This document shows, piece after piece, positions 1 to 64,000 of a stretch of DNA of 64,000 nt. The stretch is from contig NZ_PUED01000001.1 of assembly GCF_003024925.1 (NCBI RefSeq), positions 1 to 64,000 of the forward strand, given 5' to 3'. A program made the translations under genes and the position numbers. Positions within the stretch are counted from its first letter, which is position 1. The number at the start of each line of letters is the position of its first letter. The stretch is from Paramuribaculum intestinale. Its GTDB lineage: Bacteria; Bacteroidota; Bacteroidia; Bacteroidales; Muribaculaceae. The notes under the pieces are model-generated. The model was not told where the DNA came from. It saw only the letters and a program-made list of their open reading frames with translations, and searched no databases.

Positions 1-397
1 CGAGGCTGTCCTTCGAGTGAATGTACACACTGCCGAGCTCGCCGCGCATAAGGGCTTTGGCCAGCTTTTTTGAATCCACCGGGTCTGACTTCGAGACCTT
101 TTCCTTCTGGGTGGTCGGAACGTCAGCAGCATGTACCACGGTGCATTTTATACCAAGCTCAGTCAGGGCATAATAGGTCGAGAAGCCAGAAAACCCCGTC
201 TCGTAGGCTGCATGGTAGCTACCGTTAGGATAATGCTTGTTCAAATGTTCAAAGAGCTCTTTGGCCGAAGCCTTTTGAGTATGAGTGCGCATAAACCCAG
301 AGGGGGTGAGCACCGTGACACTCCATGTTCTCAGATGGACGTCAATACCAATAGAGATATTTTGTCCGCTGAAATCTTTTTTGTTACTTTGTACCAT
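1..397 (-). CDS. IS110-family transposase, N-terminal part
   Basis: The reverse strand from position 397 reads MVQSNKKDFSGQNISIGIDV and stays open to the window edge (132 codons). It shows the DEDD RuvC-like N-terminal domain of IS110 transposases: IGIDVH (first Asp), YETGFSGF (Glu), and ADVPTT followed by KSDPVDSKKLAKAL (third and fourth acidic positions). These enzymes recombine a circular intermediate into a target and in characterised cases are guided by a bridge (seeker) RNA. The C-terminal domain with the catalytic serine is not in the window, so integrity cannot be judged. The ATG at 397 is the first after a stop and fits the usual family N-terminus. Confidence 0.88.
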   Translation of the reverse strand, partial: MVQSNKKDFSGQNISIGIDVHLRTWSVTVLTPSGFMRTHTQKASAKELFEHLNKHYPNGSYHAAYETGFSGFSTYYALTELGIKCTVVHAADVPTTQKEKVSKSDPVDSKKLAKALMRGELGSVYIHSKDSL

Positions 398-545
398 AGA
401 CGTATCGGTTTTGCTGTTAATGTATTTTGCTTTTACAAATTTACATGCAATTGCCCTTACGTCTATCTTTTCTCCTCACTCCTCTCGGGGGAAAGCCTTA
501 GCGGCAAGGGGGCAGACAGCCCCCGTTGAGCGCCCCGTCAGCTAA
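398..545 (-). ncRNA. Candidate IS110 bridge-RNA region
   Basis: The 150 nt upstream of the transposase start code for nothing evident and contain a strong stem-loop at 508-524 (GGGGGC / GCCCCC, 5-nt loop) plus further G- and C-rich blocks at 480-540. In characterised IS110-group elements the non-coding end beside the transposase start encodes a structured bridge RNA with target- and donor-binding loops. That this copy does so is inference from position and structure; the loops cannot be assigned without both ends and the target site. Confidence 0.35.
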
Positions 546-1398
546 TCTGATGCAAACATAGTGACTTTCTATTATGGTCGATAATGATATATCCATAAGG
601 CTTGTCCTTTCGCCCGAAGAAAACAAGGTCGATGCCAAAGTTCTTCTTCAAGTCTGCCTGTAGTCCCTTTACATCGGTATTGACGTTACGATACTTCAAC
701 AGTAGAGCCTTTATCTCCCACTGTCGCTGACGGTTTCGTCTGCGCTCCGGGAAGGAATCTTCAATCTCAGAGACAGCAACCTTCATCTGGACGGTTCCCT
801 GCCTCTTTATATATAATGTGTCGTCCTTGACATAGCTCTCATACCCGAGGGAGGAGAGGAGAGCCTTGAACTGTGCCATCGAGGTGTAGCAGTAACCCTT
901 GGCTTTTTCCAAATCCTTCTCTGTTTTCTTCCGTGCGTCCTGGCCGAGAATCCTGTCGATTGCCCTTTGAGAGCGTATCCGCTCCTGACTGTCGTTAATC
1001 TTGGTTCCGTCCGGCGCGACCCTTGATGTGACGATGTGAATGTGATTGTTTTCCGTATCGCGGTGGGCATATACGAGCAACGGCTGACCCTCCTGACCAT
1101 ACCCCATCTCTTTGAGATAGGCGTGGGCGAAGTCGAGCAACTCGTCTTCTGTCATTTCCTTCCCTTTGCAGGATATTGCAAGATGAAATTGGGTCTGACG
1201 GATCCGCCCGTTCCGTTCTGAATAGGTCTGGAGATAAGAGCGCAGCTCTTCAGGAGCAGGCTTACCGAAGCTGTCTATGTCTTCGAGAATCCCGAAGTTC
1301 TTTATCTCGATAAGACGAGCCGTGCCTTTGGCAACCTTGCGCTCGTTGTAAAGAACGGCATGGAAGTTGGGACTGCCGGGAAGGATTGTTGCAATCAT
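538..1398 (-). CDS. Relaxase/mobilization nuclease, C-terminally truncated
   Basis: A 286-residue relaxase of the MobA/VirD2-like type (pfam Relaxase), which nicks oriT and pilots the strand during mobilization. The metal-binding histidine motif HRDTENNHIHIV is at residues 112-123, and Tyr17 in HAVLYNE is a candidate nucleophile. The frame is normal through KDKPYGYIIIDHNRKS and then ends in seven unrelated residues (LCLHQIS) exactly where the IS110 element begins, so the C-terminal portion has been cut off. The N-terminal catalytic domain is intact and might still nick. mobC lies upstream on the same strand, but a 309-nt gap separates them, which is unusual because such genes are normally adjacent or overlapping. 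Confidence 0.85.
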   Translation of the reverse strand: MIATILPGSPNFHAVLYNERKVAKGTARLIEIKNFGILEDIDSFGKPAPEELRSYLQTYSERNGRIRQTQFHLAISCKGKEMTEDELLDFAHAYLKEMGYGQEGQPLLVYAHRDTENNHIHIVTSRVAPDGTKINDSQERIRSQRAIDRILGQDARKKTEKDLEKAKGYCYTSMAQFKALLSSLGYESYVKDDTLYIKRQGTVQMKVAVSEIEDSFPERRRNRQRQWEIKALLLKYRNVNTDVKGLQADLKKNFGIDLVFFGRKDKPYGYIIIDHNRKSLCLHQIS

Positions 1399-1707
1399 GG
1401 TTCGTGAAATGTTGTACTTTGATTTATTACCCTTTGAATTATGGGGTATGAATCATATATTTCTTCATTACGACTGATGTGTTTTGGTTCCACGTCTTGT
1501 GGCGATATGGCTCTATGGGCTATAACTCATAAAATCATGTTGCACGATTTTTCAAGCATGAAGCCTGAATTTATAAATGAATATCTCTTGTGCCATGAAG
1601 TTTATACCCTTGAATAATACTTCATGCAATGCAGCGACAAGAATCATATTTCACAAAATTCTACATCACGTCCCGGAACATCATAATTTATGGACTATGG
1701 TGCGATA
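1399..1707. other. AT-rich non-coding gap between mobC and relaxase
   Basis: No open reading frame of note. It holds an inverted repeat at 1594-1626 and two copies of the word GAATCATAT (1450-1458 and 1641-1649); a third copy is at 2495-2503 in the other gap. Its role is unknown. It could be a mobilization or regulatory site, or the remnant of a lost gene. Confidence 0.5.
1594..1626. repeat. Inverted repeat CATGAAGT/ACTTCATG
   Basis: An 8-bp perfect inverted repeat (1594-1601 and 1619-1626) that can extend inward by TTAT/ATAA with one bulged base. It could be a protein-binding or nicking-region hairpin of the mobilization system; the function is inferred only from its position between mobC and the relaxase gene. 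Confidence 0.4.
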
Positions 1708-2103
1708 TTATTTGCCCCGATGAAGTAATGTGGCTTGTTTCGTTACGTCAAGAAGTGCGCTTCTGATGGCTGAAACTGTGCCCTCGATACCGCGTACCGC
1801 AGGAATGACTGTTTTCTCCAGATACGACTTACTCAGCAGACCTGCAACGGCAAGTTCGTTGGCTCTCTTGACCACCTGATTGAGATTGGCGGACAGATGG
1901 AACAGCTCGTTGTGATACTCGCGATATAGCTTGCCAAGCTCATTGATCAGCTCCAGCCGTCGTTTGGCATCTGTGTCTGAAAACTCTGCTACGGCATCCC
2001 GTATATACTGACTGACAGAGCGGTAGCCCTTTGATTTCTCCCTGATAAACTGCGCCTCGGCTTCCGTAAGGCGTAGTTCGATTCTCTTGATTCTACGGTT
2101 CAT
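1708..2103 (-). CDS. MobC-like relaxosome accessory protein
   Basis: A 131-residue protein beginning MNRRIKRIELRLTEAEAQFI with a ribbon-helix-helix-like N-terminus (basic strand, then the YRSVSQYIRDAV helix). Its middle segment, HLSANLNQVVKRANE, is the hallmark of bacterial mobilisation proteins (MobC family, L-x-NLNQ-x-AN). Such proteins bind oriT and help the relaxase open the DNA. It is transcribed toward the relaxase, with the probable oriT region upstream. The start is set by the first ATG and the basic N-terminus. Confidence 0.8.
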   Translation of the reverse strand: MNRRIKRIELRLTEAEAQFIREKSKGYRSVSQYIRDAVAEFSDTDAKRRLELINELGKLYREYHNELFHLSANLNQVVKRANELAVAGLLSKSYLEKTVIPAVRGIEGTVSAIRSALLDVTKQATLLHRGK

Positions 2104-2199
2104 TTTGACTGTGATTGCTGTTTACAGTGGGCCATATCCATCGGATTCTCGCCGGAGGCGAAACAGAGGCGGCAGCCTCCACCGCCGCGTAGCGGTCGG

Positions 2200-2259
2200 C
2201 AAGTGGCTTTTCAGAGGGCGAAATCCGGCAGGATTTTGTACGGCGAAAAGCACAACTTG
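2200..2259. repeat. Nested inverted repeats, candidate oriT
   Basis: Outer imperfect arms CAAGTGGCTTTTC (2200-2212) and GAAAAGCACAACTTG (2245-2259) enclose a perfect inner hairpin AAATCC-GGCA-GGATTT (2221-2236). A hairpin cluster just upstream of mobC and the relaxase gene is the usual place for an origin of transfer. No nick site can be named from the sequence alone. Confidence 0.4.
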
Positions 2260-2854
2260 CTTCCCAAAAACTGTAGAAAACGGCATATGCCCACAAGGTT
2301 CTCAGGAGCAAATCTACCGATTCCGGCCTGCTCCCATGGAAATGCACAACACTTTTCTCAAAAGACCGCGAGGCATGATTTATACTTCATACATAATGCC
2401 TTGTCGCAATATGAACATTCACATAATGTTTCAAGTGTCACCGGGATATAACCCAATACCACGAAACTTTATGCGATATGATACGATGGACTTTGAATCA
2501 TATCCCATAGGATAATACATCATTTTGCATATATCAAAATCTCACATATTATCGTATGGAATTTAGCGATGCGCAAAATCACGTTTCATGGAACATGAGT
2601 TAATGTGGTAATGTCGCATGAGCCTTGATTCGATGATTTATAACTTAAATGACGGGGATTTGAAAATCATAATCTTTAAAGCATGGTGTTTTATGTATCA
2701 ATTCATGGCATTTGTTTTGACGGTGCATAAGGGAATAAAAGAGCTTTCGTAAGCCTCTAAATTCACTCAATAGGATGCAATATCATTGTTGAAACGAGAA
2801 TGTCAGCGCCAATAAATTAATCACTTGATTTCGTGTGATTTATTGACTTGAAAA

Positions 2855-2886
2855 TTTGTTCAACTCGCTGATTTTTAGTATATTTG
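2855..2886 (+). promoter_or_regulatory. Bacteroidota-type promoter
   Basis: TTTG at 2855-2858, a 20-nt spacer, and TATATTTG at 2879-2886 match the Bacteroidota sigma consensus exactly. The expected transcript start is about 2891-2894, downstream of the ATG at 2888, which supports the later start at 2927 for the following gene. Confidence 0.75.
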
Positions 2887-2926
2887 CATGAGGGATACTC
2901 CCTCGGAAACCATAAAGAATACGATT

Positions 2927-3163
2927 ATGCCCGAGCTTCTATTATTCATATATCTCACTCTTTTCAACCTGCTGTTCAAGGGTGTCTGCTGGATAGTATT
3001 GACGCTGTTCCGCATTGCGCTCTTCATATTCCGTTGGACGATAGAAATTATAATCTATGCCATCCGCTTCCTTTATCGTCAGCTTTCCAAGGTGGCTGCA
3101 TGGGGATGGAGAAAGGGATTTACGCACTATCGCACCCGGTATTCTCGGCAGTTGACACCGTAA
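2927..3163 (+). CDS. Small basic membrane protein of the mobile element
   Basis: A 78-residue protein beginning MPELLLFIYLTLFNLLFKGV. It is a nearly continuous hydrophobic stretch (two probable transmembrane segments at about residues 2-30 and 32-48), followed by an aromatic, basic tail (WGWRKGFTHYRTRYSRQ). The ATG at 2927 is preferred over 2888 because the promoter places the transcript start after 2888. It is divergent from mobC and convergent with the integrase. I do not recognise the family; a role in maintenance or transfer of the element is only a guess. Confidence 0.6.
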   Translation: MPELLLFIYLTLFNLLFKGVCWIVLTLFRIALFIFRWTIEIIIYAIRFLYRQLSKVAAWGWRKGFTHYRTRYSRQLTP

Positions 3164-3180
3164 GACTACGACTTTAGGGA

Positions 3181-3214
3181 AATAAAAAAACCATGCCAGT
3201 CAATACGACCGGCA
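3181..3214 (-). terminator. Intrinsic terminator of the integrase gene
   Basis: On the reverse strand, a stem TGCCGGTC / GACTGGCA (3194-3201 with 3207-3214, one G-U pair) is followed by a run of T (complement of AAAAAAA at 3184-3190). It lies between the convergent integrase and small membrane protein genes. Confidence 0.65.
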
Positions 3215-3291
3215 CGGCAGGCAAGGAGATGTTTTGGGTCTGTTCCCTAATGTGGAGTTTTGAAGCTCGCTCTCACTCGGGCTTGGCAGGT

Positions 3292-4788
3292 TCAGAAGCC
3301 TTTTCCTTTGGTTCGCTCGTAAACCACCTCTTTCTGTGAATCGCAGTTGGTGATTCGGAACTGTACGGCGCAGCCTTCCGGAATATCGTCAGGGAACTGG
3401 GCTGCGAGAGCCTTGATTATTGAATCGACTGTGCCGAAGCCTATGTCTGTAAGTTCAGCGATGACTTTGCCTTTGAAGTAGGCACGTCCATATATCATCA
3501 TCTTCTTTGATATACGGAAGAGCTTGTCTTCTGTTTCCTCAAAGTCCTTGGCTTTTCCCTGCTTGCTCTTTTGGTCACTGAAGAAAACGAACTCGATGAC
3601 CTTGGCGTTGAGCCGCCATGCAGGAGAATAGTCGAGTTTGACGTAGCCTCGGGTCACTCTGAAACCGTGGCTATGGTTCATGCCGAACGCTACCTCGAAC
3701 AGATTCGCGTCACAGTCGTTCTGGGCTATGGTAGCCCATGTGTGACGGAACGTATAGCCGCTGTATTTCTTGTCCTTGTCGGTTATGCCCATATCCGTAC
3801 AAATCTTCTTTATTCCGGAATTGACGTTGGCATTGAAGCTGTCGGAATCGCAGTATCGCTGATGGAAGATGAAGAGATATTCGTCATCTTCTCCGGCGAG
3901 ATACTTGTCGAATATAGGCTGGATGAACGGTTCGACGCGCATTTCCATATACGCCTCGTCGGAACGACTGTGGCGGGTCTTTGCTCGCTTGTAATGAAGG
4001 ATGCCGTTGTAGTAGTCGACCTTCTTCATGTTGTAGAGATCAACTGTGTTGATGCCGCCGAGGCAAAGTACAAGTTTCGCCACGTCACGTCCGAACTCCG
4101 GCAGAGGGGACAGCATTTTTGATTTTGGCAGAGGACGGTTGAAGAACTCTCGACATTCCTCGGCACTGATTGCCTTTTGTTCAGCCTTGTCAGCCTTTGG
4201 GATGGAGACTTTCAACCATGGATTGAACTTGATACGGATTATCCCTTTCTCCTCATCGTTCAGTTCAAGGATAGCCGCCTTGAATATTTGACGGATGCAG
4301 ACGGGGTACATTTCCTTGCAACGCGCCTTGTTCATGAGCGACTTTATCCACTTCTGGAGTACTGTTGAAGAAAGGAACGAAAACATGATTTGGTTGGTGC
4401 CGAGGTATCGTTCCAGACTCTGCACAGCCATCTTGTAGTTCTTGGCGTTGCGCTCGTGACCTGAATTGATCATTCGGTTGATGTGGAGCTTCGCGTAGTC
4501 TGTGAAACTCGCATCGCTCTCTTTCGTCTGTAGGAATGACACAACTTCCTGAACAGTCCAGATAGACGTATCCTGAAGATTGAGACGACGTGTATAGTCG
4601 GAGATGAGCTGAGTACAGTAGCGTAGTACTTCGTTGTCGCGAATTTCCTTGGTCTTGGTCACCGAGGAGGGTGCGACTAGTTTGTCGGTTTTGATATACC
4701 CGGGTTTTCTGTTTTGTATGACCCGGATGTAGACGGGATAGTACCCGTCTGAGCGTTGCTTCTGAACGCATGGTCTTAGGGTTGCCAT
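3292..4788 (-). CDS. IntDOT-like tyrosine recombinase (integrase)
   Basis: A 498-residue site-specific integrase: an N-terminal arm-type domain (about 1-75), a SAM-like core-binding domain (about 90-205) and a catalytic domain (about 215-395). TFRHTWAT supplies Arg II (Arg348), MNHSHGFRVT gives His372, and Tyr382 in RGYVK is the nucleophile. The Arg I box reads GGINTVDL, with Asn247 where most family members have Arg, and the usual His three residues before Arg348 is Tyr. IntDOT of CTnDOT also lacks Arg I. About 100 residues beyond the catalytic Tyr form an extra C-terminal domain containing MMIYGRAYFKGKVIAELTD. It lies at the element end beside ppdK and is preceded by phased repeats. Confidence 0.88.
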   Translation of the reverse strand: MATLRPCVQKQRSDGYYPVYIRVIQNRKPGYIKTDKLVAPSSVTKTKEIRDNEVLRYCTQLISDYTRRLNLQDTSIWTVQEVVSFLQTKESDASFTDYAKLHINRMINSGHERNAKNYKMAVQSLERYLGTNQIMFSFLSSTVLQKWIKSLMNKARCKEMYPVCIRQIFKAAILELNDEEKGIIRIKFNPWLKVSIPKADKAEQKAISAEECREFFNRPLPKSKMLSPLPEFGRDVAKLVLCLGGINTVDLYNMKKVDYYNGILHYKRAKTRHSRSDEAYMEMRVEPFIQPIFDKYLAGEDDEYLFIFHQRYCDSDSFNANVNSGIKKICTDMGITDKDKKYSGYTFRHTWATIAQNDCDANLFEVAFGMNHSHGFRVTRGYVKLDYSPAWRLNAKVIEFVFFSDQKSKQGKAKDFEETEDKLFRISKKMMIYGRAYFKGKVIAELTDIGFGTVDSIIKALAAQFPDDIPEGCAVQFRITNCDSQKEVVYERTKGKGF

Positions 4789-4868
4789 AACTCTCTTGTT
4801 TGATATATGATTAATATTTGATGCCTGTGGGCTTTTTTTTATTAATCAGAGATTTACGGCTGATTAAA

Positions 4869-4935
4869 CGCTCTAAACACCGCTCTAAACACGCTCTAAG
4901 CAGAGGGGGTAAAAAGTCTAAGCAATTTCTAAACA
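4869..4935. repeat. Five phased TCTAARCA repeats upstream of the integrase
   Basis: TCTAAACA or TCTAAGCA starts at 4872, 4884, 4895, 4917 and 4928, spaced 12, 11, 22 and 11 nt, so all face nearly the same side of the helix. The first three are part of a longer unit, CGCTCTAARCA. A related TCTAAGAG is at 4981. The array is 80-145 nt upstream of the integrase start. Likely roles are arm-type integrase or directionality-factor sites, or an operator controlling int. Confidence 0.7.
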
Positions 4936-4990
4936 TTTACGTTCAAACTGCTCGGAAAGCGTGTCGGAATGAGCTGGAGGTCTAAGAGTA

Positions 4991-5034
4991 AATTAGGCCG
5001 TAACCCCTGCAAAGCAAGGTGTTACGACCTAATT
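4991..5034 (-). terminator. Long hairpin after ppdK
   Basis: Arms of 14 nt (4991-5004 and 5021-5034, AATTAGG...CCTAATT) pair with one G-U on the reverse strand. It sits just past the ppdK stop codon and probably ends or protects that transcript. There is no strong T run after it, so the terminator call is tentative. Confidence 0.55.
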
Positions 5035-5056
5035 GTCTGGTTTCAGTTACTAAGGA

Positions 5057-7771
5057 TTAATCCTCGATAGCAGCCTGCGCCGCAGCTACGCGGGCGATGG
5101 GCACGCGGAAGGGCGAGCAGCTGACGTAGTCCATGCCGAGCTTGGCACAGAACTTCACCGAAGAGGGTTCGCCACCATGCTCTCCGCAAATACCTACCTT
5201 GAGCTCGGGCTTCACCGAACGGCCTTTCTCTACGCCCATGCGGACGAGCTGTCCTACGCCTTCCTGATCGAGCACTTCGAAGGGATCGGTCTTGATGATG
5301 CCGTGCTCTTTGTAGAATTTGAGGAACTTGGGAGCGTCGTCGCGCGAGAATCCGAATGTCATCTGAGTGAGGTCGTTGGTACCGAACGAGAAGAAGTCGG
5401 CCACTGTGGCGATGTCGTTTGCGCACAGAGCTGCGCGGGGCACCTCGATCATTGTTCCTACCTTGTAGGGAACGCTCTGACCTTTTTCTTCAAACACCTT
5501 GGCTGCGGTGATGTTGATCACGTCGGCCTGATTCTGGATCTCCTTGAGCGAGCCTACCAGCGGGATCATGATTTCAGGATGAACGTCGATACCACGTGCC
5601 TTCACGGCGAGAGCGGCCTCTATGATGGCGCGGGTCTGCATTTCGGTGATCTCGGGATAGGTGATACCCAGACGGCAGCCGCGGTGACCGAGCATGGGGT
5701 TGAATTCCTCAAGCGAATCTACCTTGGCCTTGACCTCTTCGAGAGTCAGACCCATCTCTTCGGCCATGACTTTCTGGGTAGCGGTCTGATGAGGTACGAA
5801 CTCGTGCAGCGGTGGATCAAGCAGACGGATGGTGACTCCATATCCGTCCATGGCTTCGAAGATACCCTCGAAGTCGCCACGCTGCATCGGGAGCAGCTTT
5901 GCGAGAGCCTGACGGCGTCCTTCGACATCGCTCGAAAGGATCATTTCGCGCACAGCCTTGATGCGGTCGCCTTCGAAGAACATGTGCTCCGTACGGCAGA
6001 GACCGATGCCCTGAGCGCCGAAGTGGCGTGCCTGCTTGGCATCGCGGGGCGAGTCGGCGTTGGTGCGCACGAGAGTCTTGGTATATTTAGCCGCGAGATT
6101 CATGATAGCGCCGAAGTCACCGTCGAGTTCGGGATCGGTGGTGGGCACCTGACCGTCATAGACGTCACCGGTCGATCCGTTGAGCGAGATCCAGTCGCCC
6201 TCGGCATAGGTCTTGCCGCCCATTTCCACAGTTTTTGCCTTATAGTCTATGCGGATCTCACCGGCACCGCTGACGCAGCACTTGCCCATGCCGCGTGCAA
6301 CTACGGCCGCGTGCGATGTCATGCCGCCGCGCATGGTGAGAATGCCCTGAGCCACGGCCATGCCGCGGAGGTCTTCGGGCGATGTCTCGATACGCACGAG
6401 CACCACTTTCTTTTTCTTTTCAGCCCATGCCTCGGCATCGTCGGCAGAGAATACGATCTGGCCGGTAGCGGCACCCGGAGAAGCGGGCAGACCCTTTGCG
6501 GCCACTTTGGCTTTCTTAAGCGAAGTCTTGTCGAAGACGGGGTGGAGAAGCTCGTCGAGCTTCTGCGGCTCCATGCGGTTCAGCACGGTCTTTTCGTCGA
6601 TCTCGCCTGCGCGGAGCAGATCCATGGCTATCTTCACCATGGCGGCGCCGGTGCGCTTGCCGTTGCGGGTCTGGAGCATCCAGAGCTTGCCGTCCTGAAT
6701 GGTAAACTCCATGTCCTGCATGTCCTTGTAGTGGTCTTCGAGCTTATGTGCTATGTTGATGAGCTCGGCAGCGCATGCGGGCATCGACTCTTCGAGCGAA
6801 GGATATTTGGATGCGCGCTCCTCCTCGGATATGCCCTGCAGGGCAGCCCAGCGGCGCGAACCCTCGACGGTGATCTGCTGGGGAGTGCGTATGCCGGCGA
6901 CGACATCCTCGCCCTGTGCGTTGATCAGATATTCGCCGTTGAACATATTCTCGCCGGTGGCTGCGTCGCGCGAGAATGCAACGCCAGTAGCCGAGTTGTT
7001 GCCCATATTGCCGTAGACCATAGCCTGTACGTTGACGGCTGTGCCCCACTCTTCGGGGATCTGGTTCATGCGGCGGTAGAGAATAGCACGCTCGTTCATC
7101 CAGCTGTCGAACACGGCGCAGATGCCGCCCCAGAGCTGATCCCACGCGCTATCGGGGAAGTCCTTGCCGGTGAATTCCTTCACCGCGCCCTTGAAGAGCT
7201 TTACCAGGCGCTGCAGATCGGCCACGTCGAGATCCGTGTCGAGCTTCACGCCCTTCTCTTCCTTCACCTTGTCCATGATCTCCTCGAAGGGATCGATATC
7301 GTTCTTGCTCTTGGGCTTCATGCCGAGCACCACGTCGCCGTACATCTGCACGAAACGACGGTAGCTGTCCCATGCGAAACGAGGGTTGCCGCTACGGGTG
7401 GCGAGCGACTCCACTGTCGCGTCGTTCATGCCCAGATTGAGCACGGTGTCCATCATACCGGGCATCGAGGCGCGTGCGCCCGAGCGTACCGACACGAGGA
7501 GAGGGTTGGAGGGATCGTCGAATTTCTTTCCTGTCAGCGTTTCGACATGTGCTATGGCGTCGCGTACTTCCTTGTCAAGGCGCTTCACCACTTCAGCCTT
7601 TCCATACTGAGTGTATTCGGTGCAGACTTCCGTCGTGATGGTGAAGCCCGGAGGCACGGGCATACCCAGCAGATTCATTTCGGCCAGATTGGCGCCTTTG
7701 CCGCCCAGGAGATTGCGCATCGAGGCTTCGCCTTCAGCTTTGCCGTCTCCAAACGTGTAGACTCTTTTCAT
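5057..7771 (-). CDS. ppdK: Pyruvate, phosphate dikinase
   Basis: PPDK interconverts pyruvate + ATP + Pi and phosphoenolpyruvate + AMP + PPi, linking glycolysis and gluconeogenesis in the cytosol. The protein begins MKRVYTFGDGKAEGEASMRN and has an N-terminal ATP-grasp half, a swivelling phosphohistidine domain with the catalytic His in GGMTSHAAVVARGMGK, and a C-terminal PEP-utilizer TIM barrel with KVGTMIEVPRA and the catalytic Cys in GICGEHGGEP. It has 904 residues, normal for bacterial PPDK. The frame is open 12 codons upstream (to 7807), but MKRVYTFG is the family start and leaves a leader of about 110 nt from the promoter at 7890-7920. It is the first chromosomal gene beside the mobile element and appears intact. 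Confidence 0.97.
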   Translation of the reverse strand: MKRVYTFGDGKAEGEASMRNLLGGKGANLAEMNLLGMPVPPGFTITTEVCTEYTQYGKAEVVKRLDKEVRDAIAHVETLTGKKFDDPSNPLLVSVRSGARASMPGMMDTVLNLGMNDATVESLATRSGNPRFAWDSYRRFVQMYGDVVLGMKPKSKNDIDPFEEIMDKVKEEKGVKLDTDLDVADLQRLVKLFKGAVKEFTGKDFPDSAWDQLWGGICAVFDSWMNERAILYRRMNQIPEEWGTAVNVQAMVYGNMGNNSATGVAFSRDAATGENMFNGEYLINAQGEDVVAGIRTPQQITVEGSRRWAALQGISEEERASKYPSLEESMPACAAELINIAHKLEDHYKDMQDMEFTIQDGKLWMLQTRNGKRTGAAMVKIAMDLLRAGEIDEKTVLNRMEPQKLDELLHPVFDKTSLKKAKVAAKGLPASPGAATGQIVFSADDAEAWAEKKKKVVLVRIETSPEDLRGMAVAQGILTMRGGMTSHAAVVARGMGKCCVSGAGEIRIDYKAKTVEMGGKTYAEGDWISLNGSTGDVYDGQVPTTDPELDGDFGAIMNLAAKYTKTLVRTNADSPRDAKQARHFGAQGIGLCRTEHMFFEGDRIKAVREMILSSDVEGRRQALAKLLPMQRGDFEGIFEAMDGYGVTIRLLDPPLHEFVPHQTATQKVMAEEMGLTLEEVKAKVDSLEEFNPMLGHRGCRLGITYPEITEMQTRAIIEAALAVKARGIDVHPEIMIPLVGSLKEIQNQADVINITAAKVFEEKGQSVPYKVGTMIEVPRAALCANDIATVADFFSFGTNDLTQMTFGFSRDDAPKFLKFYKEHGIIKTDPFEVLDQEGVGQLVRMGVEKGRSVKPELKVGICGEHGGEPSSVKFCAKLGMDYVSCSPFRVPIARVAAAQAAIED

Positions 7772-7889
7772 TGGGTTGGGTTTTAAGATTAAATTGTTAT
7801 TTTGCAATTTGAATTTTGATATTCTATCCGGTTTACAGACGACCCCGACATACTTCGGCGCCGTCCTGTGTTTGACATGGGAGAGTATG

Positions 7890-7920
7890 CAAATTTAGGA
7901 AAATTCCTTTATCCACGAAA
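7890..7920 (-). promoter_or_regulatory. Promoter of ppdK
   Basis: On the reverse strand, TAAATTTG (7890-7897) is preceded 19 nt upstream by TTTC (7917-7920), close to the Bacteroidota consensus. Confidence 0.6.
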
Positions 7921-7993
7921 TATTTTTTTTGTCTTTTTATGGAAATATCCCTCTCCATCGGCCGCAGAGTCTGTTTTTTAGAGAATTTATGAG

Positions 7994-8001
7994 TAGCTTT
8001 G
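7994..8001 (+). promoter_or_regulatory. -7 box of the rlmD-like gene
   Basis: TAGCTTTG matches TAnnTTTG and lies 18 nt before the ATG at 8020. The -33 element is weak. Confidence 0.5.
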
Positions 8002-8019
8002 CAGAAATTTTAATTTATA

Positions 8020-9477
8020 ATGGGACGCAAGAAAAAAGACCTGCCTCTGCTTGAGGGGGTGGAGATAACCGATGTGGCCGCCGAAGGCAATGCCTTGGCA
8101 CGCATCGACGAGATGGTGGTTTTTGTGCCGTTCGGCGCTCCGGGCGATATCGCCGACATCAAGATCGACCGACGTAAACGCCACTATGCCGAAGGCCATA
8201 TAGAACGCATAGTCAAGCCATCTCCCATACGTGAGGAGCCGCGATGCGAGCACTTCGGCGTGTGCGGGGGATGCCGTTGGCAACATCTGCCCTATTCCTA
8301 TCAGCTCGAATGCAAACAGCGGCAGGTCAGTGACGCTCTGCAGCGTATCGCCAAAGTGAAACTGCCTGAGATCTCCCCGATACTCGGATCGGCGTGCCGC
8401 TGGGAATACCGCAACAAGATGGAATACACTTTTTCCAACCGCAAATGGCTGACATTCGACCAGCTGCGCAGCGGCGAAGAGGTACCCGACCGCGACGCGG
8501 CCGGATTCCACATACCGGGAGCGTTCGACAAGGTGCTCGACATCAACCGGTGTCATCTGCAGGACGATTTCACCAACCGACTTCGACTTTTTGTCAAGGA
8601 CTACGGCAAACGCCATTCACTCCCCTTCTACGACCTCAGGGCACAGAACGGACTGCTGCGTACACTGATGGTGCGCATCGCATCCACAGGCCAGATCATG
8701 GCCGTGATGGTGACCGGAGCCGACGATCCGGAGCCGACGGCCGCGCTGATGGATGCCATTGCCGCGGAATTCCCTGAAATCACGTCGCTGATGCTCTGCG
8801 TCAACACCAAGCTCAACGACTCCATTGCCGACCAGGAGATACGCCTGTGGCGCGGCACTCCGTATATAGAGGAAGAGATGGAAGGACTGCGGTTCAGAGT
8901 CGGCCCCAAATCATTCTATCAGACCAACTCGCTTCAGGCCTACGAACTTTACAAAGTGGCCCGTGATTTTGCAGGGCTGACCGGCAGCGAGCTGGTTTAT
9001 GATCTGTACACCGGCACCGGCACCATTGCCAACTTCGTCGCCCGACAGGCATCGAAAGTGGTAGGAATAGAATACGTGGCCGACGCAATAGCCGATGCCC
9101 AGCTCAACTCGCAGGTCAACGGCATAGACAACACGCTATTCTTCGCCGGCGACATGAAAGATGTGCTCACCGACACCTTCATCGCCGAGCACGGGCGTCC
9201 CGACGTGATGATAGTGGATCCGCCCCGCGCCGGAATGCACGCCGATGTGGTCGACGTCATACTGCGGGCCGAACCACGACGCATCGTCTATGTCAGCTGC
9301 AATCCTGCCACACAGGCCCGCGATCTGGCTCTGCTCGACACCAAATACGAGGTCACAGCCGTTCAGCCGGTCGACATGTTCCCCCACACGCATCACGTGG
9401 AGAACGTTGTGCGCCTCGATCTGCGTCAATCGATCGGGTCGACCTTGCCAAGCGAAGCTGCGAGCGAGGAATTGTAA
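8020..9477 (+). CDS. rlmD: 23S rRNA (uracil-5-)-methyltransferase, RlmD/RumA type
   Basis: A 485-residue SAM-dependent RNA methyltransferase. An N-terminal TRAM domain (about 10-65) is followed by the iron-sulfur cysteines Cys76, Cys82, Cys85 and Cys178 (CEHFGVCGGCRWQH and NRCHLQ). The Rossmann fold has motif I DLYTGTGTIA (329-337) and VDPPRAG (399-405), and the catalytic Cys427 is in VSCNPATQ. Family members make m5U in 23S rRNA or tRNA; RlmD versus RlmC/TrmA specificity cannot be settled by sight. Its 3' end overlaps the 3' end of the opposing CYTH gene by 52 nt. Confidence 0.9.
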   Translation: MGRKKKDLPLLEGVEITDVAAEGNALARIDEMVVFVPFGAPGDIADIKIDRRKRHYAEGHIERIVKPSPIREEPRCEHFGVCGGCRWQHLPYSYQLECKQRQVSDALQRIAKVKLPEISPILGSACRWEYRNKMEYTFSNRKWLTFDQLRSGEEVPDRDAAGFHIPGAFDKVLDINRCHLQDDFTNRLRLFVKDYGKRHSLPFYDLRAQNGLLRTLMVRIASTGQIMAVMVTGADDPEPTAALMDAIAAEFPEITSLMLCVNTKLNDSIADQEIRLWRGTPYIEEEMEGLRFRVGPKSFYQTNSLQAYELYKVARDFAGLTGSELVYDLYTGTGTIANFVARQASKVVGIEYVADAIADAQLNSQVNGIDNTLFFAGDMKDVLTDTFIAEHGRPDVMIVDPPRAGMHADVVDVILRAEPRRIVYVSCNPATQARDLALLDTKYEVTAVQPVDMFPHTHHVENVVRLDLRQSIGSTLPSEAASEEL

Positions 9478-9890
9478 TAATACGGATCGCCCGTCACTTC
9501 GCGTCCGATGAAAGCGGGCAGATCCACCTCCTCGTCCACGCTGTCGAGTTCTATCTCGGCCACCGTCAGCGGAGCAAGCGCCCCATGATACTCGTCGATC
9601 TCCCATCGGCCCACACGCCAGCGGGTCTTCTGCAGAGGCACAGTCAGCGCACAACACTCTATCATGGCCTCGGCATCGGCCACCGGCACCTGGTATTCCC
9701 ATTCATCGCGCTCCGCGCCATGATTGATACCCTTGACCGTCAGCCACGCACGATCGCCCGCCGTCCGGACTCTCACTGTCGATTCAGGCCTGACCGACAG
9801 ATAAGCCTGCGAGATCAGTTCGCTCGAATCGGCCAAAACCTTGTAGTCATCCGACACCACCAGAAATTTCCGCTCTATTTCCTTCGCCAT
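9426..9890 (-). CDS. CYTH-domain triphosphate phosphatase-like protein
   Basis: A 154-residue single-domain CYTH protein (triphosphate tunnel metalloenzyme). It starts with the signature ExExK (EIERKFLV, residues 4-11) and keeps the tunnel basic and acidic pairs RVRTAGDRAWLTVKG and EWEYQVP, with further acidic residues in WEIDEYHG and AEIELDS. Bacterial short CYTH proteins hydrolyse tripolyphosphate or nucleoside triphosphates; the substrate here is unknown. The gene is monocistronic, shares its upstream region with the cvfB-like gene, and overlaps the rlmD-like gene at the 3' end. Confidence 0.88.
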   Translation of the reverse strand: MAKEIERKFLVVSDDYKVLADSSELISQAYLSVRPESTVRVRTAGDRAWLTVKGINHGAERDEWEYQVPVADAEAMIECCALTVPLQKTRWRVGRWEIDEYHGALAPLTVAEIELDSVDEEVDLPAFIGREVTGDPYYYNSSLAASLGKVDPID

Positions 9891-9921
9891 AATCTGAATA
9901 TTTATGGTTTATAAACAACGA

Positions 9922-9953
9922 CAAAATTATATAAAATGATCAACATAGGAAAA
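9922..9953 (-). promoter_or_regulatory. Promoter of the CYTH gene
   Basis: Reverse-strand TAATTTTG (9922-9929) with TTTT 20 nt upstream (9950-9953). It lies inside the short divergent intergenic region. Confidence 0.5.
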
Positions 9954-10763
9954 ACCAATACCCTAAAGGTGAGCCGCCTTGTAGAGTTCGGCGCATATCT
10001 CACCGACGACACGGCTGCCGATACGGAAATTCTGCTGCCACGGCGTTACGTCGACGAAAATCTACGCCCCGGCGACGAGATAGAGGTGTTTGTCTACAAT
10101 GATTCGGAGGACCGCCCTGTGGCCACCACCGAGCGCCCTATAGCTCAGGTCGGAGAAGTGGCTGTGCTTGAAGTGGTGGGCACATGCCGCTATGGTGCGT
10201 TTCTCGACTGGGGGCTTCCGAAGGATCTGCTTGTGCCGTTCGGCGAACAGCGGGCACGCATGAAGATTGGCGGACATTATCCGGTGTTCATATATCTCGA
10301 TGACGCATCCAAACGAATCGTCGCCTCAGCCCGTCTGGGCAAATTCTTAGGCAACCTGCTCCCCTCTTTTTCTCCCGGACAGGAAGTGGACGCGGTAGTC
10401 TACGAACGCACCGAGATCGGCTTCCGTTGTGCGGTCGACTCGCTTCATCAGGGAATGCTTTATTCCGACGAACTGTTCCGTCCGGTCAGCGTTGGCCAGA
10501 AACTTAAGGCTTACGTGAAGAATGTGCGTCCCGACGGACGCATCGATCTTTCGGCCGCACCCGATGCCAAGCATCGCACACGCCAGCTTGCCGACCGCAT
10601 TGCAGCCACGATAGAGGCAGCCGGAGGACATATCGCTATCTCCGACGCATCATCGCCTGAATCGATACAAGCCGCATTCGAATGCAGCAAAAAAGATTTC
10701 AAGAAAGCTGTAGGCCATCTTCTGAAAACAGGCCGGGTCACCCGAGACATGTTCGGCGAATAA
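9936..10763 (+). CDS. CvfB-like S1 RNA-binding protein
   Basis: A 275-residue protein matching the CvfB family (conserved virulence factor B). S1-like modules are at about residues 5-65 (VEFGAYLTDDTAADTEILLP), 70-135 (CRYGAFLDWGLPKDLLVPF) and 145-215 (ERTEIGFRCAVDSLHQGMLY). A C-terminal winged-helix region (about 220-275) ends FKKAVGHLLKTGRVTRDMF. It probably binds RNA and acts in post-transcriptional regulation; the target is unknown. It is divergent from the CYTH gene, with 45 nt between the starts. Confidence 0.85.
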   Translation: MINIGKTNTLKVSRLVEFGAYLTDDTAADTEILLPRRYVDENLRPGDEIEVFVYNDSEDRPVATTERPIAQVGEVAVLEVVGTCRYGAFLDWGLPKDLLVPFGEQRARMKIGGHYPVFIYLDDASKRIVASARLGKFLGNLLPSFSPGQEVDAVVYERTEIGFRCAVDSLHQGMLYSDELFRPVSVGQKLKAYVKNVRPDGRIDLSAAPDAKHRTRQLADRIAATIEAAGGHIAISDASSPESIQAAFECSKKDFKKAVGHLLKTGRVTRDMFGE

Positions 10764-10768
10764 ACCGG

Positions 10769-11707
10769 TCAGAAAGGCTTACGGTATTTGTCAGGGGCGG
10801 AGTCAGCCAAAATGCTCAGATATGAAGCATAACGGCTCTGGGATATAGTGCTATCTTCGAGAGCTTCCCTGACCGCGCAACCTGGTTCATGGGTATGGGT
10901 ACAGTCGCCATATCTGCACCCCGACGAAGCCTTGAACATCTCGGGGAAATAATGCCCCACCTCGGCAGCGTCGAAATCAATAGTTCCGAAACCTTTGACC
11001 CCCGGAGTATCGATAATCGCACCGCCTCCAGGCAATGCGAACATTTCCGAGAAAGTGGTGGTGTGCATGCCGGTGTCATGCGTGGTCGAAATCTCCGCCG
11101 TCCGTAATTCCATGCCGGGAATCAGACAATTGATCAGCGAACTCTTGCCTACGCCTGAATTGCCCGAAAATAGCGAAGTCTTTCCGGCCATTGCCTCACG
11201 CAAGGCGTCAACACCCTCTCCCGTCAGAGTGGATGTATGCATCACCCTGTAGCCTATCGACCTGTACAGATAGCTCACGGCTTCGAGATACTCCTCGCGC
11301 TCAGCGTCATAGTGACACAGGTCGACTTTATTGATGACAAGAGTGGCCGGCACGGCATAAGCCTCGGCTGTGGCCAGAAATCGATCGATAAATGTTGTAG
11401 ATGTGACTGGATGATACAATGTGGCCACCAGAAACGCCTCATCGACATTGGCCGCGATGATATGAGCCTCCTTCGAAAGGTTGCTCGCACGCCTTATTAT
11501 GTAATTTTTCCGAGGCATGATAGCCGTGATAAACGGCATTGCGCCCGCATCGCCGTCAAGCTCCACGCGGTCACCGACAGCCACAGGATTTGTGGTGCGA
11601 ATCCCCTTGAGCCTGAAATTGCCCTTTATCTTCGCCTGCACCTCGCAACCATCGTCGGTAGCCACGGTATAGAAGCTTCCCGTATTTCGTATTACGGTTC
11701 CTGTCAT
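10769..11707 (-). CDS. rsgA: Ribosome small-subunit GTPase RsgA
   Basis: A circularly permuted GTPase that checks late 30S maturation. From [20 protein letters not shown] (312 residues) it has an N-terminal OB fold, then the G motifs in permuted order: G4 (NKVD), G1 ([12 protein letters not shown]), G3 (DTPG). A C-terminal zinc site follows ([16 protein letters not shown]). The frame is open to 11791, but the extra 28 residues do not resemble the family and cover the upstream hairpin at 11729-11770, so 11707 is chosen. The winged-helix gene 11810-12019 lies upstream on the same strand. Confidence 0.95.
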
Positions 11708-11728
11708 AATCAAAACATCTACAAAGAA

Positions 11729-11770
11729 GCTGCAGCGCCGGGCTTCAGTATGAGAAGACAGCGCTGCAGC
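11729..11770 (-). terminator. Hairpin between the DUF2582 gene and rsgA
   Basis: Perfect 10-bp arms GCTGCAGCGC (11729-11738) and GCGCTGCAGC (11761-11770), followed on the reverse strand by TTCTTTG. It is probably a terminator or attenuator after the winged-helix gene. Confidence 0.55.
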
Positions 11771-11809
11771 CTCTTGTGTGGTTGATATCAATCACTCTGT
11801 CGATATAGC

Positions 11810-12019
11810 TCAATGAGCCAGAGTGATCAGAATCTCTTTATTGTCTTCGCTCTCCTCGAATTTGATTTTGTCCTCGCGGGCGAGCCATCCGAGAGCCGCG
11901 CAGATCTCCTTCTCCTTCAGTTTGGTGATCTTTTTGATCTGCTTGATGTCGAGTATGTCGGCCTCATTGAGTGCATTCCAGACCAGACCGGCCCAACATC
12001 CGATGGTTTCAGTGTTCAT
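11810..12019 (-). CDS. Winged-helix DUF2582 protein
   Basis: A 69-residue protein starting MNTETIGCWAGLVWNAL. It forms a small winged helix-turn-helix (helices in IKQIKKITKLKEKEICAALGWLAREDKI and a wing in KFEESEDNKEILITL) typical of the DUF2582 family, common in Bacteroidota and archaea. The fold suggests nucleic-acid binding, but no function is established. A -7 box lies at 12073-12080. Confidence 0.82.
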   Translation of the reverse strand: MNTETIGCWAGLVWNALNEADILDIKQIKKITKLKEKEICAALGWLAREDKIKFEESEDNKEILITLAH

Positions 12020-12072
12020 CTTTCTTAAATTTTTGTTATGGTAAAAAGTGCATCATAAGCAGTTATGCGCTG

Positions 12073-12080
12073 CAAAGTTA
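12073..12080 (-). promoter_or_regulatory. -7 box of the DUF2582 gene
   Basis: Reverse-strand TAACTTTG matches TAnnTTTG, 54 nt before the start codon. No clear -33. Confidence 0.5.
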
Positions 12081-12135
12081 CAAAAAATGTCTGAAATATT
12101 GTCTTTTACACACAACAAATATGCATTGCGAAAGG

Positions 12136-12157
12136 TTCGCACGCCATTCGCACGCCA
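12136..12157. repeat. Tandem 11-bp duplication
   Basis: TTCGCACGCCA occurs twice head to tail (12136-12146 and 12147-12157) in the non-coding gap between the TPR and DUF2582 genes. Confidence 0.6.
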
Positions 12158-12233
12158 TTCCGGCTGTCGATTGTTCCGTCTATGGAACTTACCTATCCGG
12201 TCAACACCACTGCTCTGCCTGTCAGCTGCCATC

Positions 12234-13064
12234 CTACATCAGAGGCTCGGCTCTGCGCATCGGAATGCCAAGGCTGACGGCACGGCGCGCATCAGCTCTG
12301 GCATCTTCCGGCCTGTAACGCAGTCTGTTGAGCAGCGCCCGATAGAGATACAGCTCTCCATAGGCCGGATCAATCTCCAGCCCCTGCGCAATATCGTCGG
12401 CCGCCTCCAACAGGCTGCCGCTCATCATGTGGGCTATAGCCAGCGACGCATAATGCTCGGCTCGCGGACTCGCCTCCACTACCTTGCGCAGAGGGCTTAC
12501 CGCCTGAGCGTAAAGCCCTCTGCTGGTCAGAAACGTCGCCTTGGCAAAATTGGTGCGGACATCATCCGGCGCCAGCAGTTCCAGACGCTGCAGTTCCGCA
12601 ACAGAAGCCACCGAATCGCCAGCGCCTATCGTTGCCAGCACATGAAAATACAACGCGTCAACGTTCAAAGAATCAATCTCCAGCACACGTTCCCAGTCAG
12701 CAAGAGCATCGCTCTGACGTCCCATGGCCGAAAGCACTTTGGCACGGTTGGATATCAGCACCGTGGCATTCGGAGCCATCCGCAACGCGTCGTCGAGCGT
12801 CGACAGAGCCATAGAGTCATTGCCCTGATAAAACCTCACCATGCCGAGATTTGACATAAGCAGCACGTTGGACACATTGGCGGGTTCGAGTCTCATGGCT
12901 TTGAGAAACAGACTCTCGGCCAACGGCCAATCGGCCTTCGCGCAGGCGCTGTCGGCCTGCTCTACAATACGCAGATATGGTCCGTGGATATCGGCTGCGC
13001 CCTGAGCCAGAGCACCCATGACCATACAACCCGCGACGACAATAAAACATAACAGACGTTTCAT
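12234..13064 (-). CDS. Secreted tetratricopeptide-repeat protein
   Basis: A 276-residue protein from MKRLLCFIVVAGCMVMGALA, a signal peptide with likely cleavage after ALA-QG. The mature part is built of TPR-like helical pairs, for example AKADWPLAESLFLKAMRLEP, MALSTLDDALRMAPNATVLI and QSDALADWERVLEIDSLNVD, so it is probably a periplasmic or envelope scaffold for protein contacts. The frame extends upstream to 13100, but the start at 13064 gives the signal peptide. Downstream is a 214-nt gap before the DUF2582 gene; no partner is evident. Confidence 0.8.
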   Translation of the reverse strand: MKRLLCFIVVAGCMVMGALAQGAADIHGPYLRIVEQADSACAKADWPLAESLFLKAMRLEPANVSNVLLMSNLGMVRFYQGNDSMALSTLDDALRMAPNATVLISNRAKVLSAMGRQSDALADWERVLEIDSLNVDALYFHVLATIGAGDSVASVAELQRLELLAPDDVRTNFAKATFLTSRGLYAQAVSPLRKVVEASPRAEHYASLAIAHMMSGSLLEAADDIAQGLEIDPAYGELYLYRALLNRLRYRPEDARADARRAVSLGIPMRRAEPLM

Positions 13065-13139
13065 GACGCGAATATAGCCACTCGTTGCATAACTACACAC
13101 CGATACATCCGTAAAGATTGTTAAGAGCCGGACAATAAA

Positions 13140-13177
13140 AGGCGCTGTGCCAAATTCTAGGATTTGACACAGCGCCT
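13140..13177 (-). terminator. Terminator of the etf-acyl-CoA dehydrogenase operon
   Basis: A strong stem AGGCGCTGTG-x-CAAAT with ATTTG-x-CACAGCGCCT (13140-13155 with 13162-13177), followed on the reverse strand by TTTTATT. Confidence 0.8.
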
Positions 13178-13208
13178 GATTATGCGGATTGATACCTCCG
13201 GAAGGCGA

Positions 13209-14912
13209 TTATTCTGCCTTGTAGAGGTCGATCTGTGCGGGATTGAAAGCGGCTATGAAGTCGGCGTGGCGAGCCACCTCGCTCTGCGCGAGCTTGCAGT
13301 AAACACCTGCCGAACGGCTGAAACCTTCGTTGCGGTTGGCATCGGAGAGCATCAGGTATCCCATGATGATATTGCCGGCCATCTCCACCATGCGGCGAGC
13401 CATGAAATCAGTATAAGTCGTATCGTTGACCGCTGTCACGGCAGACACAGCAGTTTCATACTGCGCTGTCAGACCGATCAGCACATCCTTGATCCACTGC
13501 AGATCCTCGCGCACGGCCTGAGCCTCATATTCGCGGATCATGGCAAGATAGTTGCCGGTGGTGACGTGGCGGATAGCTGCCACGACCTGAAGCTGCGTGG
13601 TGCCTTCGTAAATGGATGTGATGCGTGCGTCGCGATATACGCGCTCACAGGCATAGTCCTTCATGAAGCCCGAGCCGCCATGTATCTGGATGCAGTCGTA
13701 GGCATTCTGGTTGCAATACTCGCTGCCCATACCCTTCACAAGCGGAGTGCATGCGTCGGCAAGCTTGCTGTAATGCTTCATTTCCTTGCGCTCGTCGGCT
13801 GTGAGCGAACGCTCTTTTGCGATATCCTCATAGATCTTGTAGATATCCACGAAGCGGGCTGTCTCGTAAAGCAGCGCGCGCGACGCATCGAGCTTGGCCT
13901 TCATCACCGAAAGCATCTCTGCCACAGCGGGGAACTCGATGATAGCCTTGCCGAACTGCTTGCGGTCCTTGGCATACGCCAGAGCCTCGCGATAGGCACG
14001 TTCGCTGACGCCCACCGACTGAGCGGCGATACCCAGACGGGCGCCGTTCATCAGAGCCATCACATATTTGATCAGACCCATACGGCGTGAGCCAACGAGC
14101 TCGGCCGGAGCGTTCTTATAGGTAAGCTCGCATGTCGGCGAACCCTTGATACCCATCTTGTTCTCGATACGGCGCACATCCACGCCACCGTTGCGCTTGT
14201 CGTAGATAAACATCGACAGGCCGCGGCCGTCGCGGGTGCCCTCTTCCGAACGGGCAAGCACGAGGTGTATATCGCTGTCGCCATTGGTGATGAAACGCTT
14301 AACACCATTGAGCACCCAGCTGCCGTCGGGCTTCTGCGTGGCCTTGAGCATCACCGACTGGAGGTCGGATCCGGCATCAGGCTCGGTGAGGTCCATCGAC
14401 ATGGTTTCGCCCTGACATACGCGCGGTATATAGCGCTGCTTCTGATCCTCATCGGCAAATTCATAGATTGTTTCGGCGCAGTCCTGCAGTCCCCAGAGAT
14501 TCTCGAAGCCTGTATCGGCACGGCTTACAATGTCAGCGGCCATGATATACGGAGTGATCGGGAAATTGAGTCCGCCCAGACGACGGGGCATAGCCATGCC
14601 CATCAGGCCGGCCTTGCGGCAGAGATCAAGATTCTCCTGTGTGCCGGGCGCATATATCACTCGTCCGTTCTCCACTTTCGGTCCGTCGTGATCCACTCCC
14701 TCGGCGTTGTCGGCGATAGTGCCGCCACAGATGTCGCCCACGATTTCCAGCACCTTGTCGTATGAATCCATCGCATCGGCGAAGTCCATCGGCGCATAGT
14801 CATATTTGGCGGCATCGGAATAGTTGCGTTCCTTGAGTTCGACGATCTTCTCCATCAACGGATGGTTGAGATGATGTCTGAGATCAGGATTATCGGTATA
14901 AAAATTAGCCAT
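13209..14912 (-). CDS. Acyl-CoA dehydrogenase
   Basis: A 567-residue FAD acyl-CoA dehydrogenase. The N-terminal helical domain is extended by about 60 residues. The middle beta domain has SMDLTEPDAGSDLQSV (flavin and substrate contacts), and the C-terminal helical domain has QCGGSGF-like IHGGSGFMKDYACERVYRDA and the catalytic Glu in SIYEGTTQLQ. A roughly 130-residue C-terminal extension follows, as in the larger bacterial members. It transfers electrons to EtfAB, encoded immediately upstream (5-nt gap to etfA), so the three genes form one unit for oxidation or reversible reduction of acyl-CoA. The substrate chain length cannot be read. Confidence 0.93.
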   Translation of the reverse strand: MANFYTDNPDLRHHLNHPLMEKIVELKERNYSDAAKYDYAPMDFADAMDSYDKVLEIVGDICGGTIADNAEGVDHDGPKVENGRVIYAPGTQENLDLCRKAGLMGMAMPRRLGGLNFPITPYIMAADIVSRADTGFENLWGLQDCAETIYEFADEDQKQRYIPRVCQGETMSMDLTEPDAGSDLQSVMLKATQKPDGSWVLNGVKRFITNGDSDIHLVLARSEEGTRDGRGLSMFIYDKRNGGVDVRRIENKMGIKGSPTCELTYKNAPAELVGSRRMGLIKYVMALMNGARLGIAAQSVGVSERAYREALAYAKDRKQFGKAIIEFPAVAEMLSVMKAKLDASRALLYETARFVDIYKIYEDIAKERSLTADERKEMKHYSKLADACTPLVKGMGSEYCNQNAYDCIQIHGGSGFMKDYACERVYRDARITSIYEGTTQLQVVAAIRHVTTGNYLAMIREYEAQAVREDLQWIKDVLIGLTAQYETAVSAVTAVNDTTYTDFMARRMVEMAGNIIMGYLMLSDANRNEGFSRSAGVYCKLAQSEVARHADFIAAFNPAQIDLYKAE

Positions 14913-14917
14913 TTTGT

Positions 14918-15946
14918 TTACTTCGAGTTCTTTTTGTAGTACTTGATGAGTTTGGGCACGATCTCCTCGGCGTTGCCGGTTATCACATAGTCGGCGATAG
15001 TGTTGATGGGAGCCTCCGGATCGTTATTGATGGAGATGACCATAGCACTGTCCTGCATGCCGGCTATATGCTGTATCTGTCCGGATATACCGCAGGCGAT
15101 ATAGAGTTTCGGACGGACGGTGACACCGGTCTGTCCGATCTGACGGTCGTGGTCGACAAAGCCGGCGTCGACAGCCGCACGCGATGCACCGACCTCTCCG
15201 CCGAGAGTGTTGGCGAGATCGAAGAGAAGATCGAAGTTTTCCTTCGAACCCATGCCGTAACCTCCGGCAACGATGATGGGCGAATTCTTGATGTTGACCT
15301 TCGACTTTTCGATATGACGGTCGATGATCTCCACCACGTAGTCCTCGGGGCGGACATATTTCTTCACGTCGAGATTAACCACCTTGCCCCTATGGTTCTC
15401 ATCATGGATCTGCTTCTTCATGACGCCCTCGCGCACTGTGGCCATCTGCGGACGGCAATCAGGATTGACGATCGTTGCCACGATGTTGCCGCCGAATGCC
15501 GGACGTATCTGGTATAGCAGGTTTTCGTAAGCCTTTCCGGTCTTGGGATCGGTGTGCGGGCCGATCTCAAGCGCTGTGCAGTCGGCGGTCAGACCGCTGT
15601 GGAGGCACGAGCTCACACGCGGACCCAGATCGCGGCCTATACAGGTGGCGCCCATGAGGCATACCTGAGGCTTGATCTCCTTGAACAGGTTGATGAGAGC
15701 CGAAGCGTGAGGATTGGAGGTATAGGGATAAAGCTTCTTATCCTCGAACTTATAGACCGTGTCGGCGCCATATTTGAAGATCTCTTTCTCCACATCGTGA
15801 AGCTTGTCGCCGATTACCACTGCCTCAAGCTTCACGCCGAGGTTGTTGGCGAGCTGTCGTCCCTTGGTCAGCAGCTCAAGGCTGACGTCGGCCACCTTGC
15901 CGTCGTCGTACTCGCAATATACTATGAGATTGTTGGTGTCTGCCAT
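14918..15946 (-). CDS. etfA: Electron transfer flavoprotein alpha subunit
   Basis: A 342-residue EtfA beginning MADTNNLIVYCEYDDGKVAD. The C-terminal FAD domain has the motifs IVAGGYGMGSKE, GASRAAVDAGFVDHDRQIGQTG and LYIACGISGQIQHIAGM, and ends with the usual NNDPEAPINTIADYVITGN. It pairs with EtfB from the upstream gene and accepts electrons from the adjacent dehydrogenase. Gaps in the operon are 37 nt to etfB and 5 nt to the dehydrogenase gene. Confidence 0.96.
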   Translation of the reverse strand: MADTNNLIVYCEYDDGKVADVSLELLTKGRQLANNLGVKLEAVVIGDKLHDVEKEIFKYGADTVYKFEDKKLYPYTSNPHASALINLFKEIKPQVCLMGATCIGRDLGPRVSSCLHSGLTADCTALEIGPHTDPKTGKAYENLLYQIRPAFGGNIVATIVNPDCRPQMATVREGVMKKQIHDENHRGKVVNLDVKKYVRPEDYVVEIIDRHIEKSKVNIKNSPIIVAGGYGMGSKENFDLLFDLANTLGGEVGASRAAVDAGFVDHDRQIGQTGVTVRPKLYIACGISGQIQHIAGMQDSAMVISINNDPEAPINTIADYVITGNAEEIVPKLIKYYKKNSK

Positions 15947-15983
15947 ATTGTTTTCTTTGACATTTAGAGGTTAACGACCGGCA

Positions 15984-16856
15984 TCAGCCTATCGTGTGAT
16001 TGGCTAAAAGTTCCTTTATCAGACCTTCGAGCGACTCGTCGTCGTTGTCGAGCTTGCGGCTCTCCTTGGCTGTGAACACCACGTTGACGATATTCTTCAC
16101 CTTGGTCGGAGAGCCGGGCATACCGATCTGCTCCGGATCAGCGTCGACGTCGGCTGCACTCCACTCGCGGATGGTCAGTTCCGGACGTTTGGCCACTATC
16201 TCCTTTATCTGTTCGGGCAGTTTGGACTGCTCCGACTGCGATGTAGCATATTTGAACCGCATCAGACGCATGGCGTTGCGCGGACGGCAGTCGGGCGCCG
16301 ATCCGTTGACAGTCACCACGCATGGCAGCGGAGCCTTGACGGTTTCAACGCCGTTTTCCAGACGTCGCTTTACTATGATATGGCCATTGGCCACTTCGAG
16401 AATATCCTCGGCATATGTCACCTGAGGCAGACCGAGCTTCTCGGCTATCTGGGGGCCAACCTGAGCGGTGTCGCCGTCGATTGCCTGACGGCCGCCGAGG
16501 ATCAGGTCGTAATTGCCGATCTTTTTCACAGCCTGGGCGAGCGAATAGGATGTGGCTAGAGTATCGGCGCCACCAAGCACACGGTCGGTCAGAACAATGC
16601 CGCCGTCGGCTCCGCGCATCATGGCCTCGCGGATTATCTCCGAGGCACGGGGAAGACCCATGGTAAGAAGAGTGACTGTGGTCCCGGGGTTGGCGTCCTT
16701 TATGCGGAGCGCCTGCTCAAGCGCGTTGAGATCCTCAGGGTTGAAGATGGCGGGGAGAGCGGCGCGGTTGATGGTGCCGTCCTCCTTCATTGCATCTTTG
16801 CCCACGTTGCGGGTGTCAGGCACCTGCTTTGCGAGCACAACGATGTTAAGGCTCAT
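15984..16856 (-). CDS. etfB: Electron transfer flavoprotein beta subunit
   Basis: A 290-residue EtfB: MSLNIVVLAKQVPDTRNVGK opens the nucleotide-binding domain, with GADTLATSYSLAQAVKKIG and LILGGRQAIDGDTAQVGPQIAEKLGLPQVTY-type AMP/FAD site motifs. It is the first gene of the leftward etfB-etfA-dehydrogenase operon and has a consensus promoter at 16894-16925. Whether this ETF bifurcates cannot be decided by eye. Confidence 0.96.
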   Translation of the reverse strand: MSLNIVVLAKQVPDTRNVGKDAMKEDGTINRAALPAIFNPEDLNALEQALRIKDANPGTTVTLLTMGLPRASEIIREAMMRGADGGIVLTDRVLGGADTLATSYSLAQAVKKIGNYDLILGGRQAIDGDTAQVGPQIAEKLGLPQVTYAEDILEVANGHIIVKRRLENGVETVKAPLPCVVTVNGSAPDCRPRNAMRLMRFKYATSQSEQSKLPEQIKEIVAKRPELTIREWSAADVDADPEQIGMPGSPTKVKNIVNVVFTAKESRKLDNDDESLEGLIKELLANHTIG

Positions 16857-16893
16857 ACTTTTTCTTATTATTGATAATTTCTAATTCAGGCTA

Positions 16894-16925
16894 CAAAGAT
16901 ACTAATTTCAGCCGACAACGGCAAA
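16894..16925 (-). promoter_or_regulatory. Promoter of the etf operon
   Basis: Reverse-strand TTTG (16922-16925), exactly 20 nt, then TATCTTTG (16894-16901): a full match to the Bacteroidota consensus. Confidence 0.75.
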
Positions 16926-16943
16926 CCGCCGGAGCGTATCGGC

Positions 16944-18353
16944 TCAGTCGTGGCTGCTGCCGTCGAAACAATGGGTACAGATCTTGCACTTTGGCAATCC
17001 GATCGAGCTGACCACATTCTCTATCGAACTGAACTGAAGAGAATCTATGCCGAGCTGCTCGCGGATTGTCTCCACCATGCGACGGTATTTCTCGCTGCCG
17101 GTGGCTGCATATTCTTCGAGGTTACGATCGTGATCCCCCTCAAGCTCCTTGATCACACGACGGGTGATCAGCTCCAGTTCGCTTTTCGACGCAGTGAAGT
17201 TGAGGAAGCGGCAGGGATATATCAGGGGCGGACAGCTGATGCGCATGTGCACCTCGCGGGCGCCCGACTCATATAGATCGCTGACGTTGTCGCGGAGCTG
17301 CGTTCCCCTGACGATCGAGTCGTCGCAGAATATCACTTTGCGGTCGCGCAAAAGCGATTTGTTGGGGATAAGCTTCATCTTGGCCACCAGCTCGCGGCGC
17401 TCCTGTGTGCTCGGAGTGAAACTGCGTGGCCAGGTCGGAGTGTACTTGACGATACCGCGCTTGTAAGGCACCTTCTTGCCCTCGGCATAACCGAGAGCCA
17501 TTCCTATGCCGGAGTCGGGAATAGCGCTGACGAAATCGGCATCGGTGTCATCGTCGCTGCCCATATTCTTGCCGCATTCGTAGCGCATTTCGTCTACGTT
17601 GCGTCCCTCATACTGGCACACCGGATAACCGTAATAGGTCCAGAGAAAGGCGCACACCTGCATCTCTTCTCCAGGAGCTTTGAGCTGCCGCATGCCTTCG
17701 GAGTCGAACTCCACGATCTCGCCTGGGCCGAGATCGCGCTCTATCCGGAAACCGAGATTGGGGAACGCGCAGCTTTCGGATGTAGCGGCAAAAGCCCCGT
17801 CCTTACGGCCGATGATTATAGGAGTACGGCCAAGACGGTCGCGGGCCGCTATTATACGGTCCTCAAGCAGCAGAAGCATGCTGCACGATCCCTTGACGCG
17901 GTTATATACGTTTTCTATACCGCTCACATAGTCGCTGCCCTCGCTTATGAGAGCCGCGATCATCTCAGTGGGATTGATTATATCGTAGCTGTGCTCGCAG
18001 AAGTGATGGCCTTTTTCAAGCAGTTCGCTCTCAAGCTCGCGGATATTGTTGATGCGGCCTACGGTCACGATGGCGAACTTGCCCAGATGACAGTTGACGA
18101 TTATAGGCTGTGCATCCGTATCGCTTATCACGCCGATACCCTGACGGCCAGAAAATTCGTGCAGATCGCCTTCGAACTTCGTGCGGAAATATGAATTCTC
18201 TATATTGTGTATGGAGCGGCTGAACACACCATTGTTCACCGTCGCCATGCCGGCACGTTTGGTGCCCATGTGACTGTTGTAGTCAACGCCGTAAAAAAGC
18301 TCGCTGACACAGTCCGAACGTTTTGAGATTCCGAAAAAACCTCCCATATTCAA
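16944..18353 (-). CDS. PurF-like amidophosphoribosyltransferase homologue lacking the N-terminal Cys
   Basis: A 469-residue homologue of glutamine PRPP amidotransferase: an N-terminal Ntn-type glutaminase-like domain (HMGTKRAGMATVNNG and GRINNIRELESELLEKGHHF are recognisable) and a C-terminal PRTase domain with the PRPP loop VIFCDDSIVRGTQLRDN. True PurF is processed to expose Cys1 (CGVFGI-like); here the start is MNMGGFFGIS, with Gly at that position, so glutamine hydrolysis by the standard route is not expected. The C-terminus has a cysteine cluster, CKICTHCFDGSSHD. It lies 75 nt after purL on the same strand. It may be ammonia-dependent, regulatory or of different function. Confidence 0.85.
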   Translation of the reverse strand: MNMGGFFGISKRSDCVSELFYGVDYNSHMGTKRAGMATVNNGVFSRSIHNIENSYFRTKFEGDLHEFSGRQGIGVISDTDAQPIIVNCHLGKFAIVTVGRINNIRELESELLEKGHHFCEHSYDIINPTEMIAALISEGSDYVSGIENVYNRVKGSCSMLLLLEDRIIAARDRLGRTPIIIGRKDGAFAATSESCAFPNLGFRIERDLGPGEIVEFDSEGMRQLKAPGEEMQVCAFLWTYYGYPVCQYEGRNVDEMRYECGKNMGSDDDTDADFVSAIPDSGIGMALGYAEGKKVPYKRGIVKYTPTWPRSFTPSTQERRELVAKMKLIPNKSLLRDRKVIFCDDSIVRGTQLRDNVSDLYESGAREVHMRISCPPLIYPCRFLNFTASKSELELITRRVIKELEGDHDRNLEEYAATGSEKYRRMVETIREQLGIDSLQFSSIENVVSSIGLPKCKICTHCFDGSSHD

Positions 18354-18360
18354 TTTTTTA

Positions 18361-18408
18361 AGCAGGTGGTCCTGTGATCGGAATGATCATCGTATGGACT
18401 CACCTGCT
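18361..18408. promoter_or_regulatory. Inverted repeat between purL and the PurF-like gene
   Basis: AGCAGGTGGTCC (18361-18372) and GGACTCACCTGCT (18396-18408) form a stem with one bulge. With no T run it is more likely an attenuator or operator than a simple terminator. Confidence 0.4.
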
Positions 18409-18428
18409 GTAGGTTGTGATTCGATAAT

Positions 18429-21400
18429 TTATTTATGGTTTTCAATCCACTTGCGCGCATTGACGAAGGCATCGATCCAGGGCGTCACTTCGTCCGACCG
18501 TCGCGCGGCGGGATAGTAGCCACACTGCCACGGGAATATCGCTCTTTCGAGGTGAGGCATCATGGCCAGATGACGTCCGTCGGCCGAGCAGATTCCTGCC
18601 ACAGCGCCACGCGAGCCGTTGGGATTGCCCGGATATGAGGCATAGCTGTAGCGGGCCACGACATTATAGTTTTCAAGCGGCATCGGCAAGACAAATTTTC
18701 CTTCGCCATGAGCCACCCATATACCGGTCTTCATGCCTGACAGCGGACCGAACATCACGGAGTTGTTTTCGGGCACTGTCACTCCCAGGAACTGCGATTC
18801 GAACTTGTGGCTGTCGTTGTGTTCCATCCTCGCGCGCTTCGGATGCTCCGGGTTTATGAGGTTGAGTTCGACCATCAGCTGACATCCGTTACAGATGCCG
18901 AGGCTAAGTGTGTCGGAGCGCTTGTAGAAGCGTTCGAGAGCTGTGCGGGCGTTGTCATTCCACAGGAAGCCGCCGGCCCATCCTTTGGCCGAACCGAGCA
19001 CATCGGAATTGGAGAAGCCTCCGCAGAACACGATCATGTTGACATCCTCAAGCGTTTCACGTCCGCTCATCAGGTCGGTCATGTGCACGTCTTTCACATC
19101 GAATCCGGCCAGATAGAGCGAATAAGCCATCTCGCGATCGCCATTGACGCCCTTCTCCCTTATTATTGCAGCGCGCACGCCCGACTTGGCATGGCGTCCG
19201 AGCGTCAGGCCACGCGAGGCAAGCTTGCCGTCGAAGCCTTTGGGCAGACGATAGCGGATAGGCTGCTTCTTGTAGTTCTCAAAACGGCTTGCAGCCTGCT
19301 TTTCGCCGCTCTGGCAGCGGTCAAGCAGATACGACGGACGCATCCACACGTCGCGCAGCCAATCGATGCCGAGCATCGTTTCCTCTCCGCGATGATTTAT
19401 CATAAGCATGCGCTCCTCGGCAGGACGGCCGATGACGATGTGCTTCACACCTGCCTTGTCAAGAAGTTCCATAGCCTTGTCGGCTTTGTCGTCGGCCACC
19501 TGGAGCACTACGGCCGGATTCTCTGCAAACAATATCTTGACGAGATCGTCCTCGCCGGCGGCGACAAAGCCATCGGTCGACATCTCGATACCACCCTTGG
19601 TGTTGGCGAAAGCCATTTCGAGGAGCGTAGTCACCAGACCGCCGGCCGAGACATCGTGGGCGGCCATCACCGAACCACGCGCCACAAGCCGCTGCACGGC
19701 ATTGAACGCCGCCGCAAACCGTCCGGCATCGGCTACTGTCGGAGCCTCAGCGCCAAGACGGTTCATGGTCTGTCCCAGAGCCGAACCGCCGAGCTTGAGC
19801 GAATCGGACGAGAAGTCGACATATATAAACTGCGACTTCTTGGGCTGCATCACCGGGCTTACCGTACGTTTCACGTCGGTCACCTCACCGGCAGCCGAAA
19901 TGATCACAGTGCCGGGAGCGAACACCTTGTCATCGCCATATTTCTGAGTCATCGAAAGACTGTCCTTGCCGGTTGGGATATTGATACCGAGAGCGCAGGC
20001 AAAGTCACTGCAGGCCTCCACTGCACGGTAGAGCGCCGCATCCTCGCCCTCGTTACGGCAGGGCCACATCCAGTTGGCCGACAGCGACACCGCTTTGAGC
20101 CCACCCTTCAGAGGCGCGCCGACGATATTGGTCAGCGACTCGGCCACAGCCATCACCGAACCACGGGCGGCATCAACCAGAGCCACCTGGGGAGCATGGC
20201 CGATAGAAGTGGCTATGCCCTCCTTGCCGCGGTAGTCGAGAGCCACTACTCCACAGTCGCTGAGCGGGAGCTGTATCTCGCCCTGACACTGCTGACGGGC
20301 CACCTTGCCGGTCACCGAACGGTCAACCTTGTTTGTGAGCCAGTCCTTGGATGCCACAGCCTCCAGGCTGAGCACATCGCGCACATAATCCTCGATCTTA
20401 TCGGACGAATATTCAAGGTCGGCATACGTATTCACCACAGTGTTGTCGGTCATGACAGTCTTGGGCGAATTGCCAAACATGTCGGCCATAGCAAGATCGA
20501 TCGGCTTTACGCCGTCGGCCTGCTCGAACACGAAGCGGTCGTCGGCAGTGGTCTCACCCACCACATACAGCGGGCTGCGTTCGCGCTCTGCGATGCGTGC
20601 CACCCGCTCTATATCGTCGGCGTGGAGCACCATGCCCATGCGTTCCTGACTCTCATTACCAACGATCTCCTTGGCCGACAGAGTCTTGTCACCTACAGGA
20701 AGAGCATTGAGATCGATATGGCCGCCGGTAGCCTCAACCAGTTCCGACAAAGCGTTGAGATGTCCGCCTGCGCCGTGGTCGTGGATCGACACGATCGGAT
20801 TGCTGTCGCTCTCGGCAAGAGCACGTATGACATTGCTGACGCGCTTCTGCATCTCAGGATTGGCTCGCTGCACAGCGTTCAGCTCGATAGCGTTGGCATA
20901 CTGGCCTGTCGCCACCGACGAAACGGCGCCGCCACCCATACCGATACGGTAGTTGTCGCCACCCATCACCACTACTTTCTCACCCGGCTCTGGAGTGCCT
21001 TTGATAGCGTCGCGCGCTGCGGCGAAGCCTACGCCTCCGGCAAGCATGATCACCTTGTCATAAGCATAGAGCTTGCCGTTCTCATCGTGTTCAAACGTAA
21101 GCAGCGATCCGCAGATCAGCGGCTGACCGAATTTATTTCCGAAATCCGACGCTCCGTTAGAAGCCTTGATGAGTATGTCGCATGGTGTCTGATAAAGCCA
21201 CACACGCGGATTCATCATCAGCTCCCAGCGATGCCCGGGACTCATGCGCGGATATGATGTCATATACACAGCCGTACCGGCTATGGGCAGACTGGCGCGG
21301 CCTCCTCCGAGTCGGTCGCGGATCTCGCCGCCCGAACCGGTAGCCGCACCGTTGAAAGGCTCTACGGTTGTGGGGAAATTGTGAGTTTCGGCTTTAAGCG

Positions 21401-22127
21401 ATATCACGGTCGGTATCTCCTTGACGTCGAAATAATCAGGCTGTTCGGGATTGACCGGATAGAACTGCTCTACTTTCGGGCCCTTGACAAAGGCCACATT
21501 GTCCTTGTAAGCCGACACAAGAGCGTTGGGATTGGTCTGGGATGTCTTTTTGATCAGCTTGAACAGCGACATAGGTTTCTCCTGACCATCGATCACGAAT
21601 GTGCCGTTGAATATCTTGTGACGGCAATGCTCGGAATTGACCTGCGAGAATCCGAACACCTCGCTGTCGGTCAGCGGACGGCCGAGCCTCCGCGACAGAT
21701 CGCACAGATAGTTCTCCTCATCGGCGCTGAGCGCCAGACCCTCCGCACGGTTGTATTCGGCTATATCCTCGATATAAACTATCGGTTCGGGCTTGCGGTC
21801 GGTGGTGAACACCCGTGAGTTGAGTCCCTCGTAGACACGTTCGAGCATCTTGTCGAACTTTGGCGGATTCTCACGCGCCACCACAAACTGCTCTATGCGC
21901 GTGATTCCTGTCAGTCCCATGTTCTGGGTTATCTCTACGGCATTTGTGCTCCACGGGGTTATCATCTCCTTGCGGGGACCCACAAATGTGCCTTTCACTG
22001 AAGTTGACGAGAGAGGTTTGGCACCTCCGAACAGCCACGTGAGTTTCTCCTTCTCCTGATCAGAGAAACGGTGGTCAGTTTCCACAGCTGTCACTGTGTC
22101 GGCGCCTTTCTTGAAGAATACGACCAT
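18429..22127 (-). CDS. purL: Phosphoribosylformylglycinamidine synthase
   Basis: A large single-chain FGAM synthase (1232 residues from MVVFFKKGADTVTAVETDHR), the fourth step of purine synthesis. In order: PurS-like N-terminal domain, linker, two AIRS-like ATP domains (VNSEHCRHKIF, LKAETHNFPTTVEPFNGA, SIHDHGAGGHLNA, MAAHDVSAGGL) and a C-terminal class I glutaminase with Cys in LGICNGCQLMVEL and His in WVAHGEGKF. The frame runs to 22214, but those 29 residues overlap the -7 box at 22160-22167, so 22127 is the start. The PurF-like gene follows. The protein has the normal length for the large type. Confidence 0.97.
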   Translation of the reverse strand: MVVFFKKGADTVTAVETDHRFSDQEKEKLTWLFGGAKPLSSTSVKGTFVGPRKEMITPWSTNAVEITQNMGLTGITRIEQFVVARENPPKFDKMLERVYEGLNSRVFTTDRKPEPIVYIEDIAEYNRAEGLALSADEENYLCDLSRRLGRPLTDSEVFGFSQVNSEHCRHKIFNGTFVIDGQEKPMSLFKLIKKTSQTNPNALVSAYKDNVAFVKGPKVEQFYPVNPEQPDYFDVKEIPTVISLKAETHNFPTTVEPFNGAATGSGGEIRDRLGGGRASLPIAGTAVYMTSYPRMSPGHRWELMMNPRVWLYQTPCDILIKASNGASDFGNKFGQPLICGSLLTFEHDENGKLYAYDKVIMLAGGVGFAAARDAIKGTPEPGEKVVVMGGDNYRIGMGGGAVSSVATGQYANAIELNAVQRANPEMQKRVSNVIRALAESDSNPIVSIHDHGAGGHLNALSELVEATGGHIDLNALPVGDKTLSAKEIVGNESQERMGMVLHADDIERVARIAERERSPLYVVGETTADDRFVFEQADGVKPIDLAMADMFGNSPKTVMTDNTVVNTYADLEYSSDKIEDYVRDVLSLEAVASKDWLTNKVDRSVTGKVARQQCQGEIQLPLSDCGVVALDYRGKEGIATSIGHAPQVALVDAARGSVMAVAESLTNIVGAPLKGGLKAVSLSANWMWPCRNEGEDAALYRAVEACSDFACALGINIPTGKDSLSMTQKYGDDKVFAPGTVIISAAGEVTDVKRTVSPVMQPKKSQFIYVDFSSDSLKLGGSALGQTMNRLGAEAPTVADAGRFAAAFNAVQRLVARGSVMAAHDVSAGGLVTTLLEMAFANTKGGIEMSTDGFVAAGEDDLVKILFAENPAVVLQVADDKADKAMELLDKAGVKHIVIGRPAEERMLMINHRGEETMLGIDWLRDVWMRPSYLLDRCQSGEKQAASRFENYKKQPIRYRLPKGFDGKLASRGLTLGRHAKSGVRAAIIREKGVNGDREMAYSLYLAGFDVKDVHMTDLMSGRETLEDVNMIVFCGGFSNSDVLGSAKGWAGGFLWNDNARTALERFYKRSDTLSLGICNGCQLMVELNLINPEHPKRARMEHNDSHKFESQFLGVTVPENNSVMFGPLSGMKTGIWVAHGEGKFVLPMPLENYNVVARYSYASYPGNPNGSRGAVAGICSADGRHLAMMPHLERAIFPWQCGYYPAARRSDEVTPWIDAFVNARKWIENHK

Positions 22128-22159
22128 GCTTGGTTTATTGTTGGTGATGTTTATGGGTG

Positions 22160-22167
22160 CAAATTTA
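22160..22167 (-). promoter_or_regulatory. -7 box of purL
   Basis: Reverse-strand TAAATTTG, with GTTG about 19 nt upstream; 33 nt before the purL start. Confidence 0.55.
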
Positions 22168-22333
22168 AGCATTATTGGCGAAAATTCAACCCCTCCGCAT
22201 CGATTTTGACACATACTATTAACACACCGGCCGCTCTGCCCTCACCAGCCCCTGACCGACCCGGATGTCAGCCGTACACCACATTACAACACTGTTCTAC
22301 GACGCAACACTTGGCAGTTTGACGCATTTTTCT

Positions 22334-22341
22334 TAAATTTG
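22334..22341 (+). promoter_or_regulatory. -7 box of efp
   Basis: TAAATTTG, with TTGG about 18 nt upstream; 29 nt before the efp ATG. Confidence 0.6.
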
Positions 22342-22370
22342 CGCCCGGAAAATCAAATCATCATAATTAT

Positions 22371-22937
22371 ATGATCAACGCTCAAGACATCAAAAACGGC
22401 ACCTGCATACGCATGGACGGCCGCCTCTACTTCTGTGTAGAATTCCTTCACGTGAAGCCCGGCAAAGGCAACACCTTTATGCGCACCAAGCTCAAGGACG
22501 TTGTCGACGGCCGCGTACTCGAGCGCCGCTTCAACATCGGCGAGAAGCTTGAGGACGTGAGAGTCGAGCGCCGCCCGTTCCAGTACCTCTACACCGATGG
22601 CGACGACGATATCTTCATGAACAACGAGACATTCGAGCAGATTCCCATCAACAAAGAACTCGTCACCGGCGCGGCATACATGAAAGAGGGCGACACAGTG
22701 GAAGTCGTGACTGACGCATCCACCGAAACCGTGCTCTTCGCCGAGATGCCCATCAAGACCGTACTCAAAATCACATATACCGAACCGGGACTTAAAGGCG
22801 ACACAGCCACCAACACCCTCAAACCCGCCACAGTCGAAACCGGCGCGGAAGTACGAGTGCCGCTCTTCATCAACGAAGGCGAGCTCATCGAGGTTGACAC
22901 CCGCGACGGATCCTACATCGGCCGCGTAAAGGCATAA
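22371..22937 (+). CDS. efp: Elongation factor P
   Basis: A 188-residue EF-P with three beta domains: a KOW-like N-terminal domain, whose tip loop VKPGKGNTF places Lys32 at the position that reaches the peptidyl-transferase centre, then two OB domains ending GDSYIG-like [11 protein letters not shown]. It relieves stalling at polyproline stretches. No modification genes (epmAB, ymfI) are in the window. The gene is monocistronic, with a terminator directly after it. Confidence 0.97.
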
Positions 22938-22966
22938 CCCCCGGCCGCACGACAAACAACATTGAG

Positions 22967-22999
22967 AAATGCACCCTCCAAAGGGGTGCATTTTTTCTT
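22967..22999 (+). terminator. Terminator of efp
   Basis: AAATGCACCC (22967-22976) pairs with GGGTGCATTT (22984-22993), followed by a run of T. Confidence 0.85.
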
Positions 23000-23099
23000 T
23001 ATACCAAGCGAGAAATAAACGTCTATCCGCTGCAAAAAGCTATACTTGAGGCAAAATTTCGAAAAAAGTGGACTTAATACACTATTTTTCACCAAAAAA

Positions 23100-23131
23100 T
23101 TTGCCCGACCCGACTATTGATATTATATTTG
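23100..23131 (+). promoter_or_regulatory. Consensus promoter of the small gene/glycosylase pair
   Basis: TTTG (23100-23103), a 20-nt spacer and TATATTTG (23124-23131). The transcript should begin near 23138, 20 nt before the ATG at 23158. Confidence 0.75.
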
Positions 23132-23157
23132 CGCCCAAACAACCGATTAACGTAATA

Positions 23158-23385
23158 ATGAAAACCGTATTTCCCCGAATTCTGCTTGCTTTGGCCGCCC
23201 TCGGAGCATGGGCTGCGTATGAAAGCACACAAAAAAGCAACACTATCCAGACACCGCAGGTCGAAACTGCCGAACGGTGGACCGATAGCGAGGCTATGCT
23301 CAACGCGCATATTAACGCAGAAAATGACACGCAGCAAGTCAGACACCTCTCGCAAGCAAGAGTCAGAATCGTCAGAAACCACTGA
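23158..23385 (+). CDS. Small protein with an N-terminal membrane segment
   Basis: A 75-residue protein from MKTVFPRILLALAALGAWAA: a signal-anchor or signal peptide followed by a polar tail (residues 22-75). The strong promoter and correctly placed ATG support a real gene. Its 3' end overlaps the start of the glycosylase gene by 62 nt in another frame, so the two are probably translationally coupled. I do not recognise the family. Confidence 0.5.
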   Translation: MKTVFPRILLALAALGAWAAYESTQKSNTIQTPQVETAERWTDSEAMLNAHINAENDTQQVRHLSQARVRIVRNH

Positions 23386-24001
23386 CACAAGGTCTGGCTC
23401 TGCGATTTCAGCACCCACATCCTCACTCCCCATAGAAGAGCACCCCTGGGAACCGTTTATTCCCGAGGGCGCACGACTCATATTCATGGGAACCTTTCCG
23501 CCACAGCCCAAAAGGTGGCAGATGCCGTTTTTCTACCCCAACCGCATCAATGACTTCTGGCGCATAATGGGAATCGCCGTCTACGGCGACCGGCAGCATC
23601 TGATCGATCCAGCCACAGAAACATTCCGGCTCGACGACATACGGCGTATGCTCAAGGATCTGCATATAGCCATGTGGGATACCGCAGCTAAAGTGCGCCG
23701 GCTGCGCGAAAACGCATCCGACAAATACCTTGACATCGTAGAACCAGTCGACCTTCAGTCATTACTCGTCCGCATGCCTGACTGTACCGAAATAGCCACT
23801 ACAGGACAGAAAGCCGCAGAAGTCATCGCTACGCTTACATCATCAGCAGTGCCACAGATGGGGCATTTTGTCGAAACGGACTTCGCCGGACGCAAGATCC
23901 GCCACTGGCGCATGCCTTCTACCTCACGGGCCTACCCTATGTCGATCACCTCTAAAGCCGCCTACTACTCCGACATGCTGCACACCATCGGACTTATATG
24001 A
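23324..24001 (+). CDS. Mug-like uracil/hypoxanthine-DNA glycosylase
   Basis: A protein of the uracil-DNA glycosylase superfamily, Mug-like or deoxyinosine glycosylase branch. The catalytic-loop region is LIFMGTFPPQPKRWQMPFFY, followed by PNRINDFWRIMG; the DNA-intercalation motif is MPSTSRAYPMS near the end. It would excise deaminated bases in base-excision repair. From the ATG at 23324 it has 225 residues, of which the first 38 or so are low-complexity; a start at 23186 would add residues that merely overlap the preceding gene. The bidirectional terminator at 24161-24213 closes the unit. Confidence 0.8.
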   Translation: MTRSKSDTSRKQESESSETTDTRSGSAISAPTSSLPIEEHPWEPFIPEGARLIFMGTFPPQPKRWQMPFFYPNRINDFWRIMGIAVYGDRQHLIDPATETFRLDDIRRMLKDLHIAMWDTAAKVRRLRENASDKYLDIVEPVDLQSLLVRMPDCTEIATTGQKAAEVIATLTSSAVPQMGHFVETDFAGRKIRHWRMPSTSRAYPMSITSKAAYYSDMLHTIGLI

Positions 24002-24160
24002 CCGGACACGCCGGCCAGCCGACCGCGCATATCACACGACAACAAATTCTTCCACATAAGCCTGCCCTTCAATACCCCACCCCACCACGACAGAAGCTAT
24101 CTATATACACTTGCCGACAGCGTGCCACGACAACACCGACACGAGTCAGCCCAAGAAACA

Positions 24161-24213
24161 AAAAAAACGAAGACGCATCAGAGATATCTCCAATGCGTCT
24201 TATTGTTTTTTAC
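24161..24213. terminator. Bidirectional terminator
   Basis: AAGACGCAT (24170-24178) pairs with ATGCGTCTT (24193-24201). It is flanked by a run of A on the left and T-rich sequence on the right, so it can stop both the glycosylase transcript and the opposing rpsP transcript. Confidence 0.8.
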
Positions 24214-24273
24214 GCCTCTGGACGTCAGAGCGTCATGAACACGCCGCCATACAGCGACACGTCACCCCACACA

Positions 24274-24846
24274 TCACTCTGCGGCGGGAGCTTCTGCAGC
24301 AGGTGCCTCCTCAGCGGGAGCAGCCTCTTCGGCGGGAGCCTCGGCAGCAGCGGCAGCGGCTTCAGCCTCAGCCTTTGCAGCAGCGATCTCAGCCTTTTTC
24401 TTGGCTACGATCTCAGCCTTTGCCTTGTTCTTGGCCTGCTCGGCTTCGAAACGCTCTTTGGCGGCGAGTTCTTTCTTGTCGGCCATGGATGCGACAAGAG
24501 CGTCGGTCTGACCCTGCTTCATCTTTTTCCATGCCTCGAAACGACGCTGTGCTTCAGCCTCGTCGAAAGCGCCTTTCTTCACACCGCCCTGAAGGTGCTT
24601 CATAAGCATCACACCCTCTGAAGAGAGGATCGTGCGCACGGTGTCGGTAGGCTCTGCGCCTACATTTACCCAATACAAAGCCCGTTCGAAGTTCAATGTT
24701 ATTGTAGCAGGATTAGTGTTCGGATTATAAGAACCTATCCTTTCAATAAATTTACCATCTCGTGGTGCCCTGCTATCGGCGATAACAATAGGATAGAACG
24801 CATAGTTCTTACGACCATGACGTTGCAGTCTGATTTTGGTTGCCAT
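24274..24846 (-). CDS. rpsP: 30S ribosomal protein S16 with long Ala/Glu-rich tail
   Basis: The S16 core is residues 1 to about 85 ([48 protein letters not shown]). A C-terminal extension of about 100 residues follows: charged helices ([28 protein letters not shown]) and then a nearly pure Ala/Glu/Pro tract. The 190 residues compare with about 80-90 in E. coli; similar tails are known in Bacteroidota. The frame runs up to 24915, but MATKIRLQ is the family start, and the -7 box lies at 24891-24898. Confidence 0.95.
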
Positions 24847-24890
24847 TAGAAAATGTCGGTTAAAATTTGGTTTTGTATTGATTGCAGGTG

Positions 24891-24898
24891 CAAAGTTA
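24891..24898 (-). promoter_or_regulatory. -7 box of rpsP
   Basis: Reverse-strand TAACTTTG with TTGC 18 nt upstream. Confidence 0.55.
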
Positions 24899-25032
24899 CA
24901 CATAATTTCGCACACGGCAATGCCCTTGCACGTTTTATTCAGGACTTTTATTTGGCTTTCCTCATCTTTTGAGGAATTTTGGGAAAGTTCGTGGAATAGT
25001 CAACCGAAATCCACATATAACATCAGCGAGCG

Positions 25033-26298
25033 TCACACCTGACGGCGAAGCTGTCTGCGCCATTTCAGAAGACGGCCGCTACGGTCAAGCATGAACAGCA
25101 CCGCCAACACTGCAAGCACTACGAGAGTGATCTGCCACAGCCGCGCCACCCCTTCAAGAGCCAGGCTGTCGAGCACTGTGTCGTCTGCCTCCGATGCCTC
25201 TACATAATCAGCATCGATTGACGCCGCCGTGCGCTTCCACTGTATCACGCCGTCGCGCAGCCACACGAGCGATATCGCGCCACGCACAAGTACCTTCAGC
25301 TGAGTCGGATCGGCCGAATACACCGGATAATCAGCCATTGAAAGATCAGTCCATTCGGCAGCTTGACGACCGCCGGCACCAATTATGGCGACAACCGAGC
25401 CACCGCTGTTCTTCACCCTGTCGGCAAGTTCATTGACAAGATAGGTAAACGACACATCGGCACGGTCATACTCCGGAATCACAACGAGGAGCGTACCGCC
25501 TTCAGGCTCTACGACATATGCGCTCACATCCTCATCATGATCAGTCACCACCAGCTCCGGACGGTTATCGACCTTACCGGCGACCACCCGACGCTCAACA
25601 AACGTCCATGTAGAGTCGGGCAAAGAACCGATATCATACGCATGTCGGACACCATCCTTTTCATACACGAATTCAAATTCAGCGACAGCCTCATCCTCCT
25701 CAGCAAGCAGACCGCCCAGATCTGTTCCGACAGGAAACGGCCGGAAATCCACCATCGGCTGCACGGTATAGCCAATAAAAGCCACCACCGACACATAGAC
25801 CGACACAACCAGCAGCACAAGCCACTGTATATACGGTCCGAACAGACACCCCACACGGCGATTATATATCAGTAACACGACAAGAGCCGCCATCAGCGCC
25901 ACATTCTTGAAAAAAGTGGCGGCATTAGACAGCCGAAGCATCTCACCGAAGCATCCGCAGTCGCTCACCGGATCGGCAGCCCATATATACGCCGTGAGAG
26001 GAAGCATCACTCCCATCATAAGAGTCAGAAGCCACACCACCGTGCGTCGATAACAACCGGCAGCAAGCATCACTCCTGCGATAAATTCAAAAGAAGCGAT
26101 AAACATCGCAGCTGCAATCACAAGCGAGCGCGGCTGCACGATCCCCCACACTTGCAGATACTCCTCTATCTTGAATACGAATCCCCATAAATCATCGGCT
26201 TTGGCAAACCCAGAAAGCACAAATACCGCACCGACCGTCAGCCGAAGCGCCCACACACCCGCCTGCGACAGCGGTGACAACTGTTTCAGTCCACTCAT
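25033..26298 (-). CDS. DoxX/MauE-like membrane protein (BT_3928-type)
   Basis: A 421-residue membrane protein. Four N-terminal transmembrane segments (about 14-140) form a DoxX/MauE-like unit with the Cys pair DPVSDCGCFGEM (residues near 112-114), then another membrane segment (about 155-180). A periplasmic domain of about 200 residues and a final membrane helix (LWQITLVVLAVLAVLFML) precede a basic tail. MauE-type proteins assist disulfide chemistry, and the CGC motif suggests a redox role, by inference. Its start overlaps the stop of the DUF1599 gene by 4 nt (ATGA), so the two are co-translated. This pairing is recurrent in Bacteroidales. Confidence 0.82.
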   Translation of the reverse strand: MSGLKQLSPLSQAGVWALRLTVGAVFVLSGFAKADDLWGFVFKIEEYLQVWGIVQPRSLVIAAAMFIASFEFIAGVMLAAGCYRRTVVWLLTLMMGVMLPLTAYIWAADPVSDCGCFGEMLRLSNAATFFKNVALMAALVVLLIYNRRVGCLFGPYIQWLVLLVVSVYVSVVAFIGYTVQPMVDFRPFPVGTDLGGLLAEEDEAVAEFEFVYEKDGVRHAYDIGSLPDSTWTFVERRVVAGKVDNRPELVVTDHDEDVSAYVVEPEGGTLLVVIPEYDRADVSFTYLVNELADRVKNSGGSVVAIIGAGGRQAAEWTDLSMADYPVYSADPTQLKVLVRGAISLVWLRDGVIQWKRTAASIDADYVEASEADDTVLDSLALEGVARLWQITLVVLAVLAVLFMLDRSGRLLKWRRQLRRQV

Positions 26299-26840
26299 TC
26301 GGTTAGCTTTATTATGCCGAACACGGCATAATTGACCATATCCATATAATTGGCATCGATTCCTTCCGACACCTCAGTCATTCCGCTATGATCCTCGATC
26401 TGCTTGGTGCGCTGCAGTTTGGTCAGAATCAGGTCTGTGTACGAATTGATCCGCATACCGCGCCAAGCCTCGTCATAATCATGATTCTTGGCCTTCATCA
26501 GTCGGCGCGCCTGATCGGCATACTTGTCGTAAAGCTCCAGAGCGCGCTCCGCGGTGATATCAATATCGTCGGCAAATCCACAGTCGAGCTGTATCAGCCC
26601 CACCAGACCATAATTGACAATAGCGATGAATTCCGGCAGAATGCCCTCGTCTACCATCGCCTCCTTCTTTATCTCCAAAGAACGTATGCGCTTAGCCTTG
26701 ATATATATCTGGTCAGTTATTGATTCCGGCCTCATCATGCGCCATGACGGCCCGTAATCGTTGAGCTTACGGGCGAAAATATCGCGACAGAGCGCCATTG
26801 CTCCGTCAAACTGCCGGTTGGTTTCGTCGTATCTGGTCAT
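26295..26840 (-). CDS. DUF1599 protein with internal duplication
   Basis: A 181-residue soluble protein made of two similar halves: YGPSWRMMRPESITDQIYIK with GILPEFIAIVNYGLVGLIQL, and YDEAWRGMRINSYTDLILTK with GIDANYMDMVNYAVFGIIKL. This matches DUF1599 (nucleotide-modification-associated in some annotations). Function is not established. It is first in a two-gene operon with the DoxX-like gene, and a -7 box (TAATTTTG) is at 26889-26896. Confidence 0.85.
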   Translation of the reverse strand: MTRYDETNRQFDGAMALCRDIFARKLNDYGPSWRMMRPESITDQIYIKAKRIRSLEIKKEAMVDEGILPEFIAIVNYGLVGLIQLDCGFADDIDITAERALELYDKYADQARRLMKAKNHDYDEAWRGMRINSYTDLILTKLQRTKQIEDHSGMTEVSEGIDANYMDMVNYAVFGIIKLTE

Positions 26841-26888
26841 ATATTACCATACCTGTTAGCCCGACGGGCACCATGCCGCGTCGCTCTG

Positions 26889-26896
26889 CAAAATTA
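26889..26896 (-). promoter_or_regulatory. -7 box of the DUF1599 operon
   Basis: Reverse-strand TAATTTTG with TTGC 19 nt upstream (26916-26919). Confidence 0.5.
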
Positions 26897-27023
26897 AGCC
26901 AAATATTCATAACGTGCAATACGCAAGCACGGCGGCCCGCCTCTTCAGACATAGCCGCCGCACGATAGCGTGTCCGACAGACGGCTGGCATCGCATCATG
27001 CCGCGCCGACTCTGCCGTGAATG

Positions 27024-27197
27024 TCATTTCACTGCCTTGTTGGCATATCCGACCAACACCAGTATAAATGCTGCGAGAGCAAGACCGCCTCCTATCGAAA
27101 GAAGCACCAGAGCATTGCCCGAAGTGAACAGGGTTGCGATCATAAACCCCACACCTACCAGAGCAAAAATAATAGCGAGAGCAATCAGACCTTTCAT
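27024..27197 (-). CDS. 57-residue two-helix membrane protein
   Basis: The reverse strand reads ATG at 27197 to TGA at 27024. The protein starts MKGLIALAIIFALVGVGFMI; a short polar turn (TSGN) is followed by a second hydrophobic helix (LVLLSIGGGLALAAFILVLV) and the tail GYANKAVK. Clean two-transmembrane composition, a basic C-terminus and strand agreement with the neighbours support a real gene. The family is unknown to me. It lies between the antiporter gene and the DUF1599 operon with 140-180 nt on each side, so it is probably transcribed alone or as a readthrough product. Confidence 0.65.
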   Translation of the reverse strand: MKGLIALAIIFALVGVGFMIATLFTSGNALVLLSIGGGLALAAFILVLVGYANKAVK

Positions 27198-27340
27198 AAT
27201 AGTATGTGTTTTTAACGTTAGTTTTACTCTATAACACTCACTATGACCAAAAAGTAGATACGGTTAATGTTTTTTAATACACCACACACCACAACCATGG
27301 CATATCCACGACCGGCTCCCCTATCAGCCCACGGCGACAG

Positions 27341-28822
27341 TCAGTCTTCGCGTATAATGAGTAACACATCGGACGGCTGCAGACGACGACGTCCGTTCGG
27401 GACGATATACCGCCCGCCTCTGCGTATCATTATCACCAGCGACCCCTGCGGCAATTCGAGATCACGCAGAAGATCACTGTTTGCGAGATGAGCCTCCGTA
27501 AGTGTCAGCGTGTGGAGCGATGTAGGCAGTTCGTCGGGGATCTCGACTCCAAAATGATCGTCGGACACCTCCTGACGCTCCACCAGGCCAAGACGACGGG
27601 CTGCAGCCATGACAGTGGTCCCCTGCACGAGCAGCGAAAGGATCGTGACGAAAAACACTATATTGAAAATCTGCGAAGCACCCTCCACATGAGCCGCCAC
27701 AGGATAAGTGGCAAATATTATCGGCACCGCCCCGCGCAGTCCCACCCACGACACAAACAGCTTCGAACGTCGCCCTACGCTCCTGAAAGGCATTAGCGAA
27801 CAGAACACACTGAGCGGGCGTCCGACCACGATCATAAACACACCGATGAGCAGCGACACGGCCGCTACCGACAGCATCTCATGCGGATTGACAAGCAGGC
27901 CGAGCATGAGAAACACCACAATCTGCGCAAGCCACGTGATGCCGTCGATAAACTTCGCTATGCCCCGATGCCCGACCACACGTCCGTTACCCACCGTTAT
28001 GCCGCAAAGATATACCGCCAGATAACCATTGCCGCCGAGCGCCGTAGTGGCAGCAAACGAGAAAAAGACGCAACCCACAATCAGAATGGCCGTCATGGCC
28101 ACCGCCTGGGCAGGATCTTCGCTATCTGACGCCGCACCGCCCAAACGCCGATAGACCGACGCAAGCCATACCGTCAGCCGCCCGGTCAGAAAACCTCCGG
28201 CAATTCCCACACCAAACTGCATCAACAACTCGCCGACAACGTGCCCCACCGACAGCGACGTATCGGTCGTGGCCGCTTCGATCAGCACTATCGTCAGCAT
28301 ATAAGCCATAGGATCATTGGATCCGCTCTCAAGCTCAAGCATCGGCCGTAGATGATGACGAAGACCTGTCTTATGCGCTCCGAGAATGCCGAACACCGAC
28401 GCCGAATCAGTCGACGACATAGTGGCGGCCAACAACAGCGAAACGACAAGAGGAAAATGAATATTGGTCCAGCTCATCCCCGACAGCCACCAGATGAAAA
28501 GTCCGGTAAAAAGCGCTGTAAGCAACACTCCCACAGTCGACAGCACCAACCCCGGAGCCACAACAAGCCTTATCGACGAAATCTTCGTGCCCATGCCTCC
28601 CGAGAACAGAATGACACACAGCGCCACCATACCGATAGACTGGGCCGTATGTATGTCGCTGAACTGCATTCCCAGACCATCCGTACCAAACGCCATACCT
28701 GTCAGCAGAAAGATCAGCAGCAGCGGCAGACCGACACGATGGCTCGACTTGCCCGCGAGCACACCGGCCACGAGCAACGTCGATCCCGCGAGCAAAAGAT
28801 TTTCAGTCGACACCTGTTCCAT
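27341..28822 (-). CDS. K+(Na+)/H+ antiporter, CPA1 NhaP2/CvrA type
   Basis: A 493-residue cation/proton antiporter with about 12-13 transmembrane segments (residues 8-400). The transport-core motif ESGSNDPMAYML carries the Asn-Asp pair typical of CPA1 exchangers. The C-terminal cytosolic portion (about 425-493) is a TrkA-C domain ending PNGRRRLQPSDVLLIIRED, the usual architecture of NhaP2/CvrA potassium/proton antiporters. It probably helps control cytoplasmic K+, osmolarity and pH. It is divergent from purH, with paired -7 boxes in the 113-nt gap. Confidence 0.9.
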   Translation of the reverse strand: MEQVSTENLLLAGSTLLVAGVLAGKSSHRVGLPLLLIFLLTGMAFGTDGLGMQFSDIHTAQSIGMVALCVILFSGGMGTKISSIRLVVAPGLVLSTVGVLLTALFTGLFIWWLSGMSWTNIHFPLVVSLLLAATMSSTDSASVFGILGAHKTGLRHHLRPMLELESGSNDPMAYMLTIVLIEAATTDTSLSVGHVVGELLMQFGVGIAGGFLTGRLTVWLASVYRRLGGAASDSEDPAQAVAMTAILIVGCVFFSFAATTALGGNGYLAVYLCGITVGNGRVVGHRGIAKFIDGITWLAQIVVFLMLGLLVNPHEMLSVAAVSLLIGVFMIVVGRPLSVFCSLMPFRSVGRRSKLFVSWVGLRGAVPIIFATYPVAAHVEGASQIFNIVFFVTILSLLVQGTTVMAAARRLGLVERQEVSDDHFGVEIPDELPTSLHTLTLTEAHLANSDLLRDLELPQGSLVIMIRRGGRYIVPNGRRRLQPSDVLLIIRED

Positions 28823-28830
28823 ATCACCTG

Positions 28831-28838
28831 CAAAGTTA
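28831..28838 (-). promoter_or_regulatory. -7 box of the antiporter gene
   Basis: Reverse-strand TAACTTTG, 9 nt before the start codon, so the leader would be very short. No clear -33. Confidence 0.4.
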
Positions 28839-28895
28839 ACACTATTTTTTTAATAATATATTAGGTGAAACAGACTCGCTTTCATGTAAATTTCG

Positions 28896-28903
28896 TAACT
28901 TTG
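28896..28903 (+). promoter_or_regulatory. -7 box of purH
   Basis: TAACTTTG, 33 nt before the purH ATG; no clear -33. Confidence 0.5.
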
Positions 28904-28935
28904 CACCTCTGAAACTAAAAACCGTATCACATATT

Positions 28936-30462
28936 ATGTCAGACGTAAGGAAAATCAAGACAGCACTCATTTCCGTCTACCACAAGGACGGCCTCGACGA
29001 TATTTTGTCAATGCTCCATGCCCAGGGCGTGAAGTTTCTCTCGACAGGCGGCACCCAGACCTTCATCGAACAGCTCGGCTACCCCTGCTCGGCCGTAGAG
29101 GATCTGACTTCGTACCCGTCGATCCTTGGCGGACGCGTAAAGACACTTCACCCCAAAGTGTTCGGCGGCATTCTCAACCGTCGCGACAACGAGGGTGACC
29201 GTCAGCAGATCGCGCAATATGAGATTCCTGAAATCGACCTCGTGATAGTCGACCTCTATCCTTTCGCCGACACCGTATGCAGCGGAGCAGACCATGCCGC
29301 CATCATCGAGAAGATCGACATAGGCGGCATATCGCTCATCCGCGCCGGAGCGAAAAACTACAAGGATGTCGTGATCGTGGCATCCAAAGCACAGTACGCC
29401 CCTCTGGCCGAGATGATCGGCCGCAACGGCGCACAGTCGACACTCGAAGAACGTGAGTTCTTCGCCGCCGAAGCATTCGCCGTCTCATCGGGCTACGACA
29501 CCGACATCTACAACTATTTCGCAGGCCGCAGCAGCCAGAATTATCTGCGCATAGCTGTCGACGGAGAGAAACACATGCGCTACGGCGAAAACCCCCACCA
29601 GAACGGCACATTCTACGGCCGTCTCAGCGAAGTTTTCGATCAGGTTCACGGCAAAGAGATCTCCTACAACAACCTGCTTGACATCGACGCGGCGATCAAC
29701 CTCATGGCCGAATTCACCGAACCGACATTCGCCATCCTCAAACACAACAACGCCTGCGGACTGGCCACCCGTTCCACCATGCTCGAAGCATGGGAAGCAG
29801 CCCTCGCGGGAGATCCCGTATCGGCATTCGGAGGCGTGCTTATCGCTAACCGCATCATAGATCTGGCCACAGCCGAGGCCATCAACAAGATATTCTTTGA
29901 GGTAGTCATCGCACCCGCCTACGACGACGCCGCGCTCGAAGTGCTCTGCCAGAAGAAGAACCGCATTGTGCTCAAGCAGCACTCACAGCTCAAGGCCACC
30001 CGCCAGTATCGCTCGATACTCAACGGCGCTCTCGTGCAAGACAAAGATCTCAAGGTCGAGACGCCCGACGATCTCCGTCAGGCCACAGAGAAAGCCGTCA
30101 CCCCTTCGCAGATCGACGACCTGCTGTTTGCCAACAAGATCGTCAAGCACAGCAAGAGCAACGCCATCGTACTGGCCAAGAACCGCCAGCTGCTTGCAAG
30201 CGGCATCGGACAGACATCGCGCGTCGACGCCCTCAAGCAGGCCATCGCCAAAGCAGGCTCGTTCGGCTTCGACCTTCACGGAGCTGTCATGGCCTCCGAC
30301 GCCTTCTTCCCCTTCGCCGACTGCGTCGAGATAGCCCATCAGGCCGGAGTAGACGCCGTGATACAGCCAGGAGGATCCATCCGCGACCAGGACACCATTG
30401 ACTACTGCAACGCCAACGGCATAGCCATGGTCATCACCGGCATCCGCCACTTCAAGCACTAA
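28936..30462 (+). CDS. purH: AICAR transformylase / IMP cyclohydrolase
   Basis: A bifunctional enzyme for the last two steps of IMP synthesis. The N-terminal MGS-like cyclohydrolase (residues 8 to about 195) has the motifs FLSTGGTQ, SILGGRVKTLHPKVFGGIL and VIVDLYPF. The C-terminal transformylase (about 205-508) has the catalytic Lys-His in LKHNNACGLA and ends IQPGGSIRDQDTIDYCNANG. 508 residues is standard. It is followed after 48 nt by mreB on the same strand, with no terminator visible, so purH may lead the shape-gene operon. Confidence 0.98.
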   Translation: MSDVRKIKTALISVYHKDGLDDILSMLHAQGVKFLSTGGTQTFIEQLGYPCSAVEDLTSYPSILGGRVKTLHPKVFGGILNRRDNEGDRQQIAQYEIPEIDLVIVDLYPFADTVCSGADHAAIIEKIDIGGISLIRAGAKNYKDVVIVASKAQYAPLAEMIGRNGAQSTLEEREFFAAEAFAVSSGYDTDIYNYFAGRSSQNYLRIAVDGEKHMRYGENPHQNGTFYGRLSEVFDQVHGKEISYNNLLDIDAAINLMAEFTEPTFAILKHNNACGLATRSTMLEAWEAALAGDPVSAFGGVLIANRIIDLATAEAINKIFFEVVIAPAYDDAALEVLCQKKNRIVLKQHSQLKATRQYRSILNGALVQDKDLKVETPDDLRQATEKAVTPSQIDDLLFANKIVKHSKSNAIVLAKNRQLLASGIGQTSRVDALKQAIAKAGSFGFDLHGAVMASDAFFPFADCVEIAHQAGVDAVIQPGGSIRDQDTIDYCNANGIAMVITGIRHFKH

Positions 30463-30510
30463 TCACCACCATCTTTTCTCACCACACAATTTCACAGAAT
30501 TCAATCTCTC

Positions 30511-31530
30511 ATGGGTATATTCTCACTCACTAAAGAAATAGCCATCGACCTCGGCACGGCCAATACCATCATCATCCACAACGACAAGATTGTGGTCGAC
30601 GAGCCGTCGATCGTAGCCATTGAAGTGTCTACCGGCAAGATGATCACCGTGGGCAAGGAAGCTCAGATGATGCAGGGACGCGAGCCCGAAGGGATCCGCA
30701 CCATACGCCCGCTGCGCAAAGGCGTCATAGCCGACTTCCGGGCGGCCGAAATGATGATTCGCGGACTCGTCGAGAAAGCGAGCCAAAAGAGCCGCTGGTT
30801 CAGCCCCTCGATGCGCATGGTGGTAGGCATCCCCTCCGGATCGACCGAAGTGGAGATCCGCGCCGTGCGCGACTCCTCGGAACATGCCGGCGGACGCGAC
30901 GTCTACATGCTCTACGAGCCTATGGCCGCAGCCCTCGGAATCGGACTTGACGTTGTGGCTCCCGAAGGCAACATGATCGTAGACATAGGCGGCGGCACAA
31001 CCGAAATCGCCGTGATATCGCTCGGCGGCATCGTCAGCAACAAGAGCATCACCATAGCCGGCGACGACCTCACTGATGACATACAGGAACACATGCGGCG
31101 CGTACACAACGTCAAGGTAGGCGAACGCACCGCCGAACTTATCAAAATGAACGTCGGATCGGCTCTCATGGAACTCGAAAACCCGCCTGAAGACTACATC
31201 GTCCACGGCCCCAACCAGATGACAGCACTGCCGATGGAAGTCGCCGTCAGCTATCAGGAGATCTCCCACAGCATAGAGAAGAGCATCTCGAAGATAGAGG
31301 CCGCCGTGCTCAGCGCTCTGGAGCAGACACCGCCGGAGCTGTATGCCGACATAGTCAAAAACGGCATATATCTCGCCGGAGGAGGCGCGCTTATCCGTGG
31401 CCTCGACAAGCGTCTGACCGACAAGATCGGCATCCAGTTCCATATCGCCGAGGATCCCCTGCTCGCTGTAGCGAAAGGTACCGGAGTGGCACTGAAAAAC
31501 ATCGACAAATTTTCATTCCTTATCCGCTGA
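30511..31530 (+). CDS. mreB: Rod-shape determining actin MreB
   Basis: A 339-residue bacterial actin with the nucleotide-site motifs IDLGTANTII (phosphate 1), NMIVDIGGGTTEIAVI (phosphate 2) and GIYLAGGGALIRGL (adenosine). It forms membrane-bound filaments that steer the elongasome encoded by the following mreC, mreD, mrdA and rodA genes. A G+C-rich hairpin at 31533-31563 separates it from mreC and could raise mreB expression relative to the rest. Confidence 0.98.
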   Translation: MGIFSLTKEIAIDLGTANTIIIHNDKIVVDEPSIVAIEVSTGKMITVGKEAQMMQGREPEGIRTIRPLRKGVIADFRAAEMMIRGLVEKASQKSRWFSPSMRMVVGIPSGSTEVEIRAVRDSSEHAGGRDVYMLYEPMAAALGIGLDVVAPEGNMIVDIGGGTTEIAVISLGGIVSNKSITIAGDDLTDDIQEHMRRVHNVKVGERTAELIKMNVGSALMELENPPEDYIVHGPNQMTALPMEVAVSYQEISHSIEKSISKIEAAVLSALEQTPPELYADIVKNGIYLAGGGALIRGLDKRLTDKIGIQFHIAEDPLLAVAKGTGVALKNIDKFSFLIR

Positions 31531-31532
31531 CC

Positions 31533-31563
31533 TGTGCCGGCGCCGTTTATGCGGCGCCGCACA
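31533..31563 (+). promoter_or_regulatory. GC-rich hairpin between mreB and mreC
   Basis: TGTGCCGGCGCCG (31533-31545) pairs with CGGCGCCGCACA (31552-31563), with one bulged base and a 6-nt loop. It starts 3 nt past the mreB stop and has no following T run, so it fits partial attenuation or 3'-end protection more than full termination. Confidence 0.55.
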
Positions 31564-31626
31564 AGTATGGCTACAGCCAGTGAATATCAACCCGACCAAT
31601 AACGACGCAACAACCACCGGGACGCA

Positions 31627-32475
31627 ATGAGAAACCTCATTGAATTCTTCTTGCGCTACAGTTCATGGATGCTTTTCGTCGCCTACATGGCGGCGGGATG
31701 CTTCATGCTTTTTCACAGCAATCCGTGGCAGCACCATGTGATGCTGACATCGGCCAATGCTGTATCGGCCGTCGTCTACAAGGGAGCGAGCAATCTCACC
31801 GCCTACTTCCATCTGCGCGACATCAACGAAGACCTGCAGCGACGTAACTCGGCTTTGGAACTCGAAGTGATCAACCTGAAGCAACAGCTCGAACGCACAC
31901 GCGAACTGGTCTATGCCGACACAATGACCACCGACTCTGCGCTGCAGCGCTACAGTTTCATCCTCGCAAGGGTGATCAACAACACCACCCACCGTACGCA
32001 CAATTACATCACCATCGACAAGGGCTCGGCCGACGGCATCCGTCCGGAAATGGGTGTCATGGATCAGAACGGCGTGGTTGGCATCGTCAATGTGACCGGC
32101 CCGCACTCAGCCAGAGTCATATCGCTGCTCAACAACCACCTGCGGCTGTCGTGCAAAGTCAAGGGACATGACCATGTAGGATCACTCGTGTGGGACGGGA
32201 CAGATCCTGAGGAAGCCATACTCGAAGAGCTTCCACGACACGCAGTGTTTGAGATCGGCGACACCATAGTCACCAGTGGCTTCTCTACCGTATTCCCCGA
32301 AGGAGTGCCCATCGGCACCATCGTAAAGGGGCTGCGCGACCACGACGAAAACTTCTTCGCACTCCGCGTCAGACTCTTCACCGACTTCACCACCCTTGGC
32401 ACCGTGCGGATCATATCCGACTCGATGACCGACGAAATCCGCGAGGTAGAACGCGACATAATCGACAAGAAATGA
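31627..32475 (+). CDS. mreC: Rod-shape determining protein MreC
   Basis: A 282-residue protein: one N-terminal membrane segment (about 11-28), a periplasmic coiled coil (about 62-95, DINEDLQRRNSALELEVINL) and then the MreC beta-barrel domain (DKGSADGIRPEMGVMDQNGV, VTSGFSTVFPEGVPIGTIVK). It links MreB filaments to PBP2/RodA. Its stop overlaps the mreD start (ATGA at 32472). Confidence 0.95.
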   Translation: MRNLIEFFLRYSSWMLFVAYMAAGCFMLFHSNPWQHHVMLTSANAVSAVVYKGASNLTAYFHLRDINEDLQRRNSALELEVINLKQQLERTRELVYADTMTTDSALQRYSFILARVINNTTHRTHNYITIDKGSADGIRPEMGVMDQNGVVGIVNVTGPHSARVISLLNNHLRLSCKVKGHDHVGSLVWDGTDPEEAILEELPRHAVFEIGDTIVTSGFSTVFPEGVPIGTIVKGLRDHDENFFALRVRLFTDFTTLGTVRIISDSMTDEIREVERDIIDKK

Positions 32476-32993
32476 GCAAGACGACCATAAAATTCATTTT
32501 TCTCGCCATCATGCTTATAGCCGTGCAGGTAGTGGTGTTCAACCATATTGCACTGCTCGGATATGCCGTCGGATTCATATTCATCTATACATTGCTCCAT
32601 CTGCCTCTGACCCTGTCGGCCAACTGGACGCTGACTATAGGATTCTTCATGGGTCTCGCCGTCGACATCTTCGCCGACACACAGGGAATGAATGCCATTG
32701 CATGCACCATTCTCGCCGCACTGCGCCGCCCGGTGGTAAAACTCTATTTTCCGCGCGAGGAGGACATCACCGACCCCTGCCCGTCGGCCCGCTCGCTCGG
32801 CTTCCCGGTATTCGCGAAATACGCCATAACACTCTCGGCGATCTATTGCCTGGTCATATTTCTTGTAGAGTCGATGAGCTTCTTCCGGCCTTTATCGCTC
32901 ATGCTGCGCATCGCCTCAAGCACCCTGCTCACATTTCTCCTCATGATAGCCACCGACAGCCTCACCAGCAGCCACAATGAGAAAAGATTATAG
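32472..32993 (+). CDS. mreD: Rod-shape determining protein MreD
   Basis: A 173-residue integral membrane protein with five to six hydrophobic segments (first: FIFLAIMLIAVQVVVFNHIA). Sequence similarity within MreD is low; the call rests on topology and position between mreC and mrdA. It overlaps mreC by 4 nt and mrdA by 17 nt, indicating tight translational coupling. Confidence 0.88.
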   Translation: MSKTTIKFIFLAIMLIAVQVVVFNHIALLGYAVGFIFIYTLLHLPLTLSANWTLTIGFFMGLAVDIFADTQGMNAIACTILAALRRPVVKLYFPREEDITDPCPSARSLGFPVFAKYAITLSAIYCLVIFLVESMSFFRPLSLMLRIASSTLLTFLLMIATDSLTSSHNEKRL

Positions 32994-34839
32994 ACTCGAA
33001 CGCCGGAAATATGTAGTCGGAGGCTTCATTCTGCTTATTGTAGCCATATATATCGTTCGCCTCTTCAATCTTCAGGTGGTCGACGACCGCTACAAGGACT
33101 ATGCCGACTCCAACGCATTCTTGAAAAAAGCAATATATCCGTCACGAGGCATAATCTACGACCGTCAGGGGCGGGTCGTGGTATTCAACCAGCCGGCCTA
33201 CGACATCATGATGATACCGCGCGACGTGCAGCCGTTCGACACACTCGACTTCTGCAACACGCTCGGACTCACCACCGAACAGTTCACCCGCCGCATAGCC
33301 GACATGAAGGACCGACGCCTCAACCCCGGCTACTCGTCATATTCGCCACAGGTGTTCATGACACATCTTTCGGCCGAGGACTACGGACGTCTTCAGGAGA
33401 AGATGTACCGCTATCCGGGATTTTTCATACAGAAACGCATACTGCGTGAATACGGCTACAAGGCCGCAGCCAACGTGCTCGGCAACATACGCGAGGTGTC
33501 GCAGGCCGACATCGACGCCGACCCGTATTATTCGTCGGGCGACTACACCGGCGACCTCGGAGTGGAGAAGAGCTACGAGAAATATCTGCGCGGCGAGAAG
33601 GGAGTGGAGATACTCATACGCGACGCCAAGGGACAGATACAGGGCAAATTCGAGAATGGCGCTCGCGACCGCGGAGCCATATCGGGCCGCAACCTCAAGC
33701 TCAGCATCGACATTGAGTTGCAGCAATACGCCGAATCGCTGATGGTCAACAAGATCGGAGCGCTCGTGGCCATCGAGCCATCCACCGGAGAGATACTGGC
33801 CATGGTGTCATCGCCCACCTACGATCCATCGCTGCTCGTTGGCCGCAAACGCGGAGCCAACTACAAGGCTCTCGTGGCCGATTTCTACAAGCCGCTGTTC
33901 GACCGTGCCCTGATGGGTGCATATCCTCCCGGCTCGACATTCAAACCCGCCAACGGACTTATCCTACTGCAGGAAAATATCATCACACCCTCCACCGCCT
34001 ATCCGTGCTATCACGGATTTGTCAGCGGAGGCCTCAAGGTAGGATGCCACAGCCACGGCTCGCCGCTGCCGCTCAAACCTGCACTACAGACATCATGCAA
34101 TGCATATTTCTGCTACGGCTTCAAGGCCATGGTGGACCGGCGCTCGAAGTACGGCACATCGGCCGAAGCATTCGAAACATGGAAGAAACATCTCGTGTCG
34201 CTCGGCTACGGCTACCGGCTCGGCACCGACCTGCCCGGAGAGAGCCGCGGATTCATACCCAACGCCAAATTCTACAACAAGATCTACGGTGAGAGCCGGT
34301 GGAGTGCCAACACCATCATATCCGTATCCATCGGTCAGGGCGAAATCCTCGCCACTCCCATGCAGATTGCCAATCTGTGCGCCACTATAGCCAACCGTGG
34401 ATGGTTCATCACACCCCACGTGGTCAAGGAGATCGAAGACACTGTGATGCCCCAGGATCTTATCGCCCGACACTATCCGACTATCGACGCCCGGCATTTC
34501 GCCGACGTAGCCGAAGGAATGCGCATGGCCGTCACCGGCGGTACATGCCGACTCGCGGCACTCCCCGACATAGAGGTGGCCGGCAAGACCGGCACCGCAC
34601 AGAATCCACACGGCAAGGACCACTCGGCATTCATAGGTTTCGCACCCTACGACAACCCCAAAATAGCCGTCTGCGCCTACGTGGAGAATGCCGGATTCGG
34701 TGCCACCTACGGAGTTCCCATCGGCAGCCTTGTCATTGAGAAATATCTCACAGGAAAGATATCCGACCAACGCAAATATCTCGAGCAGCGCATGCTTGAG
34801 TCCAACACCATAATCTACAGTGGAGTCAAGAAGCATTAA
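32977..34839 (+). CDS. mrdA: Penicillin-binding protein 2 (elongasome transpeptidase)
   Basis: A 620-residue class B PBP: N-terminal membrane anchor (about 14-32), pedestal domain (about 45-230) and transpeptidase domain. The active-site Ser is in PPGSTFKPANG, the SxN motif in TSCNAYFCYG, and KTG in VAGKTGTAQNP. It crosslinks peptidoglycan during cell elongation together with RodA, whose gene follows directly. The MRKDYRLERRKYVVGG start lies inside mreD. Confidence 0.97.
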   Translation: MRKDYRLERRKYVVGGFILLIVAIYIVRLFNLQVVDDRYKDYADSNAFLKKAIYPSRGIIYDRQGRVVVFNQPAYDIMMIPRDVQPFDTLDFCNTLGLTTEQFTRRIADMKDRRLNPGYSSYSPQVFMTHLSAEDYGRLQEKMYRYPGFFIQKRILREYGYKAAANVLGNIREVSQADIDADPYYSSGDYTGDLGVEKSYEKYLRGEKGVEILIRDAKGQIQGKFENGARDRGAISGRNLKLSIDIELQQYAESLMVNKIGALVAIEPSTGEILAMVSSPTYDPSLLVGRKRGANYKALVADFYKPLFDRALMGAYPPGSTFKPANGLILLQENIITPSTAYPCYHGFVSGGLKVGCHSHGSPLPLKPALQTSCNAYFCYGFKAMVDRRSKYGTSAEAFETWKKHLVSLGYGYRLGTDLPGESRGFIPNAKFYNKIYGESRWSANTIISVSIGQGEILATPMQIANLCATIANRGWFITPHVVKEIEDTVMPQDLIARHYPTIDARHFADVAEGMRMAVTGGTCRLAALPDIEVAGKTGTAQNPHGKDHSAFIGFAPYDNPKIAVCAYVENAGFGATYGVPIGSLVIEKYLTGKISDQRKYLEQRMLESNTIIYSGVKKH

Positions 34840-34849
34840 TCATAAAGCC

Positions 34850-36301
34850 GTGCCGACATCCTACGTGCGCTACATCGACTGGATGAGTGTCGGACTGTAT
34901 CTGGTGCTTGTCGTGGCAGGAGTGTTCAGCGTATATGCCGCAAGCTACGACTTCGACAACGCATCGATTTTCGACTTCAACGAATTTTCAGGCAAACAGG
35001 TGCGCTGGATATTTCTCGCACTCGGCCTGGCTCTGATGATAATGCTCATAGACAGGCGCATGTATGAAACCTACGCCTATCCGATCTATCTCACGCTGCT
35101 GGCCATAATGGTTGTGACCATTTTCGTGGCTCCGGACATCAAGGGATCACGCTCATGGCTCGTGTTCGGCCCTGTCAGCTTCCAGCCTGCCGAATTCGGC
35201 AAGTTTGCCACCGCCCTGGCTCTGGCCAAACTGTTCAGCGGCTATCAGTTCAGGCTCAACGACTCACACACCAATTATCTGAGAGCCATTGCGATAATAT
35301 TCGTGCCGATAGCGCTCATTCTCGCCCAGAGAGAAACCGGGTCGGCACTGGCCTATCTCTCACTGTTTTTCGTGCTCTACCGCGAAGGCATGAGCGGTCT
35401 GGTGCTCCTTGCGGCGGCAGGCGCAGTCATCATCTTTGTCGTGGCGGTGAAATACGCCGGCACGATGTTCATGGACATGCCGCTTGGCGAAGCCGCCGTC
35501 ATAATAATGCTCGGACTGCTTCTGCTCGGCATGCTTGCCGTCTATTGCCACCGCGTCAAAGCCGCCCGCAATGTCGTACTTTTCTATCTCGGAGCGGCAG
35601 CCGTGGCATGGGGACTGCATCTTCTGGCAATTGACATCCCAGGAAGATACTTCCTTCCGCCAGTGCTTGCCGCCTCATGCGTATATTGCCTCATACTATG
35701 CCTGCGCGGCGACAGCAAACCACTCCTTGTGACTGTAGGAGCCGTCATGGCCGGAGTGATATTCCTCTACTCTGTCAACTATGCATTCACCTCCGTGCTT
35801 CAGCCACATCACCAGCAGCGCATAAAGGTGACACTCGGACTTGAAGAGGACCGCCTCGGTGCAGGCTACAACGTGAATCAGAGCAAGATTGCCATAGGAT
35901 CTGGCGGACTCACCGGCAAAGGATTTCTCAACGGCACCCAGACCAAACTGAAGTATGTTCCCGAACAGCACACCGACTTCATCTACTGCACCATCGGCGA
36001 GGAAGAAGGATTCATAGGCTCCACCGCCGTGCTGCTCCTGTTTCTGGCGCTGATACTACGGGTGATACACATAGCCGAACGGCAACCTACCGTATTCGGG
36101 CGCGTCTACGCCTATTGCGTGGCCTCCTACTTCATATTTCATCTCGCCGTCAACGTCGGCATGGTCATAGGCCTATGCCCTGTCATCGGTATCCCGCTCC
36201 CCTTCTTCAGCTATGGAGGCTCATCGCTATGGAGCTTCACCATACTGCTCTTCATACTGCTCCGCATCGACGCCTCACGACGCGAACATCTCACCTACTG
36301 A
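34850..36301 (+). CDS. rodA: Peptidoglycan glycosyltransferase RodA
   Basis: A SEDS-family polymerase of about 483 residues with around ten transmembrane segments. Conserved SEDS stretches are visible: GSRSWLVFGPVSFQPAEFGK, QRETGSALAYLSLF, and the C-terminal EQHTDFIYCTIGEEEGFIG followed by PVIGIPLPFFSYGGSSLWSF. There is no ATG before IDWM; the likely start is GTG at 34850 (10 nt after the mrdA stop) or GTG at 34820 inside mrdA, which would add ten residues. It is the last gene of the mre operon. Confidence 0.95.
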   Translation: MPTSYVRYIDWMSVGLYLVLVVAGVFSVYAASYDFDNASIFDFNEFSGKQVRWIFLALGLALMIMLIDRRMYETYAYPIYLTLLAIMVVTIFVAPDIKGSRSWLVFGPVSFQPAEFGKFATALALAKLFSGYQFRLNDSHTNYLRAIAIIFVPIALILAQRETGSALAYLSLFFVLYREGMSGLVLLAAAGAVIIFVVAVKYAGTMFMDMPLGEAAVIIMLGLLLLGMLAVYCHRVKAARNVVLFYLGAAAVAWGLHLLAIDIPGRYFLPPVLAASCVYCLILCLRGDSKPLLVTVGAVMAGVIFLYSVNYAFTSVLQPHHQQRIKVTLGLEEDRLGAGYNVNQSKIAIGSGGLTGKGFLNGTQTKLKYVPEQHTDFIYCTIGEEEGFIGSTAVLLLFLALILRVIHIAERQPTVFGRVYAYCVASYFIFHLAVNVGMVIGLCPVIGIPLPFFSYGGSSLWSFTILLFILLRIDASRREHLTY

Positions 36302-36336
36302 CCTGTGCCGCCGCCGTGCGCATAGCTACAAAAAGA

Positions 36337-36368
36337 TTTGTGATTTCAGGCGGAGAATTGTAATTTTG
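36337..36368 (+). promoter_or_regulatory. Consensus promoter of the LysE-like gene
   Basis: TTTG (36337-36340), 20 nt, TAATTTTG (36361-36368): a full Bacteroidota consensus directly after rodA. Confidence 0.75.
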
Positions 36369-36437
36369 TAAATGTGTTTCGAGGCAGTGCGGTATATCGC
36401 ATAAACGACACTGTCACACTTACCCTACAACCCCACA

Positions 36438-37079
36438 ATGGAGAGCGCAGCAAACATAATAATCACCGGCATACTCATCGGAGCACTGATTTCAGCTCCC
36501 ATGGGACCGATCGGCATGCTTGTGATACAACGCACGCTCAACAAGGGGCGTATGCCAGCCTTCGTCACCGGCATCGGGGCCGCATTGTCCGACCTCATCT
36601 ACTGTCTGCTCACCGGACTGGGACTCTCGTTTGTCACCGACTTCATCGAATCCAACCAGAATGTGCTGCAAGTCATAGGCAGTCTTGTATTGATCATCTA
36701 CGGCATATATCTCTTCCGCAACAATCCATCGCGGCAGCTACGCACCCCCGCCCCGCAGGCCTCGAACTACTGGCGCGATTTCGCCACCGGCTTCCTCTTC
36801 ACATTCTCCAATCCGCTGATACTGTTCTTCATCATCGGACTCTTCGCACGCTTCAACTTTCTTGACACACAATACAGATTTTATCACTACATCGCCGGCT
36901 ATACCGGCATCATAGCCGGAGCCGTGATATGGTGGTTTCTCATCACGTATTTCGTCAACAAGGTCAGAGCCCACTTCAACGTCCGCTCCATGTGGCTTGT
37001 CAACCGTATCATCGCCGTGATATTGCTCGTCATGGCATCGGTGGGATTTATCCTCGGCCTAAAAGAACTCTTTGAATAA
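36438..37079 (+). CDS. LysE-family exporter
   Basis: A 213-residue, six-transmembrane exporter of the LysE/RhtB superfamily. The N-terminal signature ISAPMGPIGMLVIQRTLNKG, followed by GIGAALSDLIYCLL, is the usual pore motif; a matching second half contains FLFTFSNPLILFFIIGLFAR. Members export amino acids or related small molecules; the substrate is unknown. The CBM9-like gene follows after 23 nt and may be co-transcribed. Confidence 0.88.
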   Translation: MESAANIIITGILIGALISAPMGPIGMLVIQRTLNKGRMPAFVTGIGAALSDLIYCLLTGLGLSFVTDFIESNQNVLQVIGSLVLIIYGIYLFRNNPSRQLRTPAPQASNYWRDFATGFLFTFSNPLILFFIIGLFARFNFLDTQYRFYHYIAGYTGIIAGAVIWWFLITYFVNKVRAHFNVRSMWLVNRIIAVILLVMASVGFILGLKELFE

Positions 37080-37102
37080 CCCATTCCAATACCAGACCAT
37101 AT

Positions 37103-37765
37103 ATGCAGAACCAACGACAACATCTCGACATTCCCTATCTGCCGGAACTCGACTCCATGACTCTCGATCAGGCAGTGAAATATCTCGACGAGAAAGGCGA
37201 GCACCAGACCATCGACCATCTCAACTGGAAAGAACAGTATCCCTACCGACCGCTGACAGCCTTCACCATCGCACACTCCGACACACAGATCTACATCGAC
37301 TTCTTCACACGGTGCAACTATCTGCGCGCGGTCAACTACAAGAACAACTCCGACGTATATCAGGATTCGTGCGTAGAGTTCTTCGTGGCTCCCCACGGAG
37401 AAGCCCCCTACTACAACTTTGAGTTTAACTGCATCGGCACTATCCACGCAGCCCGCCGCATGGATCGCCATTCTGGCGAGAAACTCACCGACGAGCAACT
37501 TGACAGCGTAAGACGTCTGGCAAGCTGCGGCACACGCCCCTTCGAGGAACTGCAGGGAATCTTCTCATGGAATCTTCTCGCCGCTATACCGCTGTCGCTT
37601 ATCGGAGTCAGCTACGAGCCGGGCAACCCTGTCGATATGCGCGCCAACTTCTACAAGTGCGCCGACGCCACCTCCGAACCCCACTATCTGAGCTGGGCGC
37701 CTATCACCACCCCACAGCCCGATTTTCACCGGCCGGAATTCTTCGGCGATATAACCCTACTATAA
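37103..37765 (+). CDS. CBM9-like domain protein
   Basis: A 220-residue protein similar to the carbohydrate-binding family 9-like proteins of Bacteroidota: LTAFTIAHSDTQIYIDFFTR, NNSDVYQDSCVEFFVAP, PYYNFEFNCIGTIHAARR, IFSWNLLAAIPLSLIG, and the end MRANFYKCADATSEPHYLSW followed by APITTPQPDFHRPEFFG. No signal peptide is seen, so it appears cytoplasmic, and actual sugar binding is unproven. It follows the LysE-like gene closely. Confidence 0.8.
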   Translation: MQNQRQHLDIPYLPELDSMTLDQAVKYLDEKGEHQTIDHLNWKEQYPYRPLTAFTIAHSDTQIYIDFFTRCNYLRAVNYKNNSDVYQDSCVEFFVAPHGEAPYYNFEFNCIGTIHAARRMDRHSGEKLTDEQLDSVRRLASCGTRPFEELQGIFSWNLLAAIPLSLIGVSYEPGNPVDMRANFYKCADATSEPHYLSWAPITTPQPDFHRPEFFGDITLL

Positions 37766-37826
37766 AGGAGATTACAAATCCCCATCGCAAGACAACGCAT
37801 TTTTTTCAAAAAAAACGTCCGAAAAA

Positions 37827-37858
37827 TTTGCACAATTCAAAAAGGGGTTGTAATTTTG
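37827..37858 (+). promoter_or_regulatory. Consensus promoter of tRNA-Glu
   Basis: TTTG (37827-37830), 20 nt, TAATTTTG (37851-37858); the tRNA begins 32 nt further on. Confidence 0.8.
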
Positions 37859-37890
37859 CAGTGTCAATCGAGAGAGACTGACAACAAAAT

Positions 37891-37963
37891 GGTGATTTAG
37901 TGTAGTGGCCTAGCACGCCACCCTCTCACGGTGGAGACCCGGGTTCGATTCCCGGATTCACTA
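37891..37963 (+). tRNA. tRNA-Glu (anticodon CTC)
   Basis: A 73-nt cloverleaf: acceptor GGTGATT/ATTCACT with discriminator A, D stem GTGT/GCAC, anticodon stem CCACC/GGTGG with loop CTCTCAC, and T stem CCGGG/CCCGG with loop TTCGATT. CCA is not encoded. The acceptor has a G1-U72 wobble, common in this group, and an unusual U6-U67 mismatch. The anticodon reads GAG. A terminator follows. Confidence 0.93.
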
Positions 37964-37975
37964 CTCACCCCTTCA

Positions 37976-38010
37976 GAAGCCGGCCTTCTTCACGAAGACC
38001 GGCTTCATTT
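37976..38010 (+). terminator. Terminator of tRNA-Glu
   Basis: GAAGCCGG (37976-37983) and CCGGCTTC (37999-38006), with further inner pairing CTTC/GAAG, followed by ATTTATTT. Confidence 0.8.
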
Positions 38011-38049
38011 ATTTCACACCCTACCCAACCATCGCCACCGATCCAAGAC

Positions 38050-40044
<1,995 letters not shown>

Positions 40045-40058
40045 CCGCCGCTGAGCCG

Positions 40059-41450
40059 TCACTCATCGACAATACACACCCGCGCATGCTCCACATATAG
40101 CTGCGCGTTCTCGTAGCGCACTATCCTGACGGCAGTGCCACTGTCGATAAATCCGTCATCGGAAACCGCATCGAGCCTCTCGCCATCAACCATCACCTTG
40201 CCAGAAGGTCGCATATCGGTCAGAGCCACAGCGTCCATCCCCACATATCGTGACGGACGCATATCAACCCCAATATATCCATCGGCCACAAGCTGCTCCT
40301 TGACAAGCATATTGCGTCCGCCCATCAGCCGGGTGCCGTAGCGCGACGTCAGCAGCCATATCGCACCGATGGCAAGCGCCACACCGGCCATCATGGTTCC
40401 CAGCGAATACCACATCGCAATCGAGCTGACACCGCCAAGACTGAAGCTGAAATTCTCGAAAAGCCCGAAAAACAGCGAGGCCGACATCATCACACCTCCG
40501 GCTATGCCGGCGATACCGAAACCGGGTATAACGAAAAGCTCAAGCAACATCAGCAGCAGGCCTACGACAAACACCACGACAATCCAGCTCGAAACCACTC
40601 CCGATATATAGAGCGGCAGGAAATACAACACCGCCGCGCCGAGAGCGGCCATCGACGGAAATCCCATGCCGGGAGTCTGGAGTTCGAAATATATGCCGCC
40701 GACAATGATCATGATAAGGATCGCCTGCACTCCGGGACTGCCGAAAAACCCAGTCAGCCTATCGACCCATGTAGGCTGATAGCGCTGTATCTCGAACGAC
40801 TCCACCCCTATATGAGCAAGAGCCTCAGCCACATTGTCGGCCTTACCGTCGGCATATCCCCACCTGACCGCCTCGTCGGGAGTGAATGTGAGCACTCTCG
40901 TATCGTCGATCAGACCGTCGACCTCCACCCTCGGATCCACCATCGCCTCAGCGATCACCGGATCGCGGCGCCAACGCCATCGGCCGTCTGCGTCGAGCAC
41001 CTTGCCATGACTCTCGGCCGTAGCCCGCATTATGCCGCGCATATATGACTGATATTTGTCGGGCATAGCCTGTCCGTCGGTGCCGTTAACCACCGTAGCC
41101 GCACCCATCGTGGCGTCAGGACGCATGATGACCGTATCGCAGGCAAGCGCTATCAGCGCTCCCGCCGAAGCCGCATTGTTGTCGACAAACGCCATTGTAG
41201 GAATGCCGCAGTGGAGAAGCGCCGTGCGTATGGAGTCGGCTGCTCCCACTTCGCCACCGTAAGTATTGAGATGCACAAGCACCAGATCGGCGCCACGTTC
41301 GCGGGCCGCCTGCAGTCCGGCTCTCGTGAATTGCCACGTCGTGGCGCCTATCTCTTCATCGAGATCAATCCGATAGACCTTCACGGCGGCCTCGCACGTG
41401 GCCGCAAGGGCAAGCATAAGAGCTGCCAGCATAGGGATAAAACCCTTCAT
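40059..41450 (-). CDS. NfeD-type membrane serine protease
   Basis: A 463-residue NfeD1b protein: signal peptide (1 to about 21, ending TCEAA), a ClpP-like serine protease domain (25-220) with the Ser nucleophile in NNAASAGALIALACD and the Lys in MPDKYQSYMRG, four membrane segments (about 235-375) and a C-terminal OB-fold NfeD domain (about 385-463). Relatives pair with SPFH/stomatin proteins to cleave membrane protein tails; no SPFH gene is in the window. Its start overlaps the stop of the flippase-like gene by 4 nt. Confidence 0.9.
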   Translation of the reverse strand: MKGFIPMLAALMLALAATCEAAVKVYRIDLDEEIGATTWQFTRAGLQAARERGADLVLVHLNTYGGEVGAADSIRTALLHCGIPTMAFVDNNAASAGALIALACDTVIMRPDATMGAATVVNGTDGQAMPDKYQSYMRGIMRATAESHGKVLDADGRWRWRRDPVIAEAMVDPRVEVDGLIDDTRVLTFTPDEAVRWGYADGKADNVAEALAHIGVESFEIQRYQPTWVDRLTGFFGSPGVQAILIMIIVGGIYFELQTPGMGFPSMAALGAAVLYFLPLYISGVVSSWIVVVFVVGLLLMLLELFVIPGFGIAGIAGGVMMSASLFFGLFENFSFSLGGVSSIAMWYSLGTMMAGVALAIGAIWLLTSRYGTRLMGGRNMLVKEQLVADGYIGVDMRPSRYVGMDAVALTDMRPSGKVMVDGERLDAVSDDGFIDSGTAVRIVRYENAQLYVEHARVCIVDE

Positions 41451-42475
41451 TGCAAATTTCGCTTACGCGACCACGCCGGTATGACCACAGCACCGGCCGC
41501 AAGGTAAATATAATATGTCAATATACGCCACATCACTGCCACGACAAGCGTCATTGATCGATCACCGACAAGATCGCCGTAGTATGTGGTGAAAAGCCAT
41601 TCGCTGATGCCGCTGCCGCCCGGCGTAGGGCTGACCGTCAGCAGCAGCCACACAATAGCCTGACGGCCGAGGACAAGCATCTGGGGAGCCTCGGGCACAA
41701 ACGCAGCAAACAGAGCGTTGACCACGAGGAAGCGTGAGATCCAGCTCAACGCTGTGGCTACGGCCGCCTTCGTCCACCATCGCCATCCCATGCCGCGTAA
41801 CCGGCGGCTTGCCTCCGACAGATCGGCCGCCACGCCATCCATCTTTTTCTGCCAACGGCGAAGCCAACGGCAGGAAAACAGACGCCTGATGACCGCGCTC
41901 ATTGCCGCCGGCTTCAGAATTATTGCCACAAACAGCAACGCAGTCCATACCACAGTCACTCCCCATACCGCCCAGAAAGCGGCACGTATCCCCTGATCCA
42001 CCGCCGCTCCACTGCCGTCACTAAACCCAAAAAGAGCATCAGACCCCAGCAAAACAAAAACGAGCGGACCGGCCAAAGCCATAAAACCCTCGTCGAGCAA
42101 CAAAGTGACCAGCATCACCGAGCCGGCCCGACCTCCGCTGATACCCTCACGGTGCATGAACCACACGCTCATGGCGCTTCCACCGGCTGTGGTGGGTGTG
42201 ATGGCCGACGTAAACTCACACATCATGGTGACTCTCAACGCCGCCATAGCCGACAGACGGCCGTCGGTCAGCACCCTGAATCGCCACGCAAGACCAAATT
42301 CACGTCCGGCCACGGCAAGAAGTGCCAGAGACAGCGCCCAGACCGTCCGCCCGCTCCATGGCACCCGAGCGAGATCCGACAGGCTGAATTCGCGGCCGAA
42401 CAGCCATACTACCACCGCTATGCCTATGGCAAGCGGCAACAATATCTTCAGTGTCAGATTACGGCCTGTCTGCAT
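41447..42475 (-). CDS. UPF0104 flippase-like membrane protein
   Basis: A 342-residue integral membrane protein of the lysylphosphatidylglycerol-synthase transmembrane (AglD/UPF0104) family, with about eight hydrophobic segments. Characteristic stretches are FTSAITPTTAGGSAMSVWFM and LLTVSPTPGGSGISEWLF, a repeated Thr-Pro-x-x-Gly-Gly-Ser pattern. No synthase domain is attached, so a lipid flippase-like role is inferred. It lies 11 nt downstream of uvrA and overlaps the NfeD gene, so the three probably share a transcript. Confidence 0.85.
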   Translation of the reverse strand: MQTGRNLTLKILLPLAIGIAVVVWLFGREFSLSDLARVPWSGRTVWALSLALLAVAGREFGLAWRFRVLTDGRLSAMAALRVTMMCEFTSAITPTTAGGSAMSVWFMHREGISGGRAGSVMLVTLLLDEGFMALAGPLVFVLLGSDALFGFSDGSGAAVDQGIRAAFWAVWGVTVVWTALLFVAIILKPAAMSAVIRRLFSCRWLRRWQKKMDGVAADLSEASRRLRGMGWRWWTKAAVATALSWISRFLVVNALFAAFVPEAPQMLVLGRQAIVWLLLTVSPTPGGSGISEWLFTTYYGDLVGDRSMTLVVAVMWRILTYYIYLAAGAVVIPAWSRKRNLQ

Positions 42476-42486
42476 GGGATTAATAC

Positions 42487-45306
42487 TTACGGTTGCAGTT
42501 TAGCTTTCAGGTAACGCCCTGTATATGAAGCCTCGCATGCAGCCACCTCTTCGGGCGTGCCGCTGACCACCACCCTGCCGCCGGCATCACCCCCCTCCGG
42601 ACCTATGTCGATCAAATGATCGGCGGTCTTGATGACATCCATATTGTGCTCAATGATGATCACCGTATGCCCGGCCTTTATAAGGCGCGAGAACGAATCC
42701 ATCAGCGTATTTATATCGTGGAAATGCAGTCCGGTGGTAGGCTCGTCGAATATGAATACCGTTGGGCGCGGTTTCTCCATCGAAAGATAATATGCCAGCT
42801 TGACACGCTGGTTTTCGCCACCCGACAGAGTCGACGAACTCTGCCCCAGACGTATGTATCCGAGCCCCACATCGGCCAGCGGCCTCAGGCGCTTAACAAT
42901 CTTCTTTTCGGTCAGCCCGTCAGCGCCACCGAAGAACTCTATAGCCTCGTCGACCGTCATTTCAAGCACATCGTAGATCGACTTGCCGCGATAGGTGATA
43001 TCAAGCACATCGCGCTTGAAACGTTTGCCATGACACTCCTCACACTCCACTGTAATGTCAGCCATAAACTGCATCTCGATAGTGATCGTGCCCTCGCCCT
43101 TGCACTCCTCGCAGCGTCCGCCCTCGGCATTGAACGAGAAATATCCCGGACCGAAGCCCATCTGCTTCGCCCCCTGCTGGTCGGCAAACAGACGGCGTAT
43201 CTCATCGTAGGCCTTGAGATAAGTAGCCGGATTGCTGCGTGTCGACCGTCCTATCGGATTCTGGTCGACAAATTCCACGGCCTCCACCCTGTGCAGATCG
43301 CCTCCGAGCGAATCGAATGCTCCAGGAGCATCCACAGCTATATCGAAACGCCGTGCAAGCGCTCGATAAAGCACATCGCGCACCAGAGTCGACTTGCCGC
43401 TTCCGCTCACTCCGGTCACTACAGTGACGACTCCGAGCGGAAATTTCACATCGATATTCTTCAGATTGTGTTCTCTGGCGCCCTTTACCTCTATAAAATC
43501 GCGCCACGGGCGTCGGTGCGCCGGCACCGGTATCGACATCCGGCCGTTGAGATAGGCGGCCGTATAACTGCCCTCGACATCGGGCAAAGACGCCGGCGAG
43601 CCCTCGTTCACGATGCGTCCGCCATTGCGTCCGGCTTCCGGCCCGACGTCGATCAGATGGTCGGCCTCGCGTATTATCTCTTCGTCGTGCTCCACTATCA
43701 CTACGGTATTGCCAATGTCGCGCAAACGCTTGAGCACGCTGATAAGCCGGTCGGTGTCGCGCGAGTGAAGTCCGATACTCGGCTCGTCAAGTATATACAA
43801 CGACCCGACAAGACTGCTGCCAAGCTGCGTGGCCAGATTGATGCGCTGGCTCTCGCCGCCCGACAGGGTCGCCGACAGACGGTCGAGTGTGAGATATCCC
43901 AGACCGACGTCCGACAGAAACCGCAGTCTGACAGTGATCTCCGTCAGCAGCCTGCGGGCTATCTCACGGTCAGCCGCAGGCAGATCTATATTCTCGAAAA
44001 AGGAGTGAAGCGCATCGACCGGCATCTTCACCATTTCGGTGATTGTCTTGCCGGCGACACTGACATAGGACGCATCGGAGCGCAACCGGGACCCGTGACA
44101 TTCCGGACACTCCGTCTTGCCACGATAGCGGGCCTGAAGCACACGATACTGTATCTTGTAGAGATTTTCCTCCACCATGCGGAAGAAACCGTCGATCCCC
44201 TCAAATCCTCCTGCACCGCCATGCCACAGCCATGAGCGTTCCTGCTCGGTCAGCTGACAATAAGGCTTATGAACCGGGAATGATGCAGCACCGGAGGCTG
44301 CGATGGCCATCTGTTTCCACTGGCCCATCTTCTCGCCCTTCCAGCATGCCACGGCGTCGTCATAGACCGACAGGTTACGGTCGGGCACCACCAGATCCTC
44401 ACTTATGCCTATCACACGGCCGAAGCCCTCGCAACGCGGACATGCGCCGTAGGGATTGTTGAAATTAAACATCAGGTCGTTCGGCTCGACAAACTGCCTG
44501 CGGCTCGATTCGAAACGTTTTGAAAACTCCAGCCGTCGCGGCACGTCAGCATCATACAACGTCAGCACCAGACTGCCATGCCCCTCGAAAAATGCGGTTT
44601 CAGCCGAGTCGGCCAGACGGCTCTTCTCGTCGCTGTCGTCACTGACCGACAGACGGTCGACAAGCAATTCAAACCCTTCGGCCGAAACAGGAATCGTTTC
44701 AGGCGAGGCTAGCATTTCGGCAATATCAAGAAACTCGCCGTCATGCAATAGCCGCGAATATCCGCCCTTCAGAAGCACCTCAAGCTGTGTGGCCATAGAC
44801 CTTCCTTCGGGCAATGTGATCGGCGAACTGACTGTCATACGTGTGCCCGCAGGACAACTCCATGCCACGTTCACAACATCGTCTACCGTATGTTTCTTCA
44901 CCGTTTCGCCGGTCACCGGATCACGGGTCACGCCGATGCGTCCGAACAACAGACGCAGATATTCGTATATCTCCGTCGAAGTGCCGACGGTGCTGCGCGG
45001 ATTGCGGGTGCTCACTTTCTGCTCTATGGCTATGGCCGGAGGCAGACCTTTGATGAAATCGGCTTCAGGCTTCTGCATCCGTCCGAGAAACTGACGGGCA
45101 TAGGCCGACAGTGACTCCACATAGCGGCGCTGCCCCTCGGCATACAACGTATCGAAAGCCAGCGACGATTTGCCCGATCCCGAAAGGCCGGTTATCACCG
45201 TCATGCGGTTGCGGGGGATCTCCACGTCAATATTTTTCAAATTGTTGACGCGCACACCCCGGGCTATTATATTCTGTTTTTGTTCGTCTGATGTCTGCTT
45301 GTGCAT
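42487..45306 (-). CDS. uvrA: Excinuclease ABC subunit A
   Basis: The damage-recognition ATPase of nucleotide excision repair (939 residues). N-terminal Walker [21 protein letters not shown]. Zinc modules: [11 protein letters not shown] with [11 protein letters not shown], and CEECKGEG with CEECHGKRF. Signatures [17 protein letters not shown] and [16 protein letters not shown] lead to their Walker B Asp-Glu pairs. The ATG at 45306 is preferred over an in-frame TTG at 45315, which is part of the -7 box. The leader is therefore nearly absent. First gene of the uvrA-flippase-NfeD operon. Confidence 0.98.
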
Positions 45307-45312
45307 AGTATG

Positions 45313-45320
45313 CAAAATTA
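45313..45320 (-). promoter_or_regulatory. -7 box of uvrA
   Basis: Reverse-strand TAATTTTG ends 7 nt before the uvrA ATG; no obvious -33. If used, the mRNA is leaderless or nearly so. Confidence 0.45.
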
Positions 45321-45450
45321 CAAATTTCCCTCCAACATTCGACTATATCCCCGCCCCGGTTTAACAATATTAACGGCCATGAATCTATGCTTTGGTGCGT
45401 TATCGCCATATCCTGAACGGACCGGATCAGGAGTGACCTGTATAAAATAA

Positions 45451-45485
45451 AATAAGCTCGGAAGACTTTACGCTTCCAAGCTTAT
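45451..45485 (-). terminator. Terminator of tRNA-Pro
   Basis: ATAAGCT-x-GGAAG (from 45452) pairs with CTTCC-x-AGCTTAT (to 45485), followed on the reverse strand by T-rich sequence (complement of TATAAAATAAAA). The gap to uvrA (45307-45450) holds nothing else except a small inverted repeat, TCCTGA/TCAGGA, near 45410-45432. Confidence 0.7.
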
Positions 45486-45493
45486 CTCTTATG

Positions 45494-45567
45494 TCGGGGT
45501 GAGAAGACTCGAACTTCCGACCTCCACGTCCCGAACGTGGCGCGCTAACCAACTGTGCTACACCCCG
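45494..45567 (-). tRNA. tRNA-Pro (anticodon CGG)
   Basis: A 74-nt reverse-strand cloverleaf: acceptor CGGGGTG/CACCCCG with discriminator A, a D arm with GTTGGTTA in the loop, anticodon stem CCACG/CGTGG with loop TTCGGGA (reads CCG), and a T arm with TTCGAGT. CCA is not encoded. The C1-G72 pair is the proline identity element in bacteria. Confidence 0.93.
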
Positions 45568-45598
45568 GACATCAGTGCTTCCTTTACGTTAGCGGCTG

Positions 45599-45606
45599 CA
45601 AAGTTA
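45599..45606 (-). promoter_or_regulatory. -7 box of tRNA-Pro
   Basis: Reverse-strand TAACTTTG, 32 nt before the tRNA 5' end, with GTTG 20 nt upstream. Confidence 0.55.
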
Positions 45607-45714
45607 CAAACTCTTTTTCTCACAAGCAACAATTTTCATAAAAATTTCTTCACAAAAAAATATTCATCGCATCACAACGTTTTATTTTCAACAGAAATCC
45701 ATGATATAACCGCT

Positions 45715-47154
45715 ATGAAAAGGGTTATAAAAATATCCTATCACCGGCGTCTGTTTATCGGGCTGGTGGCCTACTCACTGCTTATGGCGGTTTGTTTCGC
45801 TGTGTTTCAATACCATCGTGAACGGCAGTTCAAGGTGCAGGAACTTGACTCGCGTCTTCAGGATCTGAATGCCATGATACTGGAAAAACTTGCCTACGGT
45901 GTACCGGTTGATTCACTGCACACACCGCTGCTTCGTTCCATTCCGGAACTACGGCTGAGTGTGATAGACCATTCAGGTGACGTCATATACGACAACACTG
46001 TCGACACACTCCCAGGCACGCCACACCTCGACCGAGAGGAAATTGCCGAGGCGCTGCGCACCGGCAAGGGCTATTCGCTCCGACGCCACAGCGACAGCAC
46101 GGGACAGACCTACTTCTATTCGGCCACTGCCGACGGACTGTATGTCGTGCGCACTGCCGTGCCTTACGACGTGACCCTCCACCAGCTCCTATCGGCCGAC
46201 TACGGTTTCATGTGGACACTGCTCGTCATCATGGTTTCGATGTGTATGCTGGGATACCTGGCCACAAGAAGAGTCGGCGAACACGTAAGCCGGCTCAACC
46301 GGTTTGCCGAGCAAGCCGAACGCGGAGAACGGATCCACGATACCGGACCGCTGCCTCACGATGAGCTTGGCGAAATTTCCGGCCACATTGTCAGACTCTA
46401 CTCCAGAATGCAGCAGGCCGTGGCTCAGCGCGACCGCGAGCATCAGACCGTCATACGCCAGCAGCAGGAGAAGGACGAGATGAAACGACGCCTCACCAAT
46501 AACATAAATCATGAACTGAAAACACCGGTGGCATCCATGCAGCTGTGTCTTGACACCCTTTTGGCACACCCCGACATGGAATCATCGAAACGCACTGAAA
46601 TACTGACCCGATGCGAAAAAGCCAACCAGAGGCTCGGCCGCCTGCTTGACGATGTGGCGGCCATAACCAGGCTCGACGACGGCAGCACGCAGATAGCGGT
46701 TGAAGAGATCAACATCGCACACATCATAGCGGAAACCATAGAGCGGCACATCATGCAGGCAGAGGCCAAGAACATCAGTATTGTCAACATGGTAACGTTC
46801 AGCGATCCGATTCCAGGCAACCGCTCGCTTATGGAATCCGTGATCGGCAACCTGCTCTCAAACGCCATAGAGTATTCCGGCGGATCCACCATTGAAATCA
46901 GTCAGTTTGTCGGCGGCAGATACATTGAAATCAACGTGGCCGACAACGGCTGCGGAATAGATCCGCAACATCTGCCGCACATTTTTGAGCGTTTCTACCG
47001 CATCGACAAGGGTCGCTCGCGGAGAGCCGGAGGCACCGGCCTGGGACTTGCCATAGTCAAAAACGCCACAGCATGGCACGGCGGCTCTGTAAGTGCCACC
47101 CTGCGCTCCGAAGGCGGAATGCTGTTCACTGTCACCCTTCCACTCATTCGCTGA
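45715..47154 (+). CDS. PhoR-like sensor histidine kinase
   Basis: A 479-residue two-component kinase from MKRVIKISYHRRLFIGLVAY. Membrane segments at about 12-31 and 162-184 flank a periplasmic sensor of about 130 residues. HAMP and linker regions follow, then HisKA with His266 (NNINHELKTPVASM) and a HATPase domain with N box NLLSNAIEYS, G1 DNGCGID and G2 GGTGLGLAIV. No response-regulator gene is adjacent (tRNA-Pro and uvrA upstream, PiT downstream). The neighbouring phosphate transporter suggests phosphate sensing, by inference. The frame is open to 45499 but crosses the tRNA. Confidence 0.9.
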   Translation: MKRVIKISYHRRLFIGLVAYSLLMAVCFAVFQYHRERQFKVQELDSRLQDLNAMILEKLAYGVPVDSLHTPLLRSIPELRLSVIDHSGDVIYDNTVDTLPGTPHLDREEIAEALRTGKGYSLRRHSDSTGQTYFYSATADGLYVVRTAVPYDVTLHQLLSADYGFMWTLLVIMVSMCMLGYLATRRVGEHVSRLNRFAEQAERGERIHDTGPLPHDELGEISGHIVRLYSRMQQAVAQRDREHQTVIRQQQEKDEMKRRLTNNINHELKTPVASMQLCLDTLLAHPDMESSKRTEILTRCEKANQRLGRLLDDVAAITRLDDGSTQIAVEEINIAHIIAETIERHIMQAEAKNISIVNMVTFSDPIPGNRSLMESVIGNLLSNAIEYSGGSTIEISQFVGGRYIEINVADNGCGIDPQHLPHIFERFYRIDKGRSRRAGGTGLGLAIVKNATAWHGGSVSATLRSEGGMLFTVTLPLIR

Positions 47155-47268
47155 TATTTACCCGCGTTTTGACGGCTTTTTGCACATTAAAAGCAAATTT
47201 AAGCAATGTGCAACATTTATGAAACATTCTGTGTTTTACTTTGCAGAAGAACTAAATAAACGTACTAC

Positions 47269-49560
47269 ATGGAATTACTTTTTCTATGCGTCGTGGTATT
47301 CCTGTTTCTGCTGGCAGTGTTTGATCTGTCGGTAGGTGTCAGCAACGACGCGGTCAACTTTCTCAACTCTGCGATGGGGTCGAAGGCTGCCCCATTCAAA
47401 CGCATCATCATCGTAGCCTCTATCGGAGTTTTTCTCGGAGCAGCCATGAGCAACGGCATGATGGACATAGCACGTCACGGCATCTTCAGGCCTGAACACT
47501 TCTCGTTCTACGATCTTATGTGTATTTTTATGGCCGTGATAGTGACCGACGTCATATTGCTTGATATATTCAATTCGCTCGGAATGCCTACATCCACTAC
47601 CGTGTCGATGGTATTCGAGCTGCTGGGAGCCACATTCGTCGTGTCGCTCATCAAGATGGCCACAGATACTCCCGATCTGGGCTTCAACGATCTGCTCAAC
47701 ACCGAAAAAGCACTATCCGTCATACTCGGCATATTCCTATCCGTAGCGATAGCGTTTTTCTTCGGCACTATAGTGCAGTTCATAGCCCGTCTGGTATTCT
47801 CCTTCAACTACCGCAGCCATCTTAAATGGAAAATCGGCATATTCGGCGGAATATGCGCCACTGCCATAGTCTATTTCCTGCTAATCAAGGGCACCAAGGA
47901 TCTCGCATTCATGACGCCCGAACTCAAAGTCTGGATAAACGGCCACACGATGGTCATAATACTTTGCTGTCTGGCCGGATTCACACTCCTCATGCAATTG
48001 CTCCACGCGCTGCGTGTCAATGTGTTGAAAGTAATCGTCATGATGGGCACTTTCGCTCTCGCCATGGCATTTGCAGGCAACGACCTCGTCAACTTTATCG
48101 GAGTGCCGCTGTCGGGTCTTTCAGCCTTCACCGACTATGCCGCCAATGGCAATGGCGATCCACACACATATCTCATGGGGGCACTCAACGGCCCGTCGGA
48201 CACATCCGTGTGGTTTCTGATCGGAGCCGGAGTGATCATGGTCGTATCTCTGGCCACATCGCGAAAGGCACGAAAAGTCTCTCAGACCGAAATCGGACTG
48301 GGATCACAGGAGGCAGGCGATGAGATGTTCGGATCGTCGCGCATCGGACGCCGGTTTGTGCGCTGGGCCATACATCTGGTCAACTGGGCGAGAAACGCCA
48401 CTCCGCCTTCGGTACGCCGCTGGATCAACCGACGCTTCAACATTGACGAAACCATAATGGATCAAGGCGCGGCATTCGACCTTGTCAGAGGATCGGTCAA
48501 TCTCGTTCTCGCCGGGGCGCTCATCGCACTGGGCACATCGATGAAACTCCCGCTGTCCACCACATTCGTCACCTTCATGGTGGCCATGGGATCGTCGCTT
48601 GCCGACCGCGCATGGGGTCGCGAGAGCGCGGTGTTCCGCATCACAGGAGTCATTTCCGTCATCGGCGGATGGTTTATCACCGCCGGAGCAGCGTTCCTCG
48701 GCGCCGGAATACTCGTGCTGGCAATGCATCTGGGAGGCATCACGGTGATGATTATTCTCGCCCTGCTGACGGTAGCCATAATCATCCGCAGCAATCTGCG
48801 TTTCAAACGCGCGCAAAAAGAATCGGCCGAGGGTGGCGACACACTGTTCCGCACCATCATATCCACCTCCGACCAGACACAGATATGGCCTATGCTTCTG
48901 ATGTATATCACCGGCAATCAGGAACAGTTCATCGCCTATGCAAGGGACACATACACAGGCATCACTCATGCATTTGTCAACGACGACGTCAAGCCCCTTT
49001 ACAAAGCCGAACGAACCCTCGCCGACGGCAAAAAGAAACTCAAGAACGCACGACGCAAAGAAACTCTCTGTCTGCGCAAGCTATCGCAGTCGATGGCGCT
49101 TGAAAAGAGCGCATGGTTCTACACCAGCAACAACTGCTGCATGTCGATACTCTACAATCTCCACCGCATCAACGAGGTGTGCAAAGAACATGTTGAAAAC
49201 AACTTTCTGCCGCTGCCCGTGCAGTATGCCGCCGACTTCGCAGTAATACGGACGCGCATCGAAACACTCTTCAACGACACACTGGCGCTGACACAAAGCG
49301 GCGATATCGACACCGTGGCAACCCTGCGACGCCACTGCGACGAGATCAAGGACACGCTATCGGCCACATACCATCGCCTGCAGGGACGCATACACCGCGA
49401 TGACCCGAAGACAATGGCGGTGCTCTACGTCTACCTCAACCTCCTGCAGGAGAGTCAGGAAATGATATCGGGCATTAGAAAATACCTGCGTGCGTTCGCC
49501 AAACTGATCGACAGCAACTACTCCACGCGAAGCCAGATCAGGGAACAGCGTCAGGAGTGA
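47269..49560 (+). CDS. PiT-family phosphate transporter with PhoU-like C-terminal domain
   Basis: A 763-residue inorganic phosphate permease. The two PiT repeats are seen as SVGVSNDAVNFLNSAMGSKA with LGMPTSTTVSMVFELLGATF (N-terminal), and AFAGNDLVNFIGVPLSGLSA with KLPLSTTFVTFMVAMGSSLA (C-terminal), with 10-12 membrane helices in all. Residues from about 530 to the end are helical and soluble (KKKLKNARRKETLCLRKLSQ, NNLHRINEVCKEH-like), resembling PhoU/DUF47, so transporter and regulator appear fused. It lies 114 nt after the sensor kinase. Confidence 0.92.
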   Translation: MELLFLCVVVFLFLLAVFDLSVGVSNDAVNFLNSAMGSKAAPFKRIIIVASIGVFLGAAMSNGMMDIARHGIFRPEHFSFYDLMCIFMAVIVTDVILLDIFNSLGMPTSTTVSMVFELLGATFVVSLIKMATDTPDLGFNDLLNTEKALSVILGIFLSVAIAFFFGTIVQFIARLVFSFNYRSHLKWKIGIFGGICATAIVYFLLIKGTKDLAFMTPELKVWINGHTMVIILCCLAGFTLLMQLLHALRVNVLKVIVMMGTFALAMAFAGNDLVNFIGVPLSGLSAFTDYAANGNGDPHTYLMGALNGPSDTSVWFLIGAGVIMVVSLATSRKARKVSQTEIGLGSQEAGDEMFGSSRIGRRFVRWAIHLVNWARNATPPSVRRWINRRFNIDETIMDQGAAFDLVRGSVNLVLAGALIALGTSMKLPLSTTFVTFMVAMGSSLADRAWGRESAVFRITGVISVIGGWFITAGAAFLGAGILVLAMHLGGITVMIILALLTVAIIIRSNLRFKRAQKESAEGGDTLFRTIISTSDQTQIWPMLLMYITGNQEQFIAYARDTYTGITHAFVNDDVKPLYKAERTLADGKKKLKNARRKETLCLRKLSQSMALEKSAWFYTSNNCCMSILYNLHRINEVCKEHVENNFLPLPVQYAADFAVIRTRIETLFNDTLALTQSGDIDTVATLRRHCDEIKDTLSATYHRLQGRIHRDDPKTMAVLYVYLNLLQESQEMISGIRKYLRAFAKLIDSNYSTRSQIREQRQE

Positions 49561-49605
49561 AACCACACTCACGTACACACGCACACGACAGACTGAAGAA
49601 CGATG

Positions 49606-49655
49606 TGCCGCCGGCCACGACCCCATGAGGTCACGCCGGCGGCATATCGCCTTTT
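49606..49655 (+). terminator. Terminator of the phosphate transporter gene
   Basis: TGCCGCCGGC (49606-49615) and GCCGGCGGCA (49635-49644), with inner GACC/GGTC pairing, followed by CTTTT. The rest of the gap to 49858 shows no gene. Confidence 0.75.
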
Positions 49656-49858
49656 CTCATCTATGCTCAGTCTCTTTTTTGCCGATATCAGCTATCGGCA
49701 CCGGATACATATTGTCTAAAGTTTTGTGCTGAGATTTCCCGTAATCAAAGAATCACTCAACGTTTTTATCCGCTCCATAGGATGCCCGTTGGCTCTCCAA
49801 TAGCTATAAATGCCGGACAGACTTGGATGTATGAGATTTTTTTCGCAGCTTTGCGCAC

Positions 49859-51274
49859 ATGAACCCGATAATCACCCTCGAAAGCCCGCGCCTGCAATGG
49901 ATAGGAGTATCGCTATCCAATCCTACGACTACTGCCATCCCCTTTGGGACTACAGTAGTGATCGGCCGCAACGGCGCCGGCAAATCTACGCTCGGACGCA
50001 TAATAGAGCGGGGGCGAAACCTCGCCACCAACCGCGTGCGCACTTCCGCCACCGATATGAAAGTAACACGACTGGAATTTAACGACATACATTCGCTGTC
50101 GGAGGGCAAGGTCACTTACATGCAACAGCGCTTCGAATCATCGATGAACGATGAAGTGCCGACGGTCAGCGATCTGCTGCCTCGCCTCGACAGCACCGGG
50201 ATGGCAACCATGCCTTTTGACATGACCGCTATGTCAGACAAACGCATCAACTACCTGTCGAGTGGCGAAACGCGTAAATTGCTCATCTGCCGTGCACTTT
50301 GCGGACAACTGCCCGACCTGCTGATACTCGACAATCCCTATATCGGGCTCGACACCCATTCGAAGGCCGAGCTTGACGGTGCGCTCCGGCATCTCGCCTC
50401 ACAAGGAGTGTCGGTGATGCTGCTTGTATGCGATCCGGCCGACATACCCGACTATGCCACAGCTATGCTTCCTCTTGAGAATATGACTGTCGGCGCCCTC
50501 GTGACAGGAACGGCGTCTGAACTCCGACGCGCGGCCTCACACCTGTTTGAACCGACGGCGGAGGCATACGCCCCGCAACGGATCATACCGCCGACGGTCA
50601 ATGCTAATGTTCCGGTCGTAGAGATGCACGCCTGCACAGTCAGATATGGATCACGCACACTGCTGGAATCAGTCGACTGGCGGATCATGCCCGGCGAACG
50701 CTGGGTTCTTTCAGGACCGAACGGTTCGGGCAAATCGACACTTCTGAGTCTTATCTGTGCCGACGGTCCGCAAGCCTACTCCAACGACATCAGCATTTTC
50801 GGCCGCCGGCGCGGCACCGGCGAGAGTATCTGGGAAGTGAAGCGCCGCATCGGGTACATCTCCCCGGAGATGCAGCTTTATTTCGGCGGAGGAAGCGCTA
50901 CGGTGCGCGATGTCGTGGCACGCGGCCTCAACGACACCGTAGGCTGCTATACACGTCTTTCAGACGAACAGATCGAGACCGCCGGCCAATGGATCGACGC
51001 TCTCGGCATGACACATCTGTCCGACCGCACATTTTCTACGTTATCCACAGGCCAACAGCGGCTCGCGCTGCTCGCCCGCACATTTATCAAAGAGGCACCG
51101 CTTATGCTGCTCGACGAGCCGTTTCACGGTCTTGACGCAACGCAGAAAAACACCGTGCGACGCATCATTGACACTATAGCCGCACGAAGCGGAGCCGCCA
51201 TTGTATTCGTCACCCACTTCCCGGAAGAAGTGCCCGAGGGCTTCACCCGATCGCTCCGGCTGCCCTCACGCTGA
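49859..51274 (+). CDS. ModF-like double ABC ATPase
   Basis: A 471-residue protein of two ABC ATPase domains without membrane segments. Domain 1 (about 1-215): IGRNGAGKSTLG, signature YLSSGETRKLLICRAL, LLILDNPYIGLD (Asn in place of the catalytic Glu). Domain 2 (about 240-471): GPNGSGKSTLL, signature TLSTGQQRLALLARTF, LMLLDEPFHGLD (canonical). This is the ModF/photorepair-protein architecture. No molybdate permease or binding protein lies near, so a transport role is doubtful. Confidence 0.85.
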   Translation: MNPIITLESPRLQWIGVSLSNPTTTAIPFGTTVVIGRNGAGKSTLGRIIERGRNLATNRVRTSATDMKVTRLEFNDIHSLSEGKVTYMQQRFESSMNDEVPTVSDLLPRLDSTGMATMPFDMTAMSDKRINYLSSGETRKLLICRALCGQLPDLLILDNPYIGLDTHSKAELDGALRHLASQGVSVMLLVCDPADIPDYATAMLPLENMTVGALVTGTASELRRAASHLFEPTAEAYAPQRIIPPTVNANVPVVEMHACTVRYGSRTLLESVDWRIMPGERWVLSGPNGSGKSTLLSLICADGPQAYSNDISIFGRRRGTGESIWEVKRRIGYISPEMQLYFGGGSATVRDVVARGLNDTVGCYTRLSDEQIETAGQWIDALGMTHLSDRTFSTLSTGQQRLALLARTFIKEAPLMLLDEPFHGLDATQKNTVRRIIDTIAARSGAAIVFVTHFPEEVPEGFTRSLRLPSR

Positions 51275-51317
51275 AGCGGGGCCGTCAGCGATACATCGCT
51301 TGCTCCACTACAATACA

Positions 51318-51353
51318 CTGCTCCCCGGATAGCGGTCGCTATCCGGGGAGCAG
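51318..51353. terminator. Perfect 16-bp hairpin between convergent genes
   Basis: CTGCTCCCCGGATAGC (51318-51333), loop GGTC, GCTATCCGGGGAGCAG (51338-51353). It lies between the ends of the ModF-like and nuoN genes and probably terminates from both sides, though neither flank has a long T run. Confidence 0.7.
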
Positions 51354-51390
51354 ACATATAATAGGGGTTGAAACGTCAGTCAGGGACGCA

Positions 51391-52842
51391 TCAGAAACTC
51401 ATGATCGTACCTTCAAGGAGAGTATTGTAGACGAAGCTGACAATACCGAGGAACACGATGCCCGCCACACATACCCACAGAGCGAAACGCTCGCTGCAGG
51501 CACTGCGGAAGGGAGCTATCACGCAATCGTCCTGCGAGATGAACATCGCCTTTACCACCAGCAGATAGTAGTAGAGCGAAATGATGGTGTTGATAAGCGC
51601 TATCAGCACCAGAACGTAGATAGCTACCGTTCCCTGGGCTATCGCACCGGTGAAGATGAAGAACTTCGAGAAGAAGCCTGCGAACGGAGGGATACCGGCC
51701 AGAGAGAACATGGCCAGCATCATTGTGAAGGCCAGACGCGGATTGGTGCGGTAAAGACCCCTGTAGTCGTCCATCCATACCTTGCCCGAAGCATTCTCTA
51801 TAGCTCCGATCACACCGAAAGCAGCGAGATTGGAGAAGATGTACACCAGCACGTAGAACATCAGAGCCGCCAGTCCCATGGGATTGAAGGCGATAATGCC
51901 GAGCATGATATATCCGGCCTGCGATATTGACGAGAAAGCGAGGAAACGCTTCATGTTTTTCTGCCGCATCGCAAACAGGTTGCCCACAGTGATGGTGAGA
52001 ATGATCAGAGCATAGAGCATCCATTCCCACGCCTGGGGATATACTGTGCCGAACGCCTGCCACAGCACTGCGAGGAAAGCGAACGCAGCGGCGCCCTTGG
52101 AGATCACCGACAGATATGAGGTGACCGGAGTGGGAGCGCCCTGATATACGTCGGCAGTCCAGAGGTGGAACGGCACAAGCGAAAGCTTGAAACCGATACC
52201 GGCGATCACGAAAGCCAGAGCGCAAACGAGCAGAGCGCTATGCGACTCCGACCATACAGCGATAGCGATATCGGAGAAGTAGAGCGAGCCCGAGAGAGCG
52301 TAGACGTAGGATATGCCCATCATGAAGATGGCCGAGGAGAACACGGCTGTCAGTATATACTTGACGGCCGCCTCACGCGATTCGTAGCGGTGCTTGTCGA
52401 AAGCCACCATTGCGGCCAGAGGCAGCGAAGCTGTTTCCAGACCGATCACGAACATCAGGAAGTGACGGGCCGAAATCATGAAATACATGCCGAGCAGAGT
52501 CACCAGCAGCAGCTCGTAGAACTCGCCGCGACGGATTCTCACCATATCCTGGTCGGCCCAGCGGAGAGCCTGTATCATGACTATGAGCACACCCACATTG
52601 AGGATGTTCTTGATATTGATCACAGGCCATGTAGCCTCATACATGCCGGAGAAGGCCACTCCTTCACCTGCGACACCGGGGACAAAGCCGAGCACCGTGA
52701 AAGCGGCGAAGAATATGCAGCTGATTACGCCGATCGAACCCTGCTCGCGGCGCGGCAGGAAGGTGTCGGCGAGGAAGACGATCAGAAATACGGCGAGAAG
52801 GCCGATTTCCTGCTTCATTATGAGAAACTGTGAATAGTCCAT
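51391..52842 (-). CDS. nuoN: NADH-quinone oxidoreductase subunit N
   Basis: A 483-residue antiporter-like membrane subunit of complex I with about 14 helices. The Mrp-type core includes LVPFHLWTADVYQGAPTPVT, with the Lys-rich proton path beyond it (FLAFSSISQAGYIMLGI), and GIPPFAGFFSKFFIF near the C-terminus. It is the last gene of the nuoI-N run; 17 nt separate it from nuoM. Confidence 0.97.
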   Translation of the reverse strand: MDYSQFLIMKQEIGLLAVFLIVFLADTFLPRREQGSIGVISCIFFAAFTVLGFVPGVAGEGVAFSGMYEATWPVINIKNILNVGVLIVMIQALRWADQDMVRIRRGEFYELLLVTLLGMYFMISARHFLMFVIGLETASLPLAAMVAFDKHRYESREAAVKYILTAVFSSAIFMMGISYVYALSGSLYFSDIAIAVWSESHSALLVCALAFVIAGIGFKLSLVPFHLWTADVYQGAPTPVTSYLSVISKGAAAFAFLAVLWQAFGTVYPQAWEWMLYALIILTITVGNLFAMRQKNMKRFLAFSSISQAGYIMLGIIAFNPMGLAALMFYVLVYIFSNLAAFGVIGAIENASGKVWMDDYRGLYRTNPRLAFTMMLAMFSLAGIPPFAGFFSKFFIFTGAIAQGTVAIYVLVLIALINTIISLYYYLLVVKAMFISQDDCVIAPFRSACSERFALWVCVAGIVFLGIVSFVYNTLLEGTIMSF

Positions 52843-52859
52843 TTTCTATCTATGCAAAA

Positions 52860-54365
52860 TTACTGGCCGATTACGGCGAAGATCGACGGGCTGAATGTAA
52901 ACTTGATAAGGTCAGCGAAGAAGTTGGGGAAACAGCCTATGGCCGCTACGCTGATAATGAGTGTGACTGTCGACACACGCTCCCACCATGTGGCGTCGGT
53001 GAGCTGCAGATGATGCTCGTCCTGCACGGGGCCGAAGAGCAGCTTGCCTACCACGCGGAGGATATACACGGCGGTTATCACGATCGAGCAGCAAGCTACG
53101 ATGGTGAACACACGGTGGAACATATCGGCGTGCTCGAACGAACCCACGAAGATGGTCATCTCGGCCACGAAACCGCTAAGACCCGGCAGACCGAGCGAAG
53201 CGAAACCGGCTATGACGTAGCACACTGCCAGGAACGGCATTATCTTCATCAGTCCGCCCATCAGGCGTATGTCACGGGTATGTGTGCGTCCGTATATCAT
53301 ACCTATCAGAGCGAAGAAGAGCGCTGTCATCAGACCGTGGGAGAGCATCTGCATGATGGCACCGGTCATTGCGGTGGTGTTGAGCATCAGGATAGCGAAC
53401 AGCACCAGTCCGCAGTGGCTCACCGACGAATAGGCGTTGATATATTTAAGGTCGGTCTGCACGCAAGCCGAGAAGGCTCCGTAGACAACCGAAATGCCGG
53501 TCAGCACCAGGAATATCCATGCCAGATCGTTGGCAGCCTGAGGCATCAGGTAGATCGCCACACGGAAGCATCCGTAGCCGCCGAGTTTCATCAGCACGCC
53601 CGCATGGAGCATCGACACAGCCGTCGGAGCCGAAGCATGACCGTCGGGACTCCATGTATGGAAGGGGAACATGGCGCCAAGCACGCCGAATCCCACAAAC
53701 GTCATCGGGAAGAGGAAATACTGCCAGCCTTCGGAGATGCTCTCGTTGGCGCGGATCTCAAGCAGATTCCACGTAAGAGGCATGCCCTCGGGAGCCGAGT
53801 GATAGAAGATGCCGATAAGGCCGAGCATCAGGAACGCCGAACCGCCCATAAGCATCAGGGTAAGCTTCATGGCCGAATAGTTCTTGTTGCCGCTGCCCCA
53901 CACACCGATGAGAAGATACATCGGGATCAGAGCCACCTCATAAAACATGAACATCGTGAATAGATCGATCGAGATGAAGAATCCGAACACACCTGTCGAC
54001 AGAAGTATCAGCCACAGGAAGAAGTCCTTGGTGTTGGGTTCCACCTTCCATGAGGCGAAGCTGCCGGTCAGAAGGATTATCGACGAAAGGATGAGCATGG
54101 CTATCGAAATGCCGTCGACACCAACAGCAAGATGGATGTTGAGCGGTTCAAACCAACTCCATGAGTCGCAATAAAGCATCGGGGCGTCGGCGCCTGCCGC
54201 ACGAAGTCCCAGATAGTCTACCAAAAGCCATATCGAAAGGGCTGTGAGCGCAAGTGATCCGGTTACGGCCACGGCGCGTATCTGCCCTATGCTCCGGCAG
54301 ATGGCGAGTCCGGCCAGCATCACCAGCGGAATCACCACGAAATAGATCAGAGGATTGGAAAACAT
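52860..54365 (-). CDS. nuoM: NADH-quinone oxidoreductase subunit M
   Basis: A 501-residue antiporter-like subunit: GVDGISIAMLILSSIILLTG, FYEVALIPMYLLIGVWG, FPFHTWSPDGHASAPTAVSM (conserved Lys-loop region), YSSVSHCGLVLFAI and GLPGLSGFVAEMTIFVG. It pumps protons in the distal membrane arm. 38 nt separate it from nuoL. Confidence 0.97.
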   Translation of the reverse strand: MFSNPLIYFVVIPLVMLAGLAICRSIGQIRAVAVTGSLALTALSIWLLVDYLGLRAAGADAPMLYCDSWSWFEPLNIHLAVGVDGISIAMLILSSIILLTGSFASWKVEPNTKDFFLWLILLSTGVFGFFISIDLFTMFMFYEVALIPMYLLIGVWGSGNKNYSAMKLTLMLMGGSAFLMLGLIGIFYHSAPEGMPLTWNLLEIRANESISEGWQYFLFPMTFVGFGVLGAMFPFHTWSPDGHASAPTAVSMLHAGVLMKLGGYGCFRVAIYLMPQAANDLAWIFLVLTGISVVYGAFSACVQTDLKYINAYSSVSHCGLVLFAILMLNTTAMTGAIMQMLSHGLMTALFFALIGMIYGRTHTRDIRLMGGLMKIMPFLAVCYVIAGFASLGLPGLSGFVAEMTIFVGSFEHADMFHRVFTIVACCSIVITAVYILRVVGKLLFGPVQDEHHLQLTDATWWERVSTVTLIISVAAIGCFPNFFADLIKFTFSPSIFAVIGQ

Positions 54366-54403
54366 AATTACTTTTTCTTTTTCTTATTGCACCGTGATTG
54401 ATA

Positions 54404-56434
54404 TTACATGAGGCAGAAAGCCGTTACGGCTGCCAGCAAAAGCACACCTATAAGGTAGATCCACACATACATCTGTATCTTGCCGCTCTGAAGGCCGCGG
54501 ATGGCGTAGGAAGCCTTGTTGGTGACAATTGCCAGACCGTCCATTGCACCGTCGATGATATGGCGGTCAAACCATGCGATCGGACGCGATATGCAGCCGA
54601 ATATTATCTTGTGGGTTATAAACTGATACAGTTCGTCCCAGTAGAAACGGTGGTGACACCAGTCCCACAGACGGGGCATCATGTCGGCCATGCGGTCGGG
54701 CAGAGGATTCTCCTTGCGATACATCACTGTCGCGATCACGATAGCGACGATGGCTACTGCGAGCGATACGAGAGCCACGCTCCAGTCAAGGTGAGCGAGA
54801 TTGGTGAGGAAATTGGCATGCTCAAACATCGGCACACCGTTCCATGTAACAAGATTGCCCATCGGAACGAAACCGGCCAGACATGACACCACGGCCAGAA
54901 TCACCAGCGGAAGAGTCATCGTCCAGGGCTGGTCGGAAGGCTTGTGATGGCCTTCGTGCACCCTATGTTCCTTCCACCAGAAGATCAGGTAGTAGATGCG
55001 GAACATATAGAACGCCGTCAGACCGGCCACGGCCGACATCCATATATACCAGAATATCGAATGACCGAAGCAAGCCACAAGGATCTCATCCTTGGAGAAG
55101 AAACCAGCGAACGGAATGATACCCGCAATGGCAAGGCAACCGATAAGGAAGCAGACATTGGTTATGGGCATATACTTGCGCAGACCGTGCATGTCGGTAT
55201 AGTCGTTGGAGCCGACAGCATGAATGATCGCACCGGCGCAGAGGAAGAGCAGAGCCTTGAACATGGCGTGTGTGAACAGATGGAACATGCCGGCCATGTA
55301 GCCGATGCCATCGTGGAACTCCGGACGCGAAACGCCCAGCGACACCATCATGAAGGCGATCTGCGAGATGGTAGAGAACGCAAGCACGCGCTTGATATCG
55401 ATCTGAGCGCATGCCACCAAAGCCGCATAGAGAGCGGTCAGGGCACCTACCACCACCACGATGTCGAGCGATGCGGTTTCCATCAGATAGAGCGGGTAGA
55501 GGCGCGCTACGAGATACACACCGGCCACAACCATCGTTGCAGCATGGATAAGAGCCGAAACAGGAGTGGGGCCTTCCATAGCATCGGGCAGCCAGATATG
55601 GAGCGGCATCATCGCCGACTTACCCATGCCACCCATGAATATCAGCACGAGAGCCCATGTGAGCACCGAAGCACCCATAAACACGGGGGCTGCGCTCTGT
55701 GTGAAAATGCTCTTGACTCCCATCGCAGTCTGCTCGCTGATCTGATAAACGCCCTCCATTCCCCCGACAGGAGCCGAAGTGAGCTGCATGAAGTCGAAGG
55801 TGCCGGTGTAGTACGACAGCACCAGAATACCGATCAGGAAGCCGAGGTCGGCGAAACGGGTGACGATGAATGCCTTCTTCGAAGCCGACACCGCCGACGG
55901 TTTTTTATAGTAGAAGCCGATAAGCAGGTAAGACGAAGCGCCCACGAGCTCCCAGAAGATATACATCTGGAAGATATTGGTCGCAACCACAAGGCCGAGC
56001 ATAGAGAAGCTGAAGAGCGACAGGAAAGCGTAGAAACGCTGGAAACCGTGCTCATACACTCCGTGATGGTCGCGCATGTAGCCCATGCTGTAGAGATGCA
56101 CCATGAAAGAGATCGTGGGGATCACTATCAGCATAAGCGCCGAGATGGGATCGAGGAGGAATCCGAGTTTGATCACCAGGCTGGGAGTAAACTGCAGCCA
56201 GGTGCAGTTGAATATGACAGCCTGCAGACGTTCGCCGTTTTCGGCTATGAACTGCGGCGAGCCGCCAAAGAAATAAGTCAATGCCGTGATATAGCTCAAC
56301 ACCAGCACGGTGCCCATTCCTGCCGTGCCGAGCGTGCCGGCAAGCCAATGGGGCATTTTCATGCCGGTCAGTCCCAGCAGAAGGAACATGAAGAGCGGTA
56401 TGGCCAGAATAAGTATAGGTATCGTAATGTCCAT
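54404..56434 (-). CDS. nuoL: NADH-quinone oxidoreductase subunit L
   Basis: A 676-residue NuoL: MPHWLAGTLGTAGMGTVLVL at the N-terminus, FWELVGASSYLLIGFYYKKP, GKSAMMPLHIWLPDAMEGPT and AFSTISQIAFMMVSLGVS. A long C-terminal part contains the lateral helix region and a final membrane helix. Its length is somewhat above the E. coli protein (613) and normal for the group. Confidence 0.97.
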   Translation of the reverse strand: MDITIPILILAIPLFMFLLLGLTGMKMPHWLAGTLGTAGMGTVLVLSYITALTYFFGGSPQFIAENGERLQAVIFNCTWLQFTPSLVIKLGFLLDPISALMLIVIPTISFMVHLYSMGYMRDHHGVYEHGFQRFYAFLSLFSFSMLGLVVATNIFQMYIFWELVGASSYLLIGFYYKKPSAVSASKKAFIVTRFADLGFLIGILVLSYYTGTFDFMQLTSAPVGGMEGVYQISEQTAMGVKSIFTQSAAPVFMGASVLTWALVLIFMGGMGKSAMMPLHIWLPDAMEGPTPVSALIHAATMVVAGVYLVARLYPLYLMETASLDIVVVVGALTALYAALVACAQIDIKRVLAFSTISQIAFMMVSLGVSRPEFHDGIGYMAGMFHLFTHAMFKALLFLCAGAIIHAVGSNDYTDMHGLRKYMPITNVCFLIGCLAIAGIIPFAGFFSKDEILVACFGHSIFWYIWMSAVAGLTAFYMFRIYYLIFWWKEHRVHEGHHKPSDQPWTMTLPLVILAVVSCLAGFVPMGNLVTWNGVPMFEHANFLTNLAHLDWSVALVSLAVAIVAIVIATVMYRKENPLPDRMADMMPRLWDWCHHRFYWDELYQFITHKIIFGCISRPIAWFDRHIIDGAMDGLAIVTNKASYAIRGLQSGKIQMYVWIYLIGVLLLAAVTAFCLM

Positions 56435-56447
56435 GACGCGGAATGGG

Positions 56448-56759
56448 TTAATGTTTCATTTTGTTGAGATCGTCGACATCGACGTTGCGCGCAGCGCGGA
56501 ACACGTTGATGATTATGGCAATGGCAAGCGCTGTCTCGGCCGCCGCGATAGCGATGGCGAAGAGAGTGAAGAACATGCCCTCCATCTGTCCCGGGAAAAG
56601 ATAGCGGTTGAACACCACGAAGTTGATATCGACAGCGTTGAGCATCAGCTCAAGCGATATCAGCATCGCTATCATGTTTTTGCGTGTGACGAAGCCATAT
56701 ACGCCGCAGCAGAACATCAGCAGCGACGGTATGAGATAATATATCATCGTAATTTCCAT
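56448..56759 (-). CDS. nuoK: NADH-quinone oxidoreductase subunit K
   Basis: A 103-residue, three-helix subunit: the first helix is YYLIPSLLMFCCGVYGFVTR, the conserved Glu lies in MLISLELMLNAVDINFVVF, and a second Glu in AIAIAAAETALAIAIII. Both glutamates belong to the central proton axis of complex I. Confidence 0.97.
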   Translation of the reverse strand: MEITMIYYLIPSLLMFCCGVYGFVTRKNMIAMLISLELMLNAVDINFVVFNRYLFPGQMEGMFFTLFAIAIAAAETALAIAIIINVFRAARNVDVDDLNKMKH

Positions 56760-56765
56760 AACAGC

Positions 56766-57281
56766 TTATCTTTTGCGGGCGACTGTGACGCCACCGATTA
56801 TACATGCCAGAAGCAGGACGCTGACAGCCTCGAACGGAAGCAGATATTCGCCCTTGCCGGTGCCCATGAGAGTTTCGCCGATACGGTGCATGGACGGATT
56901 GTCCATGATCGGCAGACGGGATGCCATTTCGGCGCAGCGGCTCAGAAGAGCCCATCCGGCCACTACCAGAGTGGCTATACCCGCTACAAGGCCAAGCACG
57001 CGCTTCTTCGACACCAGACGCGCTGTGTTGTCGCCCGGATGTGAAGTCAGCAGAATAGAGAACACGAACAACACCACTATGCCTCCGGCGTAGACTGCGA
57101 TCTGCACGGCGCCCAGAAACTCATAGTCGAGCTTGAAGTAAAGAGCAGCCGTGGCGAAGAGTACGAACAGAAGATATGTGGCCGAACGCAAGATTTTGCG
57201 TGTGGTGACAGTCAGCACCGAGAATATGACGATCGCCAGAGCGATCACCCAGTACATGATTATACCTCCAAGTGATTCCAT
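56766..57281 (-). CDS. nuoJ: NADH-quinone oxidoreductase subunit J
   Basis: A 171-residue membrane subunit with five helices. The conserved YLLFVLFATAALYFKLDYEF and GAVQIAVYAGGIVVLFVFSI (pi-bulge helix 3) are clear. It is adjacent to nuoK (6 nt) and nuoI (9 nt). Confidence 0.96.
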   Translation of the reverse strand: MESLGGIIMYWVIALAIVIFSVLTVTTRKILRSATYLLFVLFATAALYFKLDYEFLGAVQIAVYAGGIVVLFVFSILLTSHPGDNTARLVSKKRVLGLVAGIATLVVAGWALLSRCAEMASRLPIMDNPSMHRIGETLMGTGKGEYLLPFEAVSVLLLACIIGGVTVARKR

Positions 57282-57290
57282 ATCTAATAA

Positions 57291-57938
57291 TTATTGTTTG
57301 TCAACAGGTTTTGCAGGCTCTTCGGTCACAGGCTTCTCACCCTGCGCCTTCTCGGCAGCCTCGATGCCCTCGGCTGCTGCTGCGGCTGCCTTTTTGGCAG
57401 CGGCAGCGGCCTTGGCGGCTGCTATCTTGGCCTCACGTTCGGCCTGGATACGTGCAAGTTCCTCAGGCGAAGGAGCCGGTTCCTCTTTCTCAGGAAGATA
57501 GTTGAGCTGCTTGACAAGCTTCTCTCTTGTAAACACAGCCTGCTCGAAATCATTGCAGAATTCGATTGCATCCTGCGGACACGAGCTGACACACAGCTGA
57601 CAGAACGTGCAGCTGCCCAGATCATACATATACTTGTCGAGCTTACGCTTCTTCTTTCCGTCGGCCGTATCCACCATCTTTGTGCTAAGAGAGATGGTGC
57701 CGTTCGGACAGTTGCGTTCGCAAATGCCGCAAGCTATGCACTTGTGGCGTCCCTCGGCATCGTACTTAAGCTCCAGAATCGCGCGGAAGCGATCGGGAAC
57801 GTGGACGGTGTCGCGGTTTTCAGGATATTTCTCCGTCAGCTTGGGGGTGACGAACTCCTTGCCGGTGACCGTCATGCCCTTCACAAGGCTGGCGATGCCG
57901 GCCCCCAGCGACGAAAAATAATCTTTTACACTACCCAT
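57291..57938 (-). CDS. nuoI: NADH-quinone oxidoreductase subunit I, with Ala/Lys-rich tail
   Basis: A 215-residue ferredoxin-like subunit with two 4Fe-4S motifs, CIACGICERNCPNG and CTFCQLCVSSCPQDAI (clusters N6a and N6b), that carries electrons to NuoB. The last 65 or so residues (from PAPSPEELARIQAEREAKIA) are Ala/Lys/Glu-rich low complexity that is not part of the family core. It is the first nuo gene in this window and comes directly after atpG; nuoA, B, C/D and H, which usually precede it, are absent here. Confidence 0.95.
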   Translation of the reverse strand: MGSVKDYFSSLGAGIASLVKGMTVTGKEFVTPKLTEKYPENRDTVHVPDRFRAILELKYDAEGRHKCIACGICERNCPNGTISLSTKMVDTADGKKKRKLDKYMYDLGSCTFCQLCVSSCPQDAIEFCNDFEQAVFTREKLVKQLNYLPEKEEPAPSPEELARIQAEREAKIAAAKAAAAAKKAAAAAAEGIEAAEKAQGEKPVTEEPAKPVDKQ

Positions 57939-57998
57939 AGTTTATTGTTGATATGTTTTACTTTTTTATTGCTTGGTGATAAATCGGTTGTATTTTCT

Positions 57999-58883
57999 CT
58001 ATCTTACCTGACCGCCGAGTATGTCGAGCAGCTCGGTGGTGATGCTCTGCTGGCGAAGCTTGTTGTACTCAAGCTGCAACTGTTCGAGCAGCTTCTTGGC
58101 ATTGTCGTTGGCGCTCTGCATGGCCATAACTCTGGCAGCCTGCTCCGAAGCACGGTTTTCGGTAAACACATCGTGCATCACCGACATGATGAACATCGGC
58201 AGCACACTCTCGAAAATCGTCTGTGCGTCAGGCTCGAATATGCAGGGGCGCACATCGGCCACGACACCGTTGTCCGAAAGAGTCGAGGCCACCACCGGAA
58301 GCAGCTGTTCGGCGCTCGTGCGCTGACGGCTGACGCTGTGAAAGCCCATATAAAGACAGTCGACACGATCGGTTTCTCCCTCGGCGAACTGACGGCAAAG
58401 GCTGTCGGCAAAGTCGCGCACTCCGTCGCCGGAGGTCTTCGAGTCCACGCCCTCCACCGTCGTCACCGTAATGCCGTCGGAGTGATGAAGCTTCTCACAG
58501 GCCTTCAGCATTTTTTTACCTATCGGATAAAGCTCTATCGCTGTATCGCGGCCAAAGGACTCGCGCAGATGTCCGATATGTTCGAGAAGCGCCTTGAAGA
58601 TATTGTTGTTGTAAGCACCGCAAAGGCCGTCGTCGGATCCAAACACCACTATCGTGACTTTAGCCACCGGTCTCTCTTCGAGCAGCGGGGAGCTGAACTC
58701 GGCGTCGGCCGTAAGCAGTGTGCCGATGATGCTCTCCACCTGACGGCGGAAAGGCTGAAGCCTGCGGAGGCTCATCTCGGCTTTATGCATCTTGGCCGAT
58801 GAGATCATCTTCATGGCGCCGGTGATCTTCTCCGACGAAGCCACCGAGCCGATGCGTGTCTTTAGTTCGCGTAGTGTTGCCAT
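57999..58883 (-). CDS. atpG: ATP synthase gamma subunit
   Basis: A 294-residue F1 central-stalk subunit: N-terminal coiled coil MATLRELKTRIGSVASSEKI and TGAMKMISSAKMHKAE, Rossmann-like middle (VVFGSDDGLCGAYNNNIFKA), and C-terminal coiled coil MQSANDNAKKLLEQLQLEYN with KLRQQSITTELLDILGG. Last gene of the atp run; 60 nt separate it from nuoI, with no promoter or terminator evident. Confidence 0.97.
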   Translation of the reverse strand: MATLRELKTRIGSVASSEKITGAMKMISSAKMHKAEMSLRRLQPFRRQVESIIGTLLTADAEFSSPLLEERPVAKVTIVVFGSDDGLCGAYNNNIFKALLEHIGHLRESFGRDTAIELYPIGKKMLKACEKLHHSDGITVTTVEGVDSKTSGDGVRDFADSLCRQFAEGETDRVDCLYMGFHSVSRQRTSAEQLLPVVASTLSDNGVVADVRPCIFEPDAQTIFESVLPMFIMSVMHDVFTENRASEQAARVMAMQSANDNAKKLLEQLQLEYNKLRQQSITTELLDILGGQVR

Positions 58884-58908
58884 TTGCTTTTTCGATGCTT
58901 TCCGTAGT

Positions 58909-60480
58909 TCAATACGATGCAGCTACCTGAACGGCGGCGGCATTGAGTTTCTGTTCCATCTCTTCGGTCAGCTTGCCTTCGCGCAACTGATCCATGACAT
59001 CAGCCTGATGAGCCGAATGGAGAAGCTGAAGCAGACTCTTTTCAAACTCGCTGACCTTATCCACCGGCACATTCTCCAGCAGACCGCGGGTGCCGCAGTA
59101 GATGATCGCCACCTCATCTTCAACGATCATAGGTTTATACTGGGGCTGTATCAGCAGGCGCTCGTTCTTGCGTCCCTTGTCGATGACACGTGCGGTCACG
59201 GGATCTATATCACCGCCAAACTTGGTGAACGATTCAAGCTCACGGAACTGTGCCTGGTCGATCTTCAGCGTGCCTGCCACTTTCTTCATCGACTTGATCT
59301 GCGCCGATCCGCCGACGCGGCTCACCGATATACCGACGTTGATGGCCGGGCGTATACCACGGTTGAACAACGCGGTTTCAAGGAATATCTGACCGTCGGT
59401 GATCGAGATCACATTGGTCGGAATATATGCCGACACGTCACCGGCCTGAGTTTCTATAATAGGAAGTGCGGTGAGCGATCCGCCACCCTTCACCAGCGGC
59501 TTGAGCGGTTCGGGCAGGTCGTTCATGTGCGATGCCACCTCCTGATTGTCGATAATCTTGGCCGCACGCTCCAACAGACGCGAATGCAGATAGAAGATAT
59601 CGCCCGGATAGGCCTCACGACCCGAAGGACGCTTCAATATTAGCGAAATCTCACGATAGGCGACAGCCTGCTTCGACAGGTCATCGTAAACGATGAGAGC
59701 ATCGCGGCCGGTGTCACGGAAAAACTCGCCGATAGCCACTCCGGCAAACGGAGCATAGTAGCGCATCGAAGCCGAGTCCGACGCCGTAGCCGCCACTACC
59801 ACAGTGTAGTCAAGAGCACCATGCTGACGGAGAGTTTCGACAGTGGCGGCCACCGACGATGCCTTCTGGCCGATGGCAACATAGATGCAGTAAACCGGTT
59901 TGCCCGACTCAAATCCCTTGCGTTGGTTGATTATGGTGTCTATAGCGATAGCAGTCTTGCCGATCTGACGGTCACCGATGATCAGCTCACGCTGTCCACG
60001 GCCTATAGGCACCATCGAGTCTATGGCCTTGATACCGGTCTGCAGCGGCTGCTTCACCGGCTGGCGGTAGACCACTCCCGGTGCCTTGCGCTCAAGCGGC
60101 AGCCGTATAAGCTCGCCGTCGACAGGTCCTTTGCCGTCGATAGGCTCGCCGAGCACATTGATGACACGTCCCAGCAGACCTTCGCCCACGGGGATAGAGG
60201 CGATCTCGCCTGTACGCTTGACCGACATGCCTTCGGTCACCTTATTGACGTTGTCGAGAAGAATCACGCCTACATTGCTCTCCTCGAGGTTGAGTGCCAC
60301 GCCCGTCACACCATTTTCGAACTCCACGAGTTCATTGGCGCAAACGTTGTCGAGTCCGTAGACGTGTGCCACGCCATCGCCGACATCGAGCACCGTGCCC
60401 GTTTCTTCAAACGACACCTTCGAGTTGACGTTTTCAAGCTGCTGCCTGAGCACTTCGGATATCTCGCTGGGATTTATCAT
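58909..60480 (-). CDS. atpA: ATP synthase alpha subunit
   Basis: A 523-residue F1 alpha: beta-barrel N-terminal domain, nucleotide domain with P-loop [15 protein letters not shown], the conserved [15 protein letters not shown] and LLERAAKI, and the Arg finger region SISRVG-like [16 protein letters not shown]. Non-catalytic nucleotide site. It follows atpH by 12 nt. Confidence 0.98.
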
Positions 60481-60492
60481 CGGGATTGTTTG

Positions 60493-61041
60493 TTATTTGC
60501 TTGATAAGTTGAGTCTTAGTTGTTTGAACTCGTTGCTCAGTGAAGCATCGAGCCGCTCGTTGCCCACGGCCACCGTGAAGCCGCCGATAAGTTCAGGATT
60601 GACCGCTTCGGAAAACTCCACCACCGCGTTCTTGCCGAGATGACGCTCCACCAAGGCCTTCAGACGAGCCGACTCGGCCGGCTTGAGCGGATATGCGCTT
60701 GTGACCCTCACCTCATGGATGCCATTGGCCTTGCGGTAGATCCCGATATACGCCAGCGCTATATCGCGTGCCATATCGAGCCTGCGATTCTCGGCCAACA
60801 GCTTCAGGAAGTCGGCATAGACGGCATCAGTCTTTTCGGCAGAAGCCGCCGTCATGAGCAGTCCGGTCTTGTCGGCTACGCCCACATAAGGATTGGCCAA
60901 GGTCGGCTGAAGGCCTTCGTTGGCGGCAAACGAGGCCACCAGACTCTTCATCATCGTGTAGACACGTTCCTGCACGCCCTTCTCAAGGGCGAACCCATAA
61001 AGAGCCTTGGCATATCGCCGTGGTACGAGTCCTTCGTTCAT
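60493..61041 (-). CDS. atpH: ATP synthase delta subunit
   Basis: A 182-residue peripheral-stalk subunit: MNEGLVPRRYAKALYGFALE is the conserved N-terminus, and the C-terminal domain has the typical TSAYPLKPAESARLKALVER and NPELIGGFTVAVGNERLDAS. It joins F1 to the b subunit encoded by atpF just upstream (8 nt). Confidence 0.95.
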   Translation of the reverse strand: MNEGLVPRRYAKALYGFALEKGVQERVYTMMKSLVASFAANEGLQPTLANPYVGVADKTGLLMTAASAEKTDAVYADFLKLLAENRRLDMARDIALAYIGIYRKANGIHEVRVTSAYPLKPAESARLKALVERHLGKNAVVEFSEAVNPELIGGFTVAVGNERLDASLSNEFKQLRLNLSSK

Positions 61042-61049
61042 CGGTCAGT

Positions 61050-61547
61050 TCAGTTTTGTTTTTCCATATCGTCCAGCAGACTGTCCACCAGACGGCTTTG
61101 AGCCTTTTCGTCGCCCATCTCGCCGCGCACCACCTTTGTGGCTATGTCGACAGCCAGAGCGCTCACCTCGTTGCGAAACTGCAGCTCGGCTTGCTTGCGC
61201 TCCTGCTGTATCGACAGCTGAGCCTGCTCCATCACTTTGCGAGCCTCCTGCTGAGCGGCCTCGCGGGCTTCGTCGATGATCTGAGTCTTCATACGATCAG
61301 CCTCGCGGAGTATCTCTGTCTGATGCTTACGCGCTTCGGCAATGTAACTGTCGGCCTGCTTACGCGCGTTGTCGAGCTGTTCCTTGGCGTTCTGAGCATA
61401 CTCCACTCCCTTGTCGATGAGATCAGCGCGACCCTCCACACCTTTCATGATCGCCGGCCAACCCCACTTCCACAAAACGAAGAAAAGGATGGCAAAGGCC
61501 ACGAACATCCAGAATATCAGACCAAAGTCAGGCTTAAACAGTTCCAT
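61050..61547 (-). CDS. atpF: ATP synthase b subunit
   Basis: A 165-residue protein: one N-terminal membrane helix (about 9-27, GLIFWMFVAFAILFFVLWKW) and a long right-handed coiled coil to the end, rich in Ala/Glu/Lys/Gln. Forms the peripheral stalk. A single b gene is seen, so a homodimer is expected. Confidence 0.95.
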   Translation of the reverse strand: MELFKPDFGLIFWMFVAFAILFFVLWKWGWPAIMKGVEGRADLIDKGVEYAQNAKEQLDNARKQADSYIAEARKHQTEILREADRMKTQIIDEAREAAQQEARKVMEQAQLSIQQERKQAELQFRNEVSALAVDIATKVVRGEMGDEKAQSRLVDSLLDDMEKQN

Positions 61548-61563
61548 CTGTGCCTATTGTTGA

Positions 61564-61821
<258 letters not shown>

Positions 61822-61856
61822 TTATGGTTGTTTTTATATTGTTTCTTGCATTGAAA

Positions 61857-62996
61857 TCACACTGTAGCGGCATGATGTCCGTCGGACCCAGCCACCGGTT
61901 TGTCGTGATGATGGCCGCCGTCATCGTGGCCTTCGTCGTGTCCGCGCTCCTGACCGAATGATATGAATATCGTCGACAACATCGTGAACACATAAGCCTG
62001 GATAAAGCTCACCAGCACGTCAATCAGAAGCATGAACACCGAGAAGCCGACCGAAATCACTGTCATGCCTCCGGCCACTGCCGGTCCCATTGCCGCGAAA
62101 ATAAATATCAGCAGCGTAAGCACCAATATGATCATGTGGCCGCCAAGCATATTGGCAAACAGTCGCACTGTCAAGGCTGCCGGCTTGGTCAGCGCACCGA
62201 ATATCTCTATGACCGGCATGATCGGCAGCGGAAACTTCAGCCAGAGCGGAACATCGGGCCAGAAAATCTCCTTCCAGTAATGCTTCGTACCGATGACATT
62301 TGTCAGCAGGAAAGTGAACACCGAAAGCACCAGAGTGACGGCTATGTTGCCTGTCAGATTCGCGCCGCCGGGGAACACCACGATCAGGCCCAGAAGATTC
62401 ATATATAGTATGAAGAAGAACACCGTCAACAGATATGGTGCGAACTTCATAGCCCGATCCTTGAGCGTCGGTCGTATGACACCGTCGTAGACAAACGTGA
62501 TCAGAGTCTCGATAGCGCCTGTAAACTTCCGAGGAGCCTTGTATCCATTGCGCTTGTGCCATCGGGCCACGTCAAGAATGCTCCATATCACCAGCACCAC
62601 GGCGATAAACAGTCCCAGCACATTTTTGGTAATGGATATGTCCCACGGCCTATATTCCTTGCCATCGATAATCTCCACGATCTTCCCCTTGTGCTCGCTG
62701 TCGGCTCCAGCCACCCGGAAAGTGGCGTCGCCGTCGACATATGTGCGTCCATGCTCCACCTTCGACGACATGAAGCAGTGCAGTCCGTCGTGCCCCCACA
62801 ATATGATGGGCAGAGGGATCGACTTGTCGTGACAGAAGGGCACCTCCCAGCCATACCTGTCGCCAAGATGCTCGAAGATGATCTCCTTCGCGTCAACCTT
62901 GCCCTCCTCTTCACCGCCATGAGCCTCAGCCGCCATGCATGGCAATGCCCACAGGATGAATACGGAAGACAATATGATGGCCAAAAGCTTCTTCAT
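61857..62996 (-). CDS. atpB: ATP synthase a subunit with N-terminal signal and periplasmic extension
   Basis: A 379-residue F0 a subunit from MKKLLAIILSSVFILWALPC. A signal peptide (about 1-22, before AEAHGG) and a periplasmic domain of about 100 residues precede the usual membrane core. The essential Arg of the proton half-channels is in LTVRLFANMLGGHMI, and the tail is His/Asp-rich (HDEGHDDGGHHHD). E. coli AtpB has 271 residues; the extension is typical of Bacteroidota. The start at 62996 (not 63011) leaves a 2-nt gap after the atpC stop. Confidence 0.95.
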   Translation of the reverse strand: MKKLLAIILSSVFILWALPCMAAEAHGGEEEGKVDAKEIIFEHLGDRYGWEVPFCHDKSIPLPIILWGHDGLHCFMSSKVEHGRTYVDGDATFRVAGADSEHKGKIVEIIDGKEYRPWDISITKNVLGLFIAVVLVIWSILDVARWHKRNGYKAPRKFTGAIETLITFVYDGVIRPTLKDRAMKFAPYLLTVFFFILYMNLLGLIVVFPGGANLTGNIAVTLVLSVFTFLLTNVIGTKHYWKEIFWPDVPLWLKFPLPIMPVIEIFGALTKPAALTVRLFANMLGGHMIILVLTLLIFIFAAMGPAVAGGMTVISVGFSVFMLLIDVLVSFIQAYVFTMLSTIFISFGQERGHDEGHDDGGHHHDKPVAGSDGHHAATV

Positions 62997-62998
62997 GA

Positions 62999-63232
62999 TC
63001 AATAGATACAAACGGATATAACATTATTGTCGACCGACACCAGTCCGCCACCCACGGGAAGCGACTCGCGCTGTCCGCCGGTGACATACTCGATATTGCC
63101 GGCTGTGAGAACCGATATGAGCGTAGCATGATTCTGGAGCACAGTGAACTGCCCCATCACTCCGGGAAGAGCGACTAAAGTCGCCTCACCCTCGAAGAGT
63201 ACGTCCTCGGCCGATATGATCTTCAGTGTCAT
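62999..63232 (-). CDS. atpC: ATP synthase epsilon subunit, short form
   Basis: A 77-residue protein: the beta-sandwich domain only (MTLKIISAEDVLFEGEATLV, LPGVMGQFTVLQNHATLISV). The C-terminal two-helix domain of about 50-60 residues that inhibits ATP hydrolysis in other bacteria is missing. The stop codon is clean and atpB follows at once, so this is the native end, not a frameshift. Confidence 0.93.
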   Translation of the reverse strand: MTLKIISAEDVLFEGEATLVALPGVMGQFTVLQNHATLISVLTAGNIEYVTGGQRESLPVGGGLVSVDNNVISVCIY

Positions 63233-63287
63233 GCTTTCTGTCTTTTATGCTCCGTAAGTGCCGGTAGTCGTATTATCACTTGGATGA

Positions 63288-64000
<713 letters not shown>

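What the first reader, a model, noticed from the sequence alone, without database searches (positions are those of the whole stretch)
398..560. Non-coding IS110 end may encode a bridge (seeker) RNA
Immediately upstream of an IS110-family transposase start there is about 150 nt of non-coding, hairpin-forming DNA (508-524 stem GGGGGC/GCCCCC plus other GC blocks). In characterised IS110-group elements this is where the RNA that guides target and donor choice is made. If confirmed, it would be a Bacteroidales member with its own target specificity, here directed into a relaxase gene.
Basis: partly seen in the sequence, partly recalled or inferred. Interest (0 to 1): 0.65.

Follow-up and report, generated by a model that had tools for sequence, protein, structure and literature searches.

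The report
Jumping gene; guide RNA elsewhere
The flagged DNA is the left end of a Bacteroidales insertion sequence whose target-choosing guide RNA is encoded at the other, right end; the flagged hairpins look like promoter and read-through control, so this is mostly an ordinary member of a known kind with its guide RNA in a different place from the one proposed.

Summary
Observation confirmed: window 398-568 is the 171-nt non-coding left end (LE) of an IS110-family element, inserted in a relaxase gene and cut off by the contig end at position 1. Intact 1588-bp copies show short subterminal inverted repeats and a longer 346-nt right end (RE), the IS1111 layout. The RE, not the LE, holds a covarying RNA (18 of 24 pairs with compensatory changes). 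Its two variable loop segments match the right and left insertion flanks of 19 natural elements (0 of 20,000 permutations reach the observed values). The LE shows no such signal, and the RNA model finds nothing in the window. For this element the guides are CTCGCCTCCTT and AAAAGAAAGG; the empty relaxase site reads AATAGAAAGGAGG. The LE has two other structures. (1) An inverted repeat brackets a TAnnTTTG promoter box and ends at the transposase start codon; its arms coevolve across relatives, suggesting protection against read-through transcripts. (2) The flagged GGGGGC/GCCCCC stem belongs to a module also found beside IS30, IS256, ISL3 and integrase genes, so it is not a target guide; its function is unknown.

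The parts
1..568 (-). Left part of the IS (LE plus the 5' part of the transposase gene); element position p corresponds to window 569-p; the right part is lost at the contig end
   Evidence: same DNA in five contigs of the genome and in intact 1588-bp copies; junctions
2..397 (-). IS110-family DEDD transposase, first 132 residues, open at the contig end
   Evidence: Pfam PF01548; full-length copy PF01548 + PF02371 and NCBIfam IS110 RNA-guided transposase
549..561 (-). Subterminal inverted repeat CTATGTTTGCATC, 7 nt inside the left end; its partner at the right end reads CTATGTTGTATTC on the other strand; contains TATGTTTG (553-560)
   Evidence: conserved in relatives
473..534 (-). GC-rich module; stem GGGGGC/GCCCCC at 508-524, small hairpin GCCGCTAAGGC at 495-505, second C run at 484-494. 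Shared with unrelated mobile elements; not a guide RNA
458..466 (-). 5' arm ATAGACGTA of the inverted repeat that brackets the promoter
436..443 (-). TAAATTTG, fits the Bacteroidetes -7 box TAnnTTTG; present 46-57 nt before the start codon in 20 of 20 relatives
   Evidence: consensus from PMC7366714
396..404 (-). 3' arm TACGTCTAT of the inverted repeat, running into the ATG
566..578 (-). Left half of the target with the shared A's (AATAG AAA); intact site CATAATAGAAAGGAGGTGC in L118; right half on contig C19 (L044)
569..1398 (-). Relaxase (MobA/VirD2-like) gene interrupted by the element; the ORF call to 538 runs into the IS by chance
   Evidence: Pfam PF03432; 99% identical uninterrupted copy in L118

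Best explanation
Window 1-568 is the left part of an IS1111-type member of the IS110 family. Its bridge/seeker RNA is made from the right non-coding end (about L011:4101-4248 in an intact copy), which this contig lacks. [quoted passage not shown] Shown by computation: the covarying structure and the guide-flank matches. Inferred: pairing in the cell and recombination by the DEDD transposase. The flagged left end is a control region: a subterminal repeat, a GC-hairpin module of unknown role, and a promoter bracketed by an inverted repeat whose 3' arm reaches the start codon. A transcript starting at the element's own promoter lacks the 5' arm and can be translated; one reading in from the host gene carries both arms and folds over the start codon, so landing in an active gene would not switch the transposase on (inferred).
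For: RE RNA: 18 of 24 pairs with changes on both sides, covariation 0.540 against 0.221 +/- 0.017 shuffled, lost when partners are slid. Model R1 finds it in the RE of all complete copies and in three relatives not used for training (E 5e-22, 1e-16, 1e-9), and not in the window. Guides match own flanks over 19 elements: right 133 against 68.2 +/- 5.4, left 100 against 73.6 +/- 4.4, 0 of 20,000 permutations each; swapped controls flat. Sixteen left and thirteen right flanks of this IS match its guides far above random positions. RE 346 nt, LE 171 nt; subterminal repeats; IS1111 elements carry the RNA in the RE (PMC11208160) with the top-strand match 5' of the bottom-strand match (PMC11187229), as here. 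LE repeat: z -5.71, arms coevolve (-16.6 against -7.4 kcal/mol, best of 720 class permutations), TAnnTTTG between the arms in 20 of 20.
Against: The RE is absent from this genome's assembly, so the RNA is inferred from copies elsewhere that are 99-100% identical. No expression data. Subterminal repeats are only 7 bp perfect, shorter than the 11-13 bp usual for IS1111 in PMC11187229. The right donor guide is not settled. In this element the -33 box is not clear. The translational role of the LE repeat is untested; a DNA-level role (transposase or regulator binding) would also conserve a palindrome.
Confidence: 0.85

Rival explanations
1. One reading: the left end (398-560) encodes the bridge RNA, as in IS621 and other IS110-group elements.
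For: LE is non-coding, 171 nt, lies upstream of the gene and is structured; in the IS110 group the RNA is in the LE (PMC11208160).
Against: LE segments match neither flank in either sense above permuted values; the flagged stem is shared with unrelated mobile elements that have other targets; a complete guide RNA is found in the RE.
Confidence: 0.03
2. The LE inverted repeat is a DNA site (for the transposase or a regulator) rather than an RNA hairpin that hides the start codon.
For: Inverted repeats conserved by coevolving arms fit a protein site as well; the repeat overlaps the promoter.
Against: Arm sequences differ completely between close classes (TAGACGTA, TTGGTACG, CGTGTATAT) while pairing is kept, and the 3' arm stays within a few nt of the start codon; subterminal repeats already serve as conserved end sites.
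Confidence: 0.25
3. The LE also makes a regulatory RNA, antisense to the leader, as Asr9 in ISPpu9.
For: ISPpu9 has a structured 5' UTR that hides the ribosome site, an antisense RNA upstream and a second RNA downstream (PMC8450116).
Against: No antisense promoter was identified; the scan used here models sigma-70 sites that are not informative for Bacteroidales.
Confidence: 0.1

Closest known systems
IS1111 group of the IS110 family (ISEc11, ISKpn4, ISPa11; seekRNA, PMC11187229)
   Same: DEDD transposase, subterminal repeats, longer non-coding region and guide RNA downstream of the gene, top-strand guide 5' of bottom-strand guide
   Different: Bacteroidales lineage; subterminal repeat perfect over only 7 bp; an LE of 171 nt with a promoter-spanning repeat; its own target code
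IS110 group, IS621 (bridge RNA, PMC11208160)
   Same: Two-sided target guides in a loop around a two-base core; transposase C-terminal part similar to IS621 and ISCro4
   Different: IS621 encodes the RNA in the LE; here it is in the RE; core probably AA, not CT
ISPpu9 of Pseudomonas putida (PMC8450116)
   Same: Structured 5' leader of the transposase mRNA that would limit translation; non-coding regions on both sides of the gene
   Different: No antisense RNA shown here; here the structure spans the promoter, so own-promoter transcripts would escape it
IS10 and IS50 protection against read-through transcription (own knowledge)
   Same: Inverted repeat formed only in transcripts from outside, close to the transposase start
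   Different: Unrelated transposase; effect not tested here

Membership tests
IS110 family (both groups) | DEDD N-terminal domain plus Transposase_20 C-terminal domain | tested here: met
   PF01548 and PF02371 above cut-off in the intact copy; NCBIfam NF033542 193 bits, cut-off 140
IS1111 group | Subterminal inverted repeats (7-17 bp in PMC11208160; usually 11-13 bp in PMC11187229) | tested here: met
   CTATGTT perfect over 7 bp, continuing imperfectly, at both ends; at the lower limit
IS1111 group | Terminal extensions of 7 bp left and 3 bp right | tested here: inconclusive
   Left 7 (AAAGTCA); right 2, or 3 if a further base is counted
IS1111 group | Longer non-coding region downstream of the gene | tested here: met
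   RE 346 nt against LE 171 nt
IS1111 group | Guide RNA encoded in the RE, top-strand match 5' of bottom-strand match | tested here: met
IS1111 group | RNA co-purifies with the transposase and is needed for movement | not testable with these tools
   Needs experiment
IS110 group (IS621 type) | Bridge RNA encoded in the LE | tested here: not met
   No guide signal in the LE; RNA found in the RE
IS with read-through protection (IS10/IS50 type) | Inverted repeat around the promoter, 3' arm at the start codon | tested here: met
   20 of 20 relatives; coevolving arms
IS with read-through protection (IS10/IS50 type) | Read-through transcripts are poorly translated | not testable with these tools
   Needs reporter fusions

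The most novel reading that the evidence does not exclude
The flagged GC hairpin is a portable structured module that Bacteroidales mobile elements of unrelated families (IS1111, IS110, IS30, IS256, ISL3, tyrosine-integrase elements) have each acquired at an end, perhaps as a two-way transcription insulator in which one G run can pair with either of two C runs.
Probability: 0.3. Interest if true: 0.5.

Novelty: new member of a known kind. Interest (0 to 1): 0.36.

Why it matters
It places a Bacteroidales lineage of at least 20 natural elements, each with its own readable target code, with the IS1111 group, and gives exact guide and target sequences that can be tested in gut commensals. It corrects the assumption that the non-coding DNA in front of any IS110-family gene is the guide RNA. 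The coevolving promoter-spanning repeat offers a testable account of how such elements stay quiet after landing in active genes.

Tried and rejected
Rfam scans of the window and of seven loci found no matching RNA family. The plasmid and phage collections hold no similar DNA. LE as guide: four permutation tests, all flat. The purine-rich LE stretch GAGGAGTGAGGAGAA (470-484), which resembles the GGAGG target, was considered as a guide and rejected: it has the wrong sense for a right guide and is shared with L054/L055, which carry a different element. GC module as a classical intrinsic terminator: no T run follows it in this element and the scan does not call it. Covariation inside the GC module is small, so it gives no independent proof of an RNA fold. 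The paralogous site in L045, first taken as the empty site of L004, was dropped in favour of L118 because of a 27-nt repeat that could not be explained. A protein tree of IS110 against IS1111 was not built; the assignment rests on end layout and RNA position.

Full report
What is there. The window begins at the end of contig C1 of its genome. On the minus strand, positions 2-397 encode the first 132 residues of an IS110-family transposase, and 398-568 are non-coding. Four other contigs of the same genome carry the same left end joined to different flanks. Intact copies exist in Parabacteroides distasonis NM39 (L011) and in other genomes. In L011 the element is 171 nt of left end (LE), 1071 nt of gene and 346 nt of right end (RE), 1588 bp in all.

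Ends and target. Left flanks join as ...A[AA]GTCACTATG and right flanks as CATAG[AA]GG... in the copies examined (L010 and L064 read AG at the right core). A congeneric genome, G001, has the relaxase gene uninterrupted, with CATAATAGAAAGGAGGTGCTACATGG. The left half of that site is the window flank and the right half is on contig C19 (L044). This fixes the insertion point and supports a two-base AA core, with a predicted circle junction CATAG-AA-GTCACTATG. Both ends carry CTATGTT a few bases inside (subterminal repeats).

Where the guide RNA is. Relatives, most with transposases 47-71% identical, share a conserved block just downstream of the gene. On 21 aligned sequences, 18 of 24 predicted pairs show changes on both sides, 95.2% of cells are paired, and no shuffle reaches the observed values; sliding the partners destroys the signal. 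A covariance model finds this block in the right end of every complete copy searched, and in three relatives not used to build it (L050, L058, L056). It finds nothing in the window (best 8.7 bits, E 1.5). Because the contigs of this genome break inside the element, the block is not in this assembly.

Guides. The block has two variable stretches inside an otherwise conserved loop. The 5' stretch, reverse-complemented, matches the right flank of its own element, and the 3' stretch matches the left flank. Over 19 elements the summed longest match is 133 against 68.2 +/- 5.4 when flanks are permuted (right side) and 100 against 73.6 +/- 4.4 (left side); no permutation of 20,000 reaches either. Guides tested against the wrong flank give chance values. 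For this element the 5' guide is CTCGCCTCCTT and the 3' guide AAAAGAAAGG; the relaxase site AATAGAAAGG matches the latter at 9 of 10 positions (counted by eye). Sixteen distinct left and thirteen distinct right flanks of this IS match at 4.38 of 6 and 5.23 of 9 positions, against 1.41 and 2.43 for random positions. The stretch TAGAAG of the RNA, nearly invariant, matches the right-end donor CATAG[AA]G. The right donor guide remains open: GTGACT in this element fits its own LE (AGTCAC), but most relatives do not show the same match. The guide order, top-strand match first, is the one reported for IS1111 and the reverse of IS110 (PMC11187229), and IS1111 elements carry the RNA in the right end (PMC11208160).

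What the left end does. Tested as a guide, the left end fails: its matches to either flank, in either sense, equal the permuted values. First, an inverted repeat, ATAGACGTA (458-466) and TACGTCTAT (396-404), encloses TAAATTTG (436-443), a fit to the Bacteroidetes -7 box (PMC7366714). The region folds with z -5.71. In 20 of 20 relatives a TAnnTTTG box lies 46-57 nt before the start codon between such arms. The arms differ between classes of relatives, yet each 5' arm pairs best with its own 3' arm: mean -16.6 against -7.4 kcal/mol, and the true pairing is the best of all 720 class permutations. The simplest account, known from IS10 and IS50 (own knowledge), is that only transcripts entering from outside contain both arms and hide the start codon. 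That step is inferred. A structured leader that limits translation is documented for ISPpu9 (PMC8450116).

Second, the flagged GGGGGC/GCCCCC stem (508-524) is part of a module (473-534) found in the left ends of about half the relatives. It also lies beside unrelated mobile genes: IS110 transposases at their 3' end (L057, L062), IS30 (L111), IS256 (L142, L143, L134), ISL3 (L138) and tyrosine integrases (L133, L136). It was found in 9 of 295 order-level genomes with model R2 and in 3 of 375 phylum-level genomes with R3, always within the order. Some hits lie beside ordinary genes (L135, L153). Its orientation to the neighbouring gene varies, and covariation within it is low. A structured insulator is a guess; the sharing across families is the observation.

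Verdict. The proposed function belongs to the other end of the element. The element is a new member of the IS1111 group with a readable target code; the left end is a regulatory region, in which the promoter-spanning repeat is well supported as a coevolving structure and the GC module is unexplained.

Noticed in passing
window 473-534; L057, L062, L111, L133, L134, L136, L138, L142, L143, L150, L158: One GC-hairpin module recurs in Bacteroidales beside transposase or recombinase genes of unrelated families (IS1111, IS110, IS30, IS256, ISL3, tyrosine integrases; by eye also IS3-like and IstB-like genes), and sometimes beside ordinary genes; not in Rfam.
   Followed up: partly
L024, L029; L025, L026, L036; L030:2587-3000, L034:987-1401, L038:2069-2457: Relatives carry unrelated hairpin-rich blocks at the same place in the left end, one of about 240 bp shared by L030, L034 and L038, as if structured DNA in front of the promoter were exchangeable.
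   Followed up: no
L004 (G000:C327) and L045 (G000:C212): The left flank of one IS copy and the right flank of another share the 27 nt AGGCCAACCCGATTCAGGCACTCAAAG; paralogous sites, a direct repeat around one insertion, or an assembly effect.
   Followed up: no
window 553-560 with the RE end in L011: Joining the two ends would put TTTGG of the right end about 21 nt before TATGTTTG of the left end, a possible Bacteroidetes promoter formed only in the circular intermediate.
   Followed up: no
window 1-4788: The element sits in a mobilisation region: relaxase, a NikA-like protein (1708-2103) and an ORF that looks like a tyrosine integrase (3292-4788, by eye).
   Followed up: no
L023:2767-3848: One near-identical copy has its transposase reading frame broken near residue 54-57 (tblastn in two segments).
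   Followed up: no
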